This document shows positions 1 to 64,000 of a DNA stretch of 64,000 bases, in pieces; within the stretch, counting starts at the first letter, position 1, and each line of letters opens with the position of its first letter. Under the pieces are notes generated by a model. It made no database searches and was not told where the DNA came from. It was given only the letters and a program-made list of their open reading frames with translations. The translations under genes and the position numbers were made by a program. This DNA is from Promethearchaeota archaeon (GTDB taxonomy: Archaea > Asgardarchaeota > Lokiarchaeia > Sigyniarchaeales > SOKP01). The stretch spans positions 1 through 64,000 of the forward strand of contig JABXKD010000007.1 in NCBI GenBank assembly GCA_013375475.1, read 5' to 3'.

Positions 1-9
1 ATTTTTGTA

Positions 10-1389
10 TTGTTTCTTAAAATTTTTGAACCTATCTCTTTACTCATTTTTATTAAAATGATTGATTGGTGGAAAAATAAGAAAGAGAAAAGAAAGAAAA
101 TGAATACTTCTAACATATACTATGGGATTGTTTTTAGTTGCTTGGCAGTTTTCGTATTTTTCATCATAAATAATTTTGTTTTTGGTTCAGCCATTGGATT
201 TATTTATGATGATACTCAAATCATAACCGACTTAGCTAATTTTGCAGAAAGTGGACCAGTTTATTTATACGAAAGCCTTGGATTTGACCTTTTGAATATC
301 CTCAGTTTTGTAGCTTTAGTGGTTATATCTCTAATAATCGCGGTAATTTTCTTAAATCTTAGTATGAAATATATGAAAAGCATGTTTCTGAGTATTTTAA
401 CATACATACCTGTCTTAATTATCTTGTCTGTGATGTTTGTGATAATAGGAACAGCTGGCAACGGTCTGATAAATTTTTCACCTGACATCTATTGGATAAC
501 TGGACAATCGAGCTTTACATCTATTTTTGGTTTTAGATTTTATACTCTAAGGACTGCTGTATTCGATGGTGAATTAACCGGAGTTTTAAATATCCTTGCA
601 ATTCCTTATCAAACTACTCAATACATTTTCAATATAATTTTTTGGAGTCTGGTTATTTTCTACATGAAAAAAACCTTTAGAGTTAAGAATATAGCTATTG
701 ACGAAAAACACTTAGAAAAGGTTATTTTTTCTTCAATCTCGGAATTTCCAACATACAACGAATATACGAAAATTGAAAACAACTATTTAATTATAAGAAG
801 AGAGGATATCGACTTAAAAGATGTAGCACAAGAGCGAGAGGAAGTAAAGTCTTTACTAGAAAACTTAGAAACTGAAAAGATGCTAGATAAGCTAAAACCT
901 GTGGAAGAAAAAGAAATGCAAAGGTTTTACTTTACTCTTAAATACTTATACAGTAACAACCTAATCGATGTTTTAAAACAAGAGTTCAGCTATATTTACG
1001 AAAAAGCAGAAAAACAAGGATTATACATCATTTATGACGATGGGAGAGGTATCTTTGACTATAATTTCTCTGAAGAATATAGTCACGATCCTGGAATCGT
1101 CTCTGGTATGTTTTCAGCTATTACTTCCTTCATAAAAGAAACAACAAAATCTCAAGAACTATTAAAAACCATAGATCACGGTGATATAACTATTCTAATT
1201 GAATATGGGACTCGTATCTTTGGAGCGTTATTTATTAAGGGAAAACAAACTACAGAAGTGCGTTCCTCCTTAAAAGAACTCGTCACTACATTTGAAGCTA
1301 AATATGCTGATGTCTTAGCAGATTGGAGCGGTGCTCTGATATATTTTAAAGAAGACAACAAGTTAGTAGAAAGCATTTTCAAAGATTAA
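10..1389 (+). CDS. Membrane protein with C-terminal longin/roadblock-like domain
   Basis: The protein has four hydrophobic segments (about residues 37-57, 93-117, 124-147 and 204-220), a charged helical linker, and a soluble C-terminal domain (about 338-459). The C-terminal pattern of a strand ending in DGRGIF, then a helix VSGMFSAITSFIKE, then strands ILIEYG and LFIKG, then a long helix, resembles the longin/roadblock-like domains common in Asgard archaea. The same pattern occurs in the protein at 51456-52205. I infer a membrane-anchored regulatory or GTPase-associated protein; no enzymatic motif is visible. The ORF opens with TTG close to the window edge and has no upstream stop in view. 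ATG codons at 58 or 100 are equally plausible starts. Confidence 0.6.
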   Translation: MFLKIFEPISLLIFIKMIDWWKNKKEKRKKMNTSNIYYGIVFSCLAVFVFFIINNFVFGSAIGFIYDDTQIITDLANFAESGPVYLYESLGFDLLNILSFVALVVISLIIAVIFLNLSMKYMKSMFLSILTYIPVLIILSVMFVIIGTAGNGLINFSPDIYWITGQSSFTSIFGFRFYTLRTAVFDGELTGVLNILAIPYQTTQYIFNIIFWSLVIFYMKKTFRVKNIAIDEKHLEKVIFSSISEFPTYNEYTKIENNYLIIRREDIDLKDVAQEREEVKSLLENLETEKMLDKLKPVEEKEMQRFYFTLKYLYSNNLIDVLKQEFSYIYEKAEKQGLYIIYDDGRGIFDYNFSEEYSHDPGIVSGMFSAITSFIKETTKSQELLKTIDHGDITILIEYGTRIFGALFIKGKQTTEVRSSLKELVTTFEAKYADVLADWSGALIYFKEDNKLVESIFKD

Positions 1390-1392
1390 TTC

Positions 1393-1411
1393 CATTTTTT
1401 TTATTTTTTTA
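1393..1411 (+). terminator. T-rich tract, probable archaeal terminator
   Basis: Two runs of seven to eight T separated by single A residues follow the stop of the longin-like membrane protein within a few bases. Archaeal RNA polymerase terminates at oligo-T tracts. No hairpin is visible, which is normal for archaea. Confidence 0.4.
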
Positions 1412-1500
1412 TTTCACTTTTGTCCATCAACTTCAAAGACATTTTTTTTACCTTTAGAACATAAAAGATATTTATAGATTACCAACCTTTTATTAACTAT

Positions 1501-2601
1501 ATGAGAAGAATAAATAGCGTTGATACCGTTAGAGGACTATCAATGTTCCTCATGGTTTTTGGTCATCTAATTGTTTGGTGGTTAAGACCAGAAGATGCTT
1601 GGCTGGAATTCTGGTTATATGCGTTTCTTAAACCGCTTGGCGCAACGGGATTCCTTTTCGTTTCAGGAATTAGCGCAGCGTTATCCTTTAGAAATTATCA
1701 AAACACTGTAAAAGACTCAGATAAGCTTAGTATGACAACCGTAAGAAATGTTTACCTGCTTAGAGCTATTTTTATATTAATTATAGCCTTTATTTTTAAT
1801 TTATTTAATGCGTTGATATGGGGTGGAAGCATATGGGAATGGAACGCCCTGCAAACAATAGGATTTTCTCTTATATTAGCCTGGCCACTCTTGAAAACCT
1901 CTAAACTATTCAGAATATTTCTGGGAATAGCGATGATAATTGTAAATCAGCTAATTCTGAACCTATTATTGTTGTATGAGGGAGAAGCATCGCTATTTGG
2001 CTTTCTATTTCATTTACTATTTAATCCATTGGATCAATATGTCATTTTGATTTATTTAGGTGTATTTATTATAGGCTCTGCAATCGGGGAATATATTTAC
2101 AAAATTAATCTTATTGAAGAAGAAAGCAAGCGGAAGTATATGTTTAAGAACAGATTGCTAATTCACACATTAATAATTGGAATTTTTTTAATTGTTTTCG
2201 GGATTTTTTATCAGTTCCCTAATTTTCTGTATTTTAATACAATTTCATCAATTGCCTTTGCTGTAGGTTTGGTAATAACTATATTGTCATCTCTGATGCT
2301 TATCGAAGTTTTGGAAAAAATAAAAACAACTAAAAACTACAAATATTTCTTCTATTATTCTTATTACTCATTTACAATCTTTTTACTACACAATCCTTTA
2401 ATTTTCCTTTTTACCAAACAACTTAACGCTTATTTTACAATTTGGTTGGCAATTGCAGTGGGAATAATTATATTCGGGGTAATTTTGCGAGCTACATACA
2501 AGAAAATAAGAGAAAAGGCTTCTCTTAAAGCTGTTCTTAGCATTATCAGCTTCTTTATTGCGACTGAACTTATAGAAAAAAAAACTAAAAGACCTGCTTA
2601 G
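1501..2601 (+). CDS. HGSNAT/DUF1624-type membrane acyltransferase
   Basis: A polytopic membrane protein with about ten hydrophobic segments. Its N-terminus, RINSVDTVRGLSMFLMVFGH, carries the R...S.D..RG......H signature of the heparan-alpha-glucosaminide N-acetyltransferase catalytic domain (DUF1624) and related acyltransferases. The histidine at about residue 22 is the likely catalytic residue facing the membrane. Such enzymes transfer acyl groups from CoA across the membrane to sugars; the substrate here is unknown. Two further members of the family lie at 41185 and 42698 but are more similar to each other than to this one. The ATG start immediately precedes the conserved signature. Confidence 0.7.
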   Translation: MRRINSVDTVRGLSMFLMVFGHLIVWWLRPEDAWLEFWLYAFLKPLGATGFLFVSGISAALSFRNYQNTVKDSDKLSMTTVRNVYLLRAIFILIIAFIFNLFNALIWGGSIWEWNALQTIGFSLILAWPLLKTSKLFRIFLGIAMIIVNQLILNLLLLYEGEASLFGFLFHLLFNPLDQYVILIYLGVFIIGSAIGEYIYKINLIEEESKRKYMFKNRLLIHTLIIGIFLIVFGIFYQFPNFLYFNTISSIAFAVGLVITILSSLMLIEVLEKIKTTKNYKYFFYYSYYSFTIFLLHNPLIFLFTKQLNAYFTIWLAIAVGIIIFGVILRATYKKIREKASLKAVLSIISFFIATELIEKKTKRPA

Positions 2602-2629
2602 AAAGTTATTAATTTTTAAAATTCGTTAA

Positions 2630-3244
2630 TCAGGCTCTTTCTTTTTCTTTATTAATTGCGTCTAGTAAGCGTTTCACCTCGTAGGACTCTGGATATCTTT
2701 CTTGGATTTTTTGGCAACACTCTATCCCCAAATCAAATTCACCTAATTCTTTATACATAATCCCTAAATTGTACCAGGTTTCGTATTTATCAGGTTTAAT
2801 TTCCAGAGCTTTCTTCCAACACTCAATCGCTTTAGCAGTATCTCCCTTTCCATTATAAGCATTGGCCATATTATTCCAACCCTCGTGATCCTTTGGATCT
2901 AATTCTACTACCTTGTTATAACACTCAATCGCTTTGTCGTAATCTTTATGTTCTCTATAAGCGTTTCCCATGTTGTACAACACGTCAACATCACCTGGCT
3001 TGATTTCCAATGCTTTATTCCAGCACTCAAGTGCTTTTTCTAAATCCCCTCTCCCTATATCATATGCGTTTCCCAAATTGTACCAGCCTTCAAAATGGTT
3101 CGGATTCAACTCCACAGTTTTTTGCCAACATTCAATCGCTCCGTCAGCGTCAGACTCCTCACCACAGACTAATCCTTTTTGATAAAAAACTTCTGCCTTC
3201 TCAATTTTACTTTTCTGTTTGCTTTTTTCGTCAGCCATACCCAT
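2630..3244 (-). CDS. Tetratricopeptide repeat protein
   Basis: A soluble protein made almost entirely of TPR units of 34 residues. Each shows the W/Y-x-x-L/M-G-x-A-Y core and an A-I-E-C-W/Y-x-K-x-x-E-x-x-P turn; about five units are visible between residues 15 and 195. An unusual repeated Cys occurs in most units (AIECW, ALECW, AIECY). TPR arrays are protein-binding scaffolds; no catalytic domain is present and the partner is unknown. It is convergent with the upstream acyltransferase. Starts at 3244 or 3238 (the third residue is also Met) are both possible. Confidence 0.85.
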   Translation of the reverse strand: MGMADEKSKQKSKIEKAEVFYQKGLVCGEESDADGAIECWQKTVELNPNHFEGWYNLGNAYDIGRGDLEKALECWNKALEIKPGDVDVLYNMGNAYREHKDYDKAIECYNKVVELDPKDHEGWNNMANAYNGKGDTAKAIECWKKALEIKPDKYETWYNLGIMYKELGEFDLGIECCQKIQERYPESYEVKRLLDAINKEKERA

Positions 3245-3504
3245 TACCGTTTTTTGTGATTGTTGCTTTTATCTAATATTTTTCGCTATTAAATATAGTT
3301 TACACTTAGAAGGTTTATAATTGTTATAAAAATAGAGAAAAGATTTGTTTTTTTAATCCATGAGTTTATTCGTAAATTGAATCCTTTTTCGATTGAGAAA
3401 AATATATGTGACAATTACAGCATTAAAAAGACATGTATATTAATCAAGCTAACTTAACATAATCAAGCAACTGTGAGCTACTACTCTCAAGTTTTTCAAC
3501 AAAA

Positions 3505-4779
3505 ATGAATTTAATCTTTAAAGAAAAAGCATCTATCCTCGCGATTCTAGGAATTATTTTTCTCTCATTAGGTCTATTTTGCATCAATCTCGATTTCCTC
3601 TCAAAAGATAGGACTATATATTCGATTGATCGTGATAATAACAATTCTAAAATCCCATATCTGAAAACCGCGAAAATATCATCAATAATCCATATTAATA
3701 ACAATTGGACCGAAGCCAAAAATGCGGGAATTTGTAACGGCTCGGGTACGTGGAACGACCCATATGTGATCAAAGATCTAATTATTGATGGCCTTAATTC
3801 CAGTAATTGTATAAAAATCCAAAATTCCAGCACTTATTTCAGAATCGAGAATTGCACTCTTTTCAATGCAGGAACCGATTGGTTGAGTGAATACGCGGGG
3901 ATACTACTCCACCATACCAATAACGGAATGATCATCGAAAACAATTGTTCAAATAATATGTACGGCATATCCCTCGTCTCCTATAGTAGTAATAATACCG
4001 TTTTTAGAAATTATGCAAATAATAATTTTTATACGGGCATATCTCTTAACTCTTTATGTAGTAATAATACAGTGTTAGACAATGAGGCTGATAACAACTC
4101 AGCTTTTGGAATAAGTATCTCGTGGAACAGTCACAATAACACCATCTCGAGAAATAACGCAACTAAAAATAAAATAGGGCTAGATATATCGTCCTTTTCA
4201 AAATATAATATTATAAAAGATAATAATCTATCTTTTAACTTATTTCCTGGAGGGGATAGTAATGGTATTAGAATTAGTAGAGCAGAAAACAACTCAATTA
4301 TAAGAAATTTTGTAAATCAGAACGGTTGGGAGGGAATTCAAGTCTATGAGAGCAACTATAACTTATTTTTAAATAATTCCATAAATAACAACGGGGAACA
4401 TGGGATTAGCTTGGTTCACTGTGGCGATAATAGACTTATAGGTAATAATATATCCTCCAACGGACAATATGGCATAAATTTAGAGGACTGCGAAAGTAAT
4501 ATCGTAAATCATAACACTATAAATAATCACGATGTTGGCATCTATCTGGACGATCAATCAAAATGCAATGTGGCTTTAAATAACTCTTTTGCTGGCAATG
4601 GAGCAGATATTTTAGACTTCCAGAGAAAATGTGATGAAAATGACTTCACAGCACCTCCCATTGATGTATTGATTATTTCAATAGTAATCGTTGGGGTGAT
4701 GATCTTCATAACAGGGACCATTTTGGTTTTGAGAAGATTATCTAAAATTAAGGTCATTAGAAATAAAAAAAGTTCATAA
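3505..4779 (+). CDS. NosD-like right-handed beta-helix surface protein
   Basis: An N-terminal hydrophobic segment (about residues 10-30) acts as signal or anchor. A long Asn-rich beta-helix domain (about 70-375) follows, with repeated N-N-T-I/V...N-N-x-x-N-x-x-G-I-x-L units typical of NosD/periplasmic copper-binding (PF05048-like) parallel beta-helices. A C-terminal membrane segment (about 388-408) ends in a basic tail, so most of the protein should lie outside the cell tethered at both ends. The motif GSGTWNDPYVIKDLIIDG is typical of archaeal surface beta-helix proteins. Ligand or polysaccharide binding is possible; no catalytic triad can be assigned. Confidence 0.75.
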   Translation: MNLIFKEKASILAILGIIFLSLGLFCINLDFLSKDRTIYSIDRDNNNSKIPYLKTAKISSIIHINNNWTEAKNAGICNGSGTWNDPYVIKDLIIDGLNSSNCIKIQNSSTYFRIENCTLFNAGTDWLSEYAGILLHHTNNGMIIENNCSNNMYGISLVSYSSNNTVFRNYANNNFYTGISLNSLCSNNTVLDNEADNNSAFGISISWNSHNNTISRNNATKNKIGLDISSFSKYNIIKDNNLSFNLFPGGDSNGIRISRAENNSIIRNFVNQNGWEGIQVYESNYNLFLNNSINNNGEHGISLVHCGDNRLIGNNISSNGQYGINLEDCESNIVNHNTINNHDVGIYLDDQSKCNVALNNSFAGNGADILDFQRKCDENDFTAPPIDVLIISIVIVGVMIFITGTILVLRRLSKIKVIRNKKSS

Positions 4780-4854
4780 AAAATTAAAAGAAAAATGTGT
4801 AGAACTTAATATTCCTCTTATTAAGCTAAAAGAATTCTACTAACTATCACTAAT

Positions 4855-5655
4855 TTACTCTGGAAAAGTAGCGACTGCCCTAACCCAACCAGCACTCGCT
4901 CTAGCTATTTTAACTGGAAAACAGTAAATTGTGGCACCAACAGGAGGAACTTTATCCAAATTCATCATTTTTTCCATTTGAAAATACCCTAACTCTATAC
5001 CTGCAAAATGCCCTTCCCAGATGATTGATGGGTCCGGTTTTTTCTCTTTTACAGATTTTTTCCATTTTTTTGCTGTGAGACTAAAAGGAGCATCCCAAGA
5101 CCATGCATCAATTCCAACCACATGAACACCTTTTCTAATTATATGCAATGTAGCTTCCTTACCAACCCCAACGCCATGATCTATGTAATCTTTAGTACCA
5201 TAGTGTTTTGGAGCATTTGTGTGAACACATAAGATATCTCCCTCTTTTAACCTATGGTCTACATTCTCTAACTTATTATCAATATCTTGAGGTGTCATTA
5301 CATATCCTTCCTCGTAATCTGTACAGTCCAGAACAATTAACGGCCCAATACCCCATTCTAATGGAAACTCGTCGATCGTTATAGCTTTTTTCTCTCCAAT
5401 TTCTCTATCTTGAATAGGGGCAAAATGCCACGGAGCGTCCATATGAGTTCCAGAATGAGTACCTAATGTAATACTTTCTGTACTCCACCCTTTTCCAACT
5501 GGTAGATGTTCGGGTTTCAGTCGAGGAAAAGCAAATCCCATTTCTTCAGCACCTCTATCGTGATTCCCGTATTCAATATGAGGTTGCGTAAGAGGAGGGT
5601 CGAAAATAAGCTCGTCGGGGTTTACTATAGGGATTGAAAGATCAATAAATTTCAT
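4855..5655 (-). CDS. Cyclase-family (KynB-like) metal-dependent hydrolase
   Basis: Contains the cyclase-family (PF04199) signature HSGTHMDAPWHF, which supplies the metal ligands H-x3-H-x-D-x3-H of kynurenine formamidase and related amide or lactone hydrolases. The length (about 266 aa) matches longer archaeal and bacterial members. The substrate cannot be read from sequence; formamide or cyclic acid hydrolysis is the family theme. The ORF track opens at GTG 5664, but a GTGAG-like ribosome binding site sits four bases before ATG 5655, which I prefer. It follows the acyl-CoA dehydrogenase in the same orientation, suggesting a shared catabolic role. Confidence 0.8.
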   Translation of the reverse strand: MKFIDLSIPIVNPDELIFDPPLTQPHIEYGNHDRGAEEMGFAFPRLKPEHLPVGKGWSTESITLGTHSGTHMDAPWHFAPIQDREIGEKKAITIDEFPLEWGIGPLIVLDCTDYEEGYVMTPQDIDNKLENVDHRLKEGDILCVHTNAPKHYGTKDYIDHGVGVGKEATLHIIRKGVHVVGIDAWSWDAPFSLTAKKWKKSVKEKKPDPSIIWEGHFAGIELGYFQMEKMMNLDKVPPVGATIYCFPVKIARASAGWVRAVATFPE

Positions 5656-5794
5656 TTTTCTCACTTCAATAATTAAACATATTCAAGACATCTATTTTAA
5701 TATATTTATCTTAACCAAACCGAGCAACTGTGAGTCATTACTCCAATTTCATTTTCTCGATATTAAAAAAAACACATACAAAAAAAAAAAAATA

Positions 5795-7534
5795 TTATTC
5801 ATTCATTTCATACGCGTCTTTTAAAGAATGAACAATTTTCCACACTTTACCAAACCGCTCAGGATCGACATTAGGTTTCTTAATCATCTTCAAACACCAC
5901 TCCATCTGTAGCTCGGTAGTACTTGCTTTATTATACAGATTCAATGCATATTTGGAAAAGTCTCTCACGAAAAAATCAAATATTTGATCTAATGTATCTT
6001 CGTCGATATCGTAAATTTTAGCGTTTTCTACGATTAAATGGGCGTATACAATAAGAGAAAAGATTTCACCAATCCCCGAAAGCATGAAGTCCATGTCTTT
6101 TTGTTGATCGATACTAGGAGTAGCCTTTGTTCCCATGAGGTTAAACATCTCAATTTGTTCCATAAATATTTTGACATTGGGTAGATTATATTGCTCAAAC
6201 GCTGCCTTCCAATCGTGAAAACGAACTCTTCCTAACCCCCGTGTTGGACCTTGGTTAAAAAGGAATTTATCGTCTTTAACTTCATCTTGCCTTGGAACTT
6301 CCTCATATTTTTTGTGATTCATAAAGAAATTCACCATGAATTTCAAAATTAAGGCGATGTTTACGTGAACTGTGCCTTCAAGTTTTGGTAAGGCCCGGAT
6401 ATCCTTTGCAGCCATTTCAAAATACATATTCTTTTCGAAACCTTTTGCAGCGATCACATCCCATAAAAGATTTATAACTTCCTCTCCTTGAGTTGTCGTT
6501 TTCATTTTCATAACAGGAGCATATAGTAGATATCGTCTGTCTTTATCAGAAGCAATTCTCATATAATCAGCCGTTCTTAGTCCAAATAATTTCATAGCGA
6601 CTAATCGAGTATAAGCATCGACAAAGTTTTGCTTAACATGCTGAAAATCTGTCACATACATATTGTAGAGCCTTCGATAAGACGCGTGTTGAATTGCTTC
6701 ATAAAATGCGTGTGTGCAAATACCTATTGAAGCCCATCCTAGATTATATTTCCCTACATTAACCGTATTAAGTGATGAATTCCATGCTTCTTCCCCTTTG
6801 GATAATATATCTTCTTCAGTTATCGGGTAATCACGGAGTGCAAAATTTGAAACATAATTCTGACTGTCGCATACATTTTTTATTAATTCATAGTTTTTGT
6901 GTTTATAATTTGCTACAAAGAAAACGTATTGCTCCTTATTTTTCATGTCATAAGGAGGGATGTTGCCGTCTTTATCAGCAAATTTACCAAAATTTGATAC
7001 CATTTGTGCTTCGTTTCCATTACCAATATAATATTTTTCTCCATTAGCTCTATATGAACCATCTTCTTGAGGAGTTAATGCCATTTCAGAGGCGTAAATA
7101 TCTGCTCCGTGCGCTTGTTCAGAGAGACCGAACGCAAAAATGTTCCCCTCGGTAAGTAATTTCGCTGCTTTTTCCTTCGCTTTTTCATTTTTACTCATCC
7201 AAATAGGTCCGAGCCCTAGTATTGAAACTTGCCATGTATACCAATAACTCAATCCATAAAACCCAAGAATTTCATTAAACTCACAAATTCTCCATGTATC
7301 CCATCGATAATTCTCATCTTTTCCGTACTGAGAAGGGGTTAAAAGTTGTGCAAAAATCCTATTCTCTTTTTGAAATTCAAGGAAATCAGAATACCACACT
7401 TTCTTGTGATCATCCTCTTTAATTTTCGCTCTCCCTTTGTTTTCGAAAAATTCTATGGTTTTAAGCATGATCTCTTTTGACTTCGCATCCGGATAATACC
7501 TTTTATGCTCTTTCGGATTTAATAATATTGTCAT
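5795..7534 (-). CDS. Acyl-CoA dehydrogenase family flavoprotein
   Basis: At 579 aa it matches the long acyl-CoA dehydrogenase subfamily. The FAD/substrate-binding middle section AFGLSEQAHGADIYASEM corresponds to the family's ...T-E-P-x-x-G-S-D region, and a beta-barrel segment (NGEKYYIGNG) and C-terminal helical bundle follow. It should oxidise an acyl-CoA thioester at the alpha-beta bond, passing electrons to ETF or another carrier; no ETF genes are in view. The catalytic glutamate was not assigned with certainty. It is encoded upstream of the cyclase gene, with about 140 bases between them. Confidence 0.85.
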   Translation of the reverse strand: MTILLNPKEHKRYYPDAKSKEIMLKTIEFFENKGRAKIKEDDHKKVWYSDFLEFQKENRIFAQLLTPSQYGKDENYRWDTWRICEFNEILGFYGLSYWYTWQVSILGLGPIWMSKNEKAKEKAAKLLTEGNIFAFGLSEQAHGADIYASEMALTPQEDGSYRANGEKYYIGNGNEAQMVSNFGKFADKDGNIPPYDMKNKEQYVFFVANYKHKNYELIKNVCDSQNYVSNFALRDYPITEEDILSKGEEAWNSSLNTVNVGKYNLGWASIGICTHAFYEAIQHASYRRLYNMYVTDFQHVKQNFVDAYTRLVAMKLFGLRTADYMRIASDKDRRYLLYAPVMKMKTTTQGEEVINLLWDVIAAKGFEKNMYFEMAAKDIRALPKLEGTVHVNIALILKFMVNFFMNHKKYEEVPRQDEVKDDKFLFNQGPTRGLGRVRFHDWKAAFEQYNLPNVKIFMEQIEMFNLMGTKATPSIDQQKDMDFMLSGIGEIFSLIVYAHLIVENAKIYDIDEDTLDQIFDFFVRDFSKYALNLYNKASTTELQMEWCLKMIKKPNVDPERFGKVWKIVHSLKDAYEMNE

Positions 7535-7739
7535 AAGCTTTTTTCACTTTATGTTATAATTATCAATTTAATTATAATACAGAATCAGTATTTCAAAATT
7601 AACTTTTTTATTCATTTATAATATTGTATTCTTTACTTTAAGGTTTTTTAATGTCGAAGAGTAAAAACTGGACTCCAATTTATTTTATTACAAACCAATT
7701 CACACAATAATTATAAAGTTTTGTTGATTAAATGTCAAG

Positions 7740-8819
7740 ATGTCTAGATTACATAAAATAACAATGAAAAAAGTTGGTATTCCCCTCCTAATTGCTGTTT
7801 TAGGGTTTGCCGGTATACTTCCAATATGGACTTTCATTAACAGAGTACACTCAGACGAGTATTGGCCCGAGATATACCCCGAACTTGTACAAATGGATTC
7901 AAGTGTTCTAGATAATATGATAATTGATGTTGAAAGCAATAACTATAGGGTTTACAGTATCCTTATCATAAAAAATGGATTTCTCGTAAAGGAATGGTAC
8001 CAAATCCCATATGATAAAGATTATCTTTTTCGCGTTTTCTCAGTCTCTAAAAGTGTAACTTCTGCTTTAATTGGAATTGCTCTTGAAAAAGGTTACATTG
8101 AGACATTGGATGAATTTGTCCTCGACTACTTTCCCGATTATGATATCGCAAATCCAAGTCCTGAGAAGGATGCCATGACTATATGGCACCTGTTAACCAT
8201 GACAACGGGTTTACACTGGCCAGAGGATTATCCATACTCGGACCCCAGAAATCCATATAACGATTGGAAAGCAAGTGAAGACCATGTAGGCTTCGTTCTT
8301 AATAGAACAATGGTCGCACCCCCCGGTACAACCTTCAATTATAATACAGGTGCCTCTCATCTACTATCCGCTATAATCCAAAGAGCTACCAATATGTCAA
8401 CTCTCGATTTTGCAAATCAATATTTATTCGGACCTTTATCTATCGAAGAATCACTATGGTATGAAGATCCTCAGGGTGTAGCAGGGGGGGGAGATAATTT
8501 ATATTTAAGACCTCGAGACATGGCAAAGATCGGTTATCTGTTTCTTAACGAAGGAAATTGGGAAGGCGAGCAGGTTATTTCTGAAAATTGGGTTAGAACT
8601 TCCACAAGTGTTATGGTTGATTGGGGATGGGTGCTCGATTATGGGTTCCAATGGTGGATAGCCTCTGAAGATAACCTTTATCGAGCTTTAGGTTATGGTG
8701 GACAGCAGATAAATGTATTCCACTCAGAAGATTTAATAGTTGTCTTCACAGGAATGAATACACTTTATGATTTTGCCTCCTACTTAATTTACAATTATAT
8801 ATTACCATCAGTATTTTAA
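7740..8819 (+). CDS. Serine hydrolase, beta-lactamase/class C PBP family
   Basis: An N-terminal membrane segment (about residues 11-30) is followed by a penicillin-binding-protein-like domain. The Ser-x-x-Lys nucleophile is in FSVSKSVTSALIG (about residue 100), and the Tyr motif is in FNYNTGASHLLSAI. The C-terminal GYGGQ segment replaces the canonical KTG/HxG box, as in many esterase-like relatives. It is probably an extracytoplasmic membrane-anchored esterase or peptidase rather than a true beta-lactamase. A tiny membrane protein follows 17 bases downstream and is likely co-transcribed. Confidence 0.82.
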   Translation: MSRLHKITMKKVGIPLLIAVLGFAGILPIWTFINRVHSDEYWPEIYPELVQMDSSVLDNMIIDVESNNYRVYSILIIKNGFLVKEWYQIPYDKDYLFRVFSVSKSVTSALIGIALEKGYIETLDEFVLDYFPDYDIANPSPEKDAMTIWHLLTMTTGLHWPEDYPYSDPRNPYNDWKASEDHVGFVLNRTMVAPPGTTFNYNTGASHLLSAIIQRATNMSTLDFANQYLFGPLSIEESLWYEDPQGVAGGGDNLYLRPRDMAKIGYLFLNEGNWEGEQVISENWVRTSTSVMVDWGWVLDYGFQWWIASEDNLYRALGYGGQQINVFHSEDLIVVFTGMNTLYDFASYLIYNYILPSVF

Positions 8820-8836
8820 TACAAAGTGAGAAAAAA

Positions 8837-9226
8837 ATGACAGAAATAACTAAAAAGTTGAAAATTTTATGTATTATTAATGCTTCTATTGGATTAAGCC
8901 TCGCTTTCTTATATATAGCAGTTCCATATTACTATTTGTCTCTTATCGAGTGGCCCTTCTTCGATCCATATTACTCCTGGGCATTTGGTGGAATTTTCTT
9001 AATTCTTTCATCATTTCTACTAAGATCGATAAAGCAAAATCACGGGGAAAAACTTAAATCCGTTTTAGAAATTACGATAGCTTGGGAAATGTTAATCTTA
9101 ATCCTTAATATTATCTCACTGATTTTAATACCAACACCAATTATTTCGATTTTGTCTACATGGATTTTAAATATAATATTTATACTCCTTATTATACTCA
9201 ATTTTTTATTCCTAAAAAGAAATTAA
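8837..9226 (+). CDS. Small four-helix membrane protein
   Basis: 129 residues with four hydrophobic segments and short charged loops. I do not recognise the family. It starts 17 bases after the serine hydrolase stop with a purine-rich AAAGTGAG upstream of the ATG, so the two genes probably form an operon. Nothing suggests an enzyme or transporter. Confidence 0.6.
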   Translation: MTEITKKLKILCIINASIGLSLAFLYIAVPYYYLSLIEWPFFDPYYSWAFGGIFLILSSFLLRSIKQNHGEKLKSVLEITIAWEMLILILNIISLILIPTPIISILSTWILNIIFILLIILNFLFLKRN

Positions 9227-9349
9227 ATTCATATATCTATCAAGCGAAAGTATTTTAGTATACAAGCAAAATCTATTATTATTATCATTTTTACTATTAC
9301 TTTTCAAAATAATACTCCCGATTTGAGAAAAAGAAGAAAGGATTAGAGG

Positions 9350-11014
9350 TTGATCGATATGAGAAATAGAAAAAGCTGTCCCCATTCAATGAAAAAGCAA
9401 AAATCACATAGAAAAAGCTTGTGGGGGCTCGGTCTTCTAGCAGTAGTAAGTGCAATTTGGCTCATGATCAAAACAGGTAAAAAACCTACAAGAATTGTAT
9501 ATCCCTGTCAACAGGTTGCAGTTGAGAACATAAATATGTTCCACCTTGCTCTAGCAGCTTCACTTCCGCCGACCGTCCTCTCGCTGAGGAAATCGACGAG
9601 TTTCATAAAACCTATGCTTATCTTATCAATTCTATTCGTCAGCTCCGTCATTCTAGCGGATAATCCATTTAACTTTGGTTTAGATTTTTTTCCTGTAAAC
9701 AGCACACCTGTTCATCTCACTTTATCACCACAGAGGGCACTCGCATCCGATCCTTCAGACCTATTCTTTGTTCAGAATGCTTCAAGGGAGAAAGGAAACA
9801 TGGACCTTGCTGTCTCATCCCTTATAGAACTAATGGAAGCTCAAGAGCTATACTTCTACAAGAACGCAACTCAGAGTTCTGGATTGATAGGGAATAATGA
9901 TGTTGTGATTCTAAAAGTGAATGGCCAATGGCCCTATAATGGCGGGACAAATACTGATCTCGTAAAAAGCGTGATTAAGGCGATAGTAGGTCATCCTGAT
10001 GGTTTCACTGGAGAAGTAATAATCACTGATAACGGACAGGGACAAGGAAGTATGGACCATGCCCAAACTAACTCGTATTACCATGATCAGTCAAATTCAG
10101 AAGTGGGTGGGATGTTTGGTTCATACCATGTGTCAGCATTTCTGTGGGACACCATAAGGAGCAGAACTGTTGCTGATTTCAATGATGCTGACTTCAGAGA
10201 TGGTTATGTTCGAAACACAACTTGGAACTCAGATACAGAGATTTATGTTTCCTACCCCAAGTTCACGACTGAACATGGTACACATGTCAGTTTCAAAGAA
10301 GGTGTATGGGACAATACGACTGGTTTCGATTCGGATCGTCTCAAGGTTATCAATATGCCAGTCCTGAAGTCTCACTTCATTTACGGAGTAACTGGTTGTA
10401 TTAAACATTATATGGGCGTTCCACAGGGCTATATTGCCCCTTCAGTACACATCACTATTCCACATGAACACTTTTCAATCGCACAAGGCGGGTTGGCAAC
10501 TCTGATGGTAGAAACAAGAGCCCCAATCTTGAACATCCTCGACATGATCTGGATCAACGCCAATCCCTTGGAAAGTTCAAGCAAGCGTGGGCCTTATGGT
10601 AACTATGATTACACTACTTATACTGATATAATCGGCGCCAGCCAAGATCCGGTGGCTTTAGACTATTGGGCATCAAAGAATGTCCTTATACCTGTTGCTA
10701 TGCTTAGCTATGTCACCTATTCTTCTTTAGATCCCGATTATGAACCTCTGAGTCCTCAATATGTTGGTTATGGTCAAATGGAGGAATCGTTTCATAACTA
10801 TTTAAGGAGATCCAAGGATGTTTTGAACGATGCTGGTTTGCAAGCCACTATGAATCAAACCAAAATGAATGTGTTCGTAACAGAACTTGAAGCTCTAAAA
10901 GAATCAGATCCGAATGCACTAGATCCTTTGGCTCTTGTCTTGGTTGTAATCTTACCTATCTCAGCCGGTATAATTGTCACCGTAGTTGTAATCATGAAAC
11001 GTAGAAGGAAGTAG
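9350..11014 (+). CDS. Membrane-anchored DUF362 protein
   Basis: The N-terminus has basic residues, two membrane segments (about 24-40 and 88-103) and the linker KTGKKPTRIVYPCQQ seen in membrane-anchored DUF362 proteins. The DUF362 domain (about 150-460) shows VVILKVNGQWP, TDLVKSVIKAIVG, VLKSHFIYGVTGCIKHYMG and DPVALDYWASKNVL. A C-terminal membrane segment precedes RRRK. DUF362 proteins are of uncertain function, often linked to redox or metal centres, but no ferredoxin cysteine motif is seen here. The gene looks visibly less AT-rich than its neighbours, which could reflect transfer. The start is at GTTGATCGATATG; alternative starts (TTG 9350 or ATG 9359) differ by three residues. Confidence 0.75.
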   Translation: MIDMRNRKSCPHSMKKQKSHRKSLWGLGLLAVVSAIWLMIKTGKKPTRIVYPCQQVAVENINMFHLALAASLPPTVLSLRKSTSFIKPMLILSILFVSSVILADNPFNFGLDFFPVNSTPVHLTLSPQRALASDPSDLFFVQNASREKGNMDLAVSSLIELMEAQELYFYKNATQSSGLIGNNDVVILKVNGQWPYNGGTNTDLVKSVIKAIVGHPDGFTGEVIITDNGQGQGSMDHAQTNSYYHDQSNSEVGGMFGSYHVSAFLWDTIRSRTVADFNDADFRDGYVRNTTWNSDTEIYVSYPKFTTEHGTHVSFKEGVWDNTTGFDSDRLKVINMPVLKSHFIYGVTGCIKHYMGVPQGYIAPSVHITIPHEHFSIAQGGLATLMVETRAPILNILDMIWINANPLESSSKRGPYGNYDYTTYTDIIGASQDPVALDYWASKNVLIPVAMLSYVTYSSLDPDYEPLSPQYVGYGQMEESFHNYLRRSKDVLNDAGLQATMNQTKMNVFVTELEALKESDPNALDPLALVLVVILPISAGIIVTVVVIMKRRRK

Positions 11015-11036
11015 TTTTCTTCAATTTGAATCAACA

Positions 11037-11258
11037 CTAACTAACATTTGCTCCTTCTTTCCTTAAGAGTTCAAGAAGTTCCTCTTTTACGTTCAGAAAT
11101 GATGGCATATCCCAAGATGCAATTTTAGGGTAAATCGAAGCTATAAAAAACTCGGGATCTAATTTGTAAGTCTCTCCAATAATACTAATACAATCGGAAT
11201 CGGAAAGATGCGTGAATTCTTCACCCTTAAAAAGAATTTCTAAACTACCTAAAATCAT
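11037..11258 (-). CDS. Hypothetical 73-aa acidic protein
   Basis: A small soluble ORF, convergent with the DUF362 gene and lying just downstream of the imperfect repeat at 11275-11422. It has a plausible helical C-terminus (NVKEELLELLRKEG). No family was recognised and coding status is uncertain. Its position next to a repeated block suggests it may be a remnant. Confidence 0.35.
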   Translation of the reverse strand: MILGSLEILFKGEEFTHLSDSDCISIIGETYKLDPEFFIASIYPKIASWDMPSFLNVKEELLELLRKEGANVS

Positions 11259-11274
11259 TCTCCGCTTGATTTTC

Positions 11275-11422
11275 TTCGGTGAAATCTCTCTTTTTTAGGC
11301 TTCGCTTACGCTAAAGTGTCACAACCAGATATAAGAGTTGTACACTAGTAATATGTATCCTTCGGTGAAAGTGTACTACCGGCTACGCTTTGCTGAAGTG
11401 TCACAACCAGATGTGGGAATTG
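11275..11422. repeat. Imperfect direct repeat pair with internal inverted repeat
   Basis: Two copies (about 11275-11341 and 11361-11422) share TTCGGTGAAA at one end and AAGTGTCACAACCAGAT near the other, with divergent middles. Between them GTACACT (11340-11346) and AGTGTAC (11370-11376) form a perfect inverted repeat. The second copy runs into the 3' end of the SDR gene and encodes its last residues (SGCDTSAKRSR). Confidence 0.65.
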
Positions 11423-12704
11423 TTATATTTTCTAATTGATTAAGATTAGAAATTAAAGTTAGTACTGTTTTTTCTCTATTATTTAATGCTTTAAGTGCAA
11501 TCTCTAATTCATCAGGATCTTTAATCCATCCTTTTGCATCATCTATGCATTTATGAAAGTGATCTGCAAGATTCCCCAAAACTTGATTATACCAAGGTAA
11601 TTTCTCTATTATGGTAAGGGAAATATCTTCTTTTTGATTAAGCATGTTGTTAGGTATTTTTTGAATCTCATTATCAAGTTCAGTTATAATCTCAACAAAT
11701 TTTTCTATTTTCATTCCACATCTTTTCGCAAAAGTGCGATTCATCCACTTTTTCGCTAACAAACCCAAATCATTTATCTCTTGGTTAAGTTTTTCTGTGA
11801 GTTTCTGGACATTTTGAGAATTTTCAATAGTCTCCGAAATAAAAACTTTCAAGTCAGTTTCATTTTGTATCTTTTTCTCTTTAACGGAGCTATGATTCTT
11901 TTTTGTGCTAATAAATCCCAATTTTAATAGAGGAGAGAATGGTTCGGCTATTTGACCGTGATATTCCTTTGCATAGACAATAGTGTATGCCCACCCTGCA
12001 GCACAATGATCTGCTGGCATTAATCCATCATATCCAGGGTTAACTCCTTGATTTTTAAATTCATCCTCAGTCATACCATATTTTGGTGCTAAAATTCGAC
12101 TGTACTCCTGTAATCCGGGGGTGTCAATCATTCCAGGTCCAAACACGAAGACTGAAATATTAGTATTATCCAATTCTGCTGCAAGTGAAATTCCTATTGA
12201 TGTCAAAGCCGTTTTAGTAGCAAAATAGGGTGCCATATATGGCCATCCTTCCGCAGAGGTTACAGTATTTATTACACCATCATTCTGTTTAATCATATAA
12301 GGTAAAAAAGTTTTAATGGTATGGATAGCCCCTCGAATATTAACATTATATATTCTATCCCAATCTTCTAGCGATATTTCATTTATAGTACCCGCTGAAG
12401 TTGCATACGCATTATTAATCAGGATATCTACTTTCCCAAATCTTTCAATAACTATGTTCTCTAATTTCTTAATATCTTCTTCTTTAGATACATCTGTTTT
12501 CATGAAAAGCGCAGTTCCACCTTCTGAATAAATTAACTCTTCTACCTGTTTTCCATAATCATTTATTTCTGCAATGACAACATTTGCTCCTAACCATGCT
12601 AAGGCTCTTGCTAGTTCTTTACCAATACCTCTCCCTGCACCAGTAATGATCGCAACTTTATTTATAAGCATATTTTTGGATAAACCCAATTTTTCAATAA
12701 ACAT
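11376..12704 (-). CDS. SDR-family oxidoreductase with long helical C-terminal extension
   Basis: Residues 15-265 form a short-chain dehydrogenase/reductase. The cofactor glycine motif TGAGRGIG is at 21-28, NNAY at 97-100, and the catalytic Ser150, Tyr160 and Lys164 (YFATK) are all present, so the domain should be an active NAD(P)-dependent alcohol/ketone oxidoreductase. Residues about 275-430 are an added helical, coiled-coil-like region with no family recognised. The final residues come from the repeat at 11361-11422, so the natural C-terminus may have been altered. It is divergent from the TetR gene, which probably regulates it. A TATA-like TTTATATAGT lies about 46 bases upstream of the ATG. 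Confidence 0.82.
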   Translation of the reverse strand: MFIEKLGLSKNMLINKVAIITGAGRGIGKELARALAWLGANVVIAEINDYGKQVEELIYSEGGTALFMKTDVSKEEDIKKLENIVIERFGKVDILINNAYATSAGTINEISLEDWDRIYNVNIRGAIHTIKTFLPYMIKQNDGVINTVTSAEGWPYMAPYFATKTALTSIGISLAAELDNTNISVFVFGPGMIDTPGLQEYSRILAPKYGMTEDEFKNQGVNPGYDGLMPADHCAAGWAYTIVYAKEYHGQIAEPFSPLLKLGFISTKKNHSSVKEKKIQNETDLKVFISETIENSQNVQKLTEKLNQEINDLGLLAKKWMNRTFAKRCGMKIEKFVEIITELDNEIQKIPNNMLNQKEDISLTIIEKLPWYNQVLGNLADHFHKCIDDAKGWIKDPDELEIALKALNNREKTVLTLISNLNQLENITIPTSGCDTSAKRSR

Positions 12705-12750
12705 TTGACATAGACCAATTATTTATGTTTAAGATTTAATAATTTACATG

Positions 12751-12760
12751 ACTATATAAA
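12751..12760 (-). promoter_or_regulatory. TATA-box candidate for the SDR gene
   Basis: On the minus strand TTTATATAGT lies 46 bases before the SDR start, leaving room for a transcription start about 25 bases downstream and a short leader. It abuts the tandem GTCA operator candidate. Confidence 0.45.
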
Positions 12761-12767
12761 TATTTGG

Positions 12768-12799
12768 GTCACTAAGTCACTTGGTCATTTAGTCATAAA
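12768..12799. promoter_or_regulatory. Four tandem 8-bp GTCA repeats, candidate TetR operator
   Basis: The sequence reads GTCACTAA, GTCACTTG, GTCATTTA, GTCATAAA: four direct repeats with exact 8-bp spacing in the 128-bp gap between divergent SDR and TetR genes. It also has partial dyad character (ACTAAGT...ATTTAGT). TetR repressors usually bind the shared intergenic region, so this is the obvious operator candidate. Eight-bp phasing is unusual for a TetR site. Confidence 0.55.
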
Positions 12800-12832
12800 T
12801 TTTTAAGTAAAAGTGTCCTTTATATTATTATA

Positions 12833-13459
12833 ATGCCTAAAGGGTTTACTATTGAAGAAAAAAAAATTATTAAAAATAACCTAATTGAAAAAGGTGCAGA
12901 ATTTTTTGGAATTTATGGATTAAAAAAGACAAATGTTGAAGATATAACTAATGCTGCAGGTATTGCGAAAGGTTCTTTTTATTCCTTCTATAATTCAAAA
13001 GAAGAATTATTTCTGGATGTTCTCACACAAGCAGAAGAAAAGATGATCAAAAAAATTAGGCAGATATTAAAAAGAATGAAGAAAGATCCTAAGGGAACCT
13101 TTAAAGATTTTTTATACTTTCATATTCAAGCCCCAAAAGAAAATCCAATTATACAACAAATCGCCGATAAAAATACAAGAGAATATCTTGTTAGGAAATT
13201 ACATAATAATCCTAAATTAAAGCAAAAACTCCAAACCTATGAATATATTCCACATTTTATTGAAATGTGGCAAAAACAAGGACTAATTATAAATAAAGAT
13301 CCCGAAATTTTAGGGGGTATTTTAAAATCTATATTTACAATCGGTTTAGATGATGAGATAACAGAATATATTGGTAGAGAAAAATTTCCTGAGATTATCG
13401 AAAATCTAATAAATATTATTGTTGAGTATATGGTTATTTCTGATTCTGATAAGAAATAA
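12833..13459 (+). CDS. TetR/AcrR-family transcriptional regulator
   Basis: The N-terminal helix-turn-helix (about residues 8-57) has the family pattern: GAEFFGIYGLKKTNVEDI then AGIAKGSFYSFYNSKEELF. The C-terminal helical domain (60-208) would bind an unknown ligand. It is transcribed divergently from the SDR gene across a 128-bp region with phased GTCA repeats, so it probably represses that gene and itself. The ATG start directly precedes the HTH domain and the transcript may be nearly leaderless. Confidence 0.9.
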   Translation: MPKGFTIEEKKIIKNNLIEKGAEFFGIYGLKKTNVEDITNAAGIAKGSFYSFYNSKEELFLDVLTQAEEKMIKKIRQILKRMKKDPKGTFKDFLYFHIQAPKENPIIQQIADKNTREYLVRKLHNNPKLKQKLQTYEYIPHFIEMWQKQGLIINKDPEILGGILKSIFTIGLDDEITEYIGREKFPEIIENLINIIVEYMVISDSDKK

Positions 13460-13655
13460 AATCTTTTTAATTTTTGGAGTTAGAGAGAATTTCTATATCT
13501 ATAAAAAAATTCTAAATTCCGAAAGATCTCATCGAAAAATTATTTCTGTCTTATCCTCATATTAAGTGATATTAGCTTTTTTGCTAGTTTATTCGTAAGA
13601 TTAAGGGCACACCTTCCATTTTAGATTAAAAATCTAAAGAAAAATTGAAATTTGA

Positions 13656-15185
13656 TTATTTAATCACCAATTTTTTTGCTGATTCTGTGTTCGCGATTCC
13701 TCCTAATGAAGTACAACGCAATTGAGGGGCTAACATCTTACCGCTCTCAAATGATGCTTGGATTGAATCATCAAGATTAATTGGATTAATGTAACCACCT
13801 ATAATAAGATCAGCACAGATAAATGCATTTGACGCTGCCACTGCATTCCTAGTATGACAAGGGATTTCACAGAATCCCGCAACAAGATCGCATACAGATC
13901 CCATTGTGTTTTGTAATGCAATTGCTGCCGCTTCTGTGGCTGCAACAGGACCACCACTAGCAGCTTCGATCACAGCTGCCGCTGCCATTGCTCCCGCCAT
14001 TCCTATCTCAACTTGACATCCCGCTATTTCAGCAGCAAAAGTTGAATTCATTCCGTTTATTAAACCAATCACTCCTGCTGCAAGTGCACATTTAATAATC
14101 TTGTCCATTTTTATATTAAAATCGTAATGGAGTGTATAAAGAACCGAAGCAATAACACCGCAAGAAGCGCCTGTAGGGGCCGCGCAAATAAGACCTCCCG
14201 AAGAAGCTGTATCCATAGCTGCCATAGCCCTATAAGCACTTCTTAAATTAATTCCAGAACTGAAAAGCTGATTCTCTTTTTTTTGGATATCACTAGCAGA
14301 ATGCTTTAATAATTTCATATGCGAATTTTTCTTTTCCAAACCCTTTTCAATTGAAGAAAACATTACTGAAATCCTTTTTCCCATTTCTTCTAAAATGGAT
14401 TTTTCATCTAAGTTCAATAAATCTGCTTCATACATAAGCCCAACCTTTCCGAGAGAATACTTTTCTTCATTTGCAAGCTTTAACATCTCAAAACTATTTT
14501 TAAACAAAGGAGTCCCATGAATCGGAAAAAAGATAGGGTATATAGTCCAGATATTATTAATAAAATCAAGAGATTTTAATTTATTAACGAAATCATCTTT
14601 ATACTTGTTTGGGTTCGTTAGTTGAATAAAAAAATACCTCCCATCATCCTGTATATGTACTTTTTCTGGAGAATAAGAAAATTCTTGAATTAAATTCAGT
14701 AATTTTTCCTTGGAATTCCTTAGAAATTCGATTAATATAGTATAATTATTTCCTTTAAGATTTACCATCCAGTTATTAACTTTTTCTATTAAAATCATAC
14801 CTCCTCCTATGGATTTCGCGACTATTGTTAATTTTTTAGCAGGGATATTAATTAGCATATAGTTTGGATGATCTGCTTCAGGAATATCATCAGAATCGAA
14901 GGAAAATCTAATTCCTTCTTCACGGGCTACATTATCGGAATTAAGAAAGTCCGGATCTTCAATAGCTAAATTAATGATCCCCGATAAGAACGCAACATCT
15001 CCATTTTGAGATTTATACGTCTTATCAAAAGAACCCTTTGAATCAAATGTAATATTAATTTCCTCTATTTCGTTCTCACATAACATATTGGTCAACCGTC
15101 CAATACTATAAGAAGCAGCGGTATGAGAACTGCTAGGTCCATGCAGAATTGGCCCTATAACATCGTTTAATATACTTATTTTCAT
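13656..15185 (-). CDS. sdaA: L-serine ammonia-lyase, iron-sulfur dependent, single chain
   Basis: A fused-domain serine dehydratase converting L-serine to pyruvate and ammonia. The beta domain carries GPILHGPSSSHTAASYSIG near its N-terminus and an ACT-like middle (about 150-260). The alpha domain has ASSGGLICAAPTGASCGVI, AGCQVEIGMAGAMAAAA and CDLVAGFCEIPCHTRNA, which supply the cysteines expected for the [4Fe-4S] cluster. I moved the start from the track's 15263 to ATG 15185 because a GGGAG ribosome binding site lies just before it and family members begin at this point. It would feed amino-acid carbon into pyruvate. Confidence 0.92.
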   Translation of the reverse strand: MKISILNDVIGPILHGPSSSHTAASYSIGRLTNMLCENEIEEINITFDSKGSFDKTYKSQNGDVAFLSGIINLAIEDPDFLNSDNVAREEGIRFSFDSDDIPEADHPNYMLINIPAKKLTIVAKSIGGGMILIEKVNNWMVNLKGNNYTILIEFLRNSKEKLLNLIQEFSYSPEKVHIQDDGRYFFIQLTNPNKYKDDFVNKLKSLDFINNIWTIYPIFFPIHGTPLFKNSFEMLKLANEEKYSLGKVGLMYEADLLNLDEKSILEEMGKRISVMFSSIEKGLEKKNSHMKLLKHSASDIQKKENQLFSSGINLRSAYRAMAAMDTASSGGLICAAPTGASCGVIASVLYTLHYDFNIKMDKIIKCALAAGVIGLINGMNSTFAAEIAGCQVEIGMAGAMAAAAVIEAASGGPVAATEAAAIALQNTMGSVCDLVAGFCEIPCHTRNAVAASNAFICADLIIGGYINPINLDDSIQASFESGKMLAPQLRCTSLGGIANTESAKKLVIK

Positions 15186-15408
15186 AAATCTTGCTCCCTC
15201 TGTGTTCTGTAAATAAGCTGTGATCATTTGAACATCACAGATTAAAGAAGAAAAATGGAACAACTAAAAAAAAGAGCTAGAACTTAAAAACAAATAGATT
15301 ATAAAAATTTCTCTAAAATTAATATATGGATTTCTAATATCATATTTATAAATCCTTGAAATTACTGGCAGAAAACATTCTAGTGGATTTATCCAGGTCA
15401 TGCTAATC

Positions 15409-15517
15409 CGATGATACAGAAAACATTAAAGAAGAACCTAAATAGAAGATCAGCGGAATTGATAGAATCAGCTGTGAACTCTCTCAAAACATCAGTAAAA
15501 AATTAAAAGAAAAATAG
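15409..15517 (+). pseudogene. Decayed partial copy of the small ORF at 18041
   Basis: Within the roughly 400-bp gap upstream of the DUF4062 gene, this segment aligns with the 3' half of the small ORF at 18041-18265. It reads IKEEPK, stop, KISGIDRI, then ELSQNISKKLKEK and the same TAG, where the other copy reads IKEELKWAVNGIDI and GLSQNISKKLKEK. A TAG replaces the tryptophan codon and the 5' half is missing. The rest of the gap shows no gene. Confidence 0.7.
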
Positions 15518-15595
15518 AAAGAGAAAAAAAACCAGAAGAAAAAATGCAGAATACTTATTATAAAAATAGGATAAATATCTACATTAAAGAAATTT

Positions 15596-17869
15596 GTGAA
15601 TAATCCAATGCTGAAAATTTTTTTGAGCTCTACATTTAGAGATTTAGCCGAACCTCGAGCGAATATCCTGGATAAATTGGATACGGTGTTTGAAGGCGTC
15701 GGTATGGAAGAGTTTATTCCTGACGGCTCTAATTCACAAGAAGTGTGTATACGCGATCTGAAAAAAAGCGATATTGTGATATTTCTTATTTCCCCTTATT
15801 ACGGTACTTTGATGGATACATGTTCGCTAATAAGTGAGTGTAAAGCGGATTGTCCTATGAAAACGGGGAAAGGGTGTATATCTTATACCCATTGTGAATA
15901 TAAGAACACGATTAGCGAAGGGATTTTACATCAAACTTACTTAGTTGAGAAGGGTTGGGACGCTAAGGACTTAAAGAAGGAAGCTCTTGAGTTTAGAGAC
16001 GAAATCGGGAAAGAAATGTGGAAAGGAATCCAAGATGTTAACGATACATCTCTAGTAAAACTAATCTGCAATAATCTAGCAAAAAGGATTATTGAGTGGC
16101 ACACTCTGGACATATTGAACTTCCAGCAGTTTTGCGATAGAGAGGAAATATTTAACGAGTTAATAAATAATATTGATGGAAAGGTTGAGGTTTACGGTGT
16201 GGGCGGAATAGGGAAGACGGCATTAATTCAGGTTGCTCTGCTTATCCAAAAACTAAAAGGAAAGAAAATCATTAGTATCGGAATACCGAAATCTTACGCA
16301 AGCGGCTCCGGATTTGAATCTTTTAGGTTAAAATGTAAAAACGACCAGTATATAGCAGTTTCCCAGAAAGAAATTACAATAAATGATGTAATCAATGCCT
16401 TAGCCGGAGCGAGGATTTTATTTGATCCTGAAGAATTCATAAAAAAACCGAAAAATGAGCTTGTAGAATTATTAGCAAAAAAATTAAGAAACGAAGAAAA
16501 TCTTACTGTTTTCATAGATGACTTTCACTTAGCCACTAAGGATGTGGTAAACCTCGTTAAATCGTTAGATAATATTATACTATCTTCTCGCAAAAATACA
16601 TATATTGCTAAAACAGAAATATGCGTAATCGGTGTTGACGAAGAAGATAGGGAAGATCTTATAAAAATATATTCGCGAGAAGAACTTCCTAAAAAAGTGA
16701 AAGATATAATCAAAAAAATATCTGAAGGTCATCCCTTATCAACAGAACTTTTAGTAAAGAATTATCAAAACATCAACTTTGAAAAACTAAAGGATTTTAA
16801 TCTCGAATATGCTGATGATAAACAAGTAAAAGATTTCTATAAGAGGGTTATTGAAGAGATCTACTCTTCTAATAAGAAGGCTTTAGTCTTACTAAAAAAT
16901 CTAGCTGTAATAAATACAGATTTAAAAAACAACATCAATAGAGAAGTTGTGTATCAATCATACGAAATAGATGATGTTAAAAAATATTTTAAAGAATTAG
17001 TAGATACAGGAATGCTAAAAAAAAGAGAAGGTAAAGAAGAGACATATGAATTTCAATTCGTACACATCCAAGACGCACTAGAAGATATTGCAAGCCATGA
17101 ATATCATCTTAATGCAGTTAAGTATTATAATATTAAAAATGAAATTGTAAGCAAAGATATCAATAATAGAATAGAATCACTATACCATAAAATAATCTCA
17201 AATCCTTCGGAGAATCTAATCGATGAATTTCTTATTATTGTGGACAACCAAATAATTAATAATTATGGCCTAAAACGGTTAATTGATTGTGGAAAGAATT
17301 TAAAACGACTTATCAATGAGAACTATAAAAGAGATATGGAAACCGCATTGAAGAATTTATATTCCCGATTGGAAGCCGCTTATATGGAAGAGTTGATGGA
17401 GCATTTTGAGAGAATTAGAAGAGATCCCATTGAGTTCATCTCAACAACCGCTGTTTTACTCACGGCCATTGGAGAAAATTATGCTAAGATAGGATCTTTT
17501 GAGAAAGCGGAAAAAGAGTATCAAAGAGCATTAAAGATATATAAAAAAATATCCCGGAAAAAACCTGCTTTATATAAACCAAAAATTGCTATGCTACAAA
17601 AATACCTTGGAAATCTCTATTTTAAATTTAAAAGATTTAAGAAGGCTGAAAAAACTTTCCATAAAGCTCTAGAAATCGACTCTAACGATAGTGAAATATG
17701 GTACTCAAAATCATGTGTTGAATCTTTAATGAAATCTAAAGAAAAAGCCCTAGCTTCATTGTTAAGTGCGATTAAACTCGATAAAAAATACATTGAAATG
17801 GCGAAATCCAATAGCGACTTTGAATATATAAAAACATCAAAAGAATTTAAAAAATTAATTGAAGACTAA
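15596..17869 (+). CDS. DUF4062 - STAND NTPase - TPR protein
   Basis: Three parts are visible. Residues 5-115 are a DUF4062 domain (KIFLSSTFRDLAEPR, SDIVIFLISPYYG, SYTHCEY) with a Cys-rich stretch at 76-100. Residues about 180-450 are a STAND/NB-ARC-like NTPase with P-loop GVGGIGKT (201-208), a Walker B-like TVFIDDFH and the GHPLS motif. Winged-helix-like and helical regions follow, then TPRs (about 630-740). This architecture is that of NLR-like signalling ATPases, in which an N-terminal effector or adaptor is triggered by ligand binding to the repeats. In prokaryotes such proteins often act in antiviral defence. The start is GTG 15596 or ATG 15608. Duplicated small-ORF sequence flanks it on both sides. 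Confidence 0.8.
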   Translation: MNNPMLKIFLSSTFRDLAEPRANILDKLDTVFEGVGMEEFIPDGSNSQEVCIRDLKKSDIVIFLISPYYGTLMDTCSLISECKADCPMKTGKGCISYTHCEYKNTISEGILHQTYLVEKGWDAKDLKKEALEFRDEIGKEMWKGIQDVNDTSLVKLICNNLAKRIIEWHTLDILNFQQFCDREEIFNELINNIDGKVEVYGVGGIGKTALIQVALLIQKLKGKKIISIGIPKSYASGSGFESFRLKCKNDQYIAVSQKEITINDVINALAGARILFDPEEFIKKPKNELVELLAKKLRNEENLTVFIDDFHLATKDVVNLVKSLDNIILSSRKNTYIAKTEICVIGVDEEDREDLIKIYSREELPKKVKDIIKKISEGHPLSTELLVKNYQNINFEKLKDFNLEYADDKQVKDFYKRVIEEIYSSNKKALVLLKNLAVINTDLKNNINREVVYQSYEIDDVKKYFKELVDTGMLKKREGKEETYEFQFVHIQDALEDIASHEYHLNAVKYYNIKNEIVSKDINNRIESLYHKIISNPSENLIDEFLIIVDNQIINNYGLKRLIDCGKNLKRLINENYKRDMETALKNLYSRLEAAYMEELMEHFERIRRDPIEFISTTAVLLTAIGENYAKIGSFEKAEKEYQRALKIYKKISRKKPALYKPKIAMLQKYLGNLYFKFKRFKKAEKTFHKALEIDSNDSEIWYSKSCVESLMKSKEKALASLLSAIKLDKKYIEMAKSNSDFEYIKTSKEFKKLIED

Positions 17870-18040
17870 AAAATATCTTAAGCTTTAGTAATTCTTTTTT
17901 CATTAACTATAGTTAAGTTGAAACTTAATTAGAGTAAAAGAGGAAGAAAAGTCTTAAAAAACATGAATTGCAATAATTTTTGTTTAAATAGATAAAATCA
18001 TAACAATTGTAAGAACACAAATAATCGGAGTTGAAGCAAG

Positions 18041-18265
18041 ATAGCAGAAAATCAATTAAATAATGATAAAGATAAAGTTCCAAAATGGGAGACACTTGAG
18101 GAACTTATCGCACTTTTAATAGAAGTAAGAGTTGATTTAACGATGTTTTGCAAATCTGTTAATGATGAGCGGATAAAAGAAGAACTTAAATGGGCAGTTA
18201 ACGGAATTGATATCGTTGGATGTGGACTCTCTCAAAATATAAGTAAAAAGTTAAAAGAAAAATAG
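18041..18265 (+). CDS. Small hypothetical protein, ATA-start candidate
   Basis: An open frame of about 74 residues downstream of the DUF4062-STAND gene (KWETLEELIALLIEVRVDLT ... SQNISKKLKEK), too short and start-less for the ORF track. No ATG, GTG or TTG exists in frame before the conserved part; an ATA at 18041 follows a GGAG ten bases upstream. It is acidic-amphipathic and probably all helical, with no family recognised. A decayed copy lies upstream of the DUF4062 gene, which supports the reading frame as once coding. It could be a partner of the STAND protein or itself a remnant. Confidence 0.45.
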   Translation: MAENQLNNDKDKVPKWETLEELIALLIEVRVDLTMFCKSVNDERIKEELKWAVNGIDIVGCGLSQNISKKLKEK

Positions 18266-18292
18266 AAAGAAAAAATTAATTTAATAATTTAA

Positions 18293-19984
18293 TTACATCA
18301 TGCCCGGGGGCATTCCCATGCCTCCCATACCCCCTCCCATTCCAGGAGGCATTCCCATTCCAGGAGGCATTCCACCTGGACCACCAGGAGGCATTGCGCT
18401 TTTTGCTCCTGCGATTACATCGTCAATGCGTAAAATCATTGAGGCTGCTTCGGTAGAGCTTTTAATTGCTTGAATTTTCACTATGGTTGGTTCGACGACG
18501 CCATCTGCCATCATATTGTCGATAACATCGCCCGTTTCGAGGTTGAGTCCCGCAAACTTGTTTCCTGCTTGATGAGATGCTCTTAGTTTCATTAACATTT
18601 CGATTTGGTCTAGTCCTGCGTTTTCAGCGAGTGTTTTAGGGATAATATCCAATGAATCAGCAAAAACTTCGACTGCTAATTGTTCGCGTCCTCCTAGAGT
18701 TTGAGCATATTTTCTTAATTGAATTGCAGTTTCAAGTTCTGGGGCTCCTCCACCACCGACGACTTTTTGATCTTCGACGACATCTCTAACTACGCATAAA
18801 GCGTCGTGAATAGCTCTTTCAGCTTCATCGATAATGAGTTCAGTTCCACCTCTGATTAAAATCACGACTGATTTCGGGTCTTTACATTCTTCAACGAATA
18901 TCCAGCTATCATTCATAACCTTACGTTCTTCAACTATGCCAGCAAAACCTAGCTTATCTTCTGTTATGTCATCGAGATTGGTGAAAATTACTCCACCGGT
19001 AGCTTTCGAGAGTTTTTCTAAGTCAGATTTTTTAACGCGTCTTACGGCCATAACATTTGCTTTTGAGAGAAAATGTTGAGCCATATCATCAATTCCTTTC
19101 TGACAAACGACTACATTTGCTCCAGAGTTCACGATTTTATCGACCATGGTTCTAAGCATATGTTCTTCTTCGTCAAGGAATTGTTGGATTTGATCGGGGC
19201 TCGTGATTTGGAGCTTGGCGTCGAATTCAGTTTTCTCAATTTCTATAGCGGATTGTAATAAGAGAATCTTTGCGTCTTTTATGATTTTCGGCATTCCGGG
19301 GCTGACAACTTCTTTGTCTAAGATAATACCTTTAATGAGGGTTGTTTCGTCAACTGACTCTCCTTCCTTTTTTTGAATTTGAACTTTATCGATATCAGCG
19401 ACCCATTTACCGTTTTCGCCTTTTTCTGCTACTGCCTTAATTGCTCCGATACAAATATCGGCAAGCATATCTCTCGATTCAGAGACAATTTTAGAGGACA
19501 TACAAGTCTTTGCACAGTTTTTTAACCCTTCCATATCGTCAATTCCGCTTTTAATTGACATTGCTTCCAAAATTTCAACTGATTTCTCAGCAGCTTTTCT
19601 AAAGCCCTCAGTAATGACTGTTGGGTGTATTTTTTGTTGTAAAAGTTTTTCTGCGCGCTTTAATAGTTCGCCAGCAAGGATTACAGAAGTAGTTGTGCCA
19701 TCACCTACTTCGGAATCTTGAGTTTTAGAAACTTCGACCATCATTTTTGCAGCAGGATGTTGGACATCGATTTCTTTTAGAATTGTTGCCCCATCGTTAG
19801 TGATTACAACGTCGCCAAATTGATCAACGAGCATTTTATCCATTCCACGAGGTCCGAGTGACGTTCGCACCGCTTCCATGATAACTTTTGCAGCTGCGAT
19901 GTTATTTTCCATAGCATCTTTTCCGCGTGTTCTTTCGGTCCCTTCCTTCATAATAAAGATAGGTTGACCGCCTAATTGTGCCAT
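18293..19984 (-). CDS. thsA: Thermosome subunit (group II chaperonin)
   Basis: A 563-aa group II chaperonin that folds proteins in the cytosol as a double-ring ATP-driven cage. The apical, intermediate and equatorial domains are complete, with conserved [12 protein letters not shown] near the N-terminus, the ATP-site GDGTTS (about residue 97), [11 protein letters not shown] and the Gly/Met-rich C-terminal tail that projects into the cavity. The length is normal. It is transcribed away from the L40e gene region and has its own AT-rich upstream region. Only one subunit gene lies in the window; other paralogues may be elsewhere. Confidence 0.97.
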
Positions 19985-20158
19985 TTTTAATTCACACTAT
20001 TTATTTTTTTTAAAATAATTATTAATTATATAATGATCTCTAAGTCATAAAATTAAAAAAGTTTACGGAAATTTTAATTTTTAAAACTTAAAGGGGTGTT
20101 TGCGAAAAGTAACGAGATTTGTAAAATTATGTTTAACAAATAAATGAATTTTCTCGGT

Positions 20159-20320
20159 TTATTTATGTAGTTCTCTTTTCTTTAGGCGTAAATCTTTAGA
20201 TCTGCATCTACGACACTTCTTTGCTCTGACGGGGTTTAAAGCTCCGCATTTGCGACATACCGTTTTCATTAATAGATGATGTCTGGCAATTTTTCTTTTA
20301 TATGGATCATCAATGGGCAT
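20159..20320 (-). CDS. rpl40e: Ribosomal protein L40e
   Basis: A 53-residue gene absent from the ORF track. The translation starts MPIDDPYKRKIARHHLLMKT and has the zinc-binding CRKC-x11-CRRC pattern with ALNPVRAKK, matching archaeal/eukaryotic large-subunit protein L40e (in eukaryotes made as a ubiquitin fusion; here free-standing). It sits between the thermosome gene and the divergent L38e operon, with an AT-rich 243-bp promoter region upstream. Confidence 0.95.
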   Translation of the reverse strand: MPIDDPYKRKIARHHLLMKTVCRKCGALNPVRAKKCRRCRSKDLRLKKRELHK

Positions 20321-20563
20321 ACAACAATCTCCTTTATTTGCTAGGTATTTTGGTTTATTTAATAAACAATTAATTGCTATTCTTTCTGAAACAATTCTAT
20401 TAGGTTCTTATTCAAGTTTCAACTAAAGAATAAATTGAAAAACATTTGAAAGCTAAAAAATTTTTTGATATAGGATTACTTTCACTAAAGAAATAAAGTA
20501 AAAATTAAAATTTTATAAATAATTTTAAGTTATAATTTAGAGTTATATTAATTTCAAATTTAG

Positions 20564-20767
20564 TTGAAAAAGTTGCCAAGCGAAATATTTGACGAGGAAA
20601 AGTTTTTATCTTTAGCGGAGTTTGCAGTCCATTGTCGGGTTAAGCGAGTAAAAGATGTTGTGAAATTGAAGTTAAGAACTAAAAAACGACTTTATACATA
20701 TAAAACAGACCCGGCAACTGCAGATAGACTTGTAAGAAATCTAACTTGCGATATTATTGAGTTATAA
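20564..20767 (+). CDS. rpl38e: Ribosomal protein L38e
   Basis: A 67-residue protein opening from TTG. The segment VKRVKDVVKLKLRTKKRLYTY...A..LVRNL matches L38e ([23 protein letters not shown] in eukaryotes). L38e has a patchy archaeal distribution (Asgard and some TACK lineages), which supports the lineage call. It is the first gene of a tight operon with the KH/Zn protein, Pth2 and TruD (16, 52 and 24-bp gaps). Confidence 0.88.
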   Translation: MKKLPSEIFDEEKFLSLAEFAVHCRVKRVKDVVKLKLRTKKRLYTYKTDPATADRLVRNLTCDIIEL

Positions 20768-20783
20768 GTGGATTAGAAGCTAA

Positions 20784-21293
20784 ATGAAAATTCTTCCTGC
20801 GTGTAAAACATGTGTAAGTTCCGGATTTTTATGTACTAGTTGTCAAGAGAAACTAGATACGGAAGTTCTTACTCAATTTGAATTAGATTTAGCTAAGGAT
20901 TTACTTGTTTTGGAAGAAGAGGAAGATTTTGGATTTTTGAAAAATATTTCTTTCTTTAAAGCAATCGATTTCGAGGACGTAGTAATATTTGTTGTCGGAA
21001 AGAAAGATAAGATTAAAATTACGCAGAAATTAATAAATTGGATAAAAGAAACATACGAAGTAGACGAATTAATCTTTATCGAACAAACAAAGAAACCTAG
21101 AGCCACTTTAGAAAGCTTAATCGCTCCTAATAAATTAATTTCGTTAAATGAGATATTTTTAGCTACAGGAGACATTGAATTTAAAGGAGTTATTTCAAAA
21201 AAGGATCAATCTACCATCTTATTTACTAAAGAAGAGCTTGAAGAACTAATACTTGAACTCACTGGCGAAAAGATTCGTATCGAATTTGAATAA
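20784..21293 (+). CDS. Zn-ribbon/KH-like RNA-binding protein (NusA-like)
   Basis: The N-terminus has a CxxC-x6-CxxC zinc knuckle (CKTCVSSGFLCTSC), followed by a helical stretch and a KH-like fold (about residues 55-110: AIDFEDVVIFVVGKKDKIKITQKLINWI). The C-terminal segment ATGDIEFKGVI...LEELILELTGEKIRIEFE fits the conserved archaeal family annotated as a NusA-like or KH-domain RNA-binding protein. The canonical KH GxxG loop is replaced by GKKD, so RNA binding may be weakened. The operon position between L38e and Pth2 indicates a role in translation or transcription. Confidence 0.7.
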   Translation: MKILPACKTCVSSGFLCTSCQEKLDTEVLTQFELDLAKDLLVLEEEEDFGFLKNISFFKAIDFEDVVIFVVGKKDKIKITQKLINWIKETYEVDELIFIEQTKKPRATLESLIAPNKLISLNEIFLATGDIEFKGVISKKDQSTILFTKEELEELILELTGEKIRIEFE

Positions 21294-21345
21294 AAGTAAT
21301 TATTTTATATCTCAATTTCTTATTATTGAATAGGTTTAATATATT

Positions 21346-21702
21346 GTGGATGAATACAAACAAGTCATCTTAATACGGACAGATTTAAAGATGGGTACTG
21401 GGAAAAAATGTGCTCAGTCGTGCCACGCATCGTTATCTTCAGCAGATTTGGTTAGGATAAAAAATAAAGATGTATGGAAAAAATGGAAAAACACTGGGCA
21501 AAAGAAAGTAGTTCTAAAAATAAGTAGCATGGAAGAACTTAATGAAATCGTTTCAAATTTAGAAAAAAAAGACATCCTATTTTTTTTAGTTAGAGACGCT
21601 GGCTTAACACAACTGACTCCTGGAACCACCACGGCTTTAGGAATAGGACCTGCCCTATCTGAAGCCTTAGATAAAGTTACCGGGGATTTAAAGTTACTAT
21701 AA
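21346..21702 (+). CDS. pth2: Peptidyl-tRNA hydrolase, Pth2 type
   Basis: Recycles peptidyl-tRNAs released from ribosomes. The 118-residue protein has the Pth2 landmarks: [23 protein letters not shown] at the N-terminus, [14 protein letters not shown], and the C-terminal [21 protein letters not shown]. It starts at GTG 21346. It is third in the L38e-TruD operon. Confidence 0.96.
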
Positions 21703-21726
21703 AATAACACCCTCAAGGTAATTAAT

Positions 21727-23112
21727 TTGGAAGGAAAGAAGGAGAATTTTCACAAGTTCAACAACATTAGCGAGAGAGAAGTCGAAAAAGTTGTAGGAAT
21801 TGAAGTTTTCTCAACCCCTGAAATGAAAGGCATTCAGGGAACTATTAAAAACCGCTATAAAGACTTTATTGTTAAAGAAATCACTTTTACTGGCCGTGTT
21901 CTAGAGATAAATGAGGATTACACTCCTACTAGGTATTCTGTGGAAAATAAAGACAGTTTTACAACTTTCAACTTAGTAAAAATCAATAAAGACACATTTG
22001 AAGCAGTAAGACTGATTAGCGATGCTTTAGATATAGCTCCTAAAGCTATCGATTACGCAGGATTAAAGGATAAACGTGCTATAACAGTTCAGCAAGCCTC
22101 AATTAGAGGAAATTACGTCGAGAAGTTGAAGAAATTAAAGTTACACAATATTTTCATTAGAAATATCAATCCTTCAAAACATCCTATTAAATTAGGAAGT
22201 AATTGGGGAAACAACTTTGAGATTACCATTAGAAACATCGATCAAAAGAGTATAAAAAGAAATGAAATAGAAGAACTATTAGCAGCGTTACGAACTCGTG
22301 GATTTCCGAACTATTATGGGCTTCAAAGATTTGGGACATTTAGACCGAATTCACACCTTATAGGGAGATATATTTTAGAAAACGAATTTAAGAAAGCGTT
22401 CGATGAGTTTGTAATAACAACTTATTCGTCAGAATTGCCACAATCCTTCAATGTAAGGGAAGATCTAAGACAAACAGGTAATCTTGAAAAGGCATACGAT
22501 GCATTTCCTAAAAGTTTGAATTATGAAAGAATAATGATAAAATATTTAATAGATAATCCTGGAGATTACAAAGGAGCAATTAATCACTTACCTAAGTACC
22601 TTATAAAATTACTGATTAGTTCATTTCAATCTTTTTTATTTAATAGAATGTTGTCCTTGCGGTATAAAAAAGGAATTTCTTTAAACAAACCCATTAAAGG
22701 CGATATTTTTGTTATTTTAGATGAAGAAAATGGAAATATTACTCAAATTAAATACCTATACAATGGATTATACGATAAGTATTTACAAGAAGCAAATGAT
22801 TTAAATCGAGCTAAAATCGTGTATCCATTGATAGGATATAATACAAATTTAGACGACTTTCCTGCTTTAAAATCTTTTGTATTAGAAATTCTAAAGGAGG
22901 AGGGAATTTCAATGGAAATATTTAGCAACAAATTGTTAGAAACATACGATTTCAAGGGTTCATTTAGACCTTTAATTGCCAAACCACTAGGTTTAAAAAT
23001 TCTTGAATATTCTGAGGACAATGTTTTCCAGAATAGTCATAAATTAAAAATCGAGTTTACTTTACAAAAAGGCTCCTATGCGACTTTATTATTGCGTGAG
23101 ATCATAAAATGA
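21727..23112 (+). CDS. truD: tRNA pseudouridine(13) synthase
   Basis: Converts U13 of tRNA to pseudouridine. The catalytic motif AGLKDKRA places the nucleophile at Asp115, and RNYFGLQRFG-type sequence (NYYGLQRFGTFRPNSHLIG) and the insertion domain are present. 461 aa is the usual length for archaeal TruD. It begins with TTG, 24 bases after pth2, so it is translated within the same operon. It converges with the DNA methyltransferase gene, leaving a 3-bp gap between stops. Confidence 0.95.
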   Translation: MEGKKENFHKFNNISEREVEKVVGIEVFSTPEMKGIQGTIKNRYKDFIVKEITFTGRVLEINEDYTPTRYSVENKDSFTTFNLVKINKDTFEAVRLISDALDIAPKAIDYAGLKDKRAITVQQASIRGNYVEKLKKLKLHNIFIRNINPSKHPIKLGSNWGNNFEITIRNIDQKSIKRNEIEELLAALRTRGFPNYYGLQRFGTFRPNSHLIGRYILENEFKKAFDEFVITTYSSELPQSFNVREDLRQTGNLEKAYDAFPKSLNYERIMIKYLIDNPGDYKGAINHLPKYLIKLLISSFQSFLFNRMLSLRYKKGISLNKPIKGDIFVILDEENGNITQIKYLYNGLYDKYLQEANDLNRAKIVYPLIGYNTNLDDFPALKSFVLEILKEEGISMEIFSNKLLETYDFKGSFRPLIAKPLGLKILEYSEDNVFQNSHKLKIEFTLQKGSYATLLLREIIK

Positions 23113-23115
23113 GGT

Positions 23116-24627
23116 TCAATCTATACTTACATCGTATTTTTGAATCGTTTCATTTCCAAGAATGTCATTTACTTTTACTGCTATTGTGTAATTTCCTTGT
23201 GTAGTATAGGGATAAGATATTGAGGATAATTTTAATTTACGGTTTTTTAGTGTTCTATACGATATCCAAGTCGTGGTAAAATAATCGTTTTGACAATAAA
23301 AATCTATAGCCCAACTATCAATCCAATCAGTAAAAGTTTCAATCTTAATTTTGAGTTTATCATTAATTAAATTTAAATCTAGGCCAAAATAATCTGCTAA
23401 TTCAATAGATATTTTTTTTCTCTCTTTAATCATTCTAATCTCAAATTTGCCCTTCTTAATTTCTGGCTGATCATTATTAATTCTCAAAATTCTAAATGGT
23501 TGGGGAAGTTCGTCGTATTTTTGATCCCAATTTATGAGGTCATTACTATTCCATACATCAAGAATTCTTTTGCGACTTATGTTTATCGCATGATTTCCTA
23601 TATCTGAACCAATCCATCTTCGTCCAAGTTTTTCTGCCACTACTAATGTTGTGCCAGTTCCACAAAAAAAATCTGCTACGATATCACCTTTATCTGAAGA
23701 AGCAAGAATTATCCTTTTCAACAATCTTTCAGGTTTTTGTGTGGAAAACGCTTGATATTCTGTAGTGTTTGCCCTGATATAAGGTAAATCCGTCCAAACA
23801 TCACGAGGAAAGATTCCCATGTTTGATATGTATACTTTCTGCGAAAGTTTCTTACCGTTATGACTTCCTCCGCGATGGTAGTAGGTCCCTTTATCGTCGT
23901 TTTTTAAAGCAAACTTAACTCGATCAGAATACTCCATATAAATTTTAGGATCGTCGTTAAATGTGTAATCTTTAGATTTCGTATAAAATAAAATCGAATC
24001 ATAAGAGCGAATAAAGAATCTTCTTGTTTTAGCCGATGCTGCAGGGTATGCCCAAATTATCTCATTTTTAAAATTTTCTTTTCCAAAAATTTCATCCATT
24101 ATTATTTTTATATAATGGGAAACATGCCAATCTAGATGTATATAAATGCTTCCATCTTCTGCGAGCAAATCTTTCATGATAATTAATCTCTCATATAAAA
24201 AATCAATATAAGCATCAATACCTCCATTCCAGGAATCTGAATAAGCCTTCGAGACTTCAAACGCGTTCTTTTCACCTATGAGCACTTTGGATTCGAAATC
24301 TCCTCCAGTCCCAAAAGGTGGATCGATATATATTAATTTGATTTTTTTCGAGTAAATGGGGAGCAAAGAATTCATAATATCCTTATTATCTCCTTGGATT
24401 AAGCAATTTATCATTCCTTTGGAAGATTCTTTACGCTTCTGATATTCTTCCATTCTTTTTTTAATTAGTTGAGTACGAGATCCAAAATTATCAATTATTG
24501 GGTATTTAAGTAATTCTTTTGTATTGAAAGGATGAACTTGTTGAGACTTATTCGTGTTTGACATTCTAAGTTTTTCTTTATCGTTCCAATTTAGATTCGG
24601 CATTATTAATCCACAATAAGATGGCAA
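23116..24627 (-). CDS. Beta-class DNA methyltransferase (orphan, type III Mod-like)
   Basis: An amino-methyltransferase for DNA adenine or cytosine with beta-class motif order: DPPF (102-105) precedes the AdoMet-binding FCGTGT (320-325, ADFFCGTGTTLVVAEKLG). The C-terminal region after about residue 400 ends with a beta-sandwich-like segment (YTTQGNYTIAVKVNDILGNE) as seen on some type III modification enzymes. No restriction endonuclease, helicase or specificity gene is adjacent. Start alternatives are TTG 24627 and ATG 24603; the signature is unaffected. It interrupts an otherwise translational gene run, suggesting insertion. Confidence 0.88.
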   Translation of the reverse strand: MPSYCGLIMPNLNWNDKEKLRMSNTNKSQQVHPFNTKELLKYPIIDNFGSRTQLIKKRMEEYQKRKESSKGMINCLIQGDNKDIMNSLLPIYSKKIKLIYIDPPFGTGGDFESKVLIGEKNAFEVSKAYSDSWNGGIDAYIDFLYERLIIMKDLLAEDGSIYIHLDWHVSHYIKIIMDEIFGKENFKNEIIWAYPAASAKTRRFFIRSYDSILFYTKSKDYTFNDDPKIYMEYSDRVKFALKNDDKGTYYHRGGSHNGKKLSQKVYISNMGIFPRDVWTDLPYIRANTTEYQAFSTQKPERLLKRIILASSDKGDIVADFFCGTGTTLVVAEKLGRRWIGSDIGNHAINISRKRILDVWNSNDLINWDQKYDELPQPFRILRINNDQPEIKKGKFEIRMIKERKKISIELADYFGLDLNLINDKLKIKIETFTDWIDSWAIDFYCQNDYFTTTWISYRTLKNRKLKLSSISYPYTTQGNYTIAVKVNDILGNETIQKYDVSID

Positions 24628-24692
24628 AAAATTTATTCTTAATTTCCTTTACAATTTTAATTTAAATAAAAATATGAAATTAGAAGGTTACT

Positions 24693-26015
24693 ATGTCTTT
24701 TGATGAATTAGATGGATGGAGGAAAACTCACTATACCAAAGATGTGACTCCAGAATTGCGTGATCAAGAAGTAATTCTTGGAGGATGGGTAAGAAATTTT
24801 CGAGATCTAGGCGGTTTGAAGTTCATAAGCTTGCAAGATAAATACGGAGAACGGCAGATTACTTTAAAAAAAGGAGTCGTATCCGATGAGCTATTTGAAA
24901 AAGCGAAGTTAGGATACCAATACTGCATAATGATAAAAGGAAAAGTAAAGGAATTTAAAGCAGCACCAGGCGGAATTGAAATTATCCCGTCGGAAATAAA
25001 AATATTGAACAGAACACCTGAAAAGCTTCCTATTGATATGACGGGAGAAACCTTATCAGATCTTGATCTTAGGCTAAATAATAGGGCTTTAGATCTACGA
25101 TCCTTAAGAAATCAAGCAATTTTTGAGATCCATGGACAAGTTTTAAAATCTGCTAGGAATTTTTTACGTGAACAAGACTTTACTGAAGTAACAACACCGA
25201 ATATAATAGGTTCCGCGACAGAGGGAGGTACTGAGTTATTCCCCATTATGTATTTTGATAGAGAGGCATTCTTAGTTCAATCTGCCCAATTATATAAAGA
25301 ACAATTAAGTGGAGTATATGAAAAGGTATTTGAGATAGGTCCTGCATTCAGAGCGGAAAAAAGTCACACTAAAAGGCATATCTGCGAAATTTTTACATTG
25401 GATGTAGAAATGAGTTTTGTTGATATGTATGATGTTTTAAAAACACTCGAGGAATTAGTTCATAATGTAATAACGAATATTAGAGGGAATAACATGGCTG
25501 CTCTGAAAATACTTAACATGGAAAATAAAACAACCATTCCAGAATTACCCTTTCCACGCTATAGATACGATGAAATTCTTGAATTACTCGAAAATAAATA
25601 TAATATTTCTGTTGAATGGGGAGAAGATATCTCGACTGAAGCATATAGAAAATTAGGAGAAGAATTAACAGGATACTACTACATAACTCATTGGCCAATG
25701 ACAATAAAACCGTTTTATATTCAACCATCAAAAGATGATAAGTATAGTGAATCGTTTGATCTTCAAATGGGGTGGCTTGAATTAACATCTGGAGGCACTC
25801 GAGTTCATAATCGAGTACAATTAGAGAACGCCATAGAAAACAAAGGTTTGAATGCTTCTTCCTTTGAATCCCATCTTAGCACATTTGATTTTGGAATGCC
25901 TCCTCACGCGGGATTCGGATTAGGAATTGCTCGTTGGATAACATATATTTGTGGTCTAGATGACATTCGAGAAGCAGTAATGTATCCCAGAACGCCCGAA
26001 CGATTGACACCTTAG
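24693..26015 (+). CDS. aspS: Aspartyl-tRNA synthetase, archaeal type
   Basis: A class II synthetase of 440 aa. The OB-fold anticodon-binding domain is at about 20-110 (VILGGWVRNFRDLGGLKFI), and the catalytic core has motif 2 GPAFRAEKSHTKRH and motif 3 FGLGIARWITYICGL. The short archaeal form often charges both tRNA-Asp and tRNA-Asn; which applies here cannot be read from the sequence alone. It is 30 bp upstream of map and co-oriented with it. Confidence 0.96.
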   Translation: MSFDELDGWRKTHYTKDVTPELRDQEVILGGWVRNFRDLGGLKFISLQDKYGERQITLKKGVVSDELFEKAKLGYQYCIMIKGKVKEFKAAPGGIEIIPSEIKILNRTPEKLPIDMTGETLSDLDLRLNNRALDLRSLRNQAIFEIHGQVLKSARNFLREQDFTEVTTPNIIGSATEGGTELFPIMYFDREAFLVQSAQLYKEQLSGVYEKVFEIGPAFRAEKSHTKRHICEIFTLDVEMSFVDMYDVLKTLEELVHNVITNIRGNNMAALKILNMENKTTIPELPFPRYRYDEILELLENKYNISVEWGEDISTEAYRKLGEELTGYYYITHWPMTIKPFYIQPSKDDKYSESFDLQMGWLELTSGGTRVHNRVQLENAIENKGLNASSFESHLSTFDFGMPPHAGFGLGIARWITYICGLDDIREAVMYPRTPERLTP

Positions 26016-26045
26016 AAATTTTACAATATCAAATTTTGATTAATT

Positions 26046-26963
26046 ATGAAAGATGAATGGATTGAGTCTTATTTAAATGCTGGAAAAGCAGTTATCGCCG
26101 CTAAAAAACTTGCTAGAAAGCTCATTAAACCGGGAGCATCTTTTTTGGAAATTGCTAATAGATGCGAAGATGAAATAATAAATCAAGGATGCGAATTATC
26201 ATTTCCAATTAACATGTCGCTAAACGAGCAAGCTGCTCATTACAGCCCTGTTATTGACGATCCTACCCTGGTTCCTAATAAAGGACTGTTAAAAATTGAT
26301 TTAGGTTCTCACTATAACGGATATATTGCTGATTCAGCAATTACTTTTAATTTAGATGAAGATCCAAAGCTTCAAAATTACATTGACGCGGCACAAGATG
26401 CGTTGGATGCAGCGATCGAAATTTTTAAACCCGGCATTAAGTTGTATGAGTTAGGTGAAGTAATCGCAGATAAAATTCATAGCCGCGGCTTAAGACCAAT
26501 TATAAATCTTGGGGGCCATGAATTAAAACAATATAAACTGCATGCTGGTCCTTTTCTTCCTAATAAAAAAGATTTAAGTCATAATGAAGTTTTAAAACCT
26601 GGGGATGCTTACGCTTGTGAGCCATTTGCTACTTCAGGTGAAGGTTTAGTCACAAACGGTAAAAAATCTTATATTTACCGATTTGTTAAACGGGTAAAAA
26701 AGAATTTACCTTACGAAGAAATTAGCTATATGAAGAAAATAGAGGATTTAACCAAAAATTTACCTTTTTCGCCACGTTTATTAGAAAAACATAATATCAT
26801 CCCGAAAAACAAAATTCCTAGGATAATTGATGCTTTTAAGCGAAAAAAAATTCTTGATCATTATCCTATACTATTAGAGGTAACTGGAGCCCCAGTTGCT
26901 CAACAAGAACATACAATCATAATCGATATGGATGGAAATCCTATTGTCACAACCCGAGAATAA
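26046..26963 (+). CDS. map: Methionine aminopeptidase type II
   Basis: Removes the initiator methionine from new proteins. The 305-residue type II fold has the metal ligands in KIDLGSHYNGYIADSA (Asp85, Asp96), LGGHEL (His157), CEPFA and the final EHTIII glutamate, plus the catalytic histidine in AAHYSP. A helical insertion of about 60 residues lies between the last two ligands, as expected for type II. Its 3' end overlaps the nucleotidyltransferase gene by 32 bp. Confidence 0.95.
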   Translation: MKDEWIESYLNAGKAVIAAKKLARKLIKPGASFLEIANRCEDEIINQGCELSFPINMSLNEQAAHYSPVIDDPTLVPNKGLLKIDLGSHYNGYIADSAITFNLDEDPKLQNYIDAAQDALDAAIEIFKPGIKLYELGEVIADKIHSRGLRPIINLGGHELKQYKLHAGPFLPNKKDLSHNEVLKPGDAYACEPFATSGEGLVTNGKKSYIYRFVKRVKKNLPYEEISYMKKIEDLTKNLPFSPRLLEKHNIIPKNKIPRIIDAFKRKKILDHYPILLEVTGAPVAQQEHTIIIDMDGNPIVTTRE

Positions 26964-27813
26964 TTTTAAGGAAAAAATTACGAGTGTCGTTCTATGTGCT
27001 GGTGAAGGAACACGCGCTAAGATTATATCTCAAAACTTACCAAAATCGCTTCTTAAAGTCAGTTCTTTAAATAATCAAACTATTCTTTCGTTAGTTCTTT
27101 CTATCTTAAAAAAGTTAAATCTAGATCCAATTATAGTTGTAACAGGGCATTTAGGTGAATATATTGAAGATTCTGTTTACTCTTTTCTAACTAAAAATCA
27201 GTATGGTGAAGATAGTATCATTATTCATAGTTCTGGAGATGACTACAAATTAGGCCCTCTCTTTTCTTTTTTAAGTATTACAAAAAATGAACAGATCTTT
27301 AAAGAAGATAAGTTATTTATGGTTCTTCCTGGAGATACTGTTTTTGATTTCAATCTAATTCAAGAAATTCTAAACTTATTATTAGAGAACTACTCGCTAG
27401 TTATCGATAATTCAATTATATTTTATAGGAAAATAAGAACCGATATATTAAAAAAAAAGTATAAAAAATACTACCCAAAATATGAAAAAAGTATCTCTTA
27501 TTTAAGAATGGAAGAAAAGGACTCAATAACGATTGTTAAAGAGATTTCTCAAGAAAAATTGAGTTCCTTATCTAATCAAGAAGTAATTAACCAGATTATT
27601 CCAATTTTTATATTTAACAACTCATATATTAAAGCAATTAAAGAGCTCGCTAGCTCAGTCAAATTTCGTACTATTCGCGAAGTAGTAAACTTAATGCTTG
27701 AAAGAAAAAAGCAGTTTTTTGCCATATCGGTTAGTCCAGAAAATAATTTCTATGACATCGATGCTCCTCTCGACTTAAAAATTCTGAATGAAAAAAAAAA
27801 AGGTGGACAATAG
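26932..27813 (+). CDS. NDP-sugar nucleotidyltransferase-like protein
   Basis: The N-terminal Rossmann-like domain opens with VVLCAGEGTRAKIISQNLPK, the G-x-G-T-R...P-K signature of sugar-1-phosphate nucleotidyltransferases. A D-x-D-like catalytic region (VLPGDTVFDF) and an incoming-sugar half follow. It would make an NDP-sugar, or be a related cytidylyl-/guanylyltransferase; the base and sugar are not known. The start overlaps map by 32 bp, implying coupled translation. A long geneless region follows. Confidence 0.8.
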   Translation: MEILLSQPENNFKEKITSVVLCAGEGTRAKIISQNLPKSLLKVSSLNNQTILSLVLSILKKLNLDPIIVVTGHLGEYIEDSVYSFLTKNQYGEDSIIIHSSGDDYKLGPLFSFLSITKNEQIFKEDKLFMVLPGDTVFDFNLIQEILNLLLENYSLVIDNSIIFYRKIRTDILKKKYKKYYPKYEKSISYLRMEEKDSITIVKEISQEKLSSLSNQEVINQIIPIFIFNNSYIKAIKELASSVKFRTIREVVNLMLERKKQFFAISVSPENNFYDIDAPLDLKILNEKKKGGQ

Positions 27814-28437
27814 TAGCTCCGATTATCTCAGAAAACATGTTTCAAAGGAAATCAATCTTTTACTCCAATGAATCGTATCTGGATCAAAGCTCTATTGAGG
27901 AAGTTAATAATTTTATTTTAAAGACATATAAAGTTTGAATGTCTCGTGTAGCAAGCGAAAAAACTGCTAAATTCAACAAGAGATCAAGCAAATATGTTTC
28001 AATTTAAACTTTATTTCGTGTCAATTTTAACCAAATTGCTTCTCTTTACAAAATTATTGCTCCCTCGTTGAAAAATAATAGAAATCTCCTAAAGCAATGA
28101 TAATCATGCTCGTAATTTAGGATTCAAAACTAAAGATATGTAATAATATAAAACCGTATGGAACTCAAGGCGTAAGTATTAACTCTGGTAAGAAAAAAAT
28201 GCTCCAGAACTTAAGAATCATTTATCAATTTTGCAACAACAAGCTCGTTGTTTAAATTGTAATTCTGTATCATAAACCAATGATTTAAACTATTGTCCAA
28301 TAAGACATATGCATAATCATCTATTTAAATTTAATTATTAATTTATGAAATATATCCACTACATTATTCAGAGAAAGTTTAATAGATTCCAATATTATTA
28401 CTCAAAATGAAATTTAAATAAGAAATTTGAAAAGTAA
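27814..28437. other. Geneless 624-bp stretch, probable decayed coding sequence
   Basis: No intact gene is visible. A 33-codon ORF (27837-27938) has no recognisable family. Around 28220-28320 the frame reads QQARCLNCNSVS, stop, TNDLNYCPIRHMH, reminiscent of a broken two-Cys-pair zinc ribbon. No tRNA stem/loop set, repeats or terminal inverted repeats were found. I consider it a graveyard of a lost gene or an old insertion. Confidence 0.4.
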
Positions 28438-28815
28438 ATGTCCATAAGAATAAAGATAGATCTCTTCGGAATAGGAACTCTTAAAGGTGAATTATTAAGA
28501 TTCTATGCACCACTATCCACAGATGCCATCGTCAATAAGCTACCTATTATTTTACGAGGTCGATTTAGTTTTGGTTCAAAAGCTTATTGGACACTCCCGG
28601 GAATTGAAATCTATAAAGGTCATAATCCAAAATCCGTTAAAAGCGTAGAGAAGGGAGAAATCATTTATAATCCTAAAACTGATGAATTACTCATAATTCT
28701 GGAAAACATTGAGATGCCTAATAAGGTAAATAAGATAGGGCGAGTTTTTGATAACCTAGAAATTCTTTTAAATGCTAAAAATGGTTTGAATACTAAAATA
28801 ATTAAAGCAAAATAG
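28438..28815 (+). CDS. Cyclophilin-like fold protein (DUF369/COG2164-like)
   Basis: A 125-residue beta-rich protein matching the archaeal/thermophile cyclophilin-like family: GTLKGELLRFYAPLSTDAIV at the N-terminus and Y-W-T-L-P-G-I-E-I in the middle. Members share a cyclophilin-type barrel without the proline isomerase active site; the function is unknown. A VTT-like membrane protein gene starts 28 bp downstream in the same orientation. Confidence 0.75.
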   Translation: MSIRIKIDLFGIGTLKGELLRFYAPLSTDAIVNKLPIILRGRFSFGSKAYWTLPGIEIYKGHNPKSVKSVEKGEIIYNPKTDELLIILENIEMPNKVNKIGRVFDNLEILLNAKNGLNTKIIKAK

Positions 28816-28843
28816 TAATTACAGAGATTATAAGGAGATTGTT

Positions 28844-29659
28844 ATGGCTATTTCGAATAAACTAACCATTGTCTTTACTATTTTCTACTTAGGAGTAATT
28901 ATATACTTAATTTTATTTCTAATAGTTCCTGCCTTTCAAGATGTCATAATTCAGTCAAGACAAGATATCACAGGGCTTACAGAAGGTTCCAGCTACTTTA
29001 TAGCACTTCTCATAGCCTTCTTTATTTGCCTTTTAGGAAATGCTAGTGTAGGTTTTCCAATACCCTATCCTTTTATAATTTTCTCATTTTCTAATTCAAT
29101 TTTTATCCGATATTCAAATTTAGGATTAAATCTTGGGGAAATTCTATTGAATGGCCCATTTTGGTTAGAAATATTAGTATTGGCCGCTGTTGGGGGACTT
29201 GGAAGTGCCTTGGGCGAACTTGTAGGATATTTAATTGGTATGGGAGCAAAAAAAGTAGCGAGTAAGTCTCAATCCAAATCGTTAAACAATGTGCAAGGAT
29301 TTGGAAAACTTGTTCTCGATCACCCAAAATCAATGCACATATACATTTTTATTGCAGCAGCTCTACCTATACCGGATGATCCATTATGGATAGCTTTAGG
29401 AATGTCAGATAAAAAGATTAATTTTCCTATCTGTATCCTTTGGGCGTGGTTAGGAAAAAATGTGACAACTATCTTCTATGTTATTTTTCCAATTTTGATT
29501 TCGCTGGGATTTGGAGCTACCGGGATTGAAGTTGATGACACCTCAAGTGTGATAACGGAAGCATTAATGCTAATAATTACGCTTGCAATTATGCAATTTA
29601 TTTTAAGTTTTAATTGGGAAAAATATCTAAATAACAGAAGAAAGAAGAAACTTTTGTAG
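28844..29659 (+). CDS. VTT/DedA-like membrane protein
   Basis: About six hydrophobic segments. The central LGSALGELVGYLIGMGAKKV followed by a charged loop and IFIAAALPIPDDPLWIALGMS matches the pattern of VTT (SNARE-associated/DedA) proteins: a G-x-x-x-G-D/E-x-x-x-Y-x-x-G turn and a re-entrant loop with P-x-P. VTT proteins in bacteria and eukaryotes act in lipid scrambling or undecaprenyl/polyprenyl phosphate recycling. Assignment is by pattern only. It follows the cyclophilin-like gene by 28 bp. Confidence 0.6.
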   Translation: MAISNKLTIVFTIFYLGVIIYLILFLIVPAFQDVIIQSRQDITGLTEGSSYFIALLIAFFICLLGNASVGFPIPYPFIIFSFSNSIFIRYSNLGLNLGEILLNGPFWLEILVLAAVGGLGSALGELVGYLIGMGAKKVASKSQSKSLNNVQGFGKLVLDHPKSMHIYIFIAAALPIPDDPLWIALGMSDKKINFPICILWAWLGKNVTTIFYVIFPILISLGFGATGIEVDDTSSVITEALMLIITLAIMQFILSFNWEKYLNNRRKKKLL

Positions 29660-29663
29660 TTGA

Positions 29664-29831
29664 TTATTTCTTATTGTTTTTTAGACAATTTTTACAAACG
29701 AAGACCGTTTTTTCTCTGTTTTTTGAACTCTCATCTTGGTAAATTCGTTTGTAAATATAATCTCCGCAGATTTGGCATAATGCAACTGTTCTACTTTCGC
29801 CTAGTAATGGGCCTAAATTATCAAAAGTCAT
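29664..29831 (-). CDS. Small zinc-ribbon protein (55 aa)
   Basis: Too short for the ORF track. The translation begins MTFDNLGPLLGESRTVALCQ and has CxxC pairs (CQIC and CKNC) separated by about 28 residues with basic residues between, a typical archaeal zinc ribbon. It begins nine bases after the Alba stop codon and is probably in the same operon. A role in nucleic-acid binding is inferred from context only. Confidence 0.75.
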   Translation of the reverse strand: MTFDNLGPLLGESRTVALCQICGDYIYKRIYQDESSKNREKTVFVCKNCLKNNKK

Positions 29832-29840
29832 AAATTGAGC

Positions 29841-30164
29841 TTACATTTGTGATTTAGAGATGGTTATCTCGATTTTCGAAATTAAATCTTTTTTGTTTTT
29901 ATTGGAATGTTCGTCTCTCCTATAATTCCTACGTTGATTTCTTTCGAAATAAGGGCGGCTACCTAGTGAAACATTAGCAATTTCTACTCCAGGATAAAGG
30001 CGTTTTTTTAAAATTTCAGCAACTTCAACGGCGGTTGAAATCTCTTCTCCTTCCCCTTTTATTAATAATGATTTTGTTCCCCCTGAAAAGGCAAAAATGG
30101 CGTCTTTAATTGTTTTTTCTCTATCTGTACGATTTCTAACTATAAGGGTTGTATTATTAGGCAT
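29841..30164 (-). CDS. albA: DNA/RNA-binding protein Alba
   Basis: A 107-residue Alba-family chromatin and RNA-binding protein. The order is that of Alba: a helix after RNRTDREKTIKDAIFAF, then KSLLIKGEGEEISTAVEVAEILKKRLYPGVEI, the core helix and strand. It has an unusual Arg/Asn-rich loop (FERNQRRNYRRDEHSNKNKK) before the last strand, which may extend nucleic-acid contacts. It is co-oriented with the small zinc-ribbon gene, nine bases apart. Confidence 0.93.
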   Translation of the reverse strand: MPNNTTLIVRNRTDREKTIKDAIFAFSGGTKSLLIKGEGEEISTAVEVAEILKKRLYPGVEIANVSLGSRPYFERNQRRNYRRDEHSNKNKKDLISKIEITISKSQM

Positions 30165-30320
30165 GAAAGAACCTCATTACCAAATATTTGCTAAATTTGA
30201 TTCAAAAGCAGTCTAAGTTATAAAAGTTATCCAAGCAATATAAAAGTTATTTAAATTAAATCATTAACACGGTGATTAAAAAGCAATGCTGTTGATAATC
30301 TATTAATCAAAACCATGAAA

Positions 30321-31604
30321 TTATTTTATGTGATATAATTTATCTAAAAAATATAAATTAAAATCAGAACGAGAATTTAGATCGTCCAATATTTTTTGAT
30401 ATTCAGAGCTCCTTTCTTCAAAATGTTCAATGATTTTTCTTTCATCTGTATCTAAATAATCGAAAAATGGGAAAATGATTTCAATCTTTTTGGTAAAATC
30501 ATTCATAATTTTTTTATACAATTCATTAGGTTTTACTAACATCTCCTTAATTTTTTTGCTAAATTTCTCCTTCTTCTTCTGAAAAATGGTTATTTGATTC
30601 GCTTTCTTTATTTTAATTAAAATCTCTTCACATTTTTTTAATTCTTTTTCTATTTTTTCTCTAAATTTAGGAATTCTGTAAATCTTTTTGTCGATGTCCG
30701 GATCCCATTCATATAAGTAATAATCATCCTCTTCAGCTTCTATTTCATCATCAGTAATCTTTACATCCCTTTTTAAAATCATAATGAGTCCGAAATTCCT
30801 CTGGAGTTGGGCTAAAGCTTTTTTCCGTAATACTTCATCAATGTAGTCGATTTGTTTTAAAGCATTTTTGATATTTTTATTAATTTCTTTTACATCTTTA
30901 TCTACTTTTTTAACCATTTTTTCCTGAGGAAATTCAAATTTCAATTCGATAGTATTTGAATAAGTAGAAAACATACCTCGATTAGGATTTTTCAACCTTA
31001 TTCCAGCAACTCCAAGATAATACGCTTTTGATCCTTGTTGGCAATGATCGAATACCAAAGCTATTGCAAATGGGTTTACACCTTGATAAAATAACTGAGT
31101 TTCAATATCTCGTGGCGAAAATATAAACCCTATGCCAGGATGAGTATGCCACCATCCTACGAAGAAATCTTCTTTATTATCCTGAATTGCTCTTTCGTAG
31201 ATTGTTGTGTTAAATTGAGCGGTGTCTACATAGTGTTTACTTTTATACTCAACATAAGCTCTACCCCCTACCATTACGGGGATCGCGTCTTTAATAATTA
31301 CTTCTTTATTATCCTTTATCGATCCTATCAGAATACCGTAAACTTCTCGCCAATTTCTTTGGGGTATTTCTTCATTCCCATATCGCATGGCATACCCAAC
31401 GATGCGTCTATATGCGTTGTATGAAATATAAATGGGCGATTCGGCGGGATCAATACCGTATTTCTGAATGTAATGTTCTTTAGTCGATATTTCAATTAAA
31501 TCATCTGATTCTGATGTTGGTGCGTCTAGATATTCTTCCTCGAGTTCGCCATGTCCAATGCTGTTATTTTGCGTTTCCTTATTATTGCTTTCTTTTCCAT
31601 TCAT
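30321..31604 (-). CDS. JAMM/MPN metalloprotease (Rpn11/Csn5-like)
   Basis: An isopeptidase-type zinc metalloprotease. The JAMM set is complete: Glu87 (REVYGILIGS), His153 and His155, Ser163 and Asp166 in WWHTHPGIGFIFSPRD. In eukaryotes such domains remove ubiquitin or ubiquitin-like proteins, and Asgard genomes carry Rpn11-like relatives. Residues about 220-427 form a lysine-rich helical extension that may bind a partner. No E1, E2, E3 or ubiquitin gene is adjacent, so a ubiquitin role is inference. The ATG start at 31604 leaves a 50-residue acidic leader. Confidence 0.85.
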   Translation of the reverse strand: MNGKESNNKETQNNSIGHGELEEEYLDAPTSESDDLIEISTKEHYIQKYGIDPAESPIYISYNAYRRIVGYAMRYGNEEIPQRNWREVYGILIGSIKDNKEVIIKDAIPVMVGGRAYVEYKSKHYVDTAQFNTTIYERAIQDNKEDFFVGWWHTHPGIGFIFSPRDIETQLFYQGVNPFAIALVFDHCQQGSKAYYLGVAGIRLKNPNRGMFSTYSNTIELKFEFPQEKMVKKVDKDVKEINKNIKNALKQIDYIDEVLRKKALAQLQRNFGLIMILKRDVKITDDEIEAEEDDYYLYEWDPDIDKKIYRIPKFREKIEKELKKCEEILIKIKKANQITIFQKKKEKFSKKIKEMLVKPNELYKKIMNDFTKKIEIIFPFFDYLDTDERKIIEHFEERSSEYQKILDDLNSRSDFNLYFLDKLYHIK

Positions 31605-31744
31605 TAATTATTCAAATGAATTTCAAAATTCTTATTAGTTTTAACTATATCATTGGAAAAATTTAAAACTTTTAAATTTATCAATCTTTTTAACCAATTA
31701 GAAAGTTCTAACATTAACATCAATTCAAGATTCGTTATACGCTA

Positions 31745-32287
31745 ATGATAGTCATAGGATTTTGTGGATTACCTGGTTCTGGCAAATCAACAGTATTAAA
31801 AGCTATTGAAGATCTAGGGATTATAATAACGATGGGTGATGTAATAAGAAAGGAAGCACGAGAAAGAAATACCGAACCTACAGACGAAAATTTAGGCAAA
31901 ATTGCACATGAATTACGAGAAGAATTCGGTCCAGAGATAATCGCGAAAAAATGCGTAGCTATAATTAAAAACTTAAAAAAAGATGTTGTTTTTATAGATG
32001 GTTTAAGGTCCATAGCCGAAGTAAATGTATTTCGAAACTCGTGGATATTTCCAATTGTAGCAGTTATAATTGATGATAAGATAAGATTTAAAAGGCTTTC
32101 GAAAAGAGGACGATTAGACGATCCAAAATATCTTGAAGATATAAGAGAAAGAGACCAGCGTGAAATTTCTTTTGGGCTAAATGAAGTAATTAATAGTGCA
32201 AATTTTAAAATAAATAATAATGTATCAAAAAAAGAAGTTCAAAAAATAACACGCAATTTAGTTTTAAACCTTATTAATAAGAAATAG
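31745..32287 (+). CDS. UPF0200 family P-loop kinase-like protein
   Basis: A 180-residue P-loop NTPase with the Walker A GLPGSGKST at 8-16, MGDVIRKE, and the basic lid GRLDDPKYLEDIRERDQRE. This combination identifies the archaeal UPF0200 family related to dephospho-CoA and adenylate kinases; the true substrate is not known. It is divergent from the JAMM gene and convergent with prs. Confidence 0.85.
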   Translation: MIVIGFCGLPGSGKSTVLKAIEDLGIIITMGDVIRKEARERNTEPTDENLGKIAHELREEFGPEIIAKKCVAIIKNLKKDVVFIDGLRSIAEVNVFRNSWIFPIVAVIIDDKIRFKRLSKRGRLDDPKYLEDIRERDQREISFGLNEVINSANFKINNNVSKKEVQKITRNLVLNLINKK

Positions 32288-32291
32288 GATA

Positions 32292-33194
32292 CTATTTTAA
32301 ATAATCTACAATTGCTTTTGCCAAGGAGACTTTACTTGCTTCATTATCGATTGAATCAGTTCCAATAATTTCATCTGCCCCAGCTTTTATAATTCTAAAC
32401 TTTGCATTTTGCAATAATAAAGCATGAGTTGCGACAGCGAATACTTTATTAGCTCCACTTTCTTTTGAAAGTCTTATAGCGTTAGCCATTGTACCGCCGG
32501 TAGCAATAATATCGTCTGAAACGACTACATCCTTATTTTTTAAACTTAATTTACCAGACATCGTAATTTCCCCCGTTTTAACATCCCTTACTTTTTCAAA
32601 GTAATCTACTGGAACGTTTTCTCCGAAATGTTTAGCAAATGCTTTTGATCTTTCTACAGCGCCTTTATCAGGAGCAACCACTACAATATCTTTAACATCT
32701 AAAGATTTAATATAGTCAGCTAATAATTTCATAGAATCTATATTCACACACTTACATTGGATTTCTTCTAAAATTTTTTGAGAGTGAATGTCAACAACAT
32801 AGAGCTCATCAATTCTCATTGAATCTATAATTCTTAGAATTAATTGAGCAAATTTACACTCTCCTGGTCTAAAGACACTATCTTGACGAGCATAAGCTAA
32901 ATAAGGAATTACAACAACAATTTTAGTAGCACCCATTCTTGTAACAGCTTCGATCATCATTAAAAGCTCAAATAACCGTCCATTTTGGTTTTCGCTTGAA
33001 CTTGGTCCTGTGGATTGTACAATAATGACTTCTGTTCCTTCTATTAAGGAATCGTTATCTATATTAATTCTAAGGTAGTTTTCTCCATCAGGAAAAGTTT
33101 TTGTTTCAGTATTATAATAATTAATGTCCAGTTCCTTTGCTATTTTTATCCCAAGCATTTGACTTGCTGGGCCTACGATTAGAATCTTCTTCAT
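32292..33194 (-). CDS. prs: Ribose-phosphate pyrophosphokinase
   Basis: Makes PRPP from ribose-5-phosphate and ATP for nucleotide and histidine synthesis. The 300-residue protein has the ATP/Mg site RQDSVFRPGE, VVDIHSQ, the flexible loop VVVAPDKGAVERSKAFA and the PRPP loop VVVSDDIIATGGTMA. The length fits archaeal class PRPP synthases. It is the last gene of a minus-strand run with a hydrolase, a NifU-like protein and a small ORF. Confidence 0.96.
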   Translation of the reverse strand: MKKILIVGPASQMLGIKIAKELDINYYNTETKTFPDGENYLRINIDNDSLIEGTEVIIVQSTGPSSSENQNGRLFELLMMIEAVTRMGATKIVVVIPYLAYARQDSVFRPGECKFAQLILRIIDSMRIDELYVVDIHSQKILEEIQCKCVNIDSMKLLADYIKSLDVKDIVVVAPDKGAVERSKAFAKHFGENVPVDYFEKVRDVKTGEITMSGKLSLKNKDVVVSDDIIATGGTMANAIRLSKESGANKVFAVATHALLLQNAKFRIIKAGADEIIGTDSIDNEASKVSLAKAIVDYLK

Positions 33195-33248
33195 TCAACA
33201 TCACTTTTTTATAAATACTTTTTACATTTTAACTTATTATTCCATTTC

Positions 33249-33968
33249 TTATATTTTTTTTATAAACTTAAGAGAAGCATCAAAAATATCTTCTCGATGC
33301 CCTTTAAAAGAATGCCCTCCCACTTCAAATTGAACGACATTCTCCGCATTTAAATTGAGATGTTTTTTTATCTGCGCGAGATTAGAGAATGGTATTCTAT
33401 TGTCATCCTTACAATGAGCTATTAGAATTCTTTTATTGTTTGAATGATCATCTTTTAAAAAATATTTAGGGCTAATTTTCTGAACAATTTCCTCTTGGAA
33501 TTTTATTCTAGTTGTATGGTAGTCGTATCTCGTACACAGAGCAATTAAAACCTTAACTTTTTTGTTCAGGAAACCTTGTGTTAAAATAATTGCACCCCCG
33601 ATACTCCTTCCAAATAGAATTAATTTTTGCTCCAGGATTCTGTAAGACTGATGAGTTAACACCCAATCTATTACAATTTGGATGTCGGAAAATATTTGAA
33701 CCACCATTCTATCCCACCTAGATCCCGTCTGTTTTTTGGTTTCTCCATGAGCACGGTAATCGTAAGATAAAACATAAAATCCAGCGTCAACGAATTTTTC
33801 TGTAAAGTATTTAACAAAATAACTCTCACGATGATCCAATAGCCCAGCTAAATTAATTATAAAGGGTGCTTTCACAGGTGTGTTAGAATTAGAATATATA
33901 GTTCCCTTAAGAAATAAATCTTCACCGTTGATTGGAATATCTATATTTTCAATTGTAATGTTATTCAT
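33249..33968 (-). CDS. Alpha/beta hydrolase
   Basis: An alpha/beta hydrolase fold enzyme. The nucleophile elbow GRSIGG supplies the serine, NLAGLLDHRESY lies near the oxyanion region, and the catalytic acid and base are in HCKDDNR and VGGHSF. The substrate is unknown; family members are esterases, lipases or amidases. It has no signal peptide, so it is cytosolic. It lies 12 bp downstream of the NifU-like gene and 54 bp before prs. Confidence 0.85.
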   Translation of the reverse strand: MNNITIENIDIPINGEDLFLKGTIYSNSNTPVKAPFIINLAGLLDHRESYFVKYFTEKFVDAGFYVLSYDYRAHGETKKQTGSRWDRMVVQIFSDIQIVIDWVLTHQSYRILEQKLILFGRSIGGAIILTQGFLNKKVKVLIALCTRYDYHTTRIKFQEEIVQKISPKYFLKDDHSNNKRILIAHCKDDNRIPFSNLAQIKKHLNLNAENVVQFEVGGHSFKGHREDIFDASLKFIKKI

Positions 33969-33980
33969 TTTATTTTTTTT

Positions 33981-34436
33981 TTATTTCCTTTTGTTTTTGT
34001 ATTTTACAATAAGATTCCTTAAGGTGTTTACTGCTAATTCTAGGCTATGTTTATGATCTTCCGGTAAACCATGTAGCGCGCGGTCTATATCTTCGGGTTT
34101 CAGTTTTTCCGCATAATCAACGGTTTTACCCTCAATTAATAAAGTAGTTTGACTTCCTGTTGCTACAGTCGCTCCGCAACCATCTGTAAAAAAATTGGCT
34201 TTTTCAATAATTCCATTTTCGATTGTTAAATAAAATTCCATTGTTTTTTTCCGTGGGCTTATGTACGAATGTGAAATAGTAAAATTAGAAGGTTTACCCC
34301 AATTTTTAGGATTTTGAAACAAATTAACTATGTGTTCGTTAAAATCGTTTATTTCTTTATCGATGATCTCTTGTTGAAGTTCTTCAACAAATTTATCAAA
34401 GGATTCCTCTTTTTGAGGCATCTTACTTTTATTCAC
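33981..34436 (-). CDS. NifU/IscU-like scaffold protein with a single cysteine
   Basis: A 151-residue relative of Fe-S cluster assembly scaffold proteins: NPKNWGKPSN, the glycine-cysteine core FFTDGCGATVATGSQ (Cys87) and the C-terminal LPEDHKHSLELAVNTLRN. The scaffold normally uses three cysteines. Here the third is a serine (HKHSLELA where the family has HCxVLA) and the first is absent, leaving Cys87 alone in the whole protein. A Fe-S scaffold role is therefore doubtful. It overlaps the upstream 93-aa ORF by 8 bp. Confidence 0.8.
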   Translation of the reverse strand: MNKSKMPQKEESFDKFVEELQQEIIDKEINDFNEHIVNLFQNPKNWGKPSNFTISHSYISPRKKTMEFYLTIENGIIEKANFFTDGCGATVATGSQTTLLIEGKTVDYAEKLKPEDIDRALHGLPEDHKHSLELAVNTLRNLIVKYKNKRK

Positions 34437-34710
34437 CCAAGTGCTTTAAAATGTGTTTTTTCAAACGCTCCATTCGTATAACTTCGCTTGAAGTTTTGTT
34501 ATATTTATCTAGAATGTTTATTATTTCCTGATTTAACTCATCATGTTCTGTCGTACAAGTGCTTTCTTCTAAAAAATCTTCTCCGTGCCTTATAGCAGCT
34601 AAATTTTCAGTTATTTTAACTAACTCAGTAGCAATAACGCTGTTTATGTAGATTAGATCTGAAAACATATTTTTCATATATAAAACTAATTTTAGTTGGT
34701 CAGCAGACAT
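34429..34710 (-). CDS. Hypothetical 93-aa helical protein
   Basis: No family recognised. The sequence is largely amphipathic-helical (LVKITENLAAIRHGEDFLEE, then a C-terminal LKKHILKHLGE). It overlaps the NifU-like gene by 8 bp, so the two are probably translationally coupled and the product may be a partner of that protein. Confidence 0.55.
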   Translation of the reverse strand: MSADQLKLVLYMKNMFSDLIYINSVIATELVKITENLAAIRHGEDFLEESTCTTEHDELNQEIINILDKYNKTSSEVIRMERLKKHILKHLGE

Positions 34711-34769
34711 AATTTATAAAGTCTCTACTGAAATTAATTAGTTATCATTTATGAGAGATCATAGTCACC

Positions 34770-36473
34770 TTAAAAGATAATTACATAATATACTGCTAGA
34801 TAAATCATCGCTCCAAAGATAAGAAGTATTACACCACTCATTCTCTCTAAAAATGTTTTTTTCATATCCGGATTTAAAACTTCTTTAGGAAAATTCTTTA
34901 TGTTGCTAAGGTATTTGGAAAAAAGCTTTTTCTCTTTTATTTTAAGCGTAATCGGTATTCTATAGGTAATAGTTTTGGTTTTTACTTCAATAACGTCAAT
35001 AGGAAGGCACAAATAGAAAATGATAACTATGATTATCGTTATCCATAAAAATGTGTTAATTAAATTATCAATTTTTAAAAAAATTGTATCTGCCGTTAGC
35101 CATCCTTCTATTTGTTGAATTGTTAAGAAAATTAATAGTCCACTTATTCCGAAGATATCAAAGAAATCTAATTTCCTGAACCATTTTCTCACTGTCATTG
35201 ATTCCACGTTATTCGCAGCTACATAATGAAATTTATAACAAAAAATTCGTTTAAACCTAAATTTTTTTGATGCTTCGCTAAACTGAATTGTATCGCCACC
35301 CTTTTTGCTGAAATCAGAGAATAGACTTTTTACCAAAAGCATTATGCCATACATTAAAGCGATCCACCATACTAAAGGACCAAACAAAACCATTTGTGTT
35401 AACATGATCATTGCAATTATAAATAAAAACGAACCAAAGAGCAATTTGAATAGTTGAAAATTAGAGGTTTTTACTTCAGAAAATAAAGAATGGTTGCTGT
35501 TTTTTTCCATATCTCGTAATTCGGGTGTGCATTCTAAAAAATTACCCAATTCTTCCTTAAATTGAGAGGGTCTCCTCCATTTTATTGGAGAAAACCACAT
35601 TTCATAGAGTTTCTCTTTTGTAGCGATTTCAAAGTAATTCTGTTGGAAAAAAATCAAAAGAACTAGTGCCATAATATCCAAAACAGATAATGCTAAAAAT
35701 GTCCTTGACAAGACAAACATTGGACCTGCTCGTTCAGCAGAAAACAAGGGAATAGCGGTCATTAGCTGTAAGACGATAAATGGAAGGAGGAGTATAACCC
35801 AAGCTAGTTTTGGTCCAATGTGGTTATTTTGATAACGAAAAACTTCGATGTCCTTCTTAGGAATTTCTGTTAACCAAGCAAATCCCGGTCTGACTTCGTA
35901 GAAAAAGAAGAAATTTTTTGACTTAGAACAAATACCACGAAACGGGCTCAAAATAGTATATATTAACAAACTCATCCCAGTTATTAACATAGGGAACCCA
36001 GTAACATAAAACCAAGATGGTCCTCCGAGAACAACTGCGCTTCCAAACTCTATCTCGTGACCAACATCATCTCCGAATATACCATAAGATATAATTCCAT
36101 TTAATAGTAAAAGTAACGCAGCTAAAAGTCTAGTTAGAGCAAAAGAATTGAAGTTAACAAACTTATCGAATGGTTCCCTTAAATCTCGCTTTCTTTTAAT
36201 TGTTAACGAATTTTCCCTTAAATAATAAGGTGTAATGTAAAACTTTGATGTAATAATTCCTCCAAATATAATGATCAAAACATCAACGAGCAAAGAGAGA
36301 TTAAAACCGTTAAGGGTGATCTCAAAATCGAAACCTATGAAGACCAGTAAACAACCTAAAAAAATTATAAATAAACCCGTGAAAAGAAAAATATAGCGTG
36401 ATATTCGCTTTTTGGGATGCATAAGTTTTAAATTTTCAATCTCTTCTTCGCTTAAATAACTCATCGAAAACAC
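34770..36473 (-). CDS. Polytopic membrane protein, unknown
   Basis: 567 residues with about eleven hydrophobic segments separated by charged loops and no recognised transporter signature. The ATG start gives a short acidic N-terminus before the first helix. It is divergent from the small membrane protein at 36555. I cannot assign a function. Confidence 0.7.
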   Translation of the reverse strand: MFSMSYLSEEEIENLKLMHPKKRISRYIFLFTGLFIIFLGCLLVFIGFDFEITLNGFNLSLLVDVLIIIFGGIITSKFYITPYYLRENSLTIKRKRDLREPFDKFVNFNSFALTRLLAALLLLLNGIISYGIFGDDVGHEIEFGSAVVLGGPSWFYVTGFPMLITGMSLLIYTILSPFRGICSKSKNFFFFYEVRPGFAWLTEIPKKDIEVFRYQNNHIGPKLAWVILLLPFIVLQLMTAIPLFSAERAGPMFVLSRTFLALSVLDIMALVLLIFFQQNYFEIATKEKLYEMWFSPIKWRRPSQFKEELGNFLECTPELRDMEKNSNHSLFSEVKTSNFQLFKLLFGSFLFIIAMIMLTQMVLFGPLVWWIALMYGIMLLVKSLFSDFSKKGGDTIQFSEASKKFRFKRIFCYKFHYVAANNVESMTVRKWFRKLDFFDIFGISGLLIFLTIQQIEGWLTADTIFLKIDNLINTFLWITIIIVIIFYLCLPIDVIEVKTKTITYRIPITLKIKEKKLFSKYLSNIKNFPKEVLNPDMKKTFLERMSGVILLIFGAMIYLAVYYVIIF

Positions 36474-36554
36474 ACAATTATATATTAATTAATAATACAT
36501 TTTTTGTTTTTATCTTTAATAAAATTTCAATTTTAATTTTGGATTTTACCCAAA

Positions 36555-37031
36555 ATGGATTACAAATACTTTCGTGATGGCTTAATTTCGTTATCAACAG
36601 TTCAATTTATTTTTTCTTTTACATTTTTGTTAGGTTCAATACTTTTAAAACCTTACATCGCCTTGGAACCAAATGAAAGAGACTTTATTATTTTAGTAAC
36701 TATTATCAATATGATTTTTAGCGTCTACTACTTATTAGAGGCCTTAAAATTTGAGAAGGTTTTTAAGCTGGAAGAAAAACATATTCACACATTTGGCAAA
36801 CGGATTGGAATCATTTCTTTATTTTATTTACCTCATGTTTTCCTCTTATCTTCGCTTTTGTTTTTAGATTTACATAATTTGCTAGTCTTGATTAATTGGT
36901 TAAGCCTTATAATAGAAATTCTTTTACTTGGGATTCTTTTTAAAGAAATCTACGATCTTCTCTTTAAAGAGGAAATTGAAAGAAAGTTTGAAATTGACCA
37001 AAATAGAAAAATCTACTTTGAGCGAAAATAA
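36555..37031 (+). CDS. Four-helix membrane protein, unknown
   Basis: 158 residues with four hydrophobic helices and a lysine/glutamate-rich cytosolic tail (KEEIERKFEIDQNRK). No family recognised. It is divergent from the larger polytopic protein and convergent with the helical solenoid gene. Confidence 0.65.
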   Translation: MDYKYFRDGLISLSTVQFIFSFTFLLGSILLKPYIALEPNERDFIILVTIINMIFSVYYLLEALKFEKVFKLEEKHIHTFGKRIGIISLFYLPHVFLLSSLLFLDLHNLLVLINWLSLIIEILLLGILFKEIYDLLFKEEIERKFEIDQNRKIYFERK

Positions 37032-37083
37032 AATCAAAGAATGATTAAAAAATTTATTTCTTTATGTTTTTAAAACGATAAAA

Positions 37084-38328
37084 TTACTTGGTTGGATTAG
37101 CTACTTTTCCTATAGCAGTCTCTATCATTTTAAGTTTAGTTGAATATTTTTCCATTAATTCAGCGAATTTTTCCACTTCAATTTCTTTATTTTCATTTAA
37201 TACTTTCAATTCATTAATAGTTCTTACTATACCTGCTTTTTTATCTATTAATCGCTCTCGCTTACTATATGGAATTTTTTGTTCTATTTTCTTTTTTTGA
37301 AACGATTTGAATCTCTTAATGTTTAAATCCTTAGGCACAAATTTGGTTAAATAAATTGTACTTTTCGGAACAAATGGAGCCAAATTTTCGGGTATTATAA
37401 TTATAGGCTCAGGATCCTGAATTCTTTTAATTTCGTCGTAACCTAAAGGCTCTAATTTGATTTCTTTTATGATGTCTTTAACAACAGATAGGTTTAGTTC
37501 TATGTTAACTCTCTCTTCACTCGAAATATCAGGTACACTACTGAGCATTTCATTCCAAATTTCCTCTGATTTCAAATAATAGAAATTAGCTTTCTGTTGT
37601 AATTTCACAACCTTATCTCTATTTATATTCGTAATAGAAGATTCTAAAGAAGCTTGAGCCTTAAGTTGACACGCTTTACCCATATCGAAATGAAATTGCG
37701 CTCTTAATTGTTGTTTCCTTTTTTCTTCGTGCTTCTTCAGATAAAATAATCTTTTTGACAATGAACTTAATCCTGCATATAATTTTGAAGCGAAATAAAT
37801 ATTGTTAGAGTTCTCTTCTTTAAGAGCTGCAATACCCTGTGCTAATATTCGCGCTTCTTCTGAATTCAATTCGAGATTTTCAGATGAAAGGGTAATACCT
37901 ATATCATGTTGATTTATTGATGCAGCACTAAAATAAGCTCCAGTTTTAAAAACCTTACTGCACTCAACCATTGCTATTATAGCATCTTCCCAATCTTCTT
38001 CATCTTCAAATTTTTCAGATATCTTAGAATATGATCTTGCCATTACCCATAATGCGCGCGAACACTCAAACATTAAATCCTTTATTTGAATCTCCCTGTT
38101 ATTCTCCAATGGTTCTATAAATATTGGAGTTAAATCCAAATCTTTTAAAATTTTAACTTGATCTTCATTTTGATAGTTAATATTTAACGTCTTTGTGTAT
38201 TCTAAAACAAGATTTAAATCGTCCAGATTAAGACTTTCTTCTTCTTTGTCTAAAGTTTCTTCAATTTTCTTAATTTTATAATGCAGATATCTAATTCTTT
38301 GCATTAATTCTTCAGTAAAAAAAGACAT
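37084..38328 (-). CDS. Helical solenoid protein, possible BRO1-like domain
   Basis: A 414-residue soluble all-helical protein. A central stretch (about 115-280) has helix pairs with KVFKTGAYFSAAS, LYAGLSSLSKRLFYLKKHEE and CQLKAQASLESSI followed by LQQKANFYYLKSEEIW. This resembles the L-x-x-A-Q-A-x-x ... K-x-x-x-Q-x-x-x-Y pattern of BRO1 domains, which bind ESCRT-III. The rest is coiled-coil-like. BRO1 assignment is a pattern-level guess; a TPR-like solenoid is the alternative. The gene stands alone between membrane-protein genes. Confidence 0.6.
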   Translation of the reverse strand: MSFFTEELMQRIRYLHYKIKKIEETLDKEEESLNLDDLNLVLEYTKTLNINYQNEDQVKILKDLDLTPIFIEPLENNREIQIKDLMFECSRALWVMARSYSKISEKFEDEEDWEDAIIAMVECSKVFKTGAYFSAASINQHDIGITLSSENLELNSEEARILAQGIAALKEENSNNIYFASKLYAGLSSLSKRLFYLKKHEEKRKQQLRAQFHFDMGKACQLKAQASLESSITNINRDKVVKLQQKANFYYLKSEEIWNEMLSSVPDISSEERVNIELNLSVVKDIIKEIKLEPLGYDEIKRIQDPEPIIIIPENLAPFVPKSTIYLTKFVPKDLNIKRFKSFQKKKIEQKIPYSKRERLIDKKAGIVRTINELKVLNENKEIEVEKFAELMEKYSTKLKMIETAIGKVANPTK

Positions 38329-38433
38329 TTCTCACACTTACAGTTTTTTGTTTAAATTTTAGTTAAGTAAAATAATTTAATCTCATTTTAAAACCATTTT
38401 AAAATTATGAAAATATCTATTTTATAAAAAAAA

Positions 38434-39753
38434 ATGATCAATCAAAATCTTTTTATCTTTGAGTTCGTTTCTGGAGGGGGTTATAATCAGTGTGACATGC
38501 CTTCGTCTTTATTTTGCGAAGGTTATGCCATGTTGAGAGTTATTGTAGAAGATTTTAAAAAACTAGGATTCAAGATTTCTATCTTACTAGATAAAAGAAT
38601 TAGCCATTTATCTCGTTATTTAAATTCAGATCTTATACAGTTTGTTAAACCAAAGGAAGACTTTTTGAAAAAATATATTGATTGCGTACGTAAATCAACA
38701 TTCTGTTTTATTATTGCTCCAGAATTTTCAAAACATCTCTATAAATTAACACAAATAGTAAAAGATCATAAAAAAAATCTATTAAGTATAGATTTAAAAG
38801 GTGTTCAGTTGGGAACTTCTAAGTTGGAAACCTACAACTATTTTATAACTAATAAAGTGAACACCCCCAAATCTTATAATATTCCTTTTAAAGCAGGTTT
38901 CATCGACTTAGATTTCCTACTTCAAAAATTTGATCAGCTCGGCAATTCTATTATAATAAAACCCGAAGATGGTGCAGGCTCGGAACTAATATTTCACTTC
39001 GAAGATAAGGAACAAATCCGACTTTTTTTTAAAAACCATAAAGAGACCTTCGATATGGAAAGGAGCTATATAGTTCAGGAATTTATTGAAGGCGATGATT
39101 TAAGTATTTCGATAATTAACAGAACTAACCCTAAAAAAGCGGGAGTTATGGATCAGATAATTCTTAGTATTAACACTCAAATTGTACAAAATTTAGGTCC
39201 CAAAAAAGAATCCATTTATTTAGGAGGTTTTACTCCAATAGAAAATTATGAAGAATTAAGAGATAGATTTGAAAAAATCCTAAAAAACATGGACTTAACC
39301 AGTTTCCATGGATTTTTTGGAATAGATTTCATAAAGAAAGTTGATAATTCCATATTTTTTATTGAAATTAATCCAAGATTAACCACATCCTATATAGGTA
39401 TTAGGAATGTATTGGATTATAATCCCTTAGAAATCCTTTTGAATCAAGATACATCTAAGGTTAAATCAACAAAATTAAAACCAATTTACTTTTCGCATTT
39501 CACTCGATTAGAGTTAAAATACTCTGGAAATAAATCATTCAAGAATATAATGAATGAAATTATTCCTAATTTAATGAATCTGGTTCCAGAATTAGTAACT
39601 CCTCCCATTGCATTTCAGAATTCGAAAACCAGCAAAGACCTGATATACTCTTGTTTTATCTCAACCAAGGCAAAGAATTTAAAATCATCGAATAAAAGAA
39701 TCTCTCAAATATTAACAATTTTTAATAATTTTAATTTTAGCGTAATTAAATAG
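38434..39753 (+). CDS. ATP-grasp ligase, MfnD-like
   Basis: The N-terminus FIFEFVSGGGYNQCDMPSSL matches a group of predicted ATP-grasp ligases that includes MfnD, the tyramine-glutamate ligase of methanofuran synthesis, and relatives in C1-metabolising bacteria. The ATP-grasp fold is supported by SIIIKPEDGAGSE and the metal-binding end FFIEINPRLTTSY. It probably joins a carboxylate to an amine using ATP, with cofactor biosynthesis as the likeliest pathway. It is convergent with the wHTH membrane-protein gene; the ends overlap by 8 bp. Confidence 0.72.
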   Translation: MINQNLFIFEFVSGGGYNQCDMPSSLFCEGYAMLRVIVEDFKKLGFKISILLDKRISHLSRYLNSDLIQFVKPKEDFLKKYIDCVRKSTFCFIIAPEFSKHLYKLTQIVKDHKKNLLSIDLKGVQLGTSKLETYNYFITNKVNTPKSYNIPFKAGFIDLDFLLQKFDQLGNSIIIKPEDGAGSELIFHFEDKEQIRLFFKNHKETFDMERSYIVQEFIEGDDLSISIINRTNPKKAGVMDQIILSINTQIVQNLGPKKESIYLGGFTPIENYEELRDRFEKILKNMDLTSFHGFFGIDFIKKVDNSIFFIEINPRLTTSYIGIRNVLDYNPLEILLNQDTSKVKSTKLKPIYFSHFTRLELKYSGNKSFKNIMNEIIPNLMNLVPELVTPPIAFQNSKTSKDLIYSCFISTKAKNLKSSNKRISQILTIFNNFNFSVIK

Positions 39754-40642
39754 CAAGTAGTAGGATAATTGAAAATCCTCCATAGTGAACCAAGAGTGAT
39801 ACTATTAATGAATTTTCAATTTTTAATTTTTTATTTACGCTTAAATTGTACGTTAATAACCAAAGAGCCCATACTTGAAATAAAATCATAAGTATATTAT
39901 CAATAATTTTAATGGAAGTGAAATCGAAAGAACCCGTAAAGATTAGGATAAAACGCAAACATAAATAAATATCTAACGGGAATAAAATAATTGCAAAAGA
40001 GGTCAAAAATCTCAAAGAATTCTCTTTCTTTTTATAAAAAATTCGACAAATACCTTCGTTAATTAGATAATAAAAAAACAAATTACCTATAAAAGCAAGA
40101 GAGAGTAGTATCTTAAAAGCTAAATCAATCAAATCGATACTAATTAGGGACTCACCAAAAAATAATAAAAACGGAAACAAGCCATTTAATCCACATAGTA
40201 TAGCACCAATCAATGTTATTATAATTGAAATTATTACGATCTGATATGTTGTATTGCTCTCGTAGTTAATGTATTTTTTTGGAGTTAGAAGCATTAAACC
40301 TTTTAAAATTGGAGAATTAAATTCTTTCTTGCTGAAATCAGGAGTAATTATGTCATCTATATTGTCTTTTAACGAATTATATGCGTGAAGGCCTAATTCC
40401 GTTAGATAATATTTCTTATCATCTCGCTGTACTATTAGTTTAGATAATGTGTCTAGATGATGGTAAATAGTGCCTGTGCTTACTTTCAATTCTTTTTTAA
40501 AATAGGTAAACGAGGAGTATTTATTTTCTCCAATGATAGTTATAATTTTTCTCCTCAGTTCATGACCTAAAGCGTAGTAATAATTAGCTTCAGCACTATT
40601 AGGTTCAATGTTTTTTTTTTGAATTTTTTCTTTTTCTTTAAT
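39746..40642 (-). CDS. Membrane-anchored winged-helix regulator (ATT start)
   Basis: The ORF track starts at 40489, cutting through the DNA-binding domain. Reading back in frame, the full wHTH is GHELRRKIITIIGENKYSSFTYFKKELKVSTGTIYHHLDTLSKL, which begins beyond any ATG, GTG or TTG. The first plausible initiator is ATT at 40642, six bases after a GGGAG motif. About 298 residues result: the N-terminal ArsR-like wHTH (about 25-90) and then five to six membrane helices (about 130-290). It likely binds DNA from the membrane. It lies 18 bp behind the 134-aa membrane protein gene. Confidence 0.7.
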   Translation of the reverse strand: MKEKEKIQKKNIEPNSAEANYYYALGHELRRKIITIIGENKYSSFTYFKKELKVSTGTIYHHLDTLSKLIVQRDDKKYYLTELGLHAYNSLKDNIDDIITPDFSKKEFNSPILKGLMLLTPKKYINYESNTTYQIVIISIIITLIGAILCGLNGLFPFLLFFGESLISIDLIDLAFKILLSLAFIGNLFFYYLINEGICRIFYKKKENSLRFLTSFAIILFPLDIYLCLRFILIFTGSFDFTSIKIIDNILMILFQVWALWLLTYNLSVNKKLKIENSLIVSLLVHYGGFSIILLLAI

Positions 40643-40660
40643 ATCTAACTCCCTTCTTAC

Positions 40661-41065
40661 TTATTTTTCTTTAGTTAAGAGGATGTTTAAAATGTCGAAA
40701 AAAACTAAAATTGATCCGATTATTGAAAAATAAAAACCAAGTGCGTTGGGAAGATAAAGTAATTCTTCAGGAATGATCCTAAAAGCAAAGACTAAAAAGA
40801 ATCCAAGCCCTATGAAATTAATTATTACAGAGTTTATTCTATATTCAATGTTAGATATGATAACAATAGTCCCAATTAAACATATTATTCCACAAATTAA
40901 TGGGAATAGATATAGAAAGGAATCTCCGATTGGAACGATCGTTTTGATGATAAAAATATCTAATAGTGTTTGATTAGAAAACCAAGGTATAAATTGGGAT
41001 AGTATCAATAATATCGAACCAGCTAACCCTAATAACCGGAAATCTAAATACTTTTTGAGGTTCAT
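40661..41065 (-). CDS. Small four-helix membrane protein
   Basis: 134 residues with four hydrophobic helices, a basic N-terminus (MNLKKYLDFR) and a short lysine tail. No family recognised. It lies 18 bp upstream of the wHTH membrane protein and is co-transcribed with it. It may be the sensor or partner of that regulator. Confidence 0.65.
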   Translation of the reverse strand: MNLKKYLDFRLLGLAGSILLILSQFIPWFSNQTLLDIFIIKTIVPIGDSFLYLFPLICGIICLIGTIVIISNIEYRINSVIINFIGLGFFLVFAFRIIPEELLYLPNALGFYFSIIGSILVFFDILNILLTKEK

Positions 41066-41184
41066 AGTTTATCAAATTTGTGAATTAATTATTATATAAA
41101 CATTCAAATAGTATAAAAAAAAATACTAATATTAATTTAAGTCTTAAAATACATTTAATAAAAAACCATTATTTATTTAATGTC

Positions 41185-42576
41185 ATGTCATCAGAAAAAG
41201 ATAACGAAGTCGATTTAGATTCGATCCCTCTTTTTGATTATTTGAAAAAGGCTATACCAGTAGAGGAACTTAGGGATTTCTCCTCCTCAAGGAGAATTGG
41301 AAGCATAGATTTTGTCAAGGGTATAGCAATAGTTTTTATAATGCTGGCTCATACAGCTGGAGCGTGGTTTATTCCTTCTTGGAGGTTTCTTTACGGCCTT
41401 TTATTTTCCTTTCTTGACATTCTTGGACCTTCGTTGTTCGTTTTCTTGTCAGCTCTAAGCGTTGTCTTTAGTATTCGTAGAAGAAAAACATCCACAAGTG
41501 AAAAAGTAATAAGAAATAGGATATTTTCGCGAGGATTAATGATAATGGTAATAGCAGTTATATTTAATTTAATTTCTATAGAGTTTACAATACCGGGTTA
41601 TTCCTTTCCTGCTACCTTATGGGGTTGGAACATCCTGATGTTCATCGGTGCTTCTCAAATTTTTTCTTATTACGCGCTCAAATTTAGTAAAGTCACTAGA
41701 GCTATTATCGGATTGGTTATTATTTTTACTTCTGACGCTATTAGGCAATTTCTTTTTCAAGGAAAAGAAACGAATCCATTAATCTGGGTTTTACATTACA
41801 TTATAACTTCTCCTTCGCCTATGACACCATTTTTACCTTGGATTTCAATTTGCTTTATATCTTCTATATTTGGAGAATATCTGTACGAGGCTATGATAGG
41901 TGGAACTAAAAAAGATTATCGCAAGTTGTTTCGTACATTCTTTTATTGGGGGATTTTTTTAGTTCTTATAGGCATTTTTCTAGGTAGAAATTCCTATATA
42001 CCTGGAACTGATTTCATAGCTGCTACTGATATTACGATTGGTACCCTGCCTTTAAGTGAATACCCTCACTTAATGCTTTTTGATGACACGAATTGGCCAA
42101 CTTATATACATAATATTACATATCCTGGTATGTGGGAATTTTTAATAAGGGGAAGAGCTCCCAACATGATATATAATTTAGGGGCTGCCCTTCTTCTCAT
42201 TGCGGTGTGTTTCTATATCGTAGATATAAAAAGAAAAATGAATATTTTTATATCGATGATGAATTATTACGGAAAAGTTTCACTCAGCTTGTTTTTACTA
42301 CACTTTGTTTTTATAACTCTATTTTTGAATTCCCTAGATTTCATTACTTATGTCTTTGTAGTTTTCGGCTATCTTGGGTTTTGGGGTTTTGTAATGTATA
42401 TTTGGAACGAGTTTTATAACGGTGTAGGCTCACCAGAATGGATTATAGTTCAAGTCGGGAGAATCGGACAAAAAACAGGAAAAACAGTCAAGAAGGAAAT
42501 TTTAGTAATCGAAGAAGAAATAAAAGAAACGGTTCAAAAGATTAAAAAAGACCGGAAAGAAGACTCAAAAAACTAG
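41185..42576 (+). CDS. HGSNAT/DUF1624-type membrane acyltransferase, copy A
   Basis: 463 residues. A cytosolic N-terminus of about 45 aa is followed by RRIGSIDFVKGIAIVFIMLAHT, with the S-x-D-x-x-K/R-G and conserved His of the HGSNAT/DUF1624 acyltransferase domain, then about ten membrane segments and a charged helical tail. Predicted to transfer acetyl or acyl groups to a lipid-linked or surface sugar. It is tandem with a close paralogue 122 bp downstream, with which it shares the N-terminal LFxYLxxxIPxExxRDF pattern. Confidence 0.72.
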   Translation: MSSEKDNEVDLDSIPLFDYLKKAIPVEELRDFSSSRRIGSIDFVKGIAIVFIMLAHTAGAWFIPSWRFLYGLLFSFLDILGPSLFVFLSALSVVFSIRRRKTSTSEKVIRNRIFSRGLMIMVIAVIFNLISIEFTIPGYSFPATLWGWNILMFIGASQIFSYYALKFSKVTRAIIGLVIIFTSDAIRQFLFQGKETNPLIWVLHYIITSPSPMTPFLPWISICFISSIFGEYLYEAMIGGTKKDYRKLFRTFFYWGIFLVLIGIFLGRNSYIPGTDFIAATDITIGTLPLSEYPHLMLFDDTNWPTYIHNITYPGMWEFLIRGRAPNMIYNLGAALLLIAVCFYIVDIKRKMNIFISMMNYYGKVSLSLFLLHFVFITLFLNSLDFITYVFVVFGYLGFWGFVMYIWNEFYNGVGSPEWIIVQVGRIGQKTGKTVKKEILVIEEEIKETVQKIKKDRKEDSKN

Positions 42577-42577
42577 C

Positions 42578-42583
42578 TTTTTT
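42578..42583 (+). terminator. Short T-run after acyltransferase A
   Basis: A run of six T begins right after the stop of the first acyltransferase, ahead of an A-rich/T-rich gap to the second. It could be a weak archaeal terminator, but readthrough into the paralogue is also possible. Confidence 0.25.
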
Positions 42584-42697
42584 CTAAAAAAATTTTCTTT
42601 GCTATGAAAAAGTTTAAATTTTCACAAGATAAGAATATTTTATAATTTCCAAATAAATTAAAACATCATTTTAAAAAATCAGCTCCATTGATAAAAA

Positions 42698-43984
42698 ATG
42701 TCAATTGAAAACAAATTTGGAACGGCAACGGAATCTCCTCCGTTATTCAATTACCTACAGGAATTAATCCCTTTAGAGGATATCCGAGATTTTGCGTCTC
42801 CAAAACGGATTGGAAGTATTGATTTTGTTAAAGGTTTTGCCATTGTTTTTATAATTTTAGCCCATTCTGCCAATGTTTGGTTAAATGACGAAACTCGTTA
42901 TCTTTATGGACTATTATTTACACTTTTGGATTTTCTTGGACCATCGCTTTTTGTTTTCCTATCTTCTCTTAGCGTGATCTTTAGTATAAAAAACAAACAA
43001 AATATCCTCCCCGCTAAAGTTATTCGTCTAAGGATTTTCTCGCGGGGGATCATGATTATCCTTATAGCCACAATTTACAATATCGTCTCTCTAAGCATAG
43101 AAGGAGTTGATGTTCCTTTCCCATTGAATTTATGGGGTTGGAATATTTTAATGTTTATTGGTTTTTCTCAAATTTTCTCATTTTACGCTTTAAAAATTTC
43201 AAAGCTATATCGTGGAATAATAAGCATTATAATTGTTCTCGTTTCTAATCCAATTAGAGATTTCGTTTTTGTACCTGGATTGGATGATGGTAATTTAATC
43301 ACAATTGCAATTCATTATATCGTAATTGGTCCTAATCCTATGACACCTCTTCTTCCTGGACTCGCTATATGTTTTATCTCAACAATATTTGGTGAGTATT
43401 TATACGAAGCAATGAATAAGGGAACTCATGATGCTTATGTTGGATTATTTCGCATTTTTATGGTATGGAGCGTACTATTAATATTAATTGGAATTGGTCT
43501 TGGATACCGCTTGTATAACCCAGATACAATTATAGGAGGTCACCTCCGCTTCCTTTCCCCAAAAATTGTAGAATATCCAAGTTTGGGATTACTGAGTATA
43601 ATTCAAACAAAAATAGCACTACCCGGAATACCTGAATTTTTAATAAGAGGTAGAGGGCCCAATATGTTATATAATTTGGGAGCAGCATTATTAGTGATTT
43701 CTATAAGCTTCTACTTCATCGATATAAAGAAGAAATATGGAAATTTTGTGAAAATGCTAGTTTACTATGGTAAAGTTTCACTGAGCCTTTTTTTCATTCA
43801 CCAGTTATTTCTTAGTATATTTGATTCGCAATTCAGCATTATGCTCTTTCTTATTAATAATCTGACTTATATTGGCTTTATGGGTTTTTTAATGTATATT
43901 TGGATGGAATATGCTAATGGTGTTGGTAGTCCTGAATGGATAATGGCTGCAATGGGTAAAGTGGGGCAAAAAAAGCGTAAATAA
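42698..43984 (+). CDS. HGSNAT/DUF1624-type membrane acyltransferase, copy B
   Basis: 428 residues. RIGSIDFVKGFAIVFIILAHSANVW carries the same catalytic signature as copy A, and shared stretches such as LWGWNILMFIG, NMxYNLGAALL and YGKVSLSLF show a tandem duplication. Around ten membrane helices follow. It lacks copy A's long charged C-terminal tail. The activity is as for copy A; the two may have diverged in acceptor specificity. Confidence 0.72.
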   Translation: MSIENKFGTATESPPLFNYLQELIPLEDIRDFASPKRIGSIDFVKGFAIVFIILAHSANVWLNDETRYLYGLLFTLLDFLGPSLFVFLSSLSVIFSIKNKQNILPAKVIRLRIFSRGIMIILIATIYNIVSLSIEGVDVPFPLNLWGWNILMFIGFSQIFSFYALKISKLYRGIISIIIVLVSNPIRDFVFVPGLDDGNLITIAIHYIVIGPNPMTPLLPGLAICFISTIFGEYLYEAMNKGTHDAYVGLFRIFMVWSVLLILIGIGLGYRLYNPDTIIGGHLRFLSPKIVEYPSLGLLSIIQTKIALPGIPEFLIRGRGPNMLYNLGAALLVISISFYFIDIKKKYGNFVKMLVYYGKVSLSLFFIHQLFLSIFDSQFSIMLFLINNLTYIGFMGFLMYIWMEYANGVGSPEWIMAAMGKVGQKKRK

Positions 43985-44220
43985 GTAAATTGCACCTTAA
44001 TTTATTCTGTATTAATTTTTTATTTCTCTATAAAATGCGTATATGGATTAGTATTCGTATTAAGAAAATTATAAATAGTAAAAGTAACAAAATATAAGTA
44101 GGAAATATAGTAAAGTGTTCAAATATAATTTACTATGTTTCTCTTTCTTAAGTTTAATTTGTTATTAATTTATAATCAAAACATGAAAGAATCAATCTAT
44201 TGGTGAAACCATTGAGTAAT

Positions 44221-44730
44221 ATGTCGTATAAATTTAAAGTGTGCCTATTTGGCCCTGGTGATGTAGGTAAAACATCATTACTTATTAGATACATCAAGGA
44301 TTATTTTAATCCTGACTTAAAACAAACGATAGGTTCAAATTTCCTGATTAAAGATGTGGAAATTGATAAAACAAATGTTAGACTCTTGCTTTGGGATATT
44401 GGTGGGCAGGAGCAATTTGCGAAATTGAGATCTATTTATTTTAAGGGAAGTAATGCCGCTTTTGGAGTATATGATGTAACAAGCCCACAATCTCTTTTAA
44501 AACTACCTGGCTGGGTTAGTAGTATTAAAAAAACCGTGAAAAAAACAATTCCGATGATCATAGTGGGTAATAAGATCGATTTAGAACGCCAAGTTGAAAG
44601 ACAAGAAGCAGAAGATTTAGCAAAACGATTAAACTGCGACTATTTAGAAACATCTGCTAAAACGGGAGAAAAAGTTGAATTAGCTTTTGAACAAATAGCT
44701 CGAGCTTGTATGAGTTCGATTGAAGAATAA
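44221..44730 (+). CDS. Ras/Rab-like small GTPase
   Basis: A complete small GTPase: P-loop GPGDVGKTS (about 11-19), switch I Thr in QTIGSNF, G3 DIGGQEQF, G4 NKID and G5 ETSAK. It resembles the eukaryote-like Ras/Rab GTPases abundant in Asgard archaea. The C-terminus (ARACMSSIEE) has no prenylation CAAX box and no lipid-attachment Cys cluster, so membrane association would need a partner. The track starts at TTG 44200; ATG 44221 directly precedes the fold and is preferred. Confidence 0.93.
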   Translation: MSYKFKVCLFGPGDVGKTSLLIRYIKDYFNPDLKQTIGSNFLIKDVEIDKTNVRLLLWDIGGQEQFAKLRSIYFKGSNAAFGVYDVTSPQSLLKLPGWVSSIKKTVKKTIPMIIVGNKIDLERQVERQEAEDLAKRLNCDYLETSAKTGEKVELAFEQIARACMSSIEE

Positions 44731-44747
44731 TAGTATTAAAAGGTTGT

Positions 44748-44767
44748 TTATTTTTACCCTTTTTTTA
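44748..44767. terminator. Convergent T-rich gap between GTPase and HAD gene
   Basis: T-rich sequence with a run of seven T at the junction of the GTPase (plus) and HAD hydrolase (minus) 3' ends. It is positioned as a bidirectional terminator. The assignment rests only on composition and position. Confidence 0.3.
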
Positions 44768-45397
44768 GCTTAAATTTATGTTGTACTTTTGTAATTCTTC
44801 CATTAAATTATCCAATCCTACAAATCTTATTGCATTTATCCCGATTTCTTGAGCTGACCTCACATTATTCAATCCATCGTCGATAAATAAAACTTCTTCT
44901 GGTTTACACCTTGCTTTTTCTAAAGCAAATTCGTACATTTTTGGATCTGGTTTAGTAAAATGTATTTCATGAGAGAGAATAAACTCGTCAAATAGTTCCC
45001 AAATATCCCATTTTTTCTTTTTTAAATATTTCCAATGGCTCGAATTAATATTTGACATACAGATTAATGTAAGATTGTTCGATGACTTGATATTTCTAAT
45101 TAATTCAACCATATCCAAATTAATGTCGCTAAGAATACTATTAAACGATGCATAAAATTGTTTTTGATCAAGCGAACACGCTCCAAGTATTTCACAAGCT
45201 TGTTTATAAAATTCCTCATCTGTAATTTTACCTTGATGATATGTATCTGATTGACGAAAAAATTCTAACATAATATAGGTTTTGGGTTTATTTAAAGGAG
45301 ATGGCGATATTACCTCGTTAAAAAATATACTAAAATCCAGTTCAATAAGAACATCCCCTAAATCAATAATGATACATTTTATTGTCATAAGAGTCAT
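44765..45397 (-). CDS. HAD-superfamily hydrolase
   Basis: A HAD-IA/B-type phosphatase of 210 aa: motif I IIIDLGDVLIELD, motif II threonine/serine region ICMSNINSS, motif III lysine TKPDPKMYEFAL and motif IV EVLFIDDGLNNV. The alpha-helical cap is small. The substrate is likely a phosphorylated sugar or nucleotide. It begins directly after the ThrS stop, so the two are probably co-transcribed. Confidence 0.88.
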   Translation of the reverse strand: MTLMTIKCIIIDLGDVLIELDFSIFFNEVISPSPLNKPKTYIMLEFFRQSDTYHQGKITDEEFYKQACEILGACSLDQKQFYASFNSILSDINLDMVELIRNIKSSNNLTLICMSNINSSHWKYLKKKKWDIWELFDEFILSHEIHFTKPDPKMYEFALEKARCKPEEVLFIDDGLNNVRSAQEIGINAIRFVGLDNLMEELQKYNINLS

Positions 45398-47467
45398 TTA
45401 CCTTCTAAAATAAATTTTAGTTGAAAATTTTCTGAAAGGTATTGGTAATTTATATTTTGGAAAACTTTTTGTATCTTCTTCAAGCAATTCAATTAATTTT
45501 GATACTTTTATATTGTTTATTTGTTCAGCTGTTGATTTTTTGGGACCAAATGGTTGTCCTATTAATCTTTTACGAATAGAAATATTTTGTTCTTCTTCTT
45601 CATTCTTTCCAATTATAATTGTATAGGGAATCCACTCAATTTCAGATTGTCGGATTTTCTTCCCCAACTTTTCATCCCTATCGTCAAGATCTGCTCGAAA
45701 ACCTGATTTATTTATAATATCTAAAATTTTCTCTGCGTATTTATTTTGATCTTCACTAACAGTAATAATCCTAACTTGTATTGGTGACAACCAAGTTTTG
45801 AATCCAGGGACTGTTCTATCTTTATTTCGAATTGAAGATTCAATTAAACCCCATAAAACCCGCTCTAATCCTCCTGTTGGAGAATTATGAAGAATTATAG
45901 GGTGCTTTACTATTCCATCATTATCTTTAAATGATATATTATATTTTTGTCTCTCTACTCCATCATTATCAACCATTGACTCTAAAGAACTTTCAACATC
46001 TATTTGATTAGTAGCAAGAGTAGCACTTTTGTGTTGCGCTGAGAGCACATTTCTTTCAAATTTAAGAACGTAATAGTAATATCTATCTTCCCATAACTCT
46101 AATAAGGCAGGATTCTTCTCTGATTTAATTAAATTAATAATCCAATCTTTATTTTCCTTATAGAACGCTTGTGTTGCCCTAAATATAACAAAACTCTTTA
46201 TACCTAAATCTCTTTCAAGGTTTTTGATGAGCTCATATTGAAGGATAAACTCATTGATGGAAGATTTCAAATCTTTACAGAGTGTATGAAGATCAGGCAT
46301 AACAAACCCTCTTAATCTCCTCAGTCCAGATAATTCACCTTCCTGTTCTCTCCGAAAATCATATTGTTCGAATTCATATGCTCGTAATGGAAAATATTGT
46401 GGTTTCAAATTCATTTGAGAAAATAAATCAAAGAGTAGAAAATCACTCGCATATCTTAAAAGAAATCTATTTTTACCTGATTCTAACCAATAACTTCTTG
46501 CAGGAAACCGAGCGGTTTGAGCAGTTAATTTTTTATTTTTTACAGTATACATAATTGGAGTTTCTAATAAAATTGCTCCGTAATCGATTAATCTCTCTTC
46601 TATAAAGTTTTTAATTAAGTTTTTCATAATTACGCCTTTAGTATACCACCTAAAATTTCCAGCGTCAGTGTTAGGATCAAAATCAACTAATTCAAATTCT
46701 TTCATCACTTTTATGTGAGACGGTTCGATAGCTTTTTCCACTTTTCTAGAACCTAATTCTGACATTAAAAAGTGTTTAAAACCCTCATCTTCAATTGGTG
46801 AATCAATTTCAGGTAGAATTAGCTTGTTTTCCTTGTCGAATTTTAAATCAATTTCCTCTCCCTCTGTCGTAATGATTTTAAAGACAGAACTTTTTACTTG
46901 TTCTTCTGGTGTTATGGCTAATTTAACATCTCTATACATCTCAGCTACCTCGTGACCAATACAATTGATTTTAAAAGATTTATACCACCCAAATGGAGAA
47001 TAGCTTGCTTCTATACCCTTATCGTTTAAAATCTTAGCTATTTTGGGACAAACTTCCATAGCATTCATCTCATTACTAAGAAATTTACTTAAGTGTGCCC
47101 AAGGATATACTAATACTTTATCAACTCTATATATTGATCTGTCTTTTATTAATTCGAAGAATTTTCTTTGATGTCCTTTAATTTTGCCACTTTCAACTTT
47201 CTTATTATGTTCTCTTACCTCTTCGTTTTTCTGTCTAATATTTTCGGGGAAATTCGTTATTTGAAGTATAGCTTCTTCTATCACTTTAGCTCCCTGATTA
47301 GATATTAAATCTGTATCGTAAGAGTCTTGATCCTCTACGGATACATAAGCAACTAGAATTAACCCATCCATTTTAATTAAACTTTCTGGGAATTCTTGTG
47401 GATTACTCGTTGCTTCCTTATGTTTTGTAACTTCTACTCCTTCAGAGTGGATTAATAAAATTTTCAT
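45398..47467 (-). CDS. thrS: Threonyl-tRNA synthetase, archaeal type
   Basis: A class II synthetase of 689 aa. The N-terminal domain (1-145, MKILLIHSEGVEV) is the archaeal D-aminoacyl deacylase-like editing domain, the catalytic core has motif 2 RRLRGFVMPDLHTL and the Zn-ligand region, and the C-terminal anticodon-binding domain (about 570-670) follows. It is divergent from the translin gene and adjoins the HAD hydrolase with no gap. Confidence 0.96.
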   Translation of the reverse strand: MKILLIHSEGVEVTKHKEATSNPQEFPESLIKMDGLILVAYVSVEDQDSYDTDLISNQGAKVIEEAILQITNFPENIRQKNEEVREHNKKVESGKIKGHQRKFFELIKDRSIYRVDKVLVYPWAHLSKFLSNEMNAMEVCPKIAKILNDKGIEASYSPFGWYKSFKINCIGHEVAEMYRDVKLAITPEEQVKSSVFKIITTEGEEIDLKFDKENKLILPEIDSPIEDEGFKHFLMSELGSRKVEKAIEPSHIKVMKEFELVDFDPNTDAGNFRWYTKGVIMKNLIKNFIEERLIDYGAILLETPIMYTVKNKKLTAQTARFPARSYWLESGKNRFLLRYASDFLLFDLFSQMNLKPQYFPLRAYEFEQYDFRREQEGELSGLRRLRGFVMPDLHTLCKDLKSSINEFILQYELIKNLERDLGIKSFVIFRATQAFYKENKDWIINLIKSEKNPALLELWEDRYYYYVLKFERNVLSAQHKSATLATNQIDVESSLESMVDNDGVERQKYNISFKDNDGIVKHPIILHNSPTGGLERVLWGLIESSIRNKDRTVPGFKTWLSPIQVRIITVSEDQNKYAEKILDIINKSGFRADLDDRDEKLGKKIRQSEIEWIPYTIIIGKNEEEEQNISIRKRLIGQPFGPKKSTAEQINNIKVSKLIELLEEDTKSFPKYKLPIPFRKFSTKIYFRR

Positions 47468-47557
47468 ACTATTTTCAACTTTTTATTTTTCTAAATGTTA
47501 TCTAATAAAAAATCCTGATAATTAAATATATTATTACTAAAATATTTATTTATAAGA

Positions 47558-48181
47558 ATGAGGCTTAATAAGATTTTTTCGGAATTATCTGAAACTTTAG
47601 ATAAGTTAGATCAAGATCGAGAGAAAATCTTGAAATTATCTCGTATGATAATAAGGGATTGTAGCATTGCGATTAAAAATATTCATCGAAAGGATTTTGA
47701 TCAATATCACCAAAAACTCCAAAATGTTAAAAAATCCCATAACGAACTGCTAGACTTGGTAAATAACAATCCTGGGGTATTTTTAAAGCATTTAAAGACT
47801 CCAGAACAGGAATATGCTGAAGCTGTAGCGTTTTATTCCATTATATCAAAAGAATCTTTACCCTTACCTAGCGAACTAAATATTATGCCTTTAAATTATG
47901 CACTCGGTCTTGCTGATGTAATTGGGGAATTAAGAAGATATGCTTTAGATAATATTAGGAATTCCATCGTAAAGGATTTAAACTATATTTTAGAAAATAT
48001 GGACGACATTTACACTCATTTATTTTCAATGGATTATCCTTCTGGATTGACTCAAGATTTAAGACATAAAACTGATCAAGCGAGATCTATCATTGAAAAA
48101 ACTAGAGGGGATGTTTCAATATCACTTCAAATGAGCGATTTGAAAAAATGCATGCAAGAAAGCGAAAAAAAACAACCTTAA
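47558..48181 (+). CDS. Translin-family protein
   Basis: A 207-residue all-helical protein with the translin signature PLNYALGLADVIGELRRYALDNI, the EYAEA helix and YPSGLTQDLRHKTDQARSIIEKTRGDV. Archaeal translins assemble into octamers that bind RNA or single-stranded DNA; some relatives have nuclease activity (TRAX-type Asp/Glu residues), which I cannot confirm here. The RibL gene follows 37 bp downstream. Confidence 0.9.
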   Translation: MRLNKIFSELSETLDKLDQDREKILKLSRMIIRDCSIAIKNIHRKDFDQYHQKLQNVKKSHNELLDLVNNNPGVFLKHLKTPEQEYAEAVAFYSIISKESLPLPSELNIMPLNYALGLADVIGELRRYALDNIRNSIVKDLNYILENMDDIYTHLFSMDYPSGLTQDLRHKTDQARSIIEKTRGDVSISLQMSDLKKCMQESEKKQP

Positions 48182-48218
48182 GTATATTGAATAGATTAAA
48201 GAGAGCTGACAAAAAATA

Positions 48219-48665
48219 ATAAAGAAAGTACTGATTGCGGGTACGTTTGATCTTATCCACCCCGGGCATATATATCTAATAAATGAGGCTGCTAAAATGG
48301 GTGAGGTTTATGTAATTGTAGCAACAGATAAGAACCGAAGGTTATATTCTGGGGAAGCTCCAATTATTCCCGAAAACCAGAGATTAGAAGTGATTAAAAG
48401 TCTTAAAAATGTCAAGGAAGCTAGATTGGGAAGATCTGATAATGATACACTTACAACAGTTGAAGAAATAAATCCGGATATAATCCTTTTAGGACCAGAT
48501 CAAAAATATAATGGAAAAACACTAAAACTTGGCTTGGAAGAAAAAGGTCTGAACAAAATAATAGTAAAAAGGCTAGATACATACTACGATAAATATGAAC
48601 TTCACTCCTCTAGCCTTATAAAAAAAAAAATAATAAGCCAAAATAACAAAAAGTTAAAACAGTGA
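48219..48665 (+). CDS. ribL: FAD synthetase (RibL-like), ATA start
   Basis: An FMN adenylyltransferase-type nucleotidyltransferase. The track's ATG 48297 would delete the active site. In-frame sequence upstream reads KKVLIAGTFDLIHPGHIYLI, the H-x-G-H motif of this family, and begins from ATA at 48219 (or the adjacent 48216). No ATG, GTG or TTG exists between there and the upstream stop. The predicted protein is 148 aa with GTFDLIHPGH near the N-terminus and ending at SLIKKKIISQNNKK. It is followed by ribK five bases later. Confidence 0.85.
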   Translation: MKKVLIAGTFDLIHPGHIYLINEAAKMGEVYVIVATDKNRRLYSGEAPIIPENQRLEVIKSLKNVKEARLGRSDNDTLTTVEEINPDIILLGPDQKYNGKTLKLGLEEKGLNKIIVKRLDTYYDKYELHSSSLIKKKIISQNNKKLKQ

Positions 48666-48669
48666 TTTA

Positions 48670-49383
48670 ATGAGCAAAGAAGGAGAGATTTCACCTGAAA
48701 ACTACGCTAATTGGTTTGCACTTTATCAACTTTGTAAACATATAGAACACCGCCAAACAATCAATATAAGCAGTGTAGAATTCGGAAAGCTTCTTAATCT
48801 AAGTCAACAAACTGCTTCAAGGAGAATCAACGATCTCATAGAATTAAAATGGATTAAAAGAAAAATTGAGAATAAAATCCAAAAAATCGTTTTAACTAAA
48901 GAAGGCAGTGATGTAATGCTTCTAATGTATAAAAATTTAAAGAACATTCTGGAGAGTATTGTTATATTAGGGACGGTACAGAACGGAATGAAAGAAGGAG
49001 CTTATTATGTGTCAATTAAAGGGTATTATGATCAATTCCAAGAGAAATTGGGATTTTTACCCTATAAAGGAACTTTGAATTTGGAGTTAAATAGCACAAA
49101 TATAAATTTATTACGAGAGAAGCTAAATAATCTAAAACCTGTTGTTATCGCGGGGTTCCAAGACGATAATTCAGAACGAACTTATGGTGTTGTTTATTGT
49201 TATGATTGTTTAATCTCACGGATAGATAATCCTGAAGAAAAAATTAACGCCGCGATACTTGATATTAAAAGAACTCATCACAAAAAAAATATAATTGAGA
49301 TTTTAGCTGAGCCTTATTTAAGAGATTATTTCAATTTAAAAGATGGAGATAAATTAATTATTGAGCTAAAAATAAATAGATGA
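48670..49383 (+). CDS. ribK: CTP-dependent riboflavin kinase with N-terminal wHTH
   Basis: The N-terminal domain (1-90, VEFGKLLNLSQQTASRRINDLIEL) is a winged helix and the C-terminal domain (about 100-235) matches archaeal RibK: GMKEGAYYVSIKGYYDQFQEKLG, PYKGTLNLELN and a DGDKLIIEL ending. It phosphorylates riboflavin to FMN using CTP. The wHTH may autoregulate in response to flavins, as suggested for RibR-type fusions. Four bases separate it from ribL, giving the riboflavin to FMN to FAD pair. Confidence 0.92.
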   Translation: MSKEGEISPENYANWFALYQLCKHIEHRQTINISSVEFGKLLNLSQQTASRRINDLIELKWIKRKIENKIQKIVLTKEGSDVMLLMYKNLKNILESIVILGTVQNGMKEGAYYVSIKGYYDQFQEKLGFLPYKGTLNLELNSTNINLLREKLNNLKPVVIAGFQDDNSERTYGVVYCYDCLISRIDNPEEKINAAILDIKRTHHKKNIIEILAEPYLRDYFNLKDGDKLIIELKINR

Positions 49384-49388
49384 ATACG

Positions 49389-50012
49389 CTAATTTTCTTT
49401 CTCGTATGCTTTCAATAATTTTGCTATTTTAAAATATCTGAAAATTGCTGTAGCTAACACTAGGAGCATAAAAATAAATAAAAATTCGTTGAAGTATTCA
49501 TAAAAATTTGCAAATATCATCGTAATAACTAAATAAAATAACCTTTCAGAACGAGCCATTAAACCAAAATCAAAATCTCCCTTAAAGAAAACCTCTGCTC
49601 TTGATCTTAAATAACTAATCATTATCGAACCAAAAAAAGATATGAAAATAATGAATTTCATATCAATAATCCCCCATAATAAGCTATTCCAACTGTATAT
49701 TAATAGCGCAAAGAAAATTACAAACTCGCTCATTCTATCCATTACTGAATCAAAAAAACCTCCAAATAATGTTGTTCTTTCCTTTATTCTTGCGATTGCT
49801 CCATCTACTCCATCAAGAAAACCAGTTATGAAGACGAAGATTGAGAATAGAAATAAATTAGAAAAACAAACAAGTGCAACAAAACTTAAAATAGAAAAAC
49901 AAAACATTATAAAAGTAGCCAGATTTGGAGTTACGCCGATTTTACTTAAAATCCTAGCTACTGATTTGACTAGTGGTTTGAAAATTCTACGAAGTCTAAA
50001 TTTTGAAGCCAT
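49389..50012 (-). CDS. CDP-alcohol phosphatidyltransferase (archaetidyl-inositol-phosphate synthase-like)
   Basis: A membrane enzyme of 207 aa with the full catalytic motif D67-x2-D70-G71-x2-A-R-x8-G84-x3-D88-x3-D92 (DGVDGAIARIKERTTLFGGF). It joins a CDP-activated archaeal lipid to a sugar alcohol or inositol phosphate. The archaetidyl-inositol-phosphate synthase group is the usual archaeal match; the acceptor is not proved. Six hydrophobic segments are visible. It is convergent with ribK, five bases apart. Confidence 0.88.
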   Translation of the reverse strand: MASKFRLRRIFKPLVKSVARILSKIGVTPNLATFIMFCFSILSFVALVCFSNLFLFSIFVFITGFLDGVDGAIARIKERTTLFGGFFDSVMDRMSEFVIFFALLIYSWNSLLWGIIDMKFIIFISFFGSIMISYLRSRAEVFFKGDFDFGLMARSERLFYLVITMIFANFYEYFNEFLFIFMLLVLATAIFRYFKIAKLLKAYEKEN

Positions 50013-50113
50013 AACTTTTATAATCCCTTTAATCTATGGTTATTTCTAATAAATCTTTAATTTTAAATTTCATTATAAAATTATACAAGAAAAAATAAGT
50101 TGTGTGAATTTTA

Positions 50114-50419
50114 TTGAAATTACGGCTTGTACTGAAAACTTCAACCAAAAAGGAAAAAGATGTGTCTATCAAATTCAATATTGCTCCAAGTAAACATTAT
50201 GGATTTATAAATTTCATCAATCTAGCTTTAGAGCAAGGTAAACCTGTTACAATATCTTTTGAAAAAATAAGTAAATTGGGAGAAAAAGAAGAGAGTAAAG
50301 TTGTTGGAACCTTCAAATTCGAGGGAAAAGATGTAGCAGGATTAAGACAATTGGAAGAAAAAGTCAAAGATAAAGAAAAACGAAGAAAAAAACAACACCA
50401 AAAAAGAGTTCAAGGATAA
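50114..50419 (+). CDS. Hypothetical 101-aa basic protein
   Basis: No family recognised. The predicted fold starts with beta strands (KLRLVLKTS, VSIKFNIA) and ends in a lysine/arginine-rich helical tail (KVKDKEKRRKKQHQKRVQG), suggesting nucleic-acid or ribosome association. It begins at TTG and lies 14 bp before the extended reading frame of the GHMP kinase gene. Confidence 0.6.
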   Translation: MKLRLVLKTSTKKEKDVSIKFNIAPSKHYGFINFINLALEQGKPVTISFEKISKLGEKEESKVVGTFKFEGKDVAGLRQLEEKVKDKEKRRKKQHQKRVQG

Positions 50420-50508
50420 CTATCTAATTTTATATGAAATTATTGTTAGTTTTATGTTTATTTAAATTATCTTATTCAAAGTTAGTTAAAATCGCGTTTA
50501 TCTTAAAA

Positions 50509-51459
50509 ATGAAAGAAGAAATTTATCTTAAAATTCCAGGACGCATTTGTATTATCGGAGATAAAGTGGATTTACTAGGAAAACCAGTTATAGCTATGGC
50601 TATTAACCTCATGATGAAGTTTTACTACAAATCGCGAAATGATGACACGATAGAATTCTATAGTCGTAATACGAATGAGAGAGTAAAATTTAATTTAAAG
50701 GATATCCCTCCAAGAAATATTGATTTAGCCTACTGGAGCGTTTTGTATGAGAGGTTAAAAGAAAAAATAACCCACGGATTCTATCTTGAAGTTGAATCCG
50801 ATATTCCTATTGGTGTGGGGCTATCTACATCTGCAGCAATATCGGTTGGATTTCTCAAAATTATGAGCGAAGCTTTTTCTTTACATTTTAGCGAAAATGA
50901 ACTTGCTGAACTTGCGTATTTAGGAGAAAACAACGATTTAGGGATACAATGCGGGAGAATGGATCAATATAGCATTGCCCACGGAGGTATAACATTTATT
51001 CGCACTAACGAAGCTCCTGAAGTTGAGCAACTAGAAGTTAATTATCTTCCTATTGTTGTAGGAGATTCGATGGAGGAAAGAAAAGCAGCATCAGTATTAA
51101 ATCGGATTAAAAAAAACATCAAAGAGGGAGATGTTAAAACGTTAAAAGCATTCAAAGTGATTGAAGAATGTGTGTATCAAGGAAAAGTAGCTCTCTTGAC
51201 TAAAGATTTTAAAAAACTTGGAGAACTAATGGATACACAACAAAAGCAGGAAATAATACTAGGCGCTGCAACCGATAAAATCCTAAAACTTTGCTTAGCT
51301 TCTAAAAGTGCTGGTGCTCTTGGGGCAAAACAAATGGGTGCCGGGGGCGGAGGTTGCATGCTCGCGATTGCTCCTGGAAAAGAAAAAGAAGTTGCTCGAG
51401 CTATTGAAGATGCAGGTGGCCGAGCTTGGATTTTTGACATTTTTCGTTATAATTCTTAA
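50509..51459 (+). CDS. GHMP kinase 1 (galactokinase/mevalonate kinase-like)
   Basis: A GHMP-fold small-molecule kinase. PGRICIIGDKVDLLGKPVI is the N-terminal motif, GVGLSTSAAISV the glycine/serine-rich ATP loop and LGAKQMGAGGGGCMLAIAP the third motif. The track's ORF opens at 50434, but the conserved domain begins at ATG 50509, the better start. The substrate is a sugar or isoprenoid precursor. The 3' end overlaps the longin-wHTH gene by 4 bp in convergent orientation. Confidence 0.85.
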   Translation: MKEEIYLKIPGRICIIGDKVDLLGKPVIAMAINLMMKFYYKSRNDDTIEFYSRNTNERVKFNLKDIPPRNIDLAYWSVLYERLKEKITHGFYLEVESDIPIGVGLSTSAAISVGFLKIMSEAFSLHFSENELAELAYLGENNDLGIQCGRMDQYSIAHGGITFIRTNEAPEVEQLEVNYLPIVVGDSMEERKAASVLNRIKKNIKEGDVKTLKAFKVIEECVYQGKVALLTKDFKKLGELMDTQQKQEIILGAATDKILKLCLASKSAGALGAKQMGAGGGGCMLAIAPGKEKEVARAIEDAGGRAWIFDIFRYNS

Positions 51460-52205
51460 GCCAAGTTCACAAACCCAAATTTTACGAGGTTTTTGCATAT
51501 ATTATATACTTGTTCGTGCTTTAAATCCAAACTTTCCGTAATCTGCCTAATGGATTTCTTCCCATCAATTTGATAAAAGACTTTATGTGAAGTTTCTCCC
51601 GTTAGAAAAGTTTTTGGATTAACTTTCTTAAGAGAAGTGAAATGTGGGATTTGATTACAATAATTTGGTAAGTTAGGTGGAGGATCTAACTTACTTTTTA
51701 GCGTTAATAAATTAGTTTCTTCATTAATTTTTTCTTCTACACACTTAAATAATGCCACGACTCGTTCCTTAAAACCTGTATCACTCTCTTTTAATTCTTC
51801 CTCTACAAAGGCTGTTAAAATATCATTAAAAGAGTTAAATGCACCAATGTTGCCTTTCCAATTTACTATATCATCGATACTAAATTTCTGTAAAAAAGTA
51901 CGAGAAAGTTTTCTTAAAATCCTTAGAATATTAACCGGTTTAGATTTATCGTCGTAAGTGGCAATATAAATTAAATTAGGAATACTTGTATCCTTTAAAA
52001 AAGATAATTTTAAATCATTGTTAGATAATTTCAATTCACAAATCGATCCTAAATCTTCAAATGAGTCAGAAAACGAATTAAGAGCAGAAAAAAATCCGGA
52101 GACCATTATCAATGAATCTGCTTCTGAAAAAATGTTTTTAGCTACAGAAAAATTCTTAAATAATAAAGGTAAGCCGTCTTTTATTATCAGGAAATCATGG
52201 ATCAT
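51456..52205 (-). CDS. Longin/roadblock-like domain fused to winged helix
   Basis: 249 residues. The N-terminal part (1-115) shows HDFLIIKDGLPLLFKNF, LIMVSGFFSALNSFSDSFED and LIYIATYDD, the strand-helix-strand order of Asgard longin-like domains, in the same pattern as the C-terminus of the protein at 10-1389. The C-terminal part (about 190-249, IDGKKSIRQITESLDLKHEQVYNICKNLVKFGFV) is a wHTH-like domain. Longin domains bind small GTPases or each other; combined with a wHTH this may be a transcription-linked or GTPase-linked regulator. Soluble; no membrane segment. Confidence 0.7.
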   Translation of the reverse strand: MIHDFLIIKDGLPLLFKNFSVAKNIFSEADSLIMVSGFFSALNSFSDSFEDLGSICELKLSNNDLKLSFLKDTSIPNLIYIATYDDKSKPVNILRILRKLSRTFLQKFSIDDIVNWKGNIGAFNSFNDILTAFVEEELKESDTGFKERVVALFKCVEEKINEETNLLTLKSKLDPPPNLPNYCNQIPHFTSLKKVNPKTFLTGETSHKVFYQIDGKKSIRQITESLDLKHEQVYNICKNLVKFGFVNLA

Positions 52206-52373
52206 TGATTAAACTCATCAAACATTATTTAGATAATCATATAATTTTCAAATAGAAACATAAATTAATGCATCAATAAAACCTAACTACCAAAAAAGAA
52301 AAAAAAAAGTAATATCCTTGTATTATCGTAATAATACTTTGAATTCTTTTTATTAATAAAACTTCAAGAAAAA

Positions 52374-53477
52374 ATGATAAAGATAAAGTCTCCGGGAAGA
52401 ATATGTCTCTTCGGTGAGCATCAGGACTATTTAAACTATCCGATCATCTCTATGGCGATATCTAAATATATATATTTACAAGCAGAAAGAATTTCAGAAC
52501 CGAAATTTCTAATTAATCAACCAGATATAGATTCTTATATAGAAATTCCGCTGAATAGAGGAGAATTAGAATATAAATCTAATCGTGACTATCTAGAAAG
52601 TGGTTACAATCAGTTTATCCGGAGAAACTGTAAGTTTAAAAAAGGGTATAAAATTAAAATCACTGGCGACATACCAATAAACGCTGGTGTTGCAAGTTCT
52701 TCAGCGTTAGTTATTGCGTGGTTGTATTTTTTAAATTTAATAAGTGGAAAAGAATTAGACTCATTTCAAGTAGCTTTAGAAGGTTACAATACCGAAGTAA
52801 AAGAATTTAAGGAAGGAGGTGGTATGATGGATCATTTCACATCTGTTTTCGGATCCCTCATCTTTTTAAAACCTGAAATCCCAAAACCTAACTTGTTTGT
52901 ATACAACTTACTTTTAGACGGATTTGTATTAGGAAACTCCAAGGAAAAAAAAGCGACTGTTGATGATTTAATAAAAACGAAAAATGCTACATTAAAAGCG
53001 TTTAAGTTGATAAAAGAAATTATGCCCGATTTTAATCAATTTCACACAAAATTAGAAGATATTGAACCATACTTGACTAATTTAAAAAAAGAATATAGCC
53101 AAAAGATTGTAGGAAATATTATTAATAGAGATATCACTTTTAATGCAAAACAATTAATCGATAAACAACAGATATCAATATCTACAAAAAAGAGCATGCG
53201 TGTCGATAACGATTTCTATCAAGAACTAGGGAATCTATTAAATCTTCACCAACAACAATTAAATGAAAACATTCAGATTTCTACTGATAAAATTAATAAA
53301 ATAATCAAAAATTGTCTAAAACACGGAGCTTTAGGTGGTAAAATTAATGGCTCAGGATTTGGAGGAACAATGTTTGCTCTTTTACCCAATAATGAACAGT
53401 TAATTAAGAACGCAATTGAGGAAGAAGGTGGAGAAGGTTTTATCTTAAAAACTAGTAGTGGAGTTGAAGAATATTGA
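52374..53477 (+). CDS. GHMP kinase 2 (galactokinase-like)
   Basis: A 367-residue sugar kinase: SPGRICLFGEHQDYLNYPII at the N-terminus is close to the galactokinase signature GEHTDY, VASSSALVI is the ATP loop, and KINGSGFGGTMFAL the third motif. Probably makes a sugar-1-phosphate such as galactose- or fucose/heptose-1-P. Its 3' end overlaps the nucleotidyltransferase gene by 4 bp, which would then make the NDP-sugar. Confidence 0.85.
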   Translation: MIKIKSPGRICLFGEHQDYLNYPIISMAISKYIYLQAERISEPKFLINQPDIDSYIEIPLNRGELEYKSNRDYLESGYNQFIRRNCKFKKGYKIKITGDIPINAGVASSSALVIAWLYFLNLISGKELDSFQVALEGYNTEVKEFKEGGGMMDHFTSVFGSLIFLKPEIPKPNLFVYNLLLDGFVLGNSKEKKATVDDLIKTKNATLKAFKLIKEIMPDFNQFHTKLEDIEPYLTNLKKEYSQKIVGNIINRDITFNAKQLIDKQQISISTKKSMRVDNDFYQELGNLLNLHQQQLNENIQISTDKINKIIKNCLKHGALGGKINGSGFGGTMFALLPNNEQLIKNAIEEEGGEGFILKTSSGVEEY

Positions 53478-54217
53478 AAGCTGTAATTTTATGTGCTGGT
53501 TTTGGTAAGAGGTTAAAACCCTATACTGATAAAATCCAAAAAACCATGCTACGAGTTCATGGTAAACCTTTTTTAGAATATATAATAAATGGAATGAGTT
53601 ATGCAGGTTTTCGAGATATAATTTTGGTTGTAGGATATCTTAAAGAGCAAATTATGGATTACTTTAAAACTGGTACTAAATGGAATGTAAAAATTGAATA
53701 TATAGAACAAAAAGAATTAAACGGAACAGGAGGGGCTCTATTACTTTGTGAAAAATTCATTTTTGATAATCATTTTTTTCTAACTTGGGGAGATACCTTA
53801 GTTCCTTACGAAATTTATAAAACCGTGTATGATACGTACCAAAATGAGAATAATGATTTCATTTTAGTAGCAAATTACACAGAGGATCCTTACTTGGGAG
53901 CAGCAATTTATTGCGATGATTATTTTTTGAAAGATATAATCGAAAAACCCCCACGAGGGACTTCAAAAACCAATTTAAACAATTGTGGGGTCTTTATTTT
54001 TTCTAAGGAAATTTTTGGCGTATTAAAAACTCTTATACCTTCTAAAAGAGGTGAAATAGAAGTACCTGAAGCTCTACTAAATGGGATAAAAGAACGAAAT
54101 TGGAAAATTAGAATAATTAAGATGGATAAAAATCAATTTAAAGGAGATATTGGCGCAAAAAAAAAATATGAACAATTAAAAAACGATTCATCATGGCTCC
54201 AACTATTAAAAATTTAA
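53474..54217 (+). CDS. Sugar-1-phosphate nucleotidyltransferase
   Basis: A 247-residue NDP-sugar pyrophosphorylase: AVILCAGFGKRLKPYTDKIQK, the FLEYIINGMSYAG helix, TWGDTLVPYEI and IEKPP. It begins with TTG inside the end of the GHMP kinase gene (4-bp overlap), so kinase and nucleotidyltransferase are coupled. NDP-sugar identity is unknown; mannose/heptose or galactose types are candidates. It is shorter than the paralogue at 26932 and lacks its C-terminal half extension. Confidence 0.85.
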   Translation: MKAVILCAGFGKRLKPYTDKIQKTMLRVHGKPFLEYIINGMSYAGFRDIILVVGYLKEQIMDYFKTGTKWNVKIEYIEQKELNGTGGALLLCEKFIFDNHFFLTWGDTLVPYEIYKTVYDTYQNENNDFILVANYTEDPYLGAAIYCDDYFLKDIIEKPPRGTSKTNLNNCGVFIFSKEIFGVLKTLIPSKRGEIEVPEALLNGIKERNWKIRIIKMDKNQFKGDIGAKKKYEQLKNDSSWLQLLKI

Positions 54218-54286
54218 ATAGATAAAAAGCAAAATTAATTACATAGCAAGAGATTTAAGAAATTATAATTTAATAGTAAATCAAAA

Positions 54287-55915
54287 GTGGATTATATGCG
54301 GATAAGAACTAGAAAAAACCTTCTAAAAAAAAATATAGTTGTTACAATTTTATTTTCTATTCCAGTTATTAGTTTTTTTGGTTATATAGGTTTTGGTCTT
54401 TATATTCTTGATGATTTGGCTTCACTCAGTTTAAATCTAGACCCTCCAAATACCACCTACTTCACTCCATTAAATCAAATCATTGGAAACCAAACCTACT
54501 TAGACCAAATGGCAGATAGATACGATTATCAGTTAGAAAAATGGCATATTCCCACCAACATCAGTATTGATGTTACATTTACAAATGATTCTTATAATGA
54601 AGTTCAGAATTATCATGAAACTGATAACGGAAATCTCCATTTAGGTTATACCCTTGCTTCTCAATGTTTACGCTACAAATATGCTCTAGATAATAACGAT
54701 TTAACCGAATTAGCTAATGCAACTCGTATGGTAAAAAAATGTGTTTCTGGGTTTACTAACATGCTTGCTGCACCTAACGGAGGTATTGGACCAGATTATC
54801 CTGGGATGCCGGCAAGGTTTGTTTCTGCTCCAGAAAATCGAAAATATCACCAATGGTTGTTCGATCCTCATCCCCGCCACTTCAATGGAACGGGACCTTA
54901 TAGCAATTGGAGGGTCAGACTACACACATCCCGTGACGAGCTAGCTGGTTACTATTTAGGATTCGCAAGTGTTTTAAAATTTATTGATCCTGAATTTAAC
55001 GAAGATAGTCGGTGGTGCGTCGATAGAATTAAATTATTAACAGCCCAAATGATAGAAGGTTTTCGTAAAACTAACTGGTTGGTGTTAGGTGGGAACGGAG
55101 AACCCGTAGGATCGGATTTAAACCCCATCTTAGGAGAAAGTATATGGCAATTAGCGCTACTTCGCATTGGTGCTACAGCATATCCAGATATATACGATTC
55201 TCTTTATAATTACGCAGCAACAAAAATAATGTCAATGCACAATGGCCACATGGGATCAGTAAGCAACACAGCTTACGATACCTATGCTCTTGCTTTCAGT
55301 ATGGATGTAGAATTTGCGTTAATTATGTTAGAGGACAATCCATTATTGCAACACCATTACATAAAAAGATTTGAAGAAGGTTTTTATAGCTTTTTAGGGT
55401 ATCATCGAAATGCTTTCTTTAACATCGTTCACCTTACTTTCATGACCCTAATACAAGATTCCTCTTTATTTGAGGACCCTAATTACGAGGATGAAACTAT
55501 TAAATGGGATATTTTGGATCAATTGTGGAGGTTTAACACATCTGGATGGGGAAATGGCGTAAGAGATTACAATATAACCGTAAGACCTAATTCTACGAGA
55601 GCTACTAGTTTAAATCCCGAAATTGCTAATATGGAAATTGATCCAAATAGAGCAAAATGGGCTGATTTCTTTGAAAACAATATATACGGTACGCTTTTTT
55701 CCTGGGTCGGAGAAACGATTGATATTGACGATCCAAATGATGACCAATATGTTCTCCCTTTAACAATCTCAGAAATGGGCGTTCATCACTTTCTCTGGGA
55801 ACATAGTAAATTTTTTGGGACGGGAGGCAACCCAACAGGAAGTGGTTTAAGACAAGTAATACCTAATAGTTATTTGGTTGTATACTGGATGGGAAAGGCG
55901 TTTAATATTTTCTAA
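54287..55915 (+). CDS. Secreted/membrane-anchored helical-toroid-like protein
   Basis: A 542-residue protein with one N-terminal membrane segment (about 16-36), the remainder outside. The body alternates helices and Trp/Tyr/His-rich loops (LYNYAATKIMSMHNGHMG, HTSRDELAGYYLGFAS) reminiscent of alpha/alpha-barrel glycosidase folds, but no catalytic residues can be named. It follows the sugar nucleotidyltransferase by 69 bp, so a role in surface-glycan handling is plausible. Confidence 0.55.
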   Translation: MDYMRIRTRKNLLKKNIVVTILFSIPVISFFGYIGFGLYILDDLASLSLNLDPPNTTYFTPLNQIIGNQTYLDQMADRYDYQLEKWHIPTNISIDVTFTNDSYNEVQNYHETDNGNLHLGYTLASQCLRYKYALDNNDLTELANATRMVKKCVSGFTNMLAAPNGGIGPDYPGMPARFVSAPENRKYHQWLFDPHPRHFNGTGPYSNWRVRLHTSRDELAGYYLGFASVLKFIDPEFNEDSRWCVDRIKLLTAQMIEGFRKTNWLVLGGNGEPVGSDLNPILGESIWQLALLRIGATAYPDIYDSLYNYAATKIMSMHNGHMGSVSNTAYDTYALAFSMDVEFALIMLEDNPLLQHHYIKRFEEGFYSFLGYHRNAFFNIVHLTFMTLIQDSSLFEDPNYEDETIKWDILDQLWRFNTSGWGNGVRDYNITVRPNSTRATSLNPEIANMEIDPNRAKWADFFENNIYGTLFSWVGETIDIDDPNDDQYVLPLTISEMGVHHFLWEHSKFFGTGGNPTGSGLRQVIPNSYLVVYWMGKAFNIF

Positions 55916-56082
55916 ATCCATTCTTATTTATTCTTATTTTTCAATGTAAAGGCTTTTTCAACTAGTTAATTAACTTCATACAAACTGGACTCCAAATCTT
56001 TTTAAATTAATGAATCATCTCAATACGTACAAATTGATTCTAAAAATTATATTTGTCTTAATTAAAGAAGTGAATAGAAATT

Positions 56083-56649
56083 ATGTCTGATGAAAGTTAT
56101 AAAAACCGCTACTATTCAAAAAAGAAATATGAAGCAGCAATCGAGACTTTAGGGGTGGGTTTAGTGTTTTTATTCGTTGCTATACTATCACTATTTTTTA
56201 TAGCATTTAATGTCGACTTTATTGGTCTTAAGTCGTGGGGTTATTGGCTTTTCATACCCGCGTTCTTTATAATCCTTGGAGGCTTTTCGCAATATTATAC
56301 CAATATGAAATTCCAAAAATCTATAAAAGTTGCGTTACTTGACCGTGGTAATCAAGGCACCCATAAATTAGAGGATATTGCCCTTGAAGTTGGAATTAAG
56401 CCTAAGGACGTACTTCAAGTTCTTATTGATTTACGCCAAAAAGGAATTGTTAGTTATCGTTTCAACTCAGACACAGGGGAAATAATCCTTGGTGAGAAAG
56501 TGGCATATGTGAAGTCTGAGGAGTATGTTGTTCCCCCCAAAAAACTTGAGGAACCTTTAGAAACTAAGGGAAAAGCATTTTGTGTTTATTGTGGTCATCA
56601 ATTACCTAAGGAAGGTAATTTTTGCGAAAATTGTGGTTCAAAGATATAA
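56083..56649 (+). CDS. Two-helix membrane protein with wHTH and zinc ribbon
   Basis: 188 residues: two membrane helices (about 24-47 and 56-73), a winged-helix-like region (about 87-135, KLEDIALEVGIKPKDVLQVLIDLRQKGIV) and a C-terminal zinc ribbon (CVYCGHQL...FCENCGS). The order anchors a nucleic-acid or protein-binding module at the membrane. No family is named with confidence. Its transcript probably ends at the T-rich tract that follows. Confidence 0.7.
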   Translation: MSDESYKNRYYSKKKYEAAIETLGVGLVFLFVAILSLFFIAFNVDFIGLKSWGYWLFIPAFFIILGGFSQYYTNMKFQKSIKVALLDRGNQGTHKLEDIALEVGIKPKDVLQVLIDLRQKGIVSYRFNSDTGEIILGEKVAYVKSEEYVVPPKKLEEPLETKGKAFCVYCGHQLPKEGNFCENCGSKI

Positions 56650-56669
56650 AACTATTACTAAATTGATTC

Positions 56670-56695
56670 CCTTTTTTTTACTCTTTTTTTCTTTT
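56670..56695 (+). terminator. Poly-T tracts, probable terminator
   Basis: Three T runs (eight, seven and four) separated by one to three bases follow the zinc-ribbon membrane-protein gene and precede the sugar-kinase operon. Position and composition fit an archaeal terminator. Confidence 0.45.
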
Positions 56696-56764
56696 AGATA
56701 TTAACATTTAAAGTTTATTAACTATGTGGGCTTTAATCATCTTGTTAAAACAGAGATGTTAACT

Positions 56765-57802
56765 ATGAGTGGAAAAGTATTAACATTAGGAGAAATAATG
56801 CTAAGGTTATCTCCTCCATATTTTAAAAGATTTACTCAAACGAGATCATTTGATGTAATATTCGGAGGTGGGGAAGCAAATGTTGCGGTTTCTTTAGCAA
56901 ATTTTGGTATTAATGTTGATTATGTTACGAGGTTACCGAAAAATGATCTTGGAGATGCATGTATTCAATATTTACGACAATTTGGAGTTAATACTGATAA
57001 AATCTTAAGGGGGGGTGATAGACTCGGAATCTATTTTCTGGAAATAGGAGCATCTGCTAGATCTAGTAAAGTAATTTATGATCGTGATAACTCTGCTATT
57101 GCGACTGCTGATTTAGGTATGTTTGATTGGGATACTATTTTTAAGGATATAGAATGGTTTCACTGGACGGGTATTACGCCCGCAATTTCTCAAAACTTAG
57201 CAGAAATCTGCCTTAGTGCCGTTAAAGAAGCAAAAAAAAGGGGAATTACTATTTCATGTGATTTAAACTACCGAAATAAATTATGGAAATATGGAAAATC
57301 ACCCTTAGATGTCATGCCCGAGTTAGTGAAAAATTGCGATATAGCAATTGGTAACGAGGAGGATGCAGAAAAAGTACTGGGAATTAATGCTCCTGATACA
57401 GATGTTACTTCGGGGAAGCTAGATCCAGAAAAATATAAATATGTTATGGGGACTATAACCCAACAATATCCAAATTTGAAATTTGTGGGAATAACCCTTA
57501 GAGGGTCAATTTCTGCTAGTCATAATACATGGGCAGGCTTACTATATAATGGAAAAGATATGTTTGTTAGCCCTCATTATGAGATAACTCATATCGTTGA
57601 TAGAGTTGGCGGTGGAGATTCATTTGTGGCTGGTTTAATCTACGGGCTTCTAAATTTTAAAGATGATTTACAAGAAGTATTGAATTTTGCGGTAGCCGCC
57701 TCGTGTTTAAAACATACTATTTTTGGCGATTTTAACTTAGTTACAGTTGATGAGGTAAGAAAAATAATGAAAGGAGATGTTTCTGGTCGTGTATCAAGAT
57801 AA
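56765..57802 (+). CDS. kdgK: 2-keto-3-deoxygluconate kinase-like PfkB sugar kinase
   Basis: A ribokinase-fold kinase of about 345 aa: VLTLGEIMLRLSPPYFKRF, GGGEANVAVSLANFGI, TRLPKNDLGDACI, ISCDLNYRNKLW and VGGGDSFVAGLIYGLL with the catalytic Asp. The pattern fits 2-dehydro-3-deoxygluconokinase, giving KDPG for aldol cleavage to pyruvate and glyceraldehyde-3-phosphate; other sugar acids are possible. The track starts upstream at 56726, but the ATG at 56765 begins at the conserved segment. It heads the catabolic run to the window end. Confidence 0.85.
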   Translation: MSGKVLTLGEIMLRLSPPYFKRFTQTRSFDVIFGGGEANVAVSLANFGINVDYVTRLPKNDLGDACIQYLRQFGVNTDKILRGGDRLGIYFLEIGASARSSKVIYDRDNSAIATADLGMFDWDTIFKDIEWFHWTGITPAISQNLAEICLSAVKEAKKRGITISCDLNYRNKLWKYGKSPLDVMPELVKNCDIAIGNEEDAEKVLGINAPDTDVTSGKLDPEKYKYVMGTITQQYPNLKFVGITLRGSISASHNTWAGLLYNGKDMFVSPHYEITHIVDRVGGGDSFVAGLIYGLLNFKDDLQEVLNFAVAASCLKHTIFGDFNLVTVDEVRKIMKGDVSGRVSR

Positions 57803-57812
57803 ATTTGAAAAG

Positions 57813-58592
57813 ATGGTAATAACGGCAACAACTGCTAATTCTTGGATATTTCCCGATTTAAAGAATTGGGCAGAGAATACTGAAGACCTAATAGATGATG
57901 TAGTTAATTGTTACGAAGCGGGAGCCGCCATTGCCCATGTCCATCTTCCAAGAGGAGAAGAACTAACAACTGTAAAAAAAATTAGAGAAAAATGTGATAT
58001 CATAATCCAAGCAGGAATGTCGAGTTATCCTATTGAAGAGAGAAAGTCTGATTTTCAAGCAAAGCCAGATTTGCTTTCTGTTATTGCTAATCATCACGCA
58101 GAATATTTTTCAGAAGGAAATGTCAATGTAATTCACGATCTTGATGAACTTGAAGAATATTGTATCACATGTAAAAAATTTAATATTAAAATAGAATGGG
58201 AAATTTGGCATACTGGTTCTTATTGGAATTTAAATCATTTAATTAGTAAAGGTGTTTTAGATCCTCCTTATGTTTTAACTCTTTTCTTTGATTGGCCTGG
58301 AGGGACATGGTCTCCTCCTACCGCAGATGAATATCTCCATAGGATTAAGTATATGCCTGAGAACAGTGTTCACACTATAAGCGTCATGGGGAAAGAACAA
58401 ACAAAAATCGCAGTGTTAGCGATTCAACATGGAGGAAATGTACGCGTTGGAACAGAGGATTATCCATTTATCAAGGAAGGTGTTCCAGCAAAAAGTAATG
58501 CTGAGATAGTAGCCCGAATGGTAAGACTAAGTAAAGAATTAGGCCGCGAAATTGCAGATCCTTCCGAAGCAAGAAAGATTTTAGGGATTTAG
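57813..58592 (+). CDS. BKACE-family enzyme (3-keto-5-aminohexanoate cleavage type, DUF849)
   Basis: A beta-keto acid cleavage enzyme family member: it begins MVITATTANSWI, has AGAAIAHVHLPRGE (family HLHAR region, altered), and ends GTEDYPFIKEGVPAKSNAEIVARMVRLSKELGRE, matching the family's C-terminal G-x-E-D...AKSNAE. These Zn enzymes condense a beta-keto acid with acetyl-CoA and release acetoacetate. The metal-site HxH is present while the following R is moved, so the substrate may differ. Start ATG 57813 is preferred over 57777. It lies ten bases after kdgK. Confidence 0.8.
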   Translation: MVITATTANSWIFPDLKNWAENTEDLIDDVVNCYEAGAAIAHVHLPRGEELTTVKKIREKCDIIIQAGMSSYPIEERKSDFQAKPDLLSVIANHHAEYFSEGNVNVIHDLDELEEYCITCKKFNIKIEWEIWHTGSYWNLNHLISKGVLDPPYVLTLFFDWPGGTWSPPTADEYLHRIKYMPENSVHTISVMGKEQTKIAVLAIQHGGNVRVGTEDYPFIKEGVPAKSNAEIVARMVRLSKELGREIADPSEARKILGI

Positions 58593-58616
58593 CACTTTTG
58601 TTTGGTTAAATAACTC

Positions 58617-59747
58617 ATGACACTGCAACAAGAAATTCTCAATACTTTTTCAAAAGAAAAGACGCATAAAATCGTTTTCAGTCCAAGGTTATATTACTGG
58701 TACTTTGGAAATAAGATTTATTCAAAACAGAAAAAAAATTACTCAAAAGCAATCCCTCCTCATTATTATGGTAAAACTCAGTTCGACATTTACAGAGAAC
58801 TAGGTAGTAGTCCAAGATATTCAGAAGAAACATTATATTTACCATTATATTATGAAGTAATTGATCCCCTGTCTAATATTAAAGTTCAAAGAGAACCTGG
58901 AACAAAGAAAGGAGAAACGATCACCACTCATAAAACGCCCCATGGAAAGCTTAAACAAGTAGAATCGATAGGAAGTGGGCTTGGAGGGCATAGAACGGAA
59001 TATCCGATAAAAACCTTATCTGATATTAAAACTTTGAGATACATTTTAAAAAACACAACGGTCTCTTTTTCAAGAAAGAATTTTGAGTTAGCAGATAAAC
59101 AATTCGGAGATACCTGTGTCACTAGTACATACTTATCAAAATCTCCGTATCAAAAATTAGTTACTGAATTTATGGGTTTTACTCGAACTATCTTATCTTT
59201 AAAAAGATATCCCTCTCAAATGGAGAATTTCATGACATTCTTGGAAGATTGGGATGATCAGATGTATAATCAGATATCAAATTCTCCCCTGCAAATAGTC
59301 AATTTTGGTGAAAATATTGATTCAAATTTAAGTCCTCCACATTATTTTGAGAAGTACCTCATACCCTACTATGAAAAGCGAGTAAACCAACTTCATCGGG
59401 CGGGGAAATATTGTCATATTCATATAGATGGATCGCTTAGAGATCTCCTTCCCTATTTCGAGCAATTACCTTTTGACGGGTTAGAAGCCCTAACACCAAA
59501 ACCTCAAGGTGATGTAAGTATGGAAGAAATCAAAGAAGCAATTGGAAAAAAGATACTATTAGATGGGATTCCTTCCATATTATTTTTACCAGAGTATAGT
59601 GAAAACTATCTCATAGAATATACTCAGAATGTTTTAGAATTATTTTCTCCAAACTTGATTTTGGGTGTATCCGATGAACTCTCTCCGAATGGAGATATTC
59701 GAAAAATAGAAAAAATATCAGAAATTGTCAAGAATTTTAACCTCTAA
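58617..59747 (+). CDS. Uroporphyrinogen decarboxylase-family protein (methyltransferase-like)
   Basis: A 376-residue TIM-barrel UroD/MtaA/CmuA-family protein: the C-terminal half KYCHIHIDGSLRDLLPYFEQLPFDGLEAL and KKILLDGIPSILF matches the family. Since no haem genes are near, a corrinoid-linked methyltransferase or an unknown decarboxylase is more likely than haem synthesis. No corrinoid protein gene is adjacent. It sits between the BKACE and the transporter genes. Confidence 0.78.
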   Translation: MTLQQEILNTFSKEKTHKIVFSPRLYYWYFGNKIYSKQKKNYSKAIPPHYYGKTQFDIYRELGSSPRYSEETLYLPLYYEVIDPLSNIKVQREPGTKKGETITTHKTPHGKLKQVESIGSGLGGHRTEYPIKTLSDIKTLRYILKNTTVSFSRKNFELADKQFGDTCVTSTYLSKSPYQKLVTEFMGFTRTILSLKRYPSQMENFMTFLEDWDDQMYNQISNSPLQIVNFGENIDSNLSPPHYFEKYLIPYYEKRVNQLHRAGKYCHIHIDGSLRDLLPYFEQLPFDGLEALTPKPQGDVSMEEIKEAIGKKILLDGIPSILFLPEYSENYLIEYTQNVLELFSPNLILGVSDELSPNGDIRKIEKISEIVKNFNL

Positions 59748-59849
59748 ATCAATTTATTTTAAACAAGTTTTATATATACTAATATCAATATTTTATCATC
59801 ATATCTTATTCGAATTTTAAGTAATAGATAAAAGAAAAGTTGAGAAAAA

Positions 59850-60740
59850 ATGAATGGTTTTTCATACTTAATAGGTGTTTTTTTAGCTATATTGGCGGGA
59901 AGTATAAATAATATAGGCTTAGTGTTACAAAAAAAAGTTGTTAATCAAGTACCCCCTGAAGCAAAGTTCTTTAGAAGTTTAGTGAAAAAACCTCTTTGGA
60001 TAACAGGGTTATTAATGGAACTCATGATAGGCTCAGTTTTTTTCATGATCGCTCAAATTTATATAGGTCCCGCGATAATACCTGGTTTAATGGCATTCGG
60101 ATTAATTTTTCTTGCCATTGGATCTGTTAAAATTGTGGGTGAGACTTTAAAAAAGGTAGAAATTATAGGAATAATCGTAATGATTTTTGCGATCTTTCTA
60201 TTAGGTCTTTCTGAATTAAGTATAGATATTGCTGGTATAGACATATTAGCTTTTGATCTTGTACTTAACATGACTATTTTTACGATTGCTTTATTTCTTG
60301 GTTCATTTATATGTGAGATTTTACAAAGAAAAATTGAAAAATTGAAAGGAATTTTATTAGCGATATCCTCAGGATTCCAGTTTTCATTAACTAATTTCTG
60401 GATTGCACCGTTAATGGCTGTTATTGCTCATGTTTTTGGAGGAACCGCGAATTTAGGCGAGATATTCTTGTTTATAGCAAGTGCAGCAATTTTAATTGCA
60501 GCAAGTATCATAGGGATTATGAAAATCCAACAATCATTCCAAGTAGCTAACGCTAGTCGAATGATTCCTATTCAGCAAGTACCTATACAAATTACACCCC
60601 TTTTAGCATATTTTTTTGTTTTTGCACTGATGCCTTCTACAATCTTTCCTATCATATATGTGATTATTGGTGTTTTTTTAATCTTATTAAGCTCCTTTCT
60701 GTTAGCGAAAAGACAAGCACAGTTAGATGCTATAAAGTAA
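59850..60740 (+). CDS. DMT-superfamily transporter (NIPA/EamA-like)
   Basis: A 296-residue polytopic protein with nine to ten hydrophobic helices in two similar halves. The N-terminal AILAGSINNIGLVLQKKV and PGLMAFGLIFLAIGS fit DMT-type carriers (EamA or NIPA-like). Substrate unknown; the setting between a UroD-like protein and a PIG-L deacetylase suggests uptake of the catabolised compound. Confidence 0.72.
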   Translation: MNGFSYLIGVFLAILAGSINNIGLVLQKKVVNQVPPEAKFFRSLVKKPLWITGLLMELMIGSVFFMIAQIYIGPAIIPGLMAFGLIFLAIGSVKIVGETLKKVEIIGIIVMIFAIFLLGLSELSIDIAGIDILAFDLVLNMTIFTIALFLGSFICEILQRKIEKLKGILLAISSGFQFSLTNFWIAPLMAVIAHVFGGTANLGEIFLFIASAAILIAASIIGIMKIQQSFQVANASRMIPIQQVPIQITPLLAYFFVFALMPSTIFPIIYVIIGVFLILLSSFLLAKRQAQLDAIK

Positions 60741-60750
60741 GGTTGGAACT

Positions 60751-61545
60751 TTGGCAAAAATTATATTCTTTCAACCACATCCGGACGATTTAGAGCTAAA
60801 TTGTGGCCATCTCATTCATTACCTTGCAACAAAAAGTAAAAAGAAGCATATTATTAAGATCGCTTCAACTACAAAAGGTGAATATGGACTTCCTGGTGCT
60901 CAATATGATAAGTTTAAAGGTGATTTTCTTGCAAAAGTTAGAACTCTAGAATTATACAATGCTCAAAGCATTCACGGAATACTTCCAGAAAATATACACT
61001 TTTTTGGTTATGTTGATGGTTTAGTAGAATTTACAAAAGAATTTGTAGATAATATTGCTGAATATTTAAAAATGGAGAAACCTGATATAATTTTCGCACC
61101 AGAAGCAATTTATACGGCTTATTATCATATGGATCATGTTAATACGGGTAGGGCAATATATTACTGTATTCATAACAAGTTAATCGACTTTGCTCCAACT
61201 CTTTATTTTTATTCAACATTAAGCCCAAATTTTTTCTTCGGTTTTAAAAAGAAGGCTTTTTCTCTAATCGATCAACTACTTGCTTGTCATAAAACACAGT
61301 TTTGGTTAATAAACTATGCTACATGGACATATAAACCAAAAACGAGATTAGCAGGAAGGAAGTTAAGCGGTTGGAAATATGCTGAGAAATACCGAAGAGT
61401 ATATTTTCACAAAAATAATAAAAATAAGAATAAACCCTCATTCATGGTTAAAATTTTAAGTCATTGGTATTCAAGTATGCCTTTTTTTAAAGCTAAATAC
61501 CCTCAAGATGTTTTACAGATGCTTAAAAAACAAGGGAAAATTTAA
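60751..61545 (+). CDS. PIG-L family deacetylase
   Basis: A zinc amidase of 264 aa. PHPDDLELNCGH provides His10 and Asp13, and the downstream YYHMDHVNTG motif gives His126/His129. PIG-L enzymes de-N-acetylate GlcNAc-type sugars or glycolipids. The start is TTG 60751, ten bases after the transporter stop, so the two are coupled. A substrate of the same acylated sugar or amino sugar pathway is inferred. Confidence 0.9.
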   Translation: MAKIIFFQPHPDDLELNCGHLIHYLATKSKKKHIIKIASTTKGEYGLPGAQYDKFKGDFLAKVRTLELYNAQSIHGILPENIHFFGYVDGLVEFTKEFVDNIAEYLKMEKPDIIFAPEAIYTAYYHMDHVNTGRAIYYCIHNKLIDFAPTLYFYSTLSPNFFFGFKKKAFSLIDQLLACHKTQFWLINYATWTYKPKTRLAGRKLSGWKYAEKYRRVYFHKNNKNKNKPSFMVKILSHWYSSMPFFKAKYPQDVLQMLKKQGKI

Positions 61546-61705
61546 TAATTTTTATAGAATTATGAATATTTCTTTCAAAAGATGCAATTTACATACAACT
61601 TATGTTTTTAAAAGTATATAAATGAGATTAACTAAATATCTCATAATTAAAAATATATGTTTAAATAGAAATAAAATAATTAACACAAAATAAGAGGTGG
61701 AATTA

Positions 61706-62047
61706 TTGGCTACTGCCGAAGAAGTTAAAGATGCTCTTAATAAATGGGTTAATATGTTAGATGATCCAGAAATTGCAGACGAATTTGAAGATTTTAACAA
61801 AACTATGCAGTTTGTATTTCCAGATATAGATTACAAAACTAAAATGATTTTTGAGAATAAAAAAGCGAGATTAGAGGATGGATATAATGAAGCTGCAGAA
61901 ATGGGTTTAGAAGTTAACTCAGATCTATTTGTAGGTATTGCCACTGGAGAAGTAGATCCGATGGAAGCTTTTATGGATGGAGAACTTAAAACAAAAGGAG
62001 ATATGGGGGCATTACAGAGATTAGAAGTTTTTATGGACATAGATTAA
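61706..62047 (+). CDS. SCP2 sterol-carrier-like protein
   Basis: About 113 aa: VKDALNKWVNMLDDPEIADEFE, MIFENKKARLEDG and GIATGEVDPMEAFMDGELKTKGDMGAL fit the SCP2 (PF02036) lipid-binding fold, including the D-P-M-x-A-F/M-x-x-G-x-L turn. The track opens at GTG 61697, but an AGAGGTGG motif sits six bases before TTG 61706, the better start. Binds hydrophobic ligands or acyl-CoA. Standalone in the cluster. Confidence 0.85.
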   Translation: MATAEEVKDALNKWVNMLDDPEIADEFEDFNKTMQFVFPDIDYKTKMIFENKKARLEDGYNEAAEMGLEVNSDLFVGIATGEVDPMEAFMDGELKTKGDMGALQRLEVFMDID

Positions 62048-62116
62048 TAAGTGTAATTTGAGATCAAAATTATCTTTAAAATTAAAAAAAATTAATAATT
62101 AAAAATTTGATATAAT

Positions 62117-63241
62117 ATGGACCCTATTGGTTTTAATAAAGAAAAGGCGTGCACTGTTTTAGAAAAATATGATATTGACGTGTTAGTTGCATCTACTCCC
62201 GTAAATATATTTTATACAACGGGCTTACCGATATTGCACGTAGCACCAAATCCGATTTTATATGTGCTATACAATCAATATCCAAGTCTATCTTTATTAC
62301 GAAGGGATGGAGAGGAAAGCCTTATTACTTGGATCACTTATCGTAGCGTAGATAAATTTTCTTGGGTCACCGATGTAAGTGGAATTGCTTCTCCTAGAGC
62401 AGCAATGAAAGAGGTGTCAGATAGAATTGAAAAATGGGGATTGGCAGAAAAAAATATTGGATACGAATCTTTAATGCCCTCTTATCAATCTGAATATTTA
62501 AGAAATAAATTTCCAAGAGCGAATTTTGTTAATGGAGACCAAGCATTTTTAGACATGCGGTTAGTTAAATCAGAAGAGGAAGTAAAGCGCATACGAAAAT
62601 CTACAGAAATTTCTGAAAAAGCAATAAAAGCGATGATTGACGCTGCTCATGAAGGAATTAGCGACATAAAGTTATTACAAATTGCTAGAAGAACTGTCGT
62701 TGATGAAGGTGCAGAAGGATGGGATCATCTTACAATGAACTTGGGACCTTCTGATCCTGAAGCACCAGGAGTAGGAAATACTTTAAAATCTGGAGATCTT
62801 AATAGGTTTGATATTGGAACTATTTGGAAAGGTTACGTCTCAGATGTCAGCAGAGAGCTCGTGATAGGTCAAATACCTGATGGTGCTGAAGAAATTATGG
62901 ATAGATTGATAAAAGTACAAGAATTCTGTTTAGATAACATTAAGCCTGATTTAAATATTAAAGAGTTGTATGATAATGCTAAAAGTTTTCATAAATCTCT
63001 AGCAAAGCGAGGAAGGTGTTTCATTACAGGTCATAGTATTGGATTAGAATGCGAGGAAATTCATTTATTCAGTCCAATGAAAACCCTAGATATTCCATTT
63101 GAAGAGAATATGGTTTTGGATATTGAAATTTGGCAAAATTTTAAAAATCAAGGTTTGATTGGTGTAGAAGATTGTTATAGGATTACTAAATCTGGCTGTG
63201 AACGGCTTTCAAGTTTGGATAAAAATATTTTTGTAAAATAA
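62117..63241 (+). CDS. M24-family metallopeptidase (Xaa-Pro peptidase/creatinase-like)
   Basis: 374 residues with an N-terminal creatinase-like domain (about 1-150) and a C-terminal pita-bread domain. All five metal ligands are visible: two Asp in FDIGTIWKGYVSDVSRE, His in TGHSIGLECEE, Glu in LDIEIW and Glu in GVEDCYRI. It could cleave Xaa-Pro peptides or, given the cluster, a non-peptide C-N bond. Start ATG. Confidence 0.87.
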   Translation: MDPIGFNKEKACTVLEKYDIDVLVASTPVNIFYTTGLPILHVAPNPILYVLYNQYPSLSLLRRDGEESLITWITYRSVDKFSWVTDVSGIASPRAAMKEVSDRIEKWGLAEKNIGYESLMPSYQSEYLRNKFPRANFVNGDQAFLDMRLVKSEEEVKRIRKSTEISEKAIKAMIDAAHEGISDIKLLQIARRTVVDEGAEGWDHLTMNLGPSDPEAPGVGNTLKSGDLNRFDIGTIWKGYVSDVSRELVIGQIPDGAEEIMDRLIKVQEFCLDNIKPDLNIKELYDNAKSFHKSLAKRGRCFITGHSIGLECEEIHLFSPMKTLDIPFEENMVLDIEIWQNFKNQGLIGVEDCYRITKSGCERLSSLDKNIFVK

Positions 63242-63294
63242 AATCAGTTAGTATAAGATTTTAAGAAATTATAGAATGATAGAGGAATGATTTT

Positions 63295-64000
63295 ATGGAT
63301 TATGTGAAATTTGGTATAATTGGCACTGGTGCTGTGTGGGGCTTCCACAAGCTTGGTTCTAAAAAGAACCCAAAGATTAAGTTTATATCAGCATACGATA
63401 TCGATGAGAGAAAATTAAACAGAGTTGCTAAGTATTCTAAACTAGAAACTTATTCAACTTTAGAGGATTTTCTTAGGAGTGATATAGAAGCAGTTCTTAT
63501 CATGGTACCACATTATCTTCATAGAGATATAGTTGTTGAGGTAGCTGAATCGGGAAAACATATAATATGTGAAAAACCAATGGCTACTACACTTGAAGAG
63601 TGTGATGATATGATAGCAGCAACAAAAAAAGCTGGTGTTAAATTCATGATTGCCGAAAATCACCGTTTTCTTCCTGCTCACCAGTTCATGAAGGATATTA
63701 TAGACCGCGATTATATTGGAGAGATTTTTCTTGGTCGAACTTATGAAGGAGCATATGTTAGTCCAGATCAATTTCTTGATCCTAATTCGTGGAATTTTAC
63801 TTACAATAAGGGAGGTGGTGGGGTTGTTGCTGATCAAGGTGTTCATAAATTTACCTTTTTGAATTGGCTTTTGGGAGAAGTTGATTCTGCACAATGCTGG
63901 TTAGGAAAGGCTACGAATTCTCCCCCTATTAAAGGAGAAGACAACGCAATTATTCTACTAAGATATAAGAGTGGAGCAATGATAACAGTCGATCTTTCCT
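63295..64000 (+). CDS. Gfo/Idh/MocA-family oxidoreductase, truncated by the window edge
   Basis: A 235-codon fragment that remains open at position 64000 and so was missed by the track. MDYVKFGIIGTGAVWGFHKL begins a Rossmann NAD(P) domain, CEKPMATT holds the catalytic lysine motif (EKP) and NHRFLPAH the substrate-binding domain entry. GAGGAATGA is a purine-rich ribosome binding site eight bases before ATG 63295. Oxidises or reduces sugars or inositols; the 3' part of the gene lies outside. Confidence 0.9.
   Translation, partial: MDYVKFGIIGTGAVWGFHKLGSKKNPKIKFISAYDIDERKLNRVAKYSKLETYSTLEDFLRSDIEAVLIMVPHYLHRDIVVEVAESGKHIICEKPMATTLEECDDMIAATKKAGVKFMIAENHRFLPAHQFMKDIIDRDYIGEIFLGRTYEGAYVSPDQFLDPNSWNFTYNKGGGGVVADQGVHKFTFLNWLLGEVDSAQCWLGKATNSPPIKGEDNAIILLRYKSGAMITVDLS

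What the first reader, a model, noticed from the sequence alone, without database searches (positions are those of the whole stretch)
15596..17869. NLR-like DUF4062-STAND-TPR protein in an Asgard-like genome
Seen: N-terminal DUF4062, GVGGIGKT NTPase, GHPLS motif and C-terminal TPRs in one chain. Known: such effector-STAND-repeat proteins act in prokaryotic antiviral defence and resemble eukaryotic NLRs. The function and trigger in this lineage are not described from this sequence.
Basis: partly seen in the sequence, partly recalled or inferred. Interest (0 to 1): 0.6.

Follow-up and report, generated by a model that had tools for sequence, protein, structure and literature searches.

The report
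TIR-like STAND-TPR immune receptor in Lokiarchaeota
A Lokiarchaeal gene encodes a one-protein alarm (a TIR-like NAD-cleaving domain, a molecular switch and a repeat-built sensor) that probably kills or stalls infected cells, and it sits at a spot beside a chaperonin gene where related genomes carry other cargo, in one case antiviral genes.

Summary
ORF 15596-17869 (+, 757 aa) has an N-terminal DUF4062 domain, a STAND NTPase (GVGGIGKT, IDDFH, GHPLS), a winged-helix region and C-terminal TPRs. The genome is Lokiarchaeal.

DUF4062 was recently reported to be a TIR-like NADase (KpSwz, human TEP1; PMC13174449). The reported catalytic Glu aligns with E101 here, which is invariant in 14 aligned homologues. 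The modelled domain matches TIR structures best; the full model matches Apaf-1, CED-4, Avs3 and MalT.

The subfamily carries four invariant cysteines (C76, C82, C86, C100), the last abutting E101, absent from Swarozyc-type DUF4062. It is patchy: 9 of 228 Asgard genomes, plus a few methanogens, an altiarchaeon and a planctomycete.

The gene lies between direct repeats downstream of a thermosome gene. A sister genome has one repeat and no receptor there. A second genome has a homologue there inverted; another has a 13-kb insert with a CBASS-like cyclase, NucC-like nuclease, HerA and GIY-YIG genes.

Best reading: an autoinhibited receptor whose TPR sensor detects an unknown viral trigger, oligomerises through the NTPase and activates NAD+ destruction (abortive infection). 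Enzyme activity, trigger and antiviral effect are untested. New variant of a known kind.

The parts
15596..17869 (+). DUF4062-STAND-TPR receptor gene (757 aa; GTG start, alternative ATG at 15608)
   Evidence: homologues
15614..15907 (+). DUF4062 TIR-like domain (aa 7-104)
   Evidence: Pfam PF13271 E=1.5e-15; AF2 domain model pLDDT 84, pTM 0.83; best PDB matches are TIR domains
15821..15853 (+). Cys cluster C76, C82, C86 (CSLISECKADC)
   Evidence: invariant in 12 subfamily members, absent from two other DUF4062 proteins; pattern also in G067
15887..15901 (+). THCEY motif: C100 and predicted catalytic E101 (codon 15896-15898)
   Evidence: E101 invariant in 14 of 14 aligned homologues; equivalent by motif to KpSwz E97
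16142..16624 (+). P-loop NTPase core (aa ~183-343)
   Evidence: model secondary structure; AAA_16 sub-threshold; profile match to PH0952
16196..16219 (+). Walker A GVGGIGKT (aa 201-208)
16514..16528 (+). Walker B-like IDDFH (aa 307-311)
   Evidence: D308, D309 and H311 invariant in six homologues
16727..16741 (+). STAND GxP-type motif GHPLS (aa 378-382)
   Evidence: G378-H379-P380 invariant in six homologues
16817..17086 (+). winged-helix region (aa ~408-497)
   Evidence: secondary structure of the model; aligned with PH0952
17096..17866 (+). all-helical arm and TPR sensor with TPR-end domain (aa ~501-757)
15382..15527 (+). direct repeat, dehydratase-proximal copy (degenerate 3' part of the small ORF)
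   Evidence: 75% identical to 18130-18275, spacing 2748; only these two full copies in the genome
18130..18275 (+). direct repeat, thermosome-proximal copy
   Evidence: single copy in the empty site of G008
18041..18265 (+). conserved ~74-codon open frame next to the thermosome; its 3' end forms the repeat
   Evidence: seven intact copies in the genus, differences by codon position 257/84/393; start codon unclear

Best explanation
A single-protein intracellular immune receptor. In the resting state the TPR sensor and arm hold the STAND NTPase closed (ADP-bound), so the N-terminal TIR-like DUF4062 domains stay apart. When the TPR part binds an unknown viral or damage signal, the NTPase opens, exchanges nucleotide and oligomerises. 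Clustering activates the DUF4062 domains, which use E101 to cleave NAD(P)+. Depletion of the cofactor stops the cell before the virus is released (abortive infection). Shown here by sequence or model: domain order, NTPase motifs, the conserved Glu, TIR-like fold, apoptosome/NLR-like overall fold, variable-site location, patchy distribution. Inferred: NADase activity, oligomerisation, trigger and antiviral effect.
For: DUF4062 above cut-off, TPRs and STAND motifs in one chain. E101 invariant in all aligned homologues, including an Asgard Swarozyc-type protein, at the position of the reported catalytic Glu of KpSwz, needed for NAD+ loss and phage defence (PMC13174449). The modelled domain's best PDB matches include plant RPS4/RPP1, AbTir and SARM1 TIR domains. 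The full model matches Apaf-1, CED-4, Dark, Avs3, MalT and RPP1 (E 3e-7 to 1e-5), and the profile matches the TPR-STAND PH0952 (E=3.4e-7), whose resting state is autoinhibited by arm and sensor (PMC6468293). Variable site: sister G008 has a single repeat and no receptor; G020 carries a 55%-identical homologue there in the other orientation; G010 carries a 13-kb insert with a CBASS-type cyclase (1e-10), NucC-like nuclease (4e-15), HerA, GIY-YIG, a weak HEPN match and a DEDDh exonuclease. Elsewhere: TIR and SLOG/TPR-S genes in G037, TIR in G023, Csx1/CARF-PDDEXK in Methanothrix, a TIR protein in an altiarchaeon. Only 9 of 228 Asgard genomes carry the Cys-cluster subfamily.
Against: No enzymatic or phage data for this subfamily. 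Human NWD1, NWD2 and NPHP3, which have DUF4062 next to a NACHT ATPase, showed no NADase activity in vitro (PMC13174449). No PADLOC model hits the protein (the library predates the DUF4062 work). Some homologue neighbourhoods (Methanoregulaceae, Methanotrichaceae) show no clear defence gene (one weak hit). Enrichment near defence genes was not tested against a control. Codon usage is ordinary and Loki members group together, so recent horizontal gain is not shown.
Confidence: 0.68

Rival explanations
1. A signalling rather than depleting TIR-like receptor: DUF4062 makes a nucleotide signal or base-exchange product from NAD+ (Thoeris-like) that activates a separate effector, or acts as a nucleoside deoxyribosyltransferase-like enzyme.
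For: TIR and NDT folds are related and an NDT structure is among the matches (2a0k). The authors of PMC13174449 say that DUF4062 proteins in operons may use more complex mechanisms. The Cys cluster beside the catalytic Glu could change the chemistry.
Against: No constant partner gene was seen: neighbours differ between genomes and the window copy stands alone between repeats.
Confidence: 0.15
2. A non-immune TPR-STAND regulator (MalT or PH0952 type) that responds to a metabolite or protein, with DUF4062 as a catalytically silent assembly module.
For: The best solved relative by profile is PH0952, described as a putative transcription regulator. Human NWD1, NWD2 and NPHP3 were inactive as NADases.
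Against: No DNA-binding effector domain was found. E101 is invariant where a silent module could lose it. Distribution is patchy and tied to a variable site.
Confidence: 0.1
3. A decayed or reduced receptor: the short TPR tail reflects loss of repeats relative to 1033-1379-aa relatives, and the copy no longer senses anything.
For: 757 aa against 1138-1379 aa in G020, G023 and G037; about three TPRs remain.
Against: Intact frame, all motifs present, and the C-terminal TPR-end domain retained.
Confidence: 0.07

Closest known systems
Swarozyc (KpSwz), bacterial DUF4062 NADase antiphage system (PMC13174449; PDB 10wc)
   Same: N-terminal TIR-like DUF4062 with the same catalytic Glu motif (S-[YF]-T-x-x-E-[YF])
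   Different: Swarozyc has a winged/HTH auxiliary domain that binds the phage portal and no NTPase or TPR; here STAND plus TPR, and four extra cysteines beside the active site
Human TEP1, NWD1, NWD2 and NPHP3 (DUF4062 next to a NACHT ATPase)
   Same: DUF4062 followed by a STAND-class NTPase; TPRs as in NPHP3
   Different: No NACHT or HTH_NWD1 match shown for the focal protein; lacks the VDLRWG stretch seen in the TEP1/NPHP3-like Asgard proteins; TPR_NPHP3 only sub-threshold; Cys cluster present
TPR-sensor STAND ATPases: PH0952 of Pyrococcus horikoshii and MalT (PMC6468293)
   Same: NTPase, winged helix, arm and TPR sensor; profile match to 6mfv over the NTPase and winged-helix part; MalT among the fold matches
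   Different: Here the effector is an N-terminal TIR-like enzyme
Prokaryotic effector-STAND-repeat immune receptors (Avs, bacterial NACHT proteins, TIR-NLR)
   Same: Effector, STAND and repeat-sensor layout; Avs3 among the fold matches
   Different: No PADLOC Avs, NACHT or TIR-NLR model hits; effector is DUF4062

Membership tests
STAND NTPase | Walker A, Walker B with acidic pair, downstream GxP-type motif | tested here: met
   GVGGIGKT, IDDFH, GHPLS; core residues invariant in six homologues
STAND NTPase | C-terminal superstructure-forming repeats and N-terminal effector | tested here: met
   TPRs and DUF4062
STAND NTPase | Nucleotide-driven oligomerisation | not testable with these tools
   needs biochemistry
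NACHT or NB-ARC clade | Pfam NACHT or NB-ARC above cut-off | tested here: not met
   neither among the 25 of 27 matches shown at E<=1; AAA_16 and nSTAND models sub-threshold
DUF4062 TIR-like NADase | DUF4062 domain above curated cut-off | tested here: met
   57.6 bits against 24.7
DUF4062 TIR-like NADase | Catalytic Glu equivalent to KpSwz E97 | tested here: met
   E101, 14 of 14 rows; equivalence to E97 inferred from the motif and the E97A construct sequence
DUF4062 TIR-like NADase | TIR-like fold | tested here: met
   AF2 model; best PDB match is a TIR domain, E=9e-4
DUF4062 TIR-like NADase | NAD+ hydrolysis | not testable with these tools
   no assay
Swarozyc system | C-terminal portal-binding winged auxiliary domain directly after DUF4062 | tested here: not met
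   NTPase and TPR follow DUF4062
TEP1/NWD1/NPHP3 group | DUF4062, NACHT, NWD1-type winged helix, WD40 or NPHP3 TPR | tested here: not met
   no NACHT or HTH_NWD1 listed; TPR_NPHP3 24.1 against 100 bits; other Asgard proteins come closer
Avs / known PADLOC defence families | match to a PADLOC model | tested here: not met
   no family at E<=1
Defence gene | patchy distribution and location at a variable site with defence cargo | tested here: met
   9 of 228 Asgard genomes; empty site; CBASS/HerA/GIY-YIG insert at the same site
Defence gene | statistical enrichment near defence genes | not tested
   neighbours examined one by one, no control set
Defence gene | protection against a virus | not testable with these tools
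   needs a challenge assay

The most novel reading that the evidence does not exclude
The four invariant cysteines (C76, C82, C86, C100), with C100 directly before the catalytic E101, bind a metal or form redox-switched bonds that gate the TIR-like active site. That would give an archaeal NADase immune receptor with a metal or redox safety catch, not described in the main DUF4062 paper held (its text has no mention of cysteine or zinc).
Probability: 0.25. Interest if true: 0.6.

Novelty: new variant of a known kind. Interest (0 to 1): 0.45.

Why it matters
If right, Lokiarchaeota, close relatives of eukaryotes, use an Apaf-1-shaped receptor armed with the same kind of TIR-like NADase as human vault protein TEP1. 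That joins two strands characterised apart in prokaryotes: DUF4062 NADases (Swarozyc) and TPR-sensor STAND switches. It gives a concrete residue (E101) and a Cys cluster to test, and a variable genomic site in which to look for further Asgard antiviral systems.

Tried and rejected
PADLOC and NCBIfam name no specific system for the protein. Searches of viral contigs, plasmids and phages gave no relative, so a mobile-element carrier is not shown. Recent horizontal import was considered and not supported: codon usage is ordinary (last of 51 genes by deviation) and Loki members group together with 100/98 support; the Asgard versus methanogen/altiarchaeal split itself is weak (62/55). A dispersed-repeat explanation of the flanking repeats was rejected: apart from 27-37-bp fragments elsewhere, the repeat occurs only at this locus in the genome. 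Membership in Swarozyc, Avs, NACHT and the TEP1/NPHP3 group was tested and not met.

Full report
Observation. The ORF at 15596-17869 is real and intact. Pfam finds DUF4062 well above its cut-off (aa 7-104) and TPRs above cut-off near the C-terminus, with AAA_16 below cut-off in between; NCBIfam adds a TPR-end domain at aa 702-756. The start may be ATG 15608 rather than GTG 15596, because most homologues begin at that Met.

Relatives. Across 97 relatives, full-length homologues occur in G023 (58%), G020 (55%) and G037 (40%), with a split one in G029; four of these match public Lokiarchaeota MAGs. The same subfamily occurs in an altiarchaeon, Methanoregulaceae, Methanotrichaceae, Methanothrix, a Heimdallarchaeote and a planctomycete contig. 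DUF4062 of any type is in 26 of 228 Asgard genomes, and the Cys-cluster form in nine (G000, G020, G023, G029, G037, G067, G100, G154, G168). No relative was found in viral contigs, plasmids or phages at the sensitivities used. A tree of the core groups the Loki sequences (100/98); the split from the methanogen and altiarchaeal sequences is weakly supported (62/55).

The effector domain. A 2026 preprint reports DUF4062 as a TIR-like NADase: KpSwz (Swarozyc) gives E97-dependent phage defence and NAD+ loss and is triggered by a phage portal, and human TEP1 is an E1008-dependent NADase (PMC13174449). KpSwz is the only convincing solved relative of the domain by sequence. The motif ISYTHCEY places E101 at the catalytic Glu, and E101 is invariant in 14 of 14 aligned sequences, including an Asgard Swarozyc-type protein. 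The equivalence to E97 is inferred from the motif and from the Ala in the E97A construct. The AF2 model of the domain (pLDDT 84, pTM 0.83) has plant TIR-NLR TIR domains, AbTir and SARM1 among its best PDB matches, though only the first reaches E<0.001. Four cysteines, C76, C82, C86 and C100, are invariant in the 12 aligned subfamily members and missing in the two other DUF4062 proteins.

The switch and sensor. The profile matches PH0952, a TPR-sensor STAND (E=3.4e-7), for which arm and sensor contacts keep the NTPase closed (PMC6468293). The full-length model (pLDDT 81, pTM 0.52) has Apaf-1 as its best PDB match (E=3e-7), then CED-4, Dark, Avs3, MalT and RPP1. TM-scores are low, as expected for a multi-domain model with uncertain domain packing. 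Pfam NACHT and NB-ARC are not among the matches shown, so I call it STAND without assigning a clade.

The place. The gene is bounded by direct repeats 15382-15527 and 18130-18275 (75% identical, spacing 2748), found as full copies only here in the genome. The second is the 3' end of a conserved ~74-codon frame whose differences among seven genomes fall mostly at third codon positions (257/84/393). In sister G008 (thermosome 99% identical) the stretch between thermosome and serine dehydratase holds one repeat and no receptor; that repeat aligns with both flanks of the window's receptor (96% over 762 bp and 87% over 500 bp). So receptor plus one repeat copy was gained here or lost there. Other congeners have different genes at this junction, often with further repeat copies: GIY-YIG genes in G002, G003, G016 and G023, a DUF4062-STAND-TPR gene in the opposite orientation in G020, and in G010 about 13 kb with GIY-YIG, HerA, a Ras-like GTPase, a DEDDh exonuclease, a weak HEPN match, a CBASS-type cyclase (1e-10) and a NucC-like nuclease (4e-15). 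I call this a variable site; that it is a defence hotspot rests mainly on G010 plus the two receptors. How the repeats arise is not known.

Other homologue neighbourhoods. G037: RelA/SpoT-TPR-S-SLOG protein, TIR and TIR-LRR genes. G023: TIR, a TIR-effector-like protein, a Ras-like GTPase and a headless winged-helix-TPR protein. Methanothrix: Csx1/CARF-PDDEXK (7.7e-48). Altiarchaeon: a TIR protein. Methanoregulaceae and Methanotrichaceae: no clear defence gene. This is a list of examples without a control.

Mechanism. The best-supported account is an autoinhibited receptor that oligomerises on sensing an unknown trigger and destroys NAD(P)+. Steps shown: domains, residues, fold, location. Steps inferred: catalysis, oligomerisation, trigger, abortive infection. 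The main caution is that human NWD1, NWD2 and NPHP3, with DUF4062 beside a NACHT ATPase, were inactive as NADases in the same study.

Novelty. NLR-type systems have been reported in Asgard archaea, but the 2024 Asgard survey does not mention DUF4062 in its main text (PMC11291487), and only nine papers in the held library contain the term. The layout is a new variant of a known kind.

Noticed in passing
L072:9133-13596 (G064) and L073:6245-10495 (G018): Large Asgard-bin proteins (1487 and 1416 aa) with a TEP1/NWD1-like DUF4062 start (VFVSSTFKDMEAER...VDLRWGI) and C-terminal WD40 propellers, including matches to TEP1 propeller models. Possible prokaryotic counterparts of TEP1/NWD1; bin contamination not excluded.
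   Followed up: partly
L075:6437-10759 (G069): DUF4062-STAND protein with strong NPHP3-type TPR array (TPR_NPHP3 326 bits) and a weak NWD1-type winged helix.
   Followed up: partly
L055:9245-10975 and similar genes in more than a dozen Loki genomes: Headless relatives: winged helix plus TPRs (about 550-645 aa) without DUF4062 or P-loop, in several genomes next to a GNAT-like gene; look like truncated NLR sensors kept in the lineage.
   Followed up: partly
L062:3-3701 (G015) and L051:10094-13501 (G023): Apparent operon of a TIR protein, a headless winged-helix-TPR protein and a Ras-like small GTPase; could be a split receptor wired to a eukaryote-like GTPase.
   Followed up: partly
L023:1474-2541 (G118): Asgard DUF4062 protein of 355 aa resembling KpSwz (Swarozyc-type), with the TEMEY catalytic motif.
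   Followed up: no
window 18041-18265: Conserved ~74-codon frame beside the thermosome with a coding-like substitution pattern but no ATG/GTG/TTG at its conserved start (Ile codon); its 3' end recurs as local repeats between inserted genes in several genomes.
   Followed up: partly
window 23116-24627 (-): DNA methyltransferase resembling type III modification enzymes (PADLOC MTase_III 6e-82); no restriction partner noticed nearby.
   Followed up: no
L128:12164-13979 (G010): CBASS-like pair, oligonucleotide cyclase plus NucC-like/DUF6602 nuclease, on opposite strands in the 13-kb insert at the thermosome site.
   Followed up: partly
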